Virus record (IMG/VR): IMGVR_UViG_3300020401_000080
Location: 1 to 25,790 of that record
Length of the DNA stretch: 25,790 nt
DNA from: a virus
Reading direction: 5' to 3' (one strand)
Shown: one piece after another, positions 1 to 25,790 of the stretch
Position numbering within the stretch: position 1 is the stretch's first letter
Layout of the letters: each line of letters starts with the position of its first letter
The notes under the pieces: model-generated
Seen by the model: only the letters and a program-made list of their open reading frames with translations
What the model was told of the DNA's origin: nothing
Database searches by the model: none
Program-made: the position numbers and the translations under genes

Positions 1-1143
1 TTATTAGGTGTAGACGATTGGAAGGAAATCAAAGACGTTCCTGCCGCACTACAAAAAATTAGAGATACAAAAGACTTTTGGATAGACCTTAAACCAACTG
101 CAAATCATCAAAACTTATTAAACATTATAAAAGACTTAAAAGGAGAGTATAAGATATTAAGTGCTCCTATGTCTGATGATGAAAGAGTTGAACCTAGCAA
201 ACGTGAATGGGTAAAGAAACACTTAACAGCTTTTCCACCTAAGGAAGTTATTATTAGTGCAAACAAAAGCCAATATGCAACACAACCAGATGGTACACCA
301 AACATACTAATAGATGACTTTGGTCAAAATGTTGCTAAATGGGAAGCCTCAGGCGGTGTAGGATTTAAACACAAGGATCACAAGTTTGAAAGAACTGCAA
401 ACAACTTAAAACAATATTTTGACAAACCAGTTGAGGAAAGAGAATTGACAAAAGGAGAAGAAAAAGATAAAGAACGTTTCGTAAAAGGAATGAAGAAAAA
501 TGCTAAAGACTTTAAAAAACGTTATGGTAAAGATGCTAAAGCAGTTATGTATGCTACTGCTACTAAGATGGCTAAAGAAGGCGATCTTATACCTCTTCCG
601 AAAAATAGTTTCTCGGTAGATTCAGATGCTACAGACTATGACTTTATGAAACTAGGACGTAACATGGCTAACATTAAAACAACTGAGCCAGATGATGCTA
701 ATATGGGTGATCAAGATATCTTCTTAAACTTCTTTGGTGGAGACATAGAAGCTAAACACATGATTTCCAACCTTAAGAGATTAGGATATAAGGTTGGTGA
801 TGTAAGTGGTTATCAGGATCATAACTTTGACCCAGAGCCTACAGATGGAGAAGCACCACCACAAGTTAAGAGCAAAGATGTTCCAGATTTTATTGGTAAG
901 AAGGGCAAGGTTCCTTTAGATAGATTAAAGTCAGTACAACGTGATCGTAGTTGGCAAAAGCTAGGTAAAGCACTACAACGCACAGGAGAAAAGAAGTATG
1001 CTCCTATACTATGCGATATGGACGGTTGTATTGTTAATGGGCATCATAGATACGATGCACTACGTTTACGTGGCCAAAAAGAAGCCAGAGTACACATGAT
1101 CAACGGCCGTTTAAAAGAGATCATGCAACTAATGAAAAGATAA
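1..1143 (+). CDS. HAD-type 5'-nucleotidase fused to ParB-like domain (5' partial)
   Basis: The frame is open from base 1, so the gene starts upstream; the ATG at 169 is internal. The first 130 or so visible residues look like the second half of a HAD 5'(3')-deoxyribonucleotidase: LSAPMSDDE (residues 53-61, motif II region), a following KREW helix, and ILIDDFGQN (102-110), the acidic motif IV. Motif I (DxDxT) would lie upstream of the window. Residues 159-193 form a basic helical segment with FKKRYG and VMYATATKMAKE, a type often seen in marine phage proteins. The C-terminus (about 293-370) has VPLDRL and DGCIVNGHHRYDAL, the GHHR signature of ParB/sulfiredoxin-like domains. A nucleotidase joined to a ParB-like nuclease or NTP-binding domain suggests nucleotide or DNA processing, but the reaction is unknown. 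The HAD call is moderate; the GHHR motif is clear. Confidence 0.7.
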   Translation, partial: LLGVDDWKEIKDVPAALQKIRDTKDFWIDLKPTANHQNLLNIIKDLKGEYKILSAPMSDDERVEPSKREWVKKHLTAFPPKEVIISANKSQYATQPDGTPNILIDDFGQNVAKWEASGGVGFKHKDHKFERTANNLKQYFDKPVEERELTKGEEKDKERFVKGMKKNAKDFKKRYGKDAKAVMYATATKMAKEGDLIPLPKNSFSVDSDATDYDFMKLGRNMANIKTTEPDDANMGDQDIFLNFFGGDIEAKHMISNLKRLGYKVGDVSGYQDHNFDPEPTDGEAPPQVKSKDVPDFIGKKGKVPLDRLKSVQRDRSWQKLGKALQRTGEKKYAPILCDMDGCIVNGHHRYDALRLRGQKEARVHMINGRLKEIMQLMKR

Positions 1144-1146
1144 ATA
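1139..1146 (+). promoter_or_regulatory. possible late promoter octamer GATAAATA
   Basis: It matches the T4 late promoter octamer (TATAAATA) at 7 of 8 positions and overlaps the stop codon of the preceding gene. It ends only 5 bases before the ATG at 1152, so transcription from it would begin at or near the start codon. No Shine-Dalgarno is visible there. It is weaker as a promoter call than the sites at 2780 and 25434. Confidence 0.35.
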
Positions 1147-1151
1147 TTATT

Positions 1152-2270
1152 ATGCGTTTAAGAGAAATCAAAAAAAATAAACCAAGTAAGCCAAGAGATC
1201 CTAATTTCCAGGCTATGCAGAATCTACGTAAAAGTGGAGCCGCAGGAAGCCATGGCGATAAAACTAAAGATATTCCACGCAAAGAAAAACACAAGGGTAA
1301 AGCATACGATATAAACACTGATGAAAGCGGTATCATGTATCGTGCAGGTGTTAAGAAGTATGGCAAAGCAGGAATGAAAGCTATACAAAGTGCCGCTGGT
1401 AAAGGTGCTTCACACCAAGAGATAGGTAAAATTAAAGACAAGCATTTAAAAGACGAAGTAGGCGAAACTGCTACACCAGGTGCAACTAGCGCCGGTAACA
1501 TAGCAACAGTGGCTAATCCACACATAGCAAACAGCAAAGCAAAGCCTAAGAAGCAAAAACCAACGGATAACGCACTAGATAACAAGAGTCACGGATTATT
1601 TGGTCAACCCTTAAAAAGGCTAAATAATAGTAAGGAAACGCAAATGAAAAGCAAAGACTTAATACAAGAAAATTTAGCCGACGAGGCTTCTAAAGTAGAG
1701 CAAGATCATGAAGTACAAATGGCAAGAGCCCAACTGTACAAGATTGCGAAGTATTCTATTAAGTTACACGAGATGCTTAAAAACGTTTCAGAACAAGAAG
1801 GATTAGAAGGTTGGGTACAATCTAAGATCACAAAAGCATCAGACTACATTGGTGCAGTATATCACAACATGGATTACGAGCAAAAGTTTGAACAAGTTAG
1901 TGAAAACATTAACGAAGCAAAGGCTTGTAACTGTAATGAAGATTGTGCTTGTGGCGGAAACTGTACACCAGACTGTAACTGCGGACCTAACTGCAACGAA
2001 AGTGTTAAAGAAGAAGTTTTAGACGAAAAAGATCCTTGTTGGAAAGGTTACAAACAAATAGGAATGAAGAAGAAAGGTAAAAAAGAAGTACCTAACTGCG
2101 TTCCTGAAGATTACACATCATCTTTAGCAGATAGATTAGAAGCAGAGAAGTCCGAGTATGTATACGAAAAACAAAAAGGCGTTGACGGCAAAGTATGTTG
2201 GAAAGGCTACAAACGTATGGGTACAAAGAAAAAGGGCGGTAAAACTGTTGATAACTGCGTAAAGATGTAA
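1152..2270 (+). CDS. Cys-rich protein with duplicated CWKGYK module, possibly virion-associated
   Basis: 372 aa, no enzyme motif recognised. Residues 1-160 are basic and low in hydrophobics, with YRAGVKKYGKAGMKAIQ (63-79). Residues 165-250 look alpha-helical (KLHEMLKNVSEQEGLEGW, 204-221), a segment I associate with structural proteins of marine T4-like phages, though not certainly. Residues 259-281 carry eight cysteines in 23 residues (259, 261, 265, 267, 271, 275, 277, 281) in CxC and CxxxC spacing, which suggests metal binding. Two copies of a module Cys-Trp-Lys-Gly-Tyr-Lys ... Asn-Cys-Val follow (Cys296-Cys316 and Cys349-Cys369). An internal ATG at 1644 (MKSKDL) could be a second start. 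No Shine-Dalgarno is evident at 1152. The stop overlaps the next start (TAATG). Confidence 0.75.
   Translation: MRLREIKKNKPSKPRDPNFQAMQNLRKSGAAGSHGDKTKDIPRKEKHKGKAYDINTDESGIMYRAGVKKYGKAGMKAIQSAAGKGASHQEIGKIKDKHLKDEVGETATPGATSAGNIATVANPHIANSKAKPKKQKPTDNALDNKSHGLFGQPLKRLNNSKETQMKSKDLIQENLADEASKVEQDHEVQMARAQLYKIAKYSIKLHEMLKNVSEQEGLEGWVQSKITKASDYIGAVYHNMDYEQKFEQVSENINEAKACNCNEDCACGGNCTPDCNCGPNCNESVKEEVLDEKDPCWKGYKQIGMKKKGKKEVPNCVPEDYTSSLADRLEAEKSEYVYEKQKGVDGKVCWKGYKRMGTKKKGGKTVDNCVKM
2037..2102 (+). repeat. CWKGYK module, copy 1
   Basis: In-frame repeat within the Cys-rich protein. It encodes Cys-Trp-Lys-Gly-Tyr-Lys, a Lys-rich turn, then Asn-Cys-Val, with 20 residues from the first to the second Cys. 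Copy 2 lies at 2196-2261. Confidence 0.85.
2196..2261 (+). repeat. CWKGYK module, copy 2
   Basis: Second in-frame copy with the same 20-residue Cys-to-Cys spacing and the same ends (CWKGYK ... NCV) as 2037-2102. It forms the extreme C-terminus of the protein. The nucleotide match is strong at both ends and diverged in the middle. Confidence 0.85.
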
Positions 2271-2773
2271 TGAAAATAAAACACCTCACAAACGAAACAT
2301 TCACCGTTAACGAAAATCCATTTGCAACAGCCTTGAAAAAAGCTAAAGCAGGTGCAGAATACTTTACTGGTGACGATGGTGCAATAGCAAACACAGCCAA
2401 ACAAATGAGTAAGAAGTATGGCGGAGCTCACGGTGGCAAAGAACCTAAGAAGCCAGGCTTTGGATCTGCATTACGCAAAGGACTAGGACTTGGTCCAGAT
2501 GACAGCAAGGGCAAGGGTAAAACTGCAAAAGCACCTAAAACAAATACAAAAGCGGCGGCTCCAACTGTAGAGCCTAAAGTTGTTGCAAAAGGCTCTCCTA
2601 TTAGAGACGTAGGTGATCTTCCAAGCGGTAGTGCATACCAAGATGGAAAGTCTACTTGGACATATACAGGCACTGAGTGGACAGATGGAACTAACAAGCT
2701 AGACGCAAATACTGGCTGGAGAAAGTTCCAAAAGGCCATTCAAAAAGGCCAGGCTTTCGTAGCTAAAAAATAA
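2270..2773 (+). CDS. basic Gly/Lys-rich protein, unknown function
   Basis: 167 aa, not recognised. Translation is coupled to the upstream Cys-rich gene by a TAATG overlap. Residues 1-70 include KKYGGAHGGKEP and GFGSALRKGLGLG. A low-complexity Lys/Ala/Pro/Thr linker follows at about 80-105. The C-terminal 60 residues (from GDLPSGSAYQDGKSTWTYTG) are Trp- and Gly-rich with a short beta-like repeat of Trp-Thr-Tyr-Thr-Gly type, then a basic helix ending in KK. The composition resembles small accessory virion or core proteins, but nothing in the sequence proves that. It lies just upstream of a late-type promoter. Confidence 0.7.
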   Translation: MKIKHLTNETFTVNENPFATALKKAKAGAEYFTGDDGAIANTAKQMSKKYGGAHGGKEPKKPGFGSALRKGLGLGPDDSKGKGKTAKAPKTNTKAAAPTVEPKVVAKGSPIRDVGDLPSGSAYQDGKSTWTYTGTEWTDGTNKLDANTGWRKFQKAIQKGQAFVAKK

Positions 2774-2779
2774 ACTTCC

Positions 2780-2787
2780 GATAAATA
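2780..2787 (+). promoter_or_regulatory. late-type promoter octamer GATAAATA
   Basis: 7 of 8 match to the T4 late octamer TATAAATA, in the 40-base gap before the gene at 2814. A start site some 6 bases downstream (about 2793) would give a short leader holding the Shine-Dalgarno gaggag (2804-2809). Placement and spacing suit a late promoter recognised by a gp55-type sigma factor; no such factor is in the window. Confidence 0.55.
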
Positions 2788-2813
2788 CTTTAAATTAACA
2801 ATAGAGGAGCATT

Positions 2814-3467
2814 ATGGCCTTTTTAGTTCATAACCTACCGCCGGTTGAAGTATATGTAAAGAAAGAATACTTATACGATCTAGAAAAGGGTCATGGAGAG
2901 TTCACTCCAGGTCATTGGATATCTATTAGAAGTATTATGGGCAAGGCTCTATACTTTGAAACACTACTTACAGAATATGGTGCATTATACGACAAACTTC
3001 CTATTAGTGCATTTGTTTGGAAAACTAACATAAATCAAGAAGATCAATTACCACTAGATACACTACAGATATGGGATTGCTTTGATTACGATATTACATT
3101 AATTAAAAAGCCTATGTTAGCTGATTGTGAATTCTTTGGTAAAGATAAGAAAATGCACAAGGGCGAATACTTGTTTACACTTGATACTTGCCATGCACAA
3201 CACTCTACACTAAACGTAAACTTTTCGGAACATGATCCAGAACACAAATCATTTAATATTATCAAAATGAAGAATGGACAGTTTGCGGCACAACCAAATA
3301 ACAGAGTTATTTTTACAGATCAAAGTTTAGTACTAGGTGAACGCAAGACTCCAGATTTCAAAGTTTGTACACAAAATTACACAGTAGAAAATAATCCAAA
3401 ATGGTCCGTTGGACATACAGACGAATGGGCTTACAAAACCAAAGACGAAGAATCCAAAACTGATTAA
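2814..3467 (+). CDS. conserved phage protein, unknown function
   Basis: 217 aa. The ATG is well supported by gaggag 5 bases upstream and by a late-type promoter octamer at 2780. The sequence is that of a soluble mixed alpha/beta protein with many aromatic residues: LPPVEVYVKKEYLYDL (8-23), HWISIRSIMGKALYFETLL (35-53), LQIWDCFDYDITLI (83-96), and a CHAQHSTLNVNFSEHD segment near the middle. No signal peptide, membrane helix or catalytic motif is seen. I believe similar proteins occur in other marine T4-like phages but know no function. If the promoter is real it is expressed late, so a virion or assembly role is possible. Confidence 0.75.
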   Translation: MAFLVHNLPPVEVYVKKEYLYDLEKGHGEFTPGHWISIRSIMGKALYFETLLTEYGALYDKLPISAFVWKTNINQEDQLPLDTLQIWDCFDYDITLIKKPMLADCEFFGKDKKMHKGEYLFTLDTCHAQHSTLNVNFSEHDPEHKSFNIIKMKNGQFAAQPNNRVIFTDQSLVLGERKTPDFKVCTQNYTVENNPKWSVGHTDEWAYKTKDEESKTD

Positions 3468-3481
3468 GATTAAATAACTGT

Positions 3482-4027
3482 ATGTTGATCCCTAACGTAC
3501 AGAATTTACAGTTTAACGAACAAGCAGACGTTTTTACAATGATATATGAAGGTGCTGAATCCTTGAAACCAATTCTTACGGAAAAGATCAAAGCACAGGG
3601 AGATCAGCAATATAGAAAAACTAATGTTCAAGCAGACATGACTAAATGGACTATGTTTAATGATCCTGATTTCCAAAAGATTATTGACTTTGCTATTGAC
3701 GTTATCAAAGGTGGTCTAGTCAGTATTCCAACAGGAAAGTTCTTTGCAACAGATTGTTGGGGTGCTTGTTATAAGAAAGGTGATAGTTGTAACGCACACG
3801 CACATCACCCAGCTATTTGGAGTTTCGTTTATTATGTAGATGCAGAACCAAATGATGCACCACTAGTATTTCCAACTAGCCAAAATGCAATATATCCAAA
3901 TACAGGATTAATGATTGTGTTTCCAGGTTGGGTAACTCATAGTGTGCCACCACAAGAAAATGATAAAGAAAGAATTGTGATTGCCGGCAACATTTCTATT
4001 GACAGACAACAGGCAACGAGTGTATAA
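3482..4027 (+). CDS. 2OG-Fe(II) oxygenase family protein
   Basis: 181 aa. The C-terminal half fits the small phage 2-oxoglutarate/Fe(II) dioxygenases: an iron-binding region NAHAHHPAIWSFVYYVD with His106/His108/His109 at the start of the first core strand, GLMIVFPGWVTHSV with the distal His153, and RIVIAGNISI where Arg164 would bind the 2-oxoglutarate carboxylate. The canonical HxD is replaced by HxHH, as in other proteins of the putative 2OG-FeII_Oxy_5 type. The substrate is unknown; phage members are suspected of acting on protein or nucleic acid. The start is the first ATG after the previous stop, with no obvious Shine-Dalgarno. A strong sigma70-type promoter is embedded in the last 30 bases. 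Confidence 0.82.
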   Translation: MLIPNVQNLQFNEQADVFTMIYEGAESLKPILTEKIKAQGDQQYRKTNVQADMTKWTMFNDPDFQKIIDFAIDVIKGGLVSIPTGKFFATDCWGACYKKGDSCNAHAHHPAIWSFVYYVDAEPNDAPLVFPTSQNAIYPNTGLMIVFPGWVTHSVPPQENDKERIVIAGNISIDRQQATSV

Positions 4028-4028
4028 T
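3999..4028 (+). promoter_or_regulatory. sigma70-type promoter upstream of dsbA-like gene
   Basis: TTGACA at 3999-4004 and TATAAT at 4023-4028, spacer 18 bp, both full consensus. It overlaps the end of the oxygenase gene. The predicted start near 4035 gives a leader of about 18 nt with the Shine-Dalgarno aggaga before ATG 4053. Confidence 0.75.
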
Positions 4029-4052
4029 ATAAAACTAAATTAGGAGAATATC

Positions 4053-4313
4053 ATGAGTGATAGAGTATATGGACCAGACGAAAAGCAGAAGCTAGAACGT
4101 TTGGTAAATGAAGGTGCTCAAGTAATGCAGGAAGTTGAAGACTTGAATGCAGGTTTAAAGGATACTGTGAAAGCAGTAGCAGAAGAACTTAACATGAAAC
4201 CAGCACTTATTAACAAGGCAATTAAAATTGCACATAAAGGCGATTGGTCAAAAGTAGCAGATGCTTTTGATGATTTAGAAACTTTGGTAGTTACAGTAGG
4301 CAAAGACAAGTAG
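4053..4313 (+). CDS. dsbA: DsbA-like dsDNA-binding protein
   Basis: 86 aa, the size of T4 DsbA (89 aa), a double-stranded DNA-binding protein that influences late transcription. The fold is similar: an N-terminal acidic helix (KQKLERLVNEGAQVMQEV), a second helix (LKDTVKAVAEELNMKPALI), the motif KIAHKGD where T4 has YHKDN, and an acidic C-terminal helix ending TVGK. Similarity is at the level of helix pattern and a few residues, so the name is probable, not proven. A good Shine-Dalgarno (aggag) and a consensus promoter at 3999 precede it. The stop overlaps the GTG of the next gene (TAGTG). Confidence 0.65.
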   Translation: MSDRVYGPDEKQKLERLVNEGAQVMQEVEDLNAGLKDTVKAVAEELNMKPALINKAIKIAHKGDWSKVADAFDDLETLVVTVGKDK

Positions 4314-4585
4314 TGAGTATCTCGGCGTTTTTTAAAAAAAGCTACGAGTCTCACCCAAGAGCATTTTACCTTGAAATGGTTAGTGCTATTACGGTGATTA
4401 TAGGTAGTGGTATTCTTACCTATACAGTTCTTGCACCAAGGCCAGACATATTCATTCCATTTTATTGGATTGGAAGTGTTACAGGATTCTTTGGAGCATA
4501 TTATAGAAGTTCAGCATGGGTTATGGTTTTAACCGCATGGTTTACAACTATGAATACCATAGCACTTTGGAAGTTATTTTTATGA
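4313..4585 (+). CDS. small membrane protein, GTG start
   Basis: 90 aa, beginning with GTG that shares its G with the preceding TAG. After a short charged N-terminus (about 20 residues) come three hydrophobic spans: roughly residues 23-42 (MVSAITVIIGSGILTYTVL), 47-65 (FIPFYWIGSVTGFFGAYY) and 69-89 (WVMVLTAWFTTMNTIALWKL). This suggests an integral inner-membrane protein. No known family is recognised. It ends in an ATGA overlap with the HAD phosphatase gene, so the two are probably translated together. Confidence 0.75.
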   Translation: MSISAFFKKSYESHPRAFYLEMVSAITVIIGSGILTYTVLAPRPDIFIPFYWIGSVTGFFGAYYRSSAWVMVLTAWFTTMNTIALWKLFL

Positions 4586-4893
4586 TTTATATGGTTGACA
4601 TCGACGGAACAATATGTTATACTACAGGTAGTAATTATGAAGAAAGTAGGCCAATTCAAGATAGAATTGATCACTTCAATAAACTATATGATGAAGGACA
4701 TGAAATTAATTATTGGACAGCCAGAGGTGCTAAATCAGGCACTGACTGGTACGGATTTACTAAGGCACAATTACTCAATTGGGGAGTTAAATTTACAACA
4801 CTAAAATTAGGCAAACCACATTACGATATTTGGATAGATGATAAGGCACAAAATGACAAAGAATATTTTAGAAACAAGAGATATACAGGCTAA
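4582..4893 (+). CDS. HAD-superfamily phosphatase
   Basis: 103 aa using ATG 4582, which overlaps the previous stop as ATGA; the frame is open further upstream (ATG 4516), but the DxD motif sits right after 4582, as usual for this family. HAD motifs are complete: MVDIDGT with nucleophile Asp6 and Asp8 (motif I), YWTARG with Thr46 (motif II), Lys78 in LGKPH (motif III), and WIDDKA with Asp86/Asp87 (motif IV). The small size and lack of a cap domain resemble compact phosphatases acting on nucleotides, sugar phosphates or polynucleotide ends. The substrate cannot be read from sequence. A sigma70-like promoter lies within its 5' end. Confidence 0.85.
   Translation: MIYMVDIDGTICYTTGSNYEESRPIQDRIDHFNKLYDEGHEINYWTARGAKSGTDWYGFTKAQLLNWGVKFTTLKLGKPHYDIWIDDKAQNDKEYFRNKRYTG
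4595..4623 (+). promoter_or_regulatory. intragenic sigma70-like promoter
   Basis: TTGACA at 4595-4600, 17 bp, TATACT at 4618-4623. The -35 box coincides with the codons for the catalytic VDIDG motif, so the match may be partly coincidental, but spacing and boxes equal those before folE (20379). If active it would feed the membrane protein gene and gp43. Confidence 0.45.
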
Positions 4894-5113
4894 ACCATAC
4901 CAACCTTTAGCATGGTTGTTCACTGCAACCTTGATAGGAGCCGCAACAATGGCGGCGTTTAATATGTACCCTTGGTACAGTTATGCGTTCACAGTATCAA
5001 ACTTAGGTTGGGTAGTAATAGGTATATTATGGAAAGAAAAGTCCTTGATTGTTTTAAACGCAGGACTTACAATAATATATATAATCGGTCTAATCAGTGA
5101 TTGGATTAACTAG
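4853..5113 (+). CDS. small three-helix membrane protein
   Basis: 86 aa from ATG 4853 (an in-frame ATG at 4838 would add five residues; neither has a strong Shine-Dalgarno). It overlaps the end of the HAD gene by 41 bases in another frame. Hydrophobic spans lie at about residues 18-37 (PLAWLFTATLIGAATMAAF), 40-59 (YPWYSYAFTVSNLGWVVIGI) and 64-83 (SLIVLNAGLTIIYIIGLI). The pattern NLGWVVIGILWKEK then VLNAGLTIIYIIGL is reminiscent of half-size transporter repeats (SemiSWEET/PnuC-like), but this is only an impression. It is the last gene before the gp43 leader. Confidence 0.72.
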   Translation: MTKNILETRDIQAKPYQPLAWLFTATLIGAATMAAFNMYPWYSYAFTVSNLGWVVIGILWKEKSLIVLNAGLTIIYIIGLISDWIN

Positions 5114-5121
5114 AAGGTATA

Positions 5122-5166
5122 GTCGGCCACAAGCGACAGTTTGGTATTTGCCAGCCTCAAATGGCA
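5122..5166 (+). promoter_or_regulatory. tandem hairpins, candidate gp43 translational operator
   Basis: Two hairpins lie between the upstream stop and the polymerase Shine-Dalgarno (aaggag, 5171-5176). Hairpin 1: stem GTCG/CGAC (5122-5125 with 5134-5137), loop GCCACAAG. Hairpin 2: stem TGCCA/TGGCA (5149-5153 with 5162-5166), loop GCCTCAAA. Both loops are 8 nt and agree at 6 positions (GCCnCAAn). T4 gp43 represses its own translation by binding an RNA hairpin with a 5-bp stem and 8-nt loop just before its ribosome site, so geometry and location match; the loop sequence differs from that of T4. Confidence 0.6.
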
Positions 5167-5181
5167 TACAAAGGAGAATAA

Positions 5182-7863
5182 ATGAGCTACGTAGACGCAC
5201 AATTCGATCGTGACCAAGACGTTATAAGAGTAGTTGAACGTAAAGAAGGTAAACGACATTTCACAGAATATCCTGTAAAGTATACATTCTATTATAAAGA
5301 TCAAAGAGGAAAGTATAAAAGTATTTACGGTGATCCCCTAAATAGAATCGTAGCAAGAAACACAAAGCAGTTTAGAAAAGAACTTGCTATAAATCAAAAC
5401 AAAGAATTATTTGAAAGTGATGTTAATCCAATATTCCAATGTTTAAGTGAACAATACTTAAACGTAGATGCTCCTAAACTTAATGTAGCATTTTTTGATA
5501 TTGAAACAGACTTTGATCCTGAAAGAGGATTTGCTGATCCAAGCGATCCATTTATGCCAATTACTGCAATCACAGTACACTTGCAATGGCTAGATAGTCT
5601 TGTTACATTTGCTATTCCGCCTAAGGGCTTAACAATGGAACAGGCAAAAGAACAAGTAAAAGATTTCCCTAATACATATTTGTATGACAAAGAAGCAGAT
5701 ATGCTTGAAGCATTTCTTGATATTATACAAGACAGTGATATACTAACAGGTTGGAACAGTGAAGGTTATGATATTCCTTATACTATCAATCGTGTTGCAA
5801 GAGTTTTAAGTAAAGACGATACTAGACGTTTTTGTTTATGGAAACAACTTCCTAAGAAACGTGAGTATGAGAAGTATGGTAAAAAAGCAGAAACCTATGA
5901 CCTAATAGGTAGAGTGCATTTAGATAGTTTAGAATTATATCGTAAATACACTTATGAAGAAAGACACACTTACAGGCTTGATGCCATTGGTGAAATGGAG
6001 ATCGGTGAAAAGAAAACTGTGTATGAAGGTACACTCGATCAACTTTATAACAATGACTTCAGAACATTCATCGAGTACAACAGACAAGACGTTGCACTAC
6101 TGGACAAGCTGGATAAAAAACTAAAGTTCATAGATTTATCAAATGAACTAGCTCATGCAAATACTGTTTTGCTACAGACCACAATGGGTGCAGTAGCAGT
6201 TACAGAACAAGCAATTATTAACGAAGCACATCATAGAGGACTACAGGTTCCTAACAGGCCAAAACGTGATGAAGAAAATACTGCGGCGGCAGGAGCCTAT
6301 GTTGCATTTCCTAAGAAAGGTGTACATAAGTGGATAGGTAGTATGGACTTAAACAGTCTATATCCTAGTGTTATTCGTGCATTGAATATGGACCCGGCAA
6401 CTATCGTAGGACAACTACGTCCAGAACATACAGAAGCATACGTACAAGATCAAATGACATTACAGAAGAAGTCATTTGCAGGTGCTTGGGAAGGTAAGTT
6501 TGGTACACTAGAGTATGAAGCAGTTATGGAGAAAAGAAAAGATTTCAACATAACAGTTGACTTTGAAAATGGCGATAGCGAAATGTTAAGTGCCGCGGAA
6601 GTGTATAAACTTATATTTGATAGCAACCAACCTTGGATGCTTACAGCCAATGGTACAATATTAACTAATGAACATGATGGTGTTATTCCAGGACTACTAA
6701 AACGTTGGTATCAAGAACGTAAAGAATTACAAGCTATGAAAGGCAAAGCCATTGAAGCAGGTAATCAAACAGAGATTGCGTTCTGGGATAAAAGACAGCT
6801 AGTTAAGAAGATTAACCTAAATAGTTTATATGGTGCTATTCTTAATCCAGGCTGTAGATTCTTTGATAAACGTATTGGTCAAAGTACAACACTTACAGGT
6901 AGAGCTATTGCAAAACATATGAGCGCCGAAGTTAATAAAGTTATTACAGGCACATATGATCACGTAGGTGATAGCATAATATACGGTGATACTGATTCTG
7001 TTTATTTTAGTGCATATCCTATACTAAAGAAAGAGATTGAAGCAGGACAGATTCCTTGGACAAAAGATAGTGTTATAAAATTATATGATCAAGTATGCGG
7101 AGAAGCAAACAAAACATTTGGCAAGTTTATGATGCAGGCATTCCATTGTCCAAAAAGCCGGTCGGACGTTATTGCGGCGGGTAGAGAGATTGTTGCAGAA
7201 TCAGGATTGTATATTACAAAGAAACGTTATGCGGCTTTGATATACGACAACGAAGGAGTACGTACAGACGTAGACGGTAAAGCTGGTAAGGTAAAAGCTA
7301 TGGGCTTAGATCTTAAACGTTCTGATACTCCTGTGTTTATGCAAGACTTCTTAAGTGAAATACTTATGATGGTATTGCAAGAAAAAAGTGAAAAAGATAT
7401 ACTAGAACGTATCAGTGAATTTAGAACAGAATTTAAACTGCGTCCTGGTTATGAAAAAGGTAGTCCTAAACGTGCAAACAGAATCGGTGACTATCAACGT
7501 AAAGAACAACGTGAAGGTAAAGCTAATATGCCCGGACACGTTCGAGCAAGTATTAACTGGAACACATTGAAACGTATGAATGGTGACAAGTACAGTCAAG
7601 AGATTGTTGACGGTATGAAAGTTATTGTTTGTAAACTAAAACAAAACCCACTAGGCTATACTAGTGTTGCATATCCAACAGATGAACTTAGACTGCCAGA
7701 ATGGTTTAAGGAACTTCCGTTTGATGGCGATGCTATGGAGGAAACAATTATTGACAACAAACTAGGCAATTTAATAGGGGTGTTAAATTATGACGTGGCA
7801 AGTACACTTCAGAAAAACACATTTAATAATTTATTTGACTTTGGAGGCGCAGATGAAAGCTAA
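5182..7863 (+). CDS. 43: DNA polymerase, family B, T4 gp43-like
   Basis: 893 aa (T4 gp43 is 898), the replicative polymerase with 3'-5' proofreading. Exo I FFDIETDF (Asp106/Glu108), Exo II TGWNSEGYDIPY and Exo III YNRQDVALLDKL are all present, so proofreading should be active. Polymerase motif A is MDLNSLYPSVI (Asp389), motif B KKINLNSLYGAI, motif C YGDTDSVYF (Asp603/Asp605). The C-terminal tail NTFNNLFDFG resembles the sliding-clamp-binding peptide at the end of T4/RB69 gp43; the partner would be gp45 at 9658. The start is fixed by aaggag 5 bases upstream of ATG. The leader holds two hairpins that may mediate autoregulation. The clamp loader genes (44/62) that sit near 43 and 45 in T4 are not in the window. 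The 3' end overlaps the next small gene. Confidence 0.97.
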   Translation: MSYVDAQFDRDQDVIRVVERKEGKRHFTEYPVKYTFYYKDQRGKYKSIYGDPLNRIVARNTKQFRKELAINQNKELFESDVNPIFQCLSEQYLNVDAPKLNVAFFDIETDFDPERGFADPSDPFMPITAITVHLQWLDSLVTFAIPPKGLTMEQAKEQVKDFPNTYLYDKEADMLEAFLDIIQDSDILTGWNSEGYDIPYTINRVARVLSKDDTRRFCLWKQLPKKREYEKYGKKAETYDLIGRVHLDSLELYRKYTYEERHTYRLDAIGEMEIGEKKTVYEGTLDQLYNNDFRTFIEYNRQDVALLDKLDKKLKFIDLSNELAHANTVLLQTTMGAVAVTEQAIINEAHHRGLQVPNRPKRDEENTAAAGAYVAFPKKGVHKWIGSMDLNSLYPSVIRALNMDPATIVGQLRPEHTEAYVQDQMTLQKKSFAGAWEGKFGTLEYEAVMEKRKDFNITVDFENGDSEMLSAAEVYKLIFDSNQPWMLTANGTILTNEHDGVIPGLLKRWYQERKELQAMKGKAIEAGNQTEIAFWDKRQLVKKINLNSLYGAILNPGCRFFDKRIGQSTTLTGRAIAKHMSAEVNKVITGTYDHVGDSIIYGDTDSVYFSAYPILKKEIEAGQIPWTKDSVIKLYDQVCGEANKTFGKFMMQAFHCPKSRSDVIAAGREIVAESGLYITKKRYAALIYDNEGVRTDVDGKAGKVKAMGLDLKRSDTPVFMQDFLSEILMMVLQEKSEKDILERISEFRTEFKLRPGYEKGSPKRANRIGDYQRKEQREGKANMPGHVRASINWNTLKRMNGDKYSQEIVDGMKVIVCKLKQNPLGYTSVAYPTDELRLPEWFKELPFDGDAMEETIIDNKLGNLIGVLNYDVASTLQKNTFNNLFDFGGADES

Positions 7864-7981
7864 AAGAAATAGACTTGAAAGAAAGCTAGACGAGTACAAT
7901 CACACAATGGAATTAGTAAGAACCATTGTACCGATTGCAGTTTTAGTATTACAAGTAATCATCTTAATGAAGTTGGTATAG
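7853..7981 (+). CDS. 42-aa single-span membrane protein
   Basis: Starts at ATG 7853 inside the last codons of gp43, with ggagg 5 bases upstream. In-frame upstream ATG 7790 lies deep in gp43 and is unlikely. The N-terminal 22 residues are charged (MKAKRNRLERKLDEYNHTME), followed by one hydrophobic helix (VRTIVPIAVLVLQVIILMKL). This is a tail-anchor or small inner-membrane protein with the N-terminus probably cytoplasmic. Function unknown; it is placed between polymerase and exonuclease genes. Confidence 0.7.
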   Translation: MKAKRNRLERKLDEYNHTMELVRTIVPIAVLVLQVIILMKLV

Positions 7982-7982
7982 T

Positions 7983-8525
7983 ATGGCAACACATGGAATG
8001 ATAGATTTGGAAACACTAGGCGTAGAGCCAGATAGTGTTATTATCACCGTTGGTGCAATTAAGTTTGATCCATACTCCGACGAAGAGCCTCATAATGGAT
8101 TATATTTACGTTGTGATATCGAAGAACAGTCAGAACAATTAGGTAGAACTATAGACGATAACACAATGGAGTGGTGGACAAAGCAACCACAAAACATTCA
8201 AGACGAAGCATTTGGAGAACACGAAGATCGTGTAAACATGGATCAACTTACAAAAGCTCTTAATAAATTCTGTGTAGGTGTTGATCAATTATGGTGTCAA
8301 GGTCCTTTGTTTGACTATGCTATATTACAAAACTTATATAAGAATGTTAAAAAGCCTTGTCCGTGGAACTTCTGGCAAATTAGAGACAGTAGAACTGTGT
8401 TTAGTATGATGCCAAGTGATCCACGTAAAGCAATACAAGAAGAAATGCACAATGCACTTGCAGACTGTTACTACCAAGCAAAATGTATTCAATCAACTTT
8501 TAAACACTTTGGAGTTAAAAAATGA
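7983..8525 (+). CDS. dexA: DexA-like DEDDh 3'-5' exonuclease
   Basis: 180 aa. RNase T/DexA-type exonuclease with the DEDDh motifs: MIDLETLG at the N-terminus (Asp8, Glu10), LFDYAILQNL in the middle, and HNALADCYYQ near the C-terminus (His and Asp of ExoIII-epsilon). WWTKQ after the first core region is also typical of the DexA/Rv2179c-like group. T4 DexA (227 aa) degrades single-stranded DNA; related proteins act on RNA. The start ATG lies one base after the previous stop, with only a weak Shine-Dalgarno. The location next to gp43 suits a DNA metabolism role. The stop overlaps the next start (ATGA). Confidence 0.87.
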   Translation: MATHGMIDLETLGVEPDSVIITVGAIKFDPYSDEEPHNGLYLRCDIEEQSEQLGRTIDDNTMEWWTKQPQNIQDEAFGEHEDRVNMDQLTKALNKFCVGVDQLWCQGPLFDYAILQNLYKNVKKPCPWNFWQIRDSRTVFSMMPSDPRKAIQEEMHNALADCYYQAKCIQSTFKHFGVKK

Positions 8526-8722
8526 AATACAAAGCACAGAGTAACATACTAAAGAAAGGCGAGGACAGTATTTCTTTTAGTGTACAAAAACGTAAGAAGG
8601 TAGCACACATAAGGTACTATTATGTATATGACGGACACAAAGAAGATGTCATTTGTAGTCTATCAGATGCAGATGAAAGATATGAAAATGCCATCAAGGC
8701 AGGATATAAGGTAGCATTTTAA
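8522..8722 (+). CDS. 66-aa protein, unknown function
   Basis: Not recognised. It begins in an ATGA overlap with dexA and ends in a TAATG overlap with the next gene, so it is part of a translationally coupled chain. The protein is basic in its first half (KRKKVAHIRYYYVYDGHKED) with a probable beta-hairpin, then an acidic helix (SDADERYENAIKAGYKV). No membrane helix or catalytic motif. Confidence 0.7.
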   Translation: MKYKAQSNILKKGEDSISFSVQKRKKVAHIRYYYVYDGHKEDVICSLSDADERYENAIKAGYKVAF

Positions 8723-8892
8723 TGGACGATATAAAAAAGATAATAGAAGAACTAAAGGAATATAGGGCAGAACTTGTACACAAGAACTATCCTATGGGAA
8801 GAATAAACGAAATAATAATGAAGTGGGAAAACAAATCCGTAAAAGTTATAGACAATGACGATATGGATCCACTTGGAGAGGAAGAAGATTGA
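8722..8892 (+). CDS. 56-aa acidic protein, unknown function
   Basis: ATG 8722 overlaps the preceding TAA by one base, and the reading frame runs 56 codons to TGA 8890-8892, which overlaps the TTG start of the epimerase. The translation begins MDDIKKIIEELKEYRAELV (predicted helix), contains GRINEIIMKWENKSVKVI and ends in an acidic tail GEEED. Coupled overlaps on both sides and the absence of any gap argue that it is a real gene. The function is unknown. Confidence 0.65.
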   Translation: MDDIKKIIEELKEYRAELVHKNYPMGRINEIIMKWENKSVKVIDNDDMDPLGEEED

Positions 8893-9620
8893 AAATATTA
8901 TTAACAGGTAGTAAGGGTTTTGTAGGAAGCCACCTCGTCAAAAAATTGACGGCTCATCAAGTATTTTGTCTAGATAGAGCAGATGGTAACGACTTACTTA
9001 CTTGTGATTTAAACTATGATGTTGATCTAGTAATTCATTTAGCAGGTGAAAGTGGTATAGGTAAAAGTTTAGAACATCCTAATCTATACTGGCAGAACAA
9101 TGTTATAGCAACGAAAAGATTATTTGATCATTTTAAAGGCACAAGGATTATGTATGCAAGTTCTAGTACTGCAAAAGAACCTAACAGAAATCCTTATGCT
9201 ATGACAAAATACACATTAGAAAGACTTGCACCACAAACAAGTACGGGACTACGTTTTTGCACTATATATAGTAACAGTCAGCAAAGGCCCAATATGTTCG
9301 TACCTCGTTTACTACGAAAAGAAATACAGTATATTCATACTAATCATAAGCGAGATTTTATCCATATAGATGATGTTTGTAGTGCCATTACGTTTCTTAT
9401 GAATCGTGATGCACCTGGTGTATATGATATTGGAACGGGTATAAGCACACCGTTAAAAGAAATTACTGATTTTTTTGATATACAATGTGAAGAAAAAATT
9501 GGTGGTGAAAACGAAAGGTTATGCAATAAAGCTGACATTTCGAAATTAACAGACTTTGGATGGTCACCTAAGATCAAATTATTTGAGTACCTGAAGTCGC
9601 AAAAGGACTTGACTTTATGA
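8889..9620 (+). CDS. NAD-dependent epimerase/dehydratase (extended SDR), TTG start
   Basis: 243 aa. Rossmann nucleotide-binding motif LLTGSKGFVGSHL at the N-terminus (GxxGxxG), HLAGESG (51-56 region), the Ser cluster YASSST (89-94) and the catalytic pair Tyr103/Lys107 in NPYAMTKYTLE. It is shorter than typical UDP-sugar epimerases (about 310-340 aa), chiefly through a reduced C-terminal substrate domain. It probably makes or alters a nucleotide sugar and might supply the glycosyltransferase at 13951, but nothing links them directly. The only start that gives the MKILLTGS N-terminus is TTG 8889, with a ggagagg Shine-Dalgarno at about 8876-8882. The gp45 promoter overlaps its 3' end. Confidence 0.88.
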   Translation: MKILLTGSKGFVGSHLVKKLTAHQVFCLDRADGNDLLTCDLNYDVDLVIHLAGESGIGKSLEHPNLYWQNNVIATKRLFDHFKGTRIMYASSSTAKEPNRNPYAMTKYTLERLAPQTSTGLRFCTIYSNSQQRPNMFVPRLLRKEIQYIHTNHKRDFIHIDDVCSAITFLMNRDAPGVYDIGTGISTPLKEITDFFDIQCEEKIGGENERLCNKADISKLTDFGWSPKIKLFEYLKSQKDLTL

Positions 9621-9637
9621 TTAAAGTTATGTACAAT
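9609..9637 (+). promoter_or_regulatory. sigma70-type promoter for gp45
   Basis: TTGACT at 9609-9614, 17 bp, TACAAT at 9632-9637. The predicted start near 9644 gives a leader of about 14 nt carrying tggag before ATG 9658. The -35 box lies in the last codons of the epimerase gene. Confidence 0.7.
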
Positions 9638-9657
9638 ATAACAATGGAGAAAAATCA

Positions 9658-10389
9658 ATGAAAGATATCTTACAAGATGTAGTTGCACATACACATTCGC
9701 TAGGTTTTCTTAATCTAGTGAAAGTTACAGGAGATGATGCAAATACACAAATCGAAAGTATGGCAGAAGATAGAAGTGTTATTCTAACTGCTGATACTAA
9801 AAATCCTGTAACAGAGTTTGCGGCAACGTTTGGTATGCCTAACTTAGATAAACTGGCTTTACATTTAAAGAATCCAGAGTATCAAAAGAATGCAAAACTT
9901 TCAGTAGAGAAAGCAACTAGAAACGGCGAAGAAGTTCCAACACATATTCACTTTGAAAATGAAGCTGGTGACTTCCAGAATGATTATAGATTTATGAATC
10001 AAGAGATCATTAATGAGAAACTTAAAAGTGTTAAGTTCAAAGGTGCTAGTTGGGAAGTAGAATTAGAGCCAAGCATGGCAAGTATTCAAAGAATGAAATT
10101 GCAAAGTGCGGCACATACAGAAGAAACTGTGTTTACTGTAAAAACTGAAAACAACAATTTAGTATTTTACTTTGGTGATCACAGTACACACGCAGGATCA
10201 TTTGATTTTGCAAAAGGTATTACAGGTGAACTTAAACACGCATGGAGTTGGCCAGTAGCACAGGTACAATCTATTTTAGGACTAGATGGAAAACTTACAA
10301 TGAAGATTTCCGATCAAGGTGCTATGCAGATTAGTGTTGATAGTGGAATGGCTACTTACAACTATATTTTGCCTGCACAATCTAAGTAG
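9658..10389 (+). CDS. 45: sliding clamp, T4 gp45-like
   Basis: 243 aa (T4 gp45 is 228). Trimeric DNA polymerase processivity clamp, also the mobile activator of late transcription in T4. The recognised signature is FAATFGMPNLDKLALHL (about 54-70), the region where T4-like clamps read FGMPNL, followed by the usual alternating beta strands and a C-terminal strand ending ATYNYILPA. The likely partner is the LFDFG tail of gp43. Its own promoter at 9609 separates it from the epimerase, consistent with strong early expression. The stop is followed within ten bases by the GTG of the TGT-like gene, so those two are likely in one transcript. Confidence 0.92.
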   Translation: MKDILQDVVAHTHSLGFLNLVKVTGDDANTQIESMAEDRSVILTADTKNPVTEFAATFGMPNLDKLALHLKNPEYQKNAKLSVEKATRNGEEVPTHIHFENEAGDFQNDYRFMNQEIINEKLKSVKFKGASWEVELEPSMASIQRMKLQSAAHTEETVFTVKTENNNLVFYFGDHSTHAGSFDFAKGITGELKHAWSWPVAQVQSILGLDGKLTMKISDQGAMQISVDSGMATYNYILPAQSK

Positions 10390-10398
10390 GAGAAGTGA

Positions 10399-11940
10399 GT
10401 GAATACGAATCTAACTAATGCACAAAAAGACTATGCAGTATTTCTCCCTGCCATTAGTGGGTTCTTTGCAACGTTTGTTGGTAAACAACGTTATGAGGAA
10501 TACGTTGAGAAAGGCAGAATACCAAAGAACTTTCCAACGGAAGTAGAAAGTCTTAACTGGCTTGAACCTAAAGCTAGTATGTTCCAATACCATTGGAGTT
10601 TATATTCGGCAGGACACGCCGAGCTAGATGTAAACAAAGACTCGCCTAAAGAGGATATGATCCGTAATAGAGATCGTAACAATAGTTGGCTACTTGGTGA
10701 TTCAGGTGGTTTCCAAATAGGTAAGGGTGTATGGGAAGGTGACTGGAAAGATCCTAATTGTCCTAAAGCTAAAAAGAAACGTGAACAAGTCCTTACGTGG
10801 ATGGACGCATATATGGACTATGGAATGATACTTGATATTCCTGCCTGGGTGTCAAGAAGCCCTGCTGGTGCAAAAGCAACGGGTATTGACAATTATCAGG
10901 ATGCCGTAAACGCCACTCGTATAAACAACGATTACTTTATGAAAAATCGTAATGGTAATTGTAAGTTCCTAAATGTATTACAAGGTGAGAATCATACAGA
11001 TGCTGAAGATTGGTATCAGCAAATGAAAGACTATTGTGATCCTAAGAAATACACAGATCACTTTAATGGTTGGTCCATGGGTGGACAAAATATGTGTGAT
11101 ATTCATTTAGTATTGAAAAGATTAGTAGCACTACGTTTTGATGGTTTACTAGAGAAGGGTAAGCATGACTTTATGCACTTCTTAGGTACAAGTAAACTTG
11201 AGTGGGCTACATTACTAACTGACATACAAAGAGCAGTTCGTAAGTACCATAATGAAAACTATACTGTAACGTTTGACTGTGCAAGTCCGTTCTTAGCAAC
11301 TGCTAATGGACAACTGTATATTCAAACAGAAACACAGGATAGAAGCAAATGGGTATATCGAATGGTGCCAAGTATTGATGATAAGAAGTATGCTAGTGAT
11401 ACTAGAAACTTCCGTGATGCAGTATTGGCAGATGGTATATTTAAAAACTTTACAGATAGTCCTGTTACTAAAGGATTAGAAGTTAAAGACATTTGCATTT
11501 ATGCTCCAGGAGACCTAAATAAAATAGGTAAGGAAGGTAAGACATCTTGGGATAGCTTTAGTTATGCTATACAGATGGCACACAACGTATGGAGTCATAT
11601 TAATGCAGTACAAGAAGCTAACAGATGCTATGATAACGGAATATATCCTAGTATGTTAGTACAAGAGAAGTTCGATAGGTTATACTTTAGAGATATTGTT
11701 GAGGCTATATTTGCCACAGACAATAGAGATAAAGCAAATGAAATCATCGAGGAGTTCTCAAGATTCTGGATGTCAATAATTGGCACTAGAGGTGCAACTG
11801 GTAAAAAGACTATCAATGCACAAACACAGTTTAACGCATTGTTTGATGATGCTGATAGTACTCCGGTTGTTGAAGAAGCAAACGTTGAAGATTTACAAGA
11901 AAGTAAATTGGAGGAGTTAGAAAATGAGCAAAGCAAGTAA
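10399..11940 (+). CDS. dpdA: tRNA-guanine transglycosylase-like protein (DpdA-type base-exchange enzyme)
   Basis: 513 aa. It has the TGT barrel signatures in order: LLGDSGGFQIG (Asp101), ILDIPAW (Asp146), FLNVLQGE (TGT VQG strand), NGWSMGGQ (TGT GG-SVGE loop), MHFLGTSK (TGT MGVGTP), and FDCASPF with Asp293 where TGT has the nucleophilic Asp. A later helix reads AHNVWSHINAVQEANR, like the LHNL-Y-R region of TGT. The CxCxxC zinc site of bacterial TGT is not visible. Phage TGT relatives of the DpdA group insert 7-deazaguanine bases into DNA; FolE and QueE in the same window support that. Action on tRNA is the alternative. GTG start with taggag upstream; the C-terminus is acidic and overlaps the next gene. 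Confidence 0.75.
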   Translation: MNTNLTNAQKDYAVFLPAISGFFATFVGKQRYEEYVEKGRIPKNFPTEVESLNWLEPKASMFQYHWSLYSAGHAELDVNKDSPKEDMIRNRDRNNSWLLGDSGGFQIGKGVWEGDWKDPNCPKAKKKREQVLTWMDAYMDYGMILDIPAWVSRSPAGAKATGIDNYQDAVNATRINNDYFMKNRNGNCKFLNVLQGENHTDAEDWYQQMKDYCDPKKYTDHFNGWSMGGQNMCDIHLVLKRLVALRFDGLLEKGKHDFMHFLGTSKLEWATLLTDIQRAVRKYHNENYTVTFDCASPFLATANGQLYIQTETQDRSKWVYRMVPSIDDKKYASDTRNFRDAVLADGIFKNFTDSPVTKGLEVKDICIYAPGDLNKIGKEGKTSWDSFSYAIQMAHNVWSHINAVQEANRCYDNGIYPSMLVQEKFDRLYFRDIVEAIFATDNRDKANEIIEEFSRFWMSIIGTRGATGKKTINAQTQFNALFDDADSTPVVEEANVEDLQESKLEELENEQSK

Positions 11941-12106
11941 AAGTGAAAAGAAACTAAAAGAAGAACACAAATGGTATGACAAGATAACTGGCGAACTTAC
12001 AAAGGAAAGAAAGTTTGATCGATCTTGGCAAACAGAAGAACTTTTAAAAAGAACTAAAAAAATTAAATTAGCAATCAAGGATAAGTTAGAGAACATTAAA
12101 AAATGA
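11924..12106 (+). CDS. 60-aa basic protein, unknown function
   Basis: Very Lys-rich helical protein (MSKASKSEKKLKEEHKWYD, then KFDRSWQTEELLKRTKKIKL). The ATG lies 17 bases before the end of the TGT-like gene with ggaggag upstream, and the gene ends in an ATGA overlap with the next oxygenase. It could bind nucleic acid through charge, but no motif supports a specific role. Confidence 0.68.
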   Translation: MSKASKSEKKLKEEHKWYDKITGELTKERKFDRSWQTEELLKRTKKIKLAIKDKLENIKK

Positions 12107-12696
12107 ACGCAACTGCACTATTTTCAACTTTATTATTAGAAGAGCATCTTGATTTAGATAACAAGACCATTAAGCAGGCTTGTTATGATATGAAAGAAGA
12201 TCAGCACTATAATGAACAAGAAGGTGGTTGGCAGAGTGATAGGTATTTAGGCGATCATAGATTTAGTGATCTTAAAAAAGCAGTAGATGATATGGCTAAA
12301 AAAGTAACTGAGGAATACTATACTCTTTGCTGTCCCATACAAAGAAAGAACGAATGGATAAACATTAACTATCCACACGGTGCAGAAACTAACATTAATC
12401 AAGTTCATATGCACGATAGAAATGTTTTAAGTTTTGTTTACTATGTACAAGCAGATGAAGATTGTGGTATGCTAACTTTGTTTAGTCCACATCAGTTATA
12501 TGATCAGGCTGTTCCGTATAGATATGTTAAACATCCTAATGAATGGAATAGCACTAGATTTAGGATTGAACCAAGACCTGGTAAGCTAGTTTGTTTTCCT
12601 AGTTACTTGTTGCATCAGGCTAATGCAAATAAAAGTAAAAGAGATAGAATTAGTATTGCCTTTAACGCAGATATTAACGATGGGAGTTTTCAATGA
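12103..12696 (+). CDS. 2OG-Fe(II) oxygenase family protein
   Basis: 197 aa. The double-stranded beta-helix core shows VHMHDRNVLSFVYYV (His102, His104, Asp105 as candidate iron ligands), GKLVCFPSYLLHQ with distal His171, and KRDRISIAFN where Arg182 would hold 2-oxoglutarate. The layout is the same as the 3482 protein, so they are distant paralogues. A 90-residue N-terminal helical region precedes the core. The substrate is unknown. It lies two genes after the TGT-like gene and is coupled to both neighbours by ATGA overlaps, so a link to base modification is possible but unproven. Confidence 0.82.
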   Translation: MNATALFSTLLLEEHLDLDNKTIKQACYDMKEDQHYNEQEGGWQSDRYLGDHRFSDLKKAVDDMAKKVTEEYYTLCCPIQRKNEWININYPHGAETNINQVHMHDRNVLSFVYYVQADEDCGMLTLFSPHQLYDQAVPYRYVKHPNEWNSTRFRIEPRPGKLVCFPSYLLHQANANKSKRDRISIAFNADINDGSFQ

Positions 12697-13244
12697 AACG
12701 TGATTACCAAGATGGCGAAAAAGATAACGTAACATTGTTTACAGGCGTTGAAGTTGAAAAGACTCCTGCGTTTGGACAAAAGACTTTGTTTGTAGTAGGT
12801 ATACAAAATCCAATTGACCTTATACAAAAAGCAAGAGAAGAAGATTGCACACACATTTACTTAGGTGCTAATCAAAGTTTTGCTCCAGAAGATAAAAGAG
12901 ATAACATTGAAGACTGGCATGATATGATTAGTGTGCTACTAGAAGAAGGTTGGTTAGTTACATTAGATTATGACGTTAGTTATCATCAGCTTGTAATTGA
13001 TCATTTACACGAAAGCACTTTACCAATGAGTTCAATATTCCGTAATTTTATTCCGCAGATTAGTGTTAAGATTCCGCATATTGAAGAACTGAACTACAAT
13101 GCTTGTATTAAGATCGATGATGTCGATTACAATCATTCGAACCCAGGTGTATGGGTTCATCAAGTAAATGAACTAATGCAACGTTCAAAGTTTACAGATT
13201 GGAAAGAGTATACCAAAGATAAACCAATAAAAGAGGTTGATTAA
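12693..13244 (+). CDS. conserved phage protein next to QueD-like gene, unknown function
   Basis: 183 aa. Notable segments are NVTLFTGVEVEKTPAFGQ (12-29), TLFVVGIQNPIDLIQKA, THIYLGANQSFAP, LVTLDYDVSYHQL, and a C-terminal part with IPQISVKIPHIEELNY, IKIDDVDY and NPGVWVHQVNEL. The regular alternation of strands and helices suggests an alpha/beta fold. I recall similar proteins beside QueD- and QueE-like genes in marine phages, but that is memory and not shown here. It is coupled upstream by ATGA to the oxygenase and runs straight into the T-fold gene. A role in the 7-deazaguanine pathway is a guess from position. Confidence 0.75.
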   Translation: MKRDYQDGEKDNVTLFTGVEVEKTPAFGQKTLFVVGIQNPIDLIQKAREEDCTHIYLGANQSFAPEDKRDNIEDWHDMISVLLEEGWLVTLDYDVSYHQLVIDHLHESTLPMSSIFRNFIPQISVKIPHIEELNYNACIKIDDVDYNHSNPGVWVHQVNELMQRSKFTDWKEYTKDKPIKEVD

Positions 13245-13245
13245 T

Positions 13246-13722
13246 ATGCTAGAAGATGCTACAATATTAAAAGAAAATGAACACTTGTCTACAGATGATT
13301 ATATTAGACAAAAATACAAAGAGGAAGGCAAAAAACAGACTATGAATACTGCAAAGAGAATGATTTGGGTTACATTTAGAAAAGAAGGTATCCACAAATA
13401 TCCTGCGGCGTTGGACGATCCTAAATTAGCAACAGGCGACGAATATGATGTTAGCTTTTTAGGTTATCCACATAGGCATATCTTTCACTTTAAGGTTGCT
13501 ATTGAAGTATTCCATGATGACAGAGATATTGAATTTATTCAATTCAAACGTTGGTTGGAAAAACTTTATGCTGAAAAAACTTTAGAGCTTGACTACAAAT
13601 CTTGTGAAATGATTAGCGATGATTTGTATACACAAATAAGTGAAAAATATCCTGGCAGAGAAGTTCACATTGATGTTTCAGAAGATGGTGAGAATGGTGC
13701 TCACATCGAATACGCAAAATAG
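13246..13722 (+). CDS. T-fold protein, QueD/6-pyruvoyl-tetrahydropterin synthase-like
   Basis: 158 aa from ATG 13246 (aaagagg 9 bases upstream; a TTG at 13237 is less likely, and ATG 13342 would give a shorter form starting MNTAKRMIWVTF). The pattern fits a QueD/PTPS T-fold: WVTFRKEGIHKYPAA (His50) for the first strand and zinc His, YPHRHIFHFKVAIEVF for the HGH-Y-V-V strand, IEFIQFKRWLEKL for the DF-LK helix, KSCEMISDDLY for the PTxEN helix, and VHIDVSEDG for the strand ending in the pterin-binding Glu. The LDHxxLN motif is not obvious, so activity is uncertain. QueD makes 6-carboxytetrahydropterin, the step between FolE and QueE, both encoded downstream. Confidence 0.6.
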   Translation: MLEDATILKENEHLSTDDYIRQKYKEEGKKQTMNTAKRMIWVTFRKEGIHKYPAALDDPKLATGDEYDVSFLGYPHRHIFHFKVAIEVFHDDRDIEFIQFKRWLEKLYAEKTLELDYKSCEMISDDLYTQISEKYPGREVHIDVSEDGENGAHIEYAK

Positions 13723-13738
13723 AAGAGGAGATCATAAA

Positions 13739-13951
13739 GTGTCATATTTTGCAGAGAACCCCGAAGTCGTAAAAATCTTTGACGACTTGGACAAGTTTCG
13801 TGATTTTTGTCGTTTTGAAGGATACAGATTTAATGAAAGAGATCTGTATAGTGAGAAGTCAAGGTCCTATCAGGCTTTTTTAGATCCTGTGAAGGCCAGA
13901 AAAGAAAGGCGTGAAAGGAAACAAGCACGTTTTAAGAAAAGGAGACACTAG
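13739..13951 (+). CDS. 70-aa basic-tailed protein, GTG start
   Basis: The GTG at 13739 follows gaggag by 8 bases, whereas the upstream in-frame ATG (13640) lies inside the preceding gene. The product begins MSYFAENPEVVKIFDDLDKF, continues RDFCRFEGYRFNERDLY and ends in an Arg/Lys-rich tail (KARKERRERKQARFKKRRH), which suggests nucleic acid or acidic protein binding. I do not recognise a family. The stop overlaps the GTG of the glycosyltransferase (TAGTG). Confidence 0.72.
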   Translation: MSYFAENPEVVKIFDDLDKFRDFCRFEGYRFNERDLYSEKSRSYQAFLDPVKARKERRERKQARFKKRRH

Positions 13952-15024
13952 TGATATATATTGTAGATATTGAAGCAGTTGATACACGTTATACAAAGCA
14001 ATGGAAAGAATATCTTCCAAAGCAATTAAAACGTGCTACCAACGAACAGGTTGAAGTGATAAGTGGTGGAGATACTCCACAAGCAACCACTCCAGGTGCG
14101 TTCTTAAACTTTGGCGGTACAAATGTCTACAAGAGCAAACAGTTAGAGATCATAGGAGAAATGTTTTGCAATGGACAAATACAAAACGGCGATTATTTTC
14201 TCTACACTGATGCCTGGAACCCTACAGTTATTCAATTGCGTTATATGGCAGAACTATTGGGTGTTGACATTCGCGTTGGTGGTTTGTGGCACGCAGGTAG
14301 TTATGATCCGCAAGACTTTCTTGGCAGACTAATAGGAGATAAGCCTTGGGTTAGAAATGCAGAACGTTCTATGTTTGAATGTTATGACAATAATTTCTTT
14401 GCAAGTGATTTTCATATAAACATATTTGTAGAAGCATTTAAAGAAGTAGGTAACTACGTAGGATTAAGCACAGATAAAAGCAAAGTACAACGTGTTGGTT
14501 GGCCTATGGAATATCTAAAGAATAGCTTGGACAGTTACAGAGGTATGCCTAAGGAAAACATTATATTATTTCCGCATAGAATTGCTCCTGAGAAACAACC
14601 AGATATATTTAGAGATTTAAGAACACACTTGCCAGACTATGAACTTATTGTTTGTCAAGAACAAGAACTTTCTAAAATAGAATATCATAACTTACTTGGT
14701 AGAGCAAAGTTAGTGTTTAGTGCTAACTTACAAGAAACACTAGGTATTAGTTGGTATGAGGGTGCATTAGTAGATACACTACCAATGGTTCCAGATAGAT
14801 TAAGTTATAGTGAAATGGCACTAGATGAATTTAAATATCCAAGTCAATGGACAATAGATTTTAAAAACTATGAAACTAATAGAGAACAACTTGTAAATAG
14901 AATAAAGAAATATATGGAAAATTATGAGGAATATCTTCCAGCATTACAAAAACAAGTACGTAAATTACAAGATGATTTCTTTAGTGGACAAAAACTATAT
15001 GGAGCAATAGGTAATGGATCCTGA
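13951..15024 (+). CDS. GT-B type glycosyltransferase
   Basis: 357 aa. The C-terminal half has the donor-binding layout of GT4-like enzymes: NIILFPHRIAPEKQPDIF (203-220), LIVCQEQ (232-238), LLGRAKLVFSANLQETLG (248-265) and ISWYEGALVDTLPMVPD (266-282), in which Glu262 and Glu270 match the E(x7)E sugar-nucleotide motif. The N-terminal half (YIVDIEAVDTRY, GDYFLYTDAWNP, VGGLWHAGSYDP) is a divergent acceptor domain. The acceptor could be phage DNA, a virion protein or a host glycan. T4 glucosylates modified cytosine, so DNA glycosylation is an attractive but untested idea. GTG start, aaggag upstream, sharing a G with the previous stop. It overlaps the next gene by 11 bases. Confidence 0.82.
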   Translation: MIYIVDIEAVDTRYTKQWKEYLPKQLKRATNEQVEVISGGDTPQATTPGAFLNFGGTNVYKSKQLEIIGEMFCNGQIQNGDYFLYTDAWNPTVIQLRYMAELLGVDIRVGGLWHAGSYDPQDFLGRLIGDKPWVRNAERSMFECYDNNFFASDFHINIFVEAFKEVGNYVGLSTDKSKVQRVGWPMEYLKNSLDSYRGMPKENIILFPHRIAPEKQPDIFRDLRTHLPDYELIVCQEQELSKIEYHNLLGRAKLVFSANLQETLGISWYEGALVDTLPMVPDRLSYSEMALDEFKYPSQWTIDFKNYETNREQLVNRIKKYMENYEEYLPALQKQVRKLQDDFFSGQKLYGAIGNGS

Positions 15025-15397
15025 TGATACTAAAAACAGTAAGTTAACAATCTCAATCGGCGGCAAGGAAATAACCCCTTCTAGCACATATACTTACGAT
15101 ACTAGTATTGATACAAATGATATTGTTTATACTGGTTGTAGTTCAGGATGTATTGATAGCAGTTACTCGTTTGCTCCAACATACACAGTTGGAGATATGA
15201 ATGACACAGGCGGAGAGTTTTCGATTAACTTTGATGACTTTAATCCTAGACCTGAAGTGTGGCCTTCACAACACACTATTGAAGAAATGATTAAAGAGTA
15301 TCCTGCATTAGCTTTGCAGTACACAAGATTTATAGAGCTTTACAACTTATGTAAAGACGATTACTACAGTGGTAAGAAAAATGATGGACTTGTTTAA
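15014..15397 (+). CDS. conserved phage protein, unknown function
   Basis: 127 aa. It starts inside the glycosyltransferase end (MDPDDTKNSKLTISIGGKEI). Residues 20-75 are rich in Ser/Thr/Tyr with GCSSGC and repeated YT/YS patterns, suggesting beta structure. The C-terminus (PEVWPSQHTIEEMIKEYPAL, then YTRFIELYNLCKDDYYSG) is helical and appears to be the conserved core; I have the impression this segment recurs in marine phages. No enzyme motif is seen. It overlaps the cupin gene by 17 bases. Confidence 0.7.
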   Translation: MDPDDTKNSKLTISIGGKEITPSSTYTYDTSIDTNDIVYTGCSSGCIDSSYSFAPTYTVGDMNDTGGEFSINFDDFNPRPEVWPSQHTIEEMIKEYPALALQYTRFIELYNLCKDDYYSGKKNDGLV

Positions 15398-15863
15398 GAA
15401 TAGAAAAAGAACAATATATGATAGAACAGGAAAGATACCATATCTCGTTAGATGGTACATTTTCCTTAAAGATCGAAAGAGCTTCCCGTTCAATGTCACT
15501 TTGCATAAAATATTAGTAAGTGATGAGCCTGTACTACATGACCATCCTTGGAGTTGGGGTACAATGATCCTGAAAGGTGGGTATTGGGAACACACGCCGT
15601 TAAGAGCCGAAGAAGGTCATGTAGTAGGTAGTACTAGAAAATGGTGGGGACCAGGTACTGTAAGATTTAGAAAAGCAGATGACCTACATTGGTTAGAACT
15701 TGCTAAAGATAAAGACGGTAATGAAATTCCATGTTGGAGTTTATTTTATATGGGTAAGAAAGCCAAAGACTGGGGCTTTATGCAAAACGTAAAAGACATA
15801 GGATATCGTTGGATACATAATGAAAAATATTTGAAAGATAGAAAAGTAGATGAGAGAACCTAA
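15381..15863 (+). CDS. cupin-fold protein
   Basis: 160 aa from ATG 15381 (ATG 15384 and GTG 15369 are alternatives; no strong Shine-Dalgarno decides). The cupin metal-site pattern is visible: VLHDHPWSWGTMILKGGYWEH, where HxH and a distal acidic/His position follow the first strands, then WWGPGTVRFRKADDLHWLEL with the second-motif His. Trp and Tyr residues are frequent (KKAKDWGFMQN, GYRWIHNEKY). Such stand-alone cupins can be sugar isomerases, dioxygenases or binding proteins; the substrate is unknown. It sits between the glycosyltransferase and the tandem oxygenase and overlaps the latter by 14 bases. Confidence 0.75.
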   Translation: MMDLFKNRKRTIYDRTGKIPYLVRWYIFLKDRKSFPFNVTLHKILVSDEPVLHDHPWSWGTMILKGGYWEHTPLRAEEGHVVGSTRKWWGPGTVRFRKADDLHWLELAKDKDGNEIPCWSLFYMGKKAKDWGFMQNVKDIGYRWIHNEKYLKDRKVDERT

Positions 15864-17031
15864 AGTTACAGAAAAGTTAGACGGAAGAATGTTCATCTTT
15901 GATGATGCATTTGAACCACCTGAACTAAATGAGCTTGTACGTGATGTACAGAACTGGCCATACTTATATGGAGAAGTTGATGACGGTGATTTGCCGCCAA
16001 CAGGAATGAGTACAGGTGAATATACAGGTACAAAAACATTTCATGCACTTTGGGAGTTTTGTGAAAAATATGTTCCACAAGTACACGGTTGTATATTAAA
16101 AAGATCACACGCAAATATATTTGCTCCAAGAGAGCCTGCTTTTTATCACGTAGATGATGAAAGTGATGAAGCATGGACATTTATGTTTTATGCAAATAAT
16201 AATTGGGACATAAACGATGGCGGTGAAACAAAGTTTATTACTAACTTACAAAATAAAAAAGAAGGATATGAAGGAACAGAGTATCCTGAGATAATTGCTA
16301 TTCCACCTATTCCAGGCAGAATACTTATATGGAAAAGTAACGTATTACATACTGCAACACCTATGAGAAACACACATAGGTTTACACCTACGTTTAAGTT
16401 TATAAAGTTCTTAAAAGAAAAGCATGGTAAAGGTGAAGGTGGTATTGTAATGGGTCAAAAGGAAACTTATCCTTGGCACAAAGAATACGTGCCACCTATG
16501 CCTATCACAAGTGAATTGCATAACATAGTAAACATAAACGTATATGAAACAAACTTAACTAACGTAGACGACAAGGAAATATTAGATTGTGTAAGCAAGT
16601 ATGATAACGAAAGGATTGATGATAATCCTGAAGATACACACTATGAAGATTTTAAATTTCCAAACAATCCTTGTTGTATGCACTTCATGAGTGAAATAGA
16701 AAAAGCAGTTAAGCAATATACAAATGAAGATTTAGAACTAACTGGAATATGGACACACAAAACAGAACCAAATGGTAGTACTGCCTTTCATAGTCATACT
16801 AAAAGTAAATGGTCTTTTGTGTACTATCCAGCTCACGAGGAAGGTCAAGGTAACTTGCACTTTACAGTATTTGTAAATGATATGCCTCGTTTTGAAAAAG
16901 AGATACAACCTAAAGCAGGTATGCTCTTAATATTTGATTCAAAGATTTCTCATTACACAGGGAAAAATGTAACGGATACTGATAGGTACTCTATTAGTGG
17001 TAACTTTAATATTAGGAGTAACAATGATTAA
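15850..17031 (+). CDS. two-domain 2OG-Fe(II) oxygenase
   Basis: 393 aa holding two dioxygenase-like units. The N-terminal unit (about 1-190) has YHVDDES (His100, Asp102), HTATP with distal His167 and HRFTPTFKF (Arg177), a canonical HxD...H...R set. The C-terminal unit (about 220-390) has TAFHSHTKSKWSFVYYP (His314/His316), SKISHYTG with His368 and DRYSISGNFNI (Arg379), of the HxH type also found in the 3482 and 12103 proteins. Both sets of ligands look intact, so two different active sites may work on one substrate or one protein may bind and one act. The substrate is unknown. A linker with GKGEGGIVMGQKE joins the units. Confidence 0.82.
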   Translation: MREPKVTEKLDGRMFIFDDAFEPPELNELVRDVQNWPYLYGEVDDGDLPPTGMSTGEYTGTKTFHALWEFCEKYVPQVHGCILKRSHANIFAPREPAFYHVDDESDEAWTFMFYANNNWDINDGGETKFITNLQNKKEGYEGTEYPEIIAIPPIPGRILIWKSNVLHTATPMRNTHRFTPTFKFIKFLKEKHGKGEGGIVMGQKETYPWHKEYVPPMPITSELHNIVNINVYETNLTNVDDKEILDCVSKYDNERIDDNPEDTHYEDFKFPNNPCCMHFMSEIEKAVKQYTNEDLELTGIWTHKTEPNGSTAFHSHTKSKWSFVYYPAHEEGQGNLHFTVFVNDMPRFEKEIQPKAGMLLIFDSKISHYTGKNVTDTDRYSISGNFNIRSNND

Positions 17032-17566
17032 TAAGAAGTTCTACAGTTGGAAAGATGTAGAAACTATGTGTACATCAATCGTAACTGATATGTACAACGA
17101 CTTTTATAGACCTGACTATATTGTAGGTATTACAAGAGGCGGTAACGTGCCTGCAACTATTATAAGCAACATGACAGGAATACGTTGTGAGTCAATAAAA
17201 GTAAGTTTGCGTGATAATGAATCAGGTAAGACAGGTGATAGTGTTCACTGGATGGCCGACGATGCGTTTGGTATATTAGATGGTAAGATTGCATCGGGTA
17301 GTCCTACAAGTAAAAAGATTTTAATCGTAGATGACATAAATGATACTGGTGCTACATTCAATTGGATTAAAAAAGATTGGGAGTCACGTCATCAAGACCC
17401 AGACAAATGGCAACGTATATGGGGTAACAATGTTAAGTTTGCAGTACTAACTGAAAACCTAGCAAGTAATTTTGGCGGTGTATCATACTCCTGTGATGAA
17501 GTAAACAAAGCTGAGGAAGACGTTTGGTTAGTTTATCCTTGGGAGAACGTAGGAACTTATGATTAA
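17024..17566 (+). CDS. purine-type phosphoribosyltransferase
   Basis: 180 aa from ATG 17024, with taggag 6 bases upstream; an upstream in-frame GTG (16997) lies in the oxygenase and is unlikely. The PRPP-binding loop KILIVDDINDTGATF is diagnostic of type I PRTases. YIVGITRGGNVPA provides the N-terminal RGG substrate loop and VWLVYPWE near the C-terminus resembles the YPWE of xanthine/guanine PRTases, so a 6-oxopurine is the probable base. The role is likely purine salvage for phage DNA synthesis; use of a deazapurine is conceivable because of the FolE/QueE genes, but is speculation. It overlaps the genes on both sides by 8 bases. Confidence 0.87.
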   Translation: MINKKFYSWKDVETMCTSIVTDMYNDFYRPDYIVGITRGGNVPATIISNMTGIRCESIKVSLRDNESGKTGDSVHWMADDAFGILDGKIASGSPTSKKILIVDDINDTGATFNWIKKDWESRHQDPDKWQRIWGNNVKFAVLTENLASNFGGVSYSCDEVNKAEEDVWLVYPWENVGTYD

Positions 17567-18260
17567 CATTGGTTGGTGTTGGACAGGAAGTATACCAGAG
17601 CTATTGGTCGTAGAGCCTGAAAGATTTAAAACACCAAAAATAGTAAACAAAGAATACAACAAAAGAGGTGTAATAGATTGTCCTTCCTATCAAGGTTTCT
17701 ATAGTAACTTATTCCTTTTGAAATCACCTGTGTCTTTTACTGCTACGCCAAAAGATGGTGCAGTAGAAATATCAAGTGACGAAGTAGATACACAACAATT
17801 ACAAAATTTAGTTACACTACATCAGCCAAATGAAATGTATGATACAGGTAAACCTATGTTTCAATTTAATTTAAACTATTTGTTTGTAGCAGATGATCCG
17901 TGCTTAATGGAAATACTGCCACCGTTTATGCACATGGATAAATTTCCAGGTGAAGTAATTGGCGGTAGCTATAACATACATAGTTGGATAAGAAGTATTA
18001 GTTGGGGATTTGTATTTGCTAACACAAAAAAGAAGCTAGTAATTAAACGTGGTGATCCACTATGCTACGTGAAGTTTACAACACCAAAATTAAATTCATT
18101 TGTGCAATTAAAAGAATGTATTCTTACAGATGATCTTATAAAAGAATTGGATAGAAAAAGATTCTTGACACAGTTTAAAAAAGGTGGTATAATAAATTTA
18201 ATGAGCAGAGCATTAAAATTAAGACCAAAAAAATTAATAAAAATAAAACCTAAGCTATGA
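17559..18260 (+). CDS. conserved phage protein, unknown function
   Basis: 233 aa. Segments that stand out: MINIGWCWTG at the start, YSNLFLLKSPVSFTATP, FQFNLNYLFVADDPC, LPPFMHMDKFPGEVIGGSYNIHSWIRSISWGF, and KRGDPLCYVKF, followed by a very basic C-terminal tail (LKLRPKKLIKIKPKL). The RGDP-YVKF ending is vaguely like the DUF6065 family, which I cannot confirm. It has mostly beta character and no signal peptide. The last 100 bases carry a full-consensus promoter. Coupled to the phosphoribosyltransferase by an 8-base overlap. Confidence 0.72.
   Translation: MINIGWCWTGSIPELLVVEPERFKTPKIVNKEYNKRGVIDCPSYQGFYSNLFLLKSPVSFTATPKDGAVEISSDEVDTQQLQNLVTLHQPNEMYDTGKPMFQFNLNYLFVADDPCLMEILPPFMHMDKFPGEVIGGSYNIHSWIRSISWGFVFANTKKKLVIKRGDPLCYVKFTTPKLNSFVQLKECILTDDLIKELDRKRFLTQFKKGGIINLMSRALKLRPKKLIKIKPKL
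18165..18193 (+). promoter_or_regulatory. full-consensus sigma70 promoter
   Basis: TTGACA at 18165-18170, 17 bp, TATAAT at 18188-18193, with a TGG just before the -10 box (extended -10). It lies in the 3' end of the 17559 gene. A start near 18200 would transcribe 18257 onward, including the MBD4-like glycosylase, HIT and SGNH-like genes. Confidence 0.75.
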
Positions 18261-18496
18261 AAGATAATATTGTAAAATTTCCTGATATAAAAGATAGGGT
18301 ACATATATTACATTTTAAAGTACCAGCAGTAATTAGTATGCACAAAAAAGCGGATAGCGATATTGCACTAGAGATAAGACGTTTGAATGAAAGAGAAGGT
18401 ATTGGACAAGCCTGGGTACCTGCAAAGAACATGACAGAAGCTAAAAAGAAATTACATGATATGATTAAAGTAACGGAGTGGATAGATGATGCGTGA
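18257..18496 (+). CDS. 79-aa protein, unknown function
   Basis: ATGA overlap with the previous gene; first complete gene after the consensus promoter at 18165. The protein reads MKDNIVKFPDIKDRVHILHF at the N-terminus, then SDIALEIRRLNEREGIGQAW and a helix AKKKLHDMIKVTEWIDD. No known domain. It overlaps the start of the glycosylase gene by 11 bases, so the two are likely made together. Confidence 0.7.
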   Translation: MKDNIVKFPDIKDRVHILHFKVPAVISMHKKADSDIALEIRRLNEREGIGQAWVPAKNMTEAKKKLHDMIKVTEWIDDA

Positions 18497-18884
18497 AGAC
18501 CTTATGGTGCAACAACAGGTAGAAAATTTATGGCAACACTTTGTAGGTGTAATATGTTTGAATCAAACAGGCAGAATACAAGTTAAAAGAGTGTTACCAG
18601 AGTTTTTTGATAAATGGCCTACTCCACAAAAGTATTTAAAGAGCGATAAAAAAACTGTAATTGAAGTTATAAAAAGTTTAGGCTTTTACAATAGACGTGA
18701 AAATACTATTAGACAAATGACTAAAGATTTCTTAACTTGGGACGGAGAAGATGCAACAAAACTTTATGGTATAGGTAAGTATGGGTCAGATAGCTATGAA
18801 TTATTTTATAAAAAACGTATACCTGAAAACGTAGGCGATCACGAATTACAAAGATATATTAAGGAAGAGTTTAATGGAGTTTAG
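18486..18884 (+). CDS. MBD4-like HhH-GPD DNA glycosylase
   Basis: 132 aa (ATG 18486; ATG 18489 one codon later is equally possible). The sequence follows the glycosylase domain of MBD4: FVGVICLNQTGRIQ (LNxTSGK in MBD4), a VLPEFFDKWPTPQKYL helix, IKSLGFYNRRENTIRQMTKDFL, the helix-hairpin-helix and DNA-binding loop LYGIGKYGSDSYELF, and GDHELQRYI in which Asp118 corresponds to the catalytic Asp of MBD4. No iron-sulfur cysteine cluster is present, as in MBD4. MBD4 removes T or U opposite G. Here it may repair deaminated bases or act on modified bases; it could also be directed at host DNA. It overlaps its two neighbours by about 11 bases each. Confidence 0.8.
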   Translation: MMREDLMVQQQVENLWQHFVGVICLNQTGRIQVKRVLPEFFDKWPTPQKYLKSDKKTVIEVIKSLGFYNRRENTIRQMTKDFLTWDGEDATKLYGIGKYGSDSYELFYKKRIPENVGDHELQRYIKEEFNGV

Positions 18885-19296
18885 TCAAGTACCTTGGAAA
18901 GATGTGTTGATAGACACAAAAGAATTTACTGTGTTTAAGGACAAGTATCCTGTGACAGAAGGACACGTTCTTTTTGTGCCTAAGGTTGAAGACTGGCAAC
19001 ACTTGACGGCTTGTTTCAAAGCCGCTTATAAATGGGGATATGATTGGGTTGAACGTGGTTATTGTGATGCCTTTAACATAGGACAGAATGTAGGCAAAGA
19101 AGCAGGACAAAGTGTAATGTATCCACACGTACATTTAATACCAAGACGTTTAGGAGATATGAAAGATCCTAAAGGAGGTGTTAGAGGAGTTATTCCAGAA
19201 AAGCAAAAATATGTAGATAAAGATCTAAATACACGTGAAGGAAAGTTCACAACAAAAGAAATTATTGAAGCACAAGAAAGGATCTTAAATACATAA
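18874..19296 (+). CDS. HIT-family nucleotide hydrolase/transferase
   Basis: 140 aa. Typical HIT layout: KEFTVFKDKYPVTEGHVLFVPK at the N-terminus (HIT proteins have a similar P-GH-L-P strand), a central helix, FNIGQNVGKEAGQSVMYPHVHLIPR with the GQ-V-H-H-P core. The histidine triad reads Y-P-H-V-H-L-I-P, so the first His of HxHxH is Tyr, while the central catalytic His and the last His are kept. Substrates are nucleoside monophosphate derivatives or dinucleoside polyphosphates. It follows the glycosylase gene with an 11-base overlap and is coupled to the next gene by TAATG. Confidence 0.88.
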   Translation: MEFSQVPWKDVLIDTKEFTVFKDKYPVTEGHVLFVPKVEDWQHLTACFKAAYKWGYDWVERGYCDAFNIGQNVGKEAGQSVMYPHVHLIPRRLGDMKDPKGGVRGVIPEKQKYVDKDLNTREGKFTTKEIIEAQERILNT

Positions 19297-20174
19297 TGAG
19301 AATCGCGGCATTAGGTTGTAGTCACACTTGCGGATATCATGTTAAGGATATTCCAGAAGATAAAGTGTTAGATATAAACACTTGGCCTTTTAGTGGCAAG
19401 TGGAATGACAATAACTGGGCAGAATTTTATATTAACGATAAAGATGCTGACGGAGTTATATTTGCTAACAGTAGTAATGGTTGGTGGGAATATAGTGAGT
19501 GGTTAAGTTTTTTATTTAAGAAGTATGACGATATCAAAGAAGTTGTTGTGCAAAATACGTATTGGAATCGTTTTAGATTAAGTATGATGGATCCACCTGA
19601 TTACGAAAACATGGTTCCATTAGATGAATTATATCATTTAGAACATAAAAAAGGTAATATCGACTTGTGGTTGAAAAGACTACACAACGAACAAAAGAAC
19701 GTGTTTGATATTCCTTTACAATGTTATCCTGAAGACTATTCAAATAGATTACATTTTAACGTAAAATTTGATCCACGTTTTATGATGGGCTCTCCTGATC
19801 TTAGAGCAGAACCTTACATGAAGGTAAAAACTTGGATGGAAATTATGTCTCTTAAAGCACAACGGGAGTGGATGAAAGAGATGTATATACTGCAAGAGCT
19901 TTGCAGAAACAATGGGGCTGAACTTAAATTATTCAGTCTAAATAAATGGACTTGGATACCGGACGAAATGCTTATCCCGAAGTTACGGAATTCATTTTAT
20001 AATTTCGACCTAATACAAGTCGCACCAAGTCACGTAGAGGAATGGTTCTTACGTGAAAAGAAAATAGATATTACTAAAACAACAATCGATGGTGAACACT
20101 TTGGTGAAGACATCCATAAGATTATTGCTTTAGAATATCTACCACAACAATTTGAAAGGAAACAAGATGTCTAA
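19296..20174 (+). CDS. SGNH-hydrolase-like protein
   Basis: 292 aa. The N-terminus IAALGCSHTCG matches the GDSHT block of SGNH/GDSL hydrolases with nucleophile Ser9, and the C-terminal DGEHFGEDIH supplies the DxxH block. FANSSNGWWEY and VVVQNTYWNRFRL may represent the blocks with the oxyanion Gly/Asn. Between them is a large helical insertion (about residues 85-215). Phage members could deacetylate glycans or act on the cell surface. No signal peptide, so it is cytoplasmic or virion-bound. The start overlaps the HIT stop (TAATG). Confidence 0.65.
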   Translation: MRIAALGCSHTCGYHVKDIPEDKVLDINTWPFSGKWNDNNWAEFYINDKDADGVIFANSSNGWWEYSEWLSFLFKKYDDIKEVVVQNTYWNRFRLSMMDPPDYENMVPLDELYHLEHKKGNIDLWLKRLHNEQKNVFDIPLQCYPEDYSNRLHFNVKFDPRFMMGSPDLRAEPYMKVKTWMEIMSLKAQREWMKEMYILQELCRNNGAELKLFSLNKWTWIPDEMLIPKLRNSFYNFDLIQVAPSHVEEWFLREKKIDITKTTIDGEHFGEDIHKIIALEYLPQQFERKQDV

Positions 20175-20376
20175 TAGAGCTGAAATGATTAAAGCACTCA
20201 AAAGCCATGCACAGGGTCACATCGACAAGCACAAAATGAATGTTGACGTTTACCTAAACAATAGTGTTGGTATTGGCGAGCATCCAGACGTATTAGAAGC
20301 AATTGAAAAGGAATTAGCCGTTATTGCTCAATACATGGATGAATTGGAAGTATTGAACAGATACTTTCCAGAATAA
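20167..20376 (+). CDS. 69-aa helical protein, unknown function
   Basis: ATG 20167 follows aaagg by 6 bases and overlaps the end of the SGNH-like gene; an in-frame TTG at 20152 is less likely. The product MSNRAEMIKALKSHAQGHID... has a His-rich first helix, YLNNSVGIGEHPDVLEAIEK and a second helix ending NRYFPE. I have the impression that similar short proteins occur in other T4-like marine phages; function unknown. It is the last gene before the folE promoter. Confidence 0.72.
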   Translation: MSNRAEMIKALKSHAQGHIDKHKMNVDVYLNNSVGIGEHPDVLEAIEKELAVIAQYMDELEVLNRYFPE

Positions 20377-20378
20377 AC

Positions 20379-20407
20379 TTGACAAAAAACCTAAATAAGT
20401 GTATACT
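20379..20407 (+). promoter_or_regulatory. sigma70-type promoter for folE
   Basis: TTGACA at 20379-20384, 17 bp, TATACT at 20402-20407, in the 76-base gap before folE. The leader of about 38 nt contains a small hairpin GGCA-6-TGCC (20420-20433), then cggaga before ATG 20453. The leader is too short and has no feature of a preQ1 or tetrahydrofolate riboswitch. Confidence 0.78.
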
Positions 20408-20452
20408 GTTTAGAGTAATGGCAATCCACTGCCTTAACATCGGAGAATAAGA

Positions 20453-21136
20453 ATGGAAAAAGTAAATGAAATAAAAAAGCGCCTAGAAGACGCAGGTCTG
20501 AGATACTGGGCGAATGATAACATCAGTGAGGTATTACAGGAAGGTGATAAGCAACAGATTATTGAAGAAGCCATTCCTGCATTTGAAAATGTATTACAGA
20601 AATTGTTAATTGATACTAAAACAGATCCTAACAGTCAAGATACTGCTAGGCGTATGGCTAAGATGTATATTAATGAAATTATGAGCGGTCGTTATGATCC
20701 AATGCCTAACCCTAGTGCATTTCCTAATTACATTGAAGGTGGTTATGAAGGTATGTTGGTTGTGCGAAGCGAACTGACTAGTTTGTGTTCACATCATCAT
20801 CAAACTGTAAAGGGTGTAGCATACATTGGAATAATTGCTGGTCCTAAATTACTCGGTTTAAGCAAGTATACACGTATTGCCCAATGGTGTGCAAGACGTG
20901 GTACACTACAAGAAGAACTTAATGTTATGATTGCAAATGCAATACAAGAACAGACAGGTAGTGAACACGTTGGTGTGTATGTACAAGCGACACATGGTTG
21001 TTGTGAGAATAGAGGTATTAAAGCACATAGTTCTTTAACACAGACTACTGTACTACGTGGAGCATTTAAAGATGATCCAGCAACTAAGAAAGAGTTTATA
21101 GATAACGTTAAATTGCAACAGGAACACGCGAAATGA
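20453..21136 (+). CDS. folE: GTP cyclohydrolase I
   Basis: 227 aa, usual length for FolE. It converts GTP to dihydroneopterin triphosphate, the first step of both folate and 7-deazaguanine synthesis. Zinc ligands are visible: TSLCSHHHQTVKG with Cys112 and His115, and ATHGCCENRGI with Cys183. GLSKYTRI (135-142) and the QEEL helix match the GLSKLaRi and QErlT family motifs. The N-terminal 50 residues are helical, as in homologues. It has its own near-consensus promoter. With QueE 0.9 kb downstream and the QueD-like and TGT-like genes upstream, a role in making a deazaguanine base for DNA is more likely than folate supply. The stop overlaps the next start (ATGA). Confidence 0.94.
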   Translation: MEKVNEIKKRLEDAGLRYWANDNISEVLQEGDKQQIIEEAIPAFENVLQKLLIDTKTDPNSQDTARRMAKMYINEIMSGRYDPMPNPSAFPNYIEGGYEGMLVVRSELTSLCSHHHQTVKGVAYIGIIAGPKLLGLSKYTRIAQWCARRGTLQEELNVMIANAIQEQTGSEHVGVYVQATHGCCENRGIKAHSSLTQTTVLRGAFKDDPATKKEFIDNVKLQQEHAK

Positions 21137-21516
21137 TTAGAGAATGGGTAGTTGATGCATGGAATGGTATTATGAATTATGAACGTAATCCATTAAGACA
21201 CATTCCAGACTTACAGGTTAGACACATGGTGATGCAGGTATTAGCATTTATGTGGTCAGGTGTATTTGCTTTACTTATAGCAGAAAGTATTACAGTTTTT
21301 GCTTATAGTTCAATAGCACACATTGTTTTTATTACTGCTATTGTAATTACTGTAGGAACATTTAAGGTTGCAGAAAAAAGTCCTACTTCATTTAATTTTT
21401 TAAATGGATATCACAGTTTAGGTAGATCGAGAAACTATACTATCTATCGTGATAAGCATGGTAACGTACATAAGGTAGAGTTACCAAAAGGTGATCCAGG
21501 AGGAGAGCATGAATAA
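21133..21516 (+). CDS. two-span membrane protein, unknown function
   Basis: 127 aa. A 35-residue amphipathic N-terminus (DAWNGIMNYERNPLRHIPDL) precedes two hydrophobic spans, about 35-55 (MQVLAFMWSGVFALLIAES) and 58-78 (VFAYSSIAHIVFITAIVITV). The hydrophilic C-terminus has LGRSRNYTIYRDKHGNVHK and ends GDPGGEHE. Coupled to folE by ATGA and to the next mini-gene by an 8-base overlap; the ggaggag inside its end serves that gene. Function unknown. Confidence 0.72.
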   Translation: MIREWVVDAWNGIMNYERNPLRHIPDLQVRHMVMQVLAFMWSGVFALLIAESITVFAYSSIAHIVFITAIVITVGTFKVAEKSPTSFNFLNGYHSLGRSRNYTIYRDKHGNVHKVELPKGDPGGEHE

Positions 21517-21607
21517 GATTAAATGGGCTATATTAGATAACTTACCTACTATATGGATATTAGCTGTCTTTGGCTTTGGTCTTTTAATGGCGTATAACAA
21601 TGCCTAA
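21509..21607 (+). CDS. 32-aa single-span membrane peptide
   Basis: Short frame with a near-perfect Shine-Dalgarno (aggagga) before ATG 21509. The product begins MNKIKWAILDNLPT and has one hydrophobic helix (IWILAVFGFGLLMAY). It overlaps both neighbours by 8 bases. The ribosome site, the membrane helix and the otherwise empty interval support a real gene. Confidence 0.65.
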   Translation: MNKIKWAILDNLPTIWILAVFGFGLLMAYNNA

Positions 21608-21803
21608 GATAGAAATAGCAAAAAAGGATCCAGGCGATAATCATTTTAGTGTGAGCCTTGTTAAAAGTGTATTCCGTATGGTAGCTTGTGGCTTTTTAGT
21701 TTACGGCGGATATATGTTAGAATTTTGGGGTTGGCCATTTATGGCGGCAGGCGCAATCTTATTTCTTGCAGAAGTACTTGGTATAATAGAGGAGATTGTA
21801 TGA
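21600..21803 (+). CDS. 67-aa membrane protein
   Basis: Begins in an 8-base overlap with the 32-aa peptide gene. The N-terminus MPKIEIAKKDPGDNHFSVSL is hydrophilic, and the repeat of a GDPG/DPGD-type stretch near the previous gene's end may be chance. Two hydrophobic spans follow, about 23-41 (SVFRMVACGFLVYGGYML) and 45-62 (WPFMAAGAILFLAEVLGI). Function unknown; one of three membrane proteins between folE and queE. Confidence 0.7.
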   Translation: MPKIEIAKKDPGDNHFSVSLVKSVFRMVACGFLVYGGYMLEFWGWPFMAAGAILFLAEVLGIIEEIV

Positions 21804-21988
21804 TGAAAGAAGGACCTATGAAACAACACGTAGAAGAAAATACTGATGGCGTAATTAAACAAAAGTTTATTACGTATCGAAAAAAGGACGGTATGCTTGT
21901 AAAAGAAACAAGTGTAAGACAGTTCCACGGCAATGGTGACTATAACGATAGTTACTATCATGAACCATTAGCAAAAATAAGTGATTAA
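21800..21988 (+). CDS. 62-aa protein, unknown function
   Basis: Starts ATGATG at 21800 with agaggag 6 bases upstream; overlaps the previous stop. Longer readings of this frame run through the membrane protein gene and are unlikely. The product (MMKEGPMKQHVEENTDGVIK, then KFITYRKKDGMLVKETSVR and a YNDSYYHEP end) looks like a small beta-rich soluble protein. No known family. It precedes queE by 2 bases. Confidence 0.65.
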   Translation: MMKEGPMKQHVEENTDGVIKQKFITYRKKDGMLVKETSVRQFHGNGDYNDSYYHEPLAKISD

Positions 21989-21990
21989 AT

Positions 21991-22887
21991 ATGGCAGAGA
22001 AGAAGTATTATTACAGTGAAATATTTCATTCGATTCAGGGTGAAGGACATTATACAGGTGTCCCAACTGCATGGATACGTTTCTTCTTATGCAATTTACA
22101 ATGTAGTGGCTTTGGACAAATAGATCCAACAAATCCAGATACATATGATTTGCCATTTTTGAACTATGATGTAAGCCAAGTAAAAAGAGTTGAAGACTTG
22201 CCTGTATGGGAAAAAGGTTGCGATTCAAGTTATACTTGGGCTAAGAAGTACAAGCATCTAATGGGGCAAGAAACTCCTGAAGTATTAGCTAACAAGATTG
22301 TTGATATACTAAAGACGGATTCGAACCCAGAAGGTAAGTTCTTACATCCTATGAGTAAGCAAAGACAACACTTATGTTTTACTGGCGGTGAGCCTTTAAT
22401 GGTTACAGGACAGGCGGCAAGTGTTGGCATATACAACGAATTATTAAAGCAAGGTAACTTGCCAGAGTCAATGACTTTTGAAACTAATGGTACACAAAAG
22501 TTAAAACAAGAATTTAAGGATTGGGCTACAGGAATAGATCAAGAAGTGTTCTTTAGTTGTAGTCCTAAATTGTTTACAGTTAGTGGTGAACAAACTAAAA
22601 AAGCAATCATTCCAGAAGTAGTTGGTGAATATAGACAAGTTTCTAAAGCAGGACAATTAAAATTTGTTGTAGGATCTGAACAAAGACAATGGGACGAAAT
22701 GGATTCTGCTATAGAAAAATTTAGAGCAGAAGGTGTAGATTGGCCTGTATGGATAATGCCTGTAGGGGCTAGAGAAGAAGAGCAAACTGCGACAGCCGGA
22801 GACGTTGCTAAATTGGCTTTTCAACGGGGATATAACGTGGCGGCAAGAGTTCACGTTTATCTGTTTGGTAATGCAATTGGCACGTAG
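21991..22887 (+). CDS. queE: 7-carboxy-7-deazaguanine synthase-like radical SAM enzyme, split cluster motif
   Basis: 298 aa, longer than usual QueE (about 210-245). QueE contracts 6-carboxytetrahydropterin to 7-carboxy-7-deazaguanine. The N-terminus YYSEIFHSIQGEGHYTGVPTA is the QueE signature. The radical SAM cysteines normally read CxxxCxxC followed by D-x-YTW. Here FLCNLQCSG gives Cys34 and Cys38, but the third, Cys77, appears only in KGCDSSYTWAKK, after 38 residues instead of two. CFTGGEPLM (129-137) is the usual SAM-binding GGEP loop, and FETNGT and FSCSPK match the ETNG and SPK strands. The insertion (39-76) is probably a loop at the cluster face. GC and codon usage are like the neighbours. 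The FolE and QueD-like genes complete the preceding steps; QueC is absent. Confidence 0.85.
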   Translation: MAEKKYYYSEIFHSIQGEGHYTGVPTAWIRFFLCNLQCSGFGQIDPTNPDTYDLPFLNYDVSQVKRVEDLPVWEKGCDSSYTWAKKYKHLMGQETPEVLANKIVDILKTDSNPEGKFLHPMSKQRQHLCFTGGEPLMVTGQAASVGIYNELLKQGNLPESMTFETNGTQKLKQEFKDWATGIDQEVFFSCSPKLFTVSGEQTKKAIIPEVVGEYRQVSKAGQLKFVVGSEQRQWDEMDSAIEKFRAEGVDWPVWIMPVGAREEEQTATAGDVAKLAFQRGYNVAARVHVYLFGNAIGT

Positions 22888-22897
22888 GAGGTGAAGC

Positions 22898-23254
22898 ATG
22901 AAACCGATACAAACATTATTAACAATATTCATATTCTTTGTAGCATTAGTAATCTATAAAGAGAGTCTGGCAGTTGAATGGAATCAAAAGCCTGTTGTTT
23001 GCGGACAATGGCCTGAGATTCAACAAGGACTAAAAAATAGGGGAGAAATACTCTTAATACAAGGAACTCAACAGACCGCAGTATACGGTGGTAAAGATTA
23101 TGAGCTATCTGATATAGCCGCACTTTTACCAATGTCAATTTGGGTCAATCCAAAAACAAAAACGTATACAATACTAGAGTTCCATCCGACATACCAATCA
23201 CATTGTATTATAAGTTTTGGTATTGATTGGAGAATAGAAGGAGAACAACTATGA
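22898..23254 (+). CDS. small exported or membrane-anchored protein
   Basis: 118 aa with a near-perfect Shine-Dalgarno (aggaggtgaa). The N-terminus MKPIQTLLTIFIFFVALVIY is a hydrophobic signal sequence, with a possible cleavage near ESLA-VEW; no lipobox Cys follows. The rest is a small mature domain with Cys in VVCGQW and SHCIIS, which could form a disulfide in the periplasm, and a beta-rich pattern (ILLIQGTQQTAVYGG, TKTYTILEFHP). Function unknown. It overlaps the next gene by 4 bases. Confidence 0.75.
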   Translation: MKPIQTLLTIFIFFVALVIYKESLAVEWNQKPVVCGQWPEIQQGLKNRGEILLIQGTQQTAVYGGKDYELSDIAALLPMSIWVNPKTKTYTILEFHPTYQSHCIISFGIDWRIEGEQL

Positions 23255-23634
23255 AGGACTTTATAAACAAAGTCAAAGATAAGTTTGTTAAAAAAGAAAA
23301 GGCAGGTGAAACTTCCGAAGAAAAAAGACTACGTCTTTTACAGGAAGAAAAAGCCGCGGCAACTAAGGCTAAGAAACCTTGGGTTGCAGTTTTGAATACC
23401 CACGTAAATCATAATGATATTAAGAATGGGTTTTTTGAACTAGATTGGAATAACGAATTTATTGAGCAACTACTTGATGCAGGTTATTCTGGGGAAACAA
23501 ATGAGCAGATTGTTGATGCATGGTTCAAAACTATTGCAAGAAACATTTTGGAAGAACAAGGTTTGGATCCTAACAGAGGAGCAGGATATATCAAAATCAA
23601 TAAAAACAAAGATGGTAAGACAGAAATTAGTTGA
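23251..23634 (+). CDS. conserved phage protein, unknown function
   Basis: 127 aa from ATG 23251 (aaggag upstream; ATGA overlap). The first 50 residues form a Lys/Glu-rich helix (KVKDKFVKKEKAGETSEEKR). The conserved core is KPWVAVLNTHVNHNDIKNGFFELDWNNEFIEQLL followed by DAGYSGETNEQIVDAWFKTI, a segment I recall as well conserved in T4-like marine phages. The C-terminus holds DPNRGAGYIKINKNKDGK. No enzyme motif. Its stop lies within the -35 box of the rnh promoter. Confidence 0.78.
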   Translation: MKDFINKVKDKFVKKEKAGETSEEKRLRLLQEEKAAATKAKKPWVAVLNTHVNHNDIKNGFFELDWNNEFIEQLLDAGYSGETNEQIVDAWFKTIARNILEEQGLDPNRGAGYIKINKNKDGKTEIS

Positions 23635-23659
23635 CAACTTGTTTAATTTATGCTACAAT
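23631..23659 (+). promoter_or_regulatory. sigma70-type promoter for rnh
   Basis: TTGACA at 23631-23636, 17 bp, TACAAT at 23654-23659 with TGC directly before it (extended -10). The start near 23666 gives an AT-rich leader of about 27 nt. A TTTAAATA at 23676-23683 might be a late element but is a weak match. Confidence 0.72.
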
Positions 23660-23692
23660 TATAACATAATATAAATTTAAATAGGTAGTACA

Positions 23693-24679
23693 ATGAAATA
23701 TGTTTTGGTAGATACGGCTAATACTTTCTTTAGAGCTCGCCATGTAGTACGAGGCGAACTAGATATAAAAGTTGGTATGGCTTTCCATATTACATTTAAT
23801 AGTTTGAAAAAGGCATGGAACGACTTCGATGCTGATCATATCGTATTTTGTTTAGAGGGTAGAAGTTGGCGTAAAGACTTTTATGAGCCTTACAAAAGAA
23901 ATAGGCAAGAAACTAGAGATGCACTTACAGAAGCACAACAAGAAGAAGATAGAGTGTTCTGGGAAACATTTGATAGTTTCAAAGATTTTATTACACAGAA
24001 AACTAATTGTACAGTATTACAACATCCTGAGCTAGAAGCTGATGACTTGATTGCAGGTTGGGTACAAGCACATCCTAACGATGAACACGTTATTATTAGT
24101 ACAGATGGTGACTTTGCACAACTGATTAGTCCTAAGGTTCAACAATACAATGGTGTTAGTAATACAACTATTACACACGAAGGTTACTTTGATGACAAAG
24201 GTAAACGTGTGATTGATAAGAAAACAAAAGCAGAAAAACCTGCACCCAATCCTGAATGGTTACTATTTGAAAAGTGTATGCGAGGTGATACGTCAGATAA
24301 CGTGTTTAGTGCATATCCGGGTGTAAGAGTAAAAGGCACTAAAAACAAAGTAGGCTTACAAGAGGCATTTGCAGATAAAAGCAATAAGGGTTATGCTTGG
24401 AATAACTTGATGTTGCAACGTTGGGTTGATCATGAAGGGAATGAACACAGAGTATTAGATGATTACAATCGTAATGTTACACTATGTGATCTTACTGCAC
24501 AGCCTGAGAATATAAAAGAAAAGATTCAAACAACAATTCAAGAGAATGCACAACCTAAGAATATCAAGCAAGTAGGTTTGCGTCTTATGAAGTTCTGTGC
24601 ATTGTATGATATGCAAAGAATAACTGATAATGCTCAGGCTTATGCTGAGCCATTACAAGCGAGGTATCCTGTATTATGA
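23693..24679 (+). CDS. rnh: T4 Rnh-like 5'-3' nuclease (FEN-1/RNase H family)
   Basis: 328 aa (T4 Rnh is 305). It removes RNA primers and short DNA flaps during lagging-strand synthesis. Acidic metal-site motifs are in order: YVLVDTANTFFRARH (first Asp), FCLEGRSWRKDFYEPYKRNR (the YK-NR arch helix of 5' nucleases), ELEADDLIAGWV, ISTDGDFAQLI, and MRGDTSDNVFSAYPGV, the helix-hairpin region. In T4, Rnh works with gp32 and gp45. The C-terminal helical part resembles T4 Rnh. Start ATG 23693 has only a weak ribosome site (ggtag). A promoter at 23631 serves it. Coupled to the next gene by ATGA. Confidence 0.92.
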   Translation: MKYVLVDTANTFFRARHVVRGELDIKVGMAFHITFNSLKKAWNDFDADHIVFCLEGRSWRKDFYEPYKRNRQETRDALTEAQQEEDRVFWETFDSFKDFITQKTNCTVLQHPELEADDLIAGWVQAHPNDEHVIISTDGDFAQLISPKVQQYNGVSNTTITHEGYFDDKGKRVIDKKTKAEKPAPNPEWLLFEKCMRGDTSDNVFSAYPGVRVKGTKNKVGLQEAFADKSNKGYAWNNLMLQRWVDHEGNEHRVLDDYNRNVTLCDLTAQPENIKEKIQTTIQENAQPKNIKQVGLRLMKFCALYDMQRITDNAQAYAEPLQARYPVL

Positions 24680-25158
24680 CAAGTTTAAAAGCAAACGAAA
24701 TTTTAAAAAATAAGTTTTGGATCATCGAGGACACCGACAGCAAGACAAAAGTTGGTACTCTATCCAAAGATCAAGATAACAGATTTATGTATAGTTGCGA
24801 TACTGGTTCTTATTTCTATGATAATAGGAATGCAGTTGAAAAGCAATTAGGTAACATATTATGGACCAAAGGTGATATTTCCGATAAGGCATCACCAAGC
24901 AAAGAAATCTATAATTTACCTACTTCAACTACGCCATATAATACTATGTACGATATTAAACGTAAATTTGGCTTGTTTACTAAAAGTAAAAAGTCTAAGA
25001 GTTTATATTGTGCAGGTTATTTTTGTATACATTTTGAAAAGGGTTGGGTAAAAAGTTTTTGTCCCAAGCTAGTTACATTAGAAAAATATGAATATAAAGG
25101 ACCATTTAAGACCGAATTAGAAATGCGTCAGGAGTTAAGTAATGTCAACAGAGGTTAA
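24676..25158 (+). CDS. conserved phage protein, unknown function
   Basis: 160 aa. It begins MTSLKANEILKNKFWIIEDT and continues with KVGTLSKDQDNRFMYSC, a strand pattern, then NLPTSTTPYNTMYDIKRKFG and KSKSLYCAGYFCIHFEKGWVKSFCPKL, with four Cys spread in the second half, and a terminal Arg-rich helix (TELEMRQELSN). I believe relatives occur in other T4-like marine phages but have no function to offer. The rnh context suggests replication. Coupled to rnh by ATGA and overlapping the next gene by 17 bases. Confidence 0.75.
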   Translation: MTSLKANEILKNKFWIIEDTDSKTKVGTLSKDQDNRFMYSCDTGSYFYDNRNAVEKQLGNILWTKGDISDKASPSKEIYNLPTSTTPYNTMYDIKRKFGLFTKSKKSKSLYCAGYFCIHFEKGWVKSFCPKLVTLEKYEYKGPFKTELEMRQELSNVNRG

Positions 25159-25384
25159 ACCTTTAAATCCTATTCCGCTACAACAGTTCATTGATAAGGT
25201 GAAAGTAGCAGATGCAAGTAAGACACCCGAACTTAGACTTACACTACAAGAAGCTAAGATCCTTGCATTTACACTAGGCGAAGTAATGTCTAGATTGCAT
25301 GGTGATTTAGAAAAATTAATAGACCAACAAAATAAGACTGAAGAAGTCATTAATGTCGCCGCAGATGGCGGTCAATCCTGGTAA
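25142..25384 (+). CDS. 80-aa helical protein, unknown function
   Basis: ATG 25142 has aggag upstream and lies in the end of the preceding gene. The product is mostly alpha-helical: LQQFIDKVKVADASKTPEL, LTLQEAKILAFTLGEVMSR, and DLEKLIDQQNKTEEVINVAA. It is acidic and may act as an oligomerising adaptor. No family recognised. An almost perfect palindrome and a late promoter-like octamer follow its stop. Confidence 0.73.
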   Translation: MSTEVKPLNPIPLQQFIDKVKVADASKTPELRLTLQEAKILAFTLGEVMSRLHGDLEKLIDQQNKTEEVINVAADGGQSW

Positions 25385-25403
25385 TCCTGTAAGCTCATAA
25401 CCT

Positions 25404-25423
25404 AGTAATATACGTATATTACT
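25404..25423 (+). repeat. 20-bp perfect palindrome
   Basis: AGTAATATAC followed by its exact reverse complement GTATATTACT, 19 bases after the previous stop and 10 bases before the GATAAATA octamer. It could be a protein-binding operator or an RNA 3' hairpin. There is no T-run after it, so it is not a standard intrinsic terminator. Confidence 0.75.
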
Positions 25424-25433
25424 CTGAATAAGA

Positions 25434-25441
25434 GATAAATA
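25434..25441 (+). promoter_or_regulatory. late-type promoter octamer GATAAATA
   Basis: 7 of 8 match to the T4 late octamer, the same sequence as at 2780. It lies in the 75-base gap before the 25460 gene. A start near 25447 leaves a leader with agagga before ATG 25460. Confidence 0.55.
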
Positions 25442-25459
25442 TATGTATAGAGGAAAAAG

Positions 25460-25750
25460 ATGAGCAGACCTAAACCAACAGTAGTGCTAGAGCACGTTAA
25501 TAAAAAAACTTATAAATCTGAGCAAGTCTTAGATGCGGAAGCCATTTGGGCAGTATTCTTCAAAGACAAACCTTTTAATTTAAAAAGTTCTAATGTATTA
25601 ACAAACTATCCTGGACCTAAATATAAAAAAGTCTCTTTTTCAAATCCAGGTCATGCACACAATCTTGCTAAAAAATTAAACGACTTATTCAACTGCGAAG
25701 ACTTTACAGTGGTTAAACTTACTGCTGGTGAAACAGTAAAAGAAGAATAA
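25460..25750 (+). CDS. 96-aa basic protein, unknown function
   Basis: Starts after agagga with ATG 25460. The product reads MSRPKPTVVLEHVNKKTYKS, then EQVLDAEAIWAVFFKDKPFN, LTNYPGPKYKKVSFSNPGHA and a C-terminal helix LAKKLNDLFNCEDF. It looks like a small alpha/beta protein. The possible late promoter and palindrome immediately upstream suggest separate regulation. No known family; a gp33-like transcription factor was considered but the sequence gives no support. Confidence 0.7.
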   Translation: MSRPKPTVVLEHVNKKTYKSEQVLDAEAIWAVFFKDKPFNLKSSNVLTNYPGPKYKKVSFSNPGHAHNLAKKLNDLFNCEDFTVVKLTAGETVKEE

Positions 25751-25752
25751 TC

Positions 25753-25790
25753 ATGAACTGGAAAGAAACCTATACCAAGGTGTTCTTGAA
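25753..25790 (+). CDS. start of a gene, 3' truncated by the window
   Basis: ATG 25753, two bases after the previous stop, opens a frame that runs to the window edge (MNWKETYTKVFL). Only 12 complete codons are visible, with a weak purine-rich ribosome site (agaagaa), so nothing can be said of the product. Confidence 0.5.
   Translation, partial: MNWKETYTKVFL

Follow-up and report, generated by a model that had tools for sequence, protein, structure and literature searches.

A candidate tandem pseudoknot operator precedes the DNA polymerase gene in a large group of uncultured aquatic phages

The gene 43 leader of the window

What is the function of two adjacent and similar small hairpins directly in front of the ribosome-binding site of a phage DNA polymerase gene? 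The gene concerned (5182..7863, plus strand, AUG at 5182) lies in the window, i.e., the whole stretch of 25,790 nucleotides analyzed here, and encodes a family-B DNA polymerase of 893 aa (PHROG 262, E 7e-198). This polymerase is of the T4 type (gp43), carries the domains DNA_pol_B and DNA_pol_B_exo1, and has its best match among solved structures in 1clq (E 3e-64), which we take to be RB69 gp43. The gene 43 leader comprises 68 nt and follows a small ORF, the stop of which ends at 5113. The original prediction described two adjacent hairpins at 5122-5166, with stems of 4 and 5 bp and 8-nt loops identical at six of eight positions, the second hairpin ending 4 nt before AAGGAG, and is exact in each of these points. 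The hairpin of unit 1 (5122..5137, plus strand) consists of stem S2, formed by GUCG (5122-5125) and CGAC (5134-5137), and the loop GCCACAAG (5126-5133), and that of unit 2 (5149..5166, plus strand) of UGCCA (5149-5153) and UGGCA (5162-5166) with the loop GCCUCAAA (5154-5161). Shine-Dalgarno (SD) sequence AAGGAG follows at 5171..5176 (plus strand), 4 nt 3' of unit 2. The description as plain hairpins was too narrow, in that it missed a GGU 5' of each hairpin (5116..5118 and 5143..5145, both plus strand) that is complementary to the loop GCC at 5126-5128 and 5154-5156, respectively; the unit is larger and probably a pseudoknot.

Taken alone, the window sequence is suggestive only, as its single pair of hairpins with 8-nt loops alike at 6/8 positions compares with at least one comparable pair anywhere in 8 of 200 length-matched windows randomised with a Markov-1 model. 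The folding energy of the leader has no thermodynamic significance (z = -0.26), and the case for a leader element rests on comparison. Unconstrained folding yielded a pair probability of only 0.04 for hairpin 1, whereas the inner pairs of hairpin 2 reached approximately 0.83. No other copies of the unit were found in the window, where the best other matches had E values of at least 1.7. The window also encodes three 2OG-Fe(II) oxygenases (3482-4027, 12103-12696, and 15850-17031; PHROG 81), none of which is preceded by a unit, and a QueE-like radical SAM protein (21991-22887; PHROG 2076), which suggests 7-deazaguanine chemistry in this phage.

Conservation and covariation among gp43 leaders

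Four IMG/VR scans with gp43 queries, a fifth scan from a more distant member, and pattern scans provided 369 distinct 120-nt gp43 leaders, namely 361 from uncultured phages and eight from cultured outgroups. Applying strict criteria, the unit was present directly before gp43 in 307 of the 369 leaders, either as one copy (154) or as two copies (153), and was located further upstream, 160-840 nt from gp43 and ahead of inserted genes, in 28 leaders. Under the same criteria, 34 leaders had no unit within the first 1.5 kb. These include the eight cultured outgroups, four leaders in which the AA of the unit is not in register, two with a unit at approximately 1.5 kb upstream, one with a unit approximately 170 nt upstream (L123), and 19 clade leaders without a unit in the recovered sequence. 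Whole-record searches of 14 records without a near unit revealed none further away, except in L123. Rather than losing the stems or the loop, an outcome that the original prediction had set as its refutation, relatives retained them in hundreds of leaders. The carriers of the unit form a large assemblage of uncultured phages from aquatic habitats, with records of up to 357 kb.

The nearest cultured relatives (gp43 37-49% identical), including jumbo phages, are devoid of the unit, as is T4. In four of these eight outgroup records (L085, L088, L089, and L090), gp43 is instead preceded by a different type of hairpin, which is strong and rich in G+C. Otherwise close relatives of the L245-L252 type (L048, L074) form a clade without the unit; in the L048 type, gp43 directly follows the gene whose place in the window is one ORF further upstream.

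The arms of S2 vary freely in sequence yet remain complementary. All 108 distinct units have standard pairs at the four inner positions, with three to four pair types per position and exchanges between GC, AU, CG, and UA. Covariation of the stems among relatives, for which the original prediction had proposed a test, is evident from a score of 0.986 for S2 in 36 representatives, as compared to 0.274 in shuffled and at most 0.177 in slid controls. Because circularity had to be avoided, a linear pattern was searched without a stem requirement. A stem of 4 bp or more was present in 196 of 209 leader matches of this pattern vs. 33 of 472 matches elsewhere, and most of these 33 are copies of the unit that lie ahead of genes inserted in front of gp43. 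The loop is 8 nt long in 179 of 203 units and 9 nt in the remainder, and its consensus is GCCnnAAR with variable positions 4-5. Sequestration of the SD by the loop was considered and ruled out by this variability and by the SD being predicted as unpaired.

The second conserved sequence, GGY, is located 6-8 nt 5' of each loop and is complementary to the loop GCC. With loops chosen blind to GGY, this partner was found for 460 of 463 units with a GCC loop. GCU loops, which occur in two separate lineages (the L062/L068/L071/L073 type and the L103/L553 type), had an AGY partner in four of four units, and the mixed combinations, GCC with AG or GCU with GG, were never seen. GGY-GCC or AGY-GCU complementarity thus extends to 464 of 467 in-register units; the exceptions are three GCC loops without an in-register GGY, one of which merely has a longer spacing. 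Two further matches with GCA loops were rejected as off-position chance hairpins. As MAFFT did not align GGY across differing lengths of L1, model R1 represents S2 and a smeared GGY. The GGY-GCC helix (S1) was instead tallied with a script and on the alignments A3 and A4, which are subsets with fixed spacing (with one A4 row, of the L068 type, shortened by one A), in which crossing brackets showed S1 to be 100% paired.

The first pair of S1 is compensated between G-C and A-U in two lineages, the second is invariant, and the third is mostly U-G and otherwise C-G, which points to RNA rather than DNA as the functional molecule. With one compensated, one invariant, and one U-G/C-G pair, the S1 helix is strongly suggested rather than proven, and contact with a protein could explain part of the GGY conservation, given the invariant second pair and a compensation that derives from two lineages. 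Within the unit, the elements follow one another (GGY - L1 - S2 - GCC - nnAAR - S2') as they do in an H-type pseudoknot. Judged by length, the loops could span the helices, with L1 of 1-4 nt crossing the 4-5 bp of S2 and the A-rich L3 of 5-6 nt crossing the 3 bp of S1, and both crossing helices display compensatory change, overwhelmingly so in S2. The complementarity of GGY to GCC, replaced by AGY where the loop has GCU, suggests that each unit is probably a small H-type pseudoknot.

The position of the unit relative to the ribosome site is constrained as well. In the relatives, the last S2 mostly ends 0-3 nt 5' of the SD core. One-copy leaders have retained the proximal unit, which ends 9-17 nt before the AUG in nearly all of them, and the loop-to-loop distance in two-copy leaders is 28-29 nt in 141 of 153 cases. 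In a quick FastTree phylogeny of gp43, two-copy leaders are found on either side of the deepest split of the clade, and a large one-copy group is nested within the clade. The proposed duplication holds for the window leader; two copies are not essential, because a large clade has only one. The rigid spacing of the two copies is compatible with cooperativity and does not by itself prove it.

Linkage to gene 43 and to genes inserted before it

The constant partner of the unit is gp43. In a pattern scan of IMG/VR, gp43 was located downstream of 236 of 238 matches (212 at up to 100 nt, 22 at up to 1 kb, and two at 1.5 kb). For one of the two other matches, the contig ends after 91 nt, and the second resembles a chance match. 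Pattern matches were always on the sense strand and at a fixed distance from the SD. Every model match with E < 0.05 in 15 records of 82-357 kb was at gp43, and none of the whole records searched had a unit at nucleotide-metabolism genes. The only significant model match in a genome bin with a 335-kb phage contig was likewise at gp43. This contig (L637, PBPT01000016.1) resembles a phage genome and comes from a bin that is a MAG of Candidatus Neomarinimicrobiota; the gp43 it encodes is 80% identical to the gp43 of the window and has TTG as start codon.

The gene between unit and gp43 in the 28 leaders with a more distant unit is 2OG-Fe(II) oxygenase-like, a member of the uncharacterized MFKK family, or a small ORF, and in two further cases, L458 and L517, a 499-aa ORF that is tryptophan-halogenase-like, as named from its sequence alone, takes this place. 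Where a gene is inserted, the unit precedes the SD of the new first gene. In 25 of the 28 leaders, the upstream stop and the start of gp43 are at most 4 nt apart, with ATGA overlaps in 13. Translational coupling would carry control from the inserted gene to gp43.

A putative autogenous operator and its alternatives

Phage T4 gp43, when not replicating DNA, binds a hairpin beside its own ribosome site and thereby exerts autogenous control. Most work on this control concerns T4 and phages closely related to it; not all T4-related gp43s autoregulate, and no evidence of a pseudoknot was reported for the T4 operator (PMC3014915). As read from the genomes, the T4 operator consists of AGCCU, the loop AAUAACUC, and GGGCU, and the RB69 operator of AGAC, the loop AAUAACUC, and GUCU. 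The suggestion that the window phage follows the T4 logic with another loop stood insofar as we found a conserved, gp43-specific RNA element in the position of the T4 operator with the same hairpin size and a different loop. Similar to the T4/RB69 gene 43 operator, the unit lies in the leader of the homologous gene, directly 5' of the SD, and has a 4-5 bp stem and an 8-nt loop. Unlike this operator, its loop is GCCnnAAR instead of AAUAACUC (UAAC; UAAA in RB49), it has a conserved, probable GGY-GCC pseudoknot helix for which the T4/RB69 operators have no partner, it occurs in tandem copies in many carriers, and its binding by gp43 is putative. The T4 gene 32 operator, by which gene 32 is under autogenous control, is an H-type pseudoknot, as the unit probably is, and also lies 5' of the SD of a gene for a replication protein (PMC535899). 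It differs from the unit in the gene that it precedes (32 instead of 43), its larger helices, the tandem copies of the unit, and the UUAAA repeat array, which is absent from the leader studied here. Searches against Rfam 15 gave no match at the gathering score and nothing credible at E up to 10, and no published description of the unit was found in the open-access literature searched. By analogy, the unit may work like a T4-type gp43 operator; it is not classed as a member, because the loop sequence and the absence of a pseudoknot both fail to match.

Among the leaders compared, conservation, covariation, a fixed distance to the ribosome site, and exclusive linkage to gp43 and its operon are demonstrated. 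We propose, with a probability of roughly two in three, that the leader region 5116-5166 controls the translation of gene 43 as a tandem operator composed of H-type pseudoknots, which is bound by free gp43 and mediates feedback repression. That gp43 itself is the most likely ligand is suggested by the exclusive linkage, the homology, and the matching architecture; the effect would be repression, and the two units may cooperate. Briefly, each unit would be built from S1 (GGY with loop GCC, 3 bp), L1 (1-4 nt), S2 (4-5 bp of free sequence), and L3 (nnAAR). Free of DNA, gp43 would bind the proximal unit, aided by the distal unit where present, and thereby stabilize the fold beside the SD and block entry of the 30S subunit, so that polymerase output would be set by feedback. 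Weighing against this proposal are the ordinary stability of the leader and the poorly predicted hairpin 1, the 19 clade leaders and the nearest cultured relatives that lack a unit, and the existence of T4-related gp43s that do not regulate themselves.

It is possible, albeit much less probable than binding of gp43, that another trans-acting factor controls gp43 translation, such as the SSB or a non-RegA regulator of the phage, or an RNA-binding protein of the host. In line with this, one record contains a gp32-like ORF (below the family cut-off), and the pseudoknot topology is known from T4 gene 32, which is controlled by its SSB (PMC535899). However, a global regulator should have further targets, yet the element occurs only at gp43, and no gene for RegA (PF01818), the other translational repressor of T4, was found in six large and possibly incomplete records by a search that did find RegA of T4 and RB69. 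The missing RegA also speaks for gp43 as the ligand.

Some riboswitches are compact pseudoknots with an A-rich third loop beside the SD, and the unit resembles PreQ1-I and other small pseudoknot riboswitches in its probable compact H-type fold with such a loop adjoining the SD. A small-molecule riboswitch, e.g., one sensing nucleotides, that tunes polymerase synthesis is nevertheless improbable. The variable loop positions 4-5 leave few invariant residues for a pocket, and, unlike these riboswitches, the unit lacks an Rfam match and is linked only to a DNA polymerase gene, to the exclusion of nucleotide-metabolism genes in whole records. We regard a ligand-free structural leader, serving mRNA 5'-end protection, processing, or ribosome standby, as unlikely to a similar degree. 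An unpaired SD, as predicted, and a fold at a fixed place beside it would suit such a role, but general elements should also precede other genes, whereas the unit is confined to gp43, and the invariant residues of the GCCnnAA loop and the rigid spacing suggest specific recognition. A DNA-level element (a protein-binding inverted repeat, promoter, or replication origin) could likewise present short inverted repeats in a fixed arrangement but is highly improbable, as the arms vary and stay complementary, the third S1 pair is mostly U-G, and the matches keep to the sense strand at a fixed distance from the SD.

Beyond the window, we give even odds to the broader proposal that previously undescribed, tandem mini-pseudoknot cis-regulators control polymerase synthesis in a large clade of uncultured phages with records of up to 357 kb, and that inserted oxygenase and halogenase-like genes share the feedback loop. 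If true, the inserted genes would also be expressed according to the amount of free polymerase. A very divergent and abundant polymerase clade would then use a different RNA recognition element at the same site, for which hundreds of natural variants are available. Such a target, defined by covariation, could help to understand the evolution of new RNA specificity within a single polymerase fold, and may also be useful for studying possible cooperation between tandem operators and the way in which genes acquired downstream of an operator become coupled to replication.
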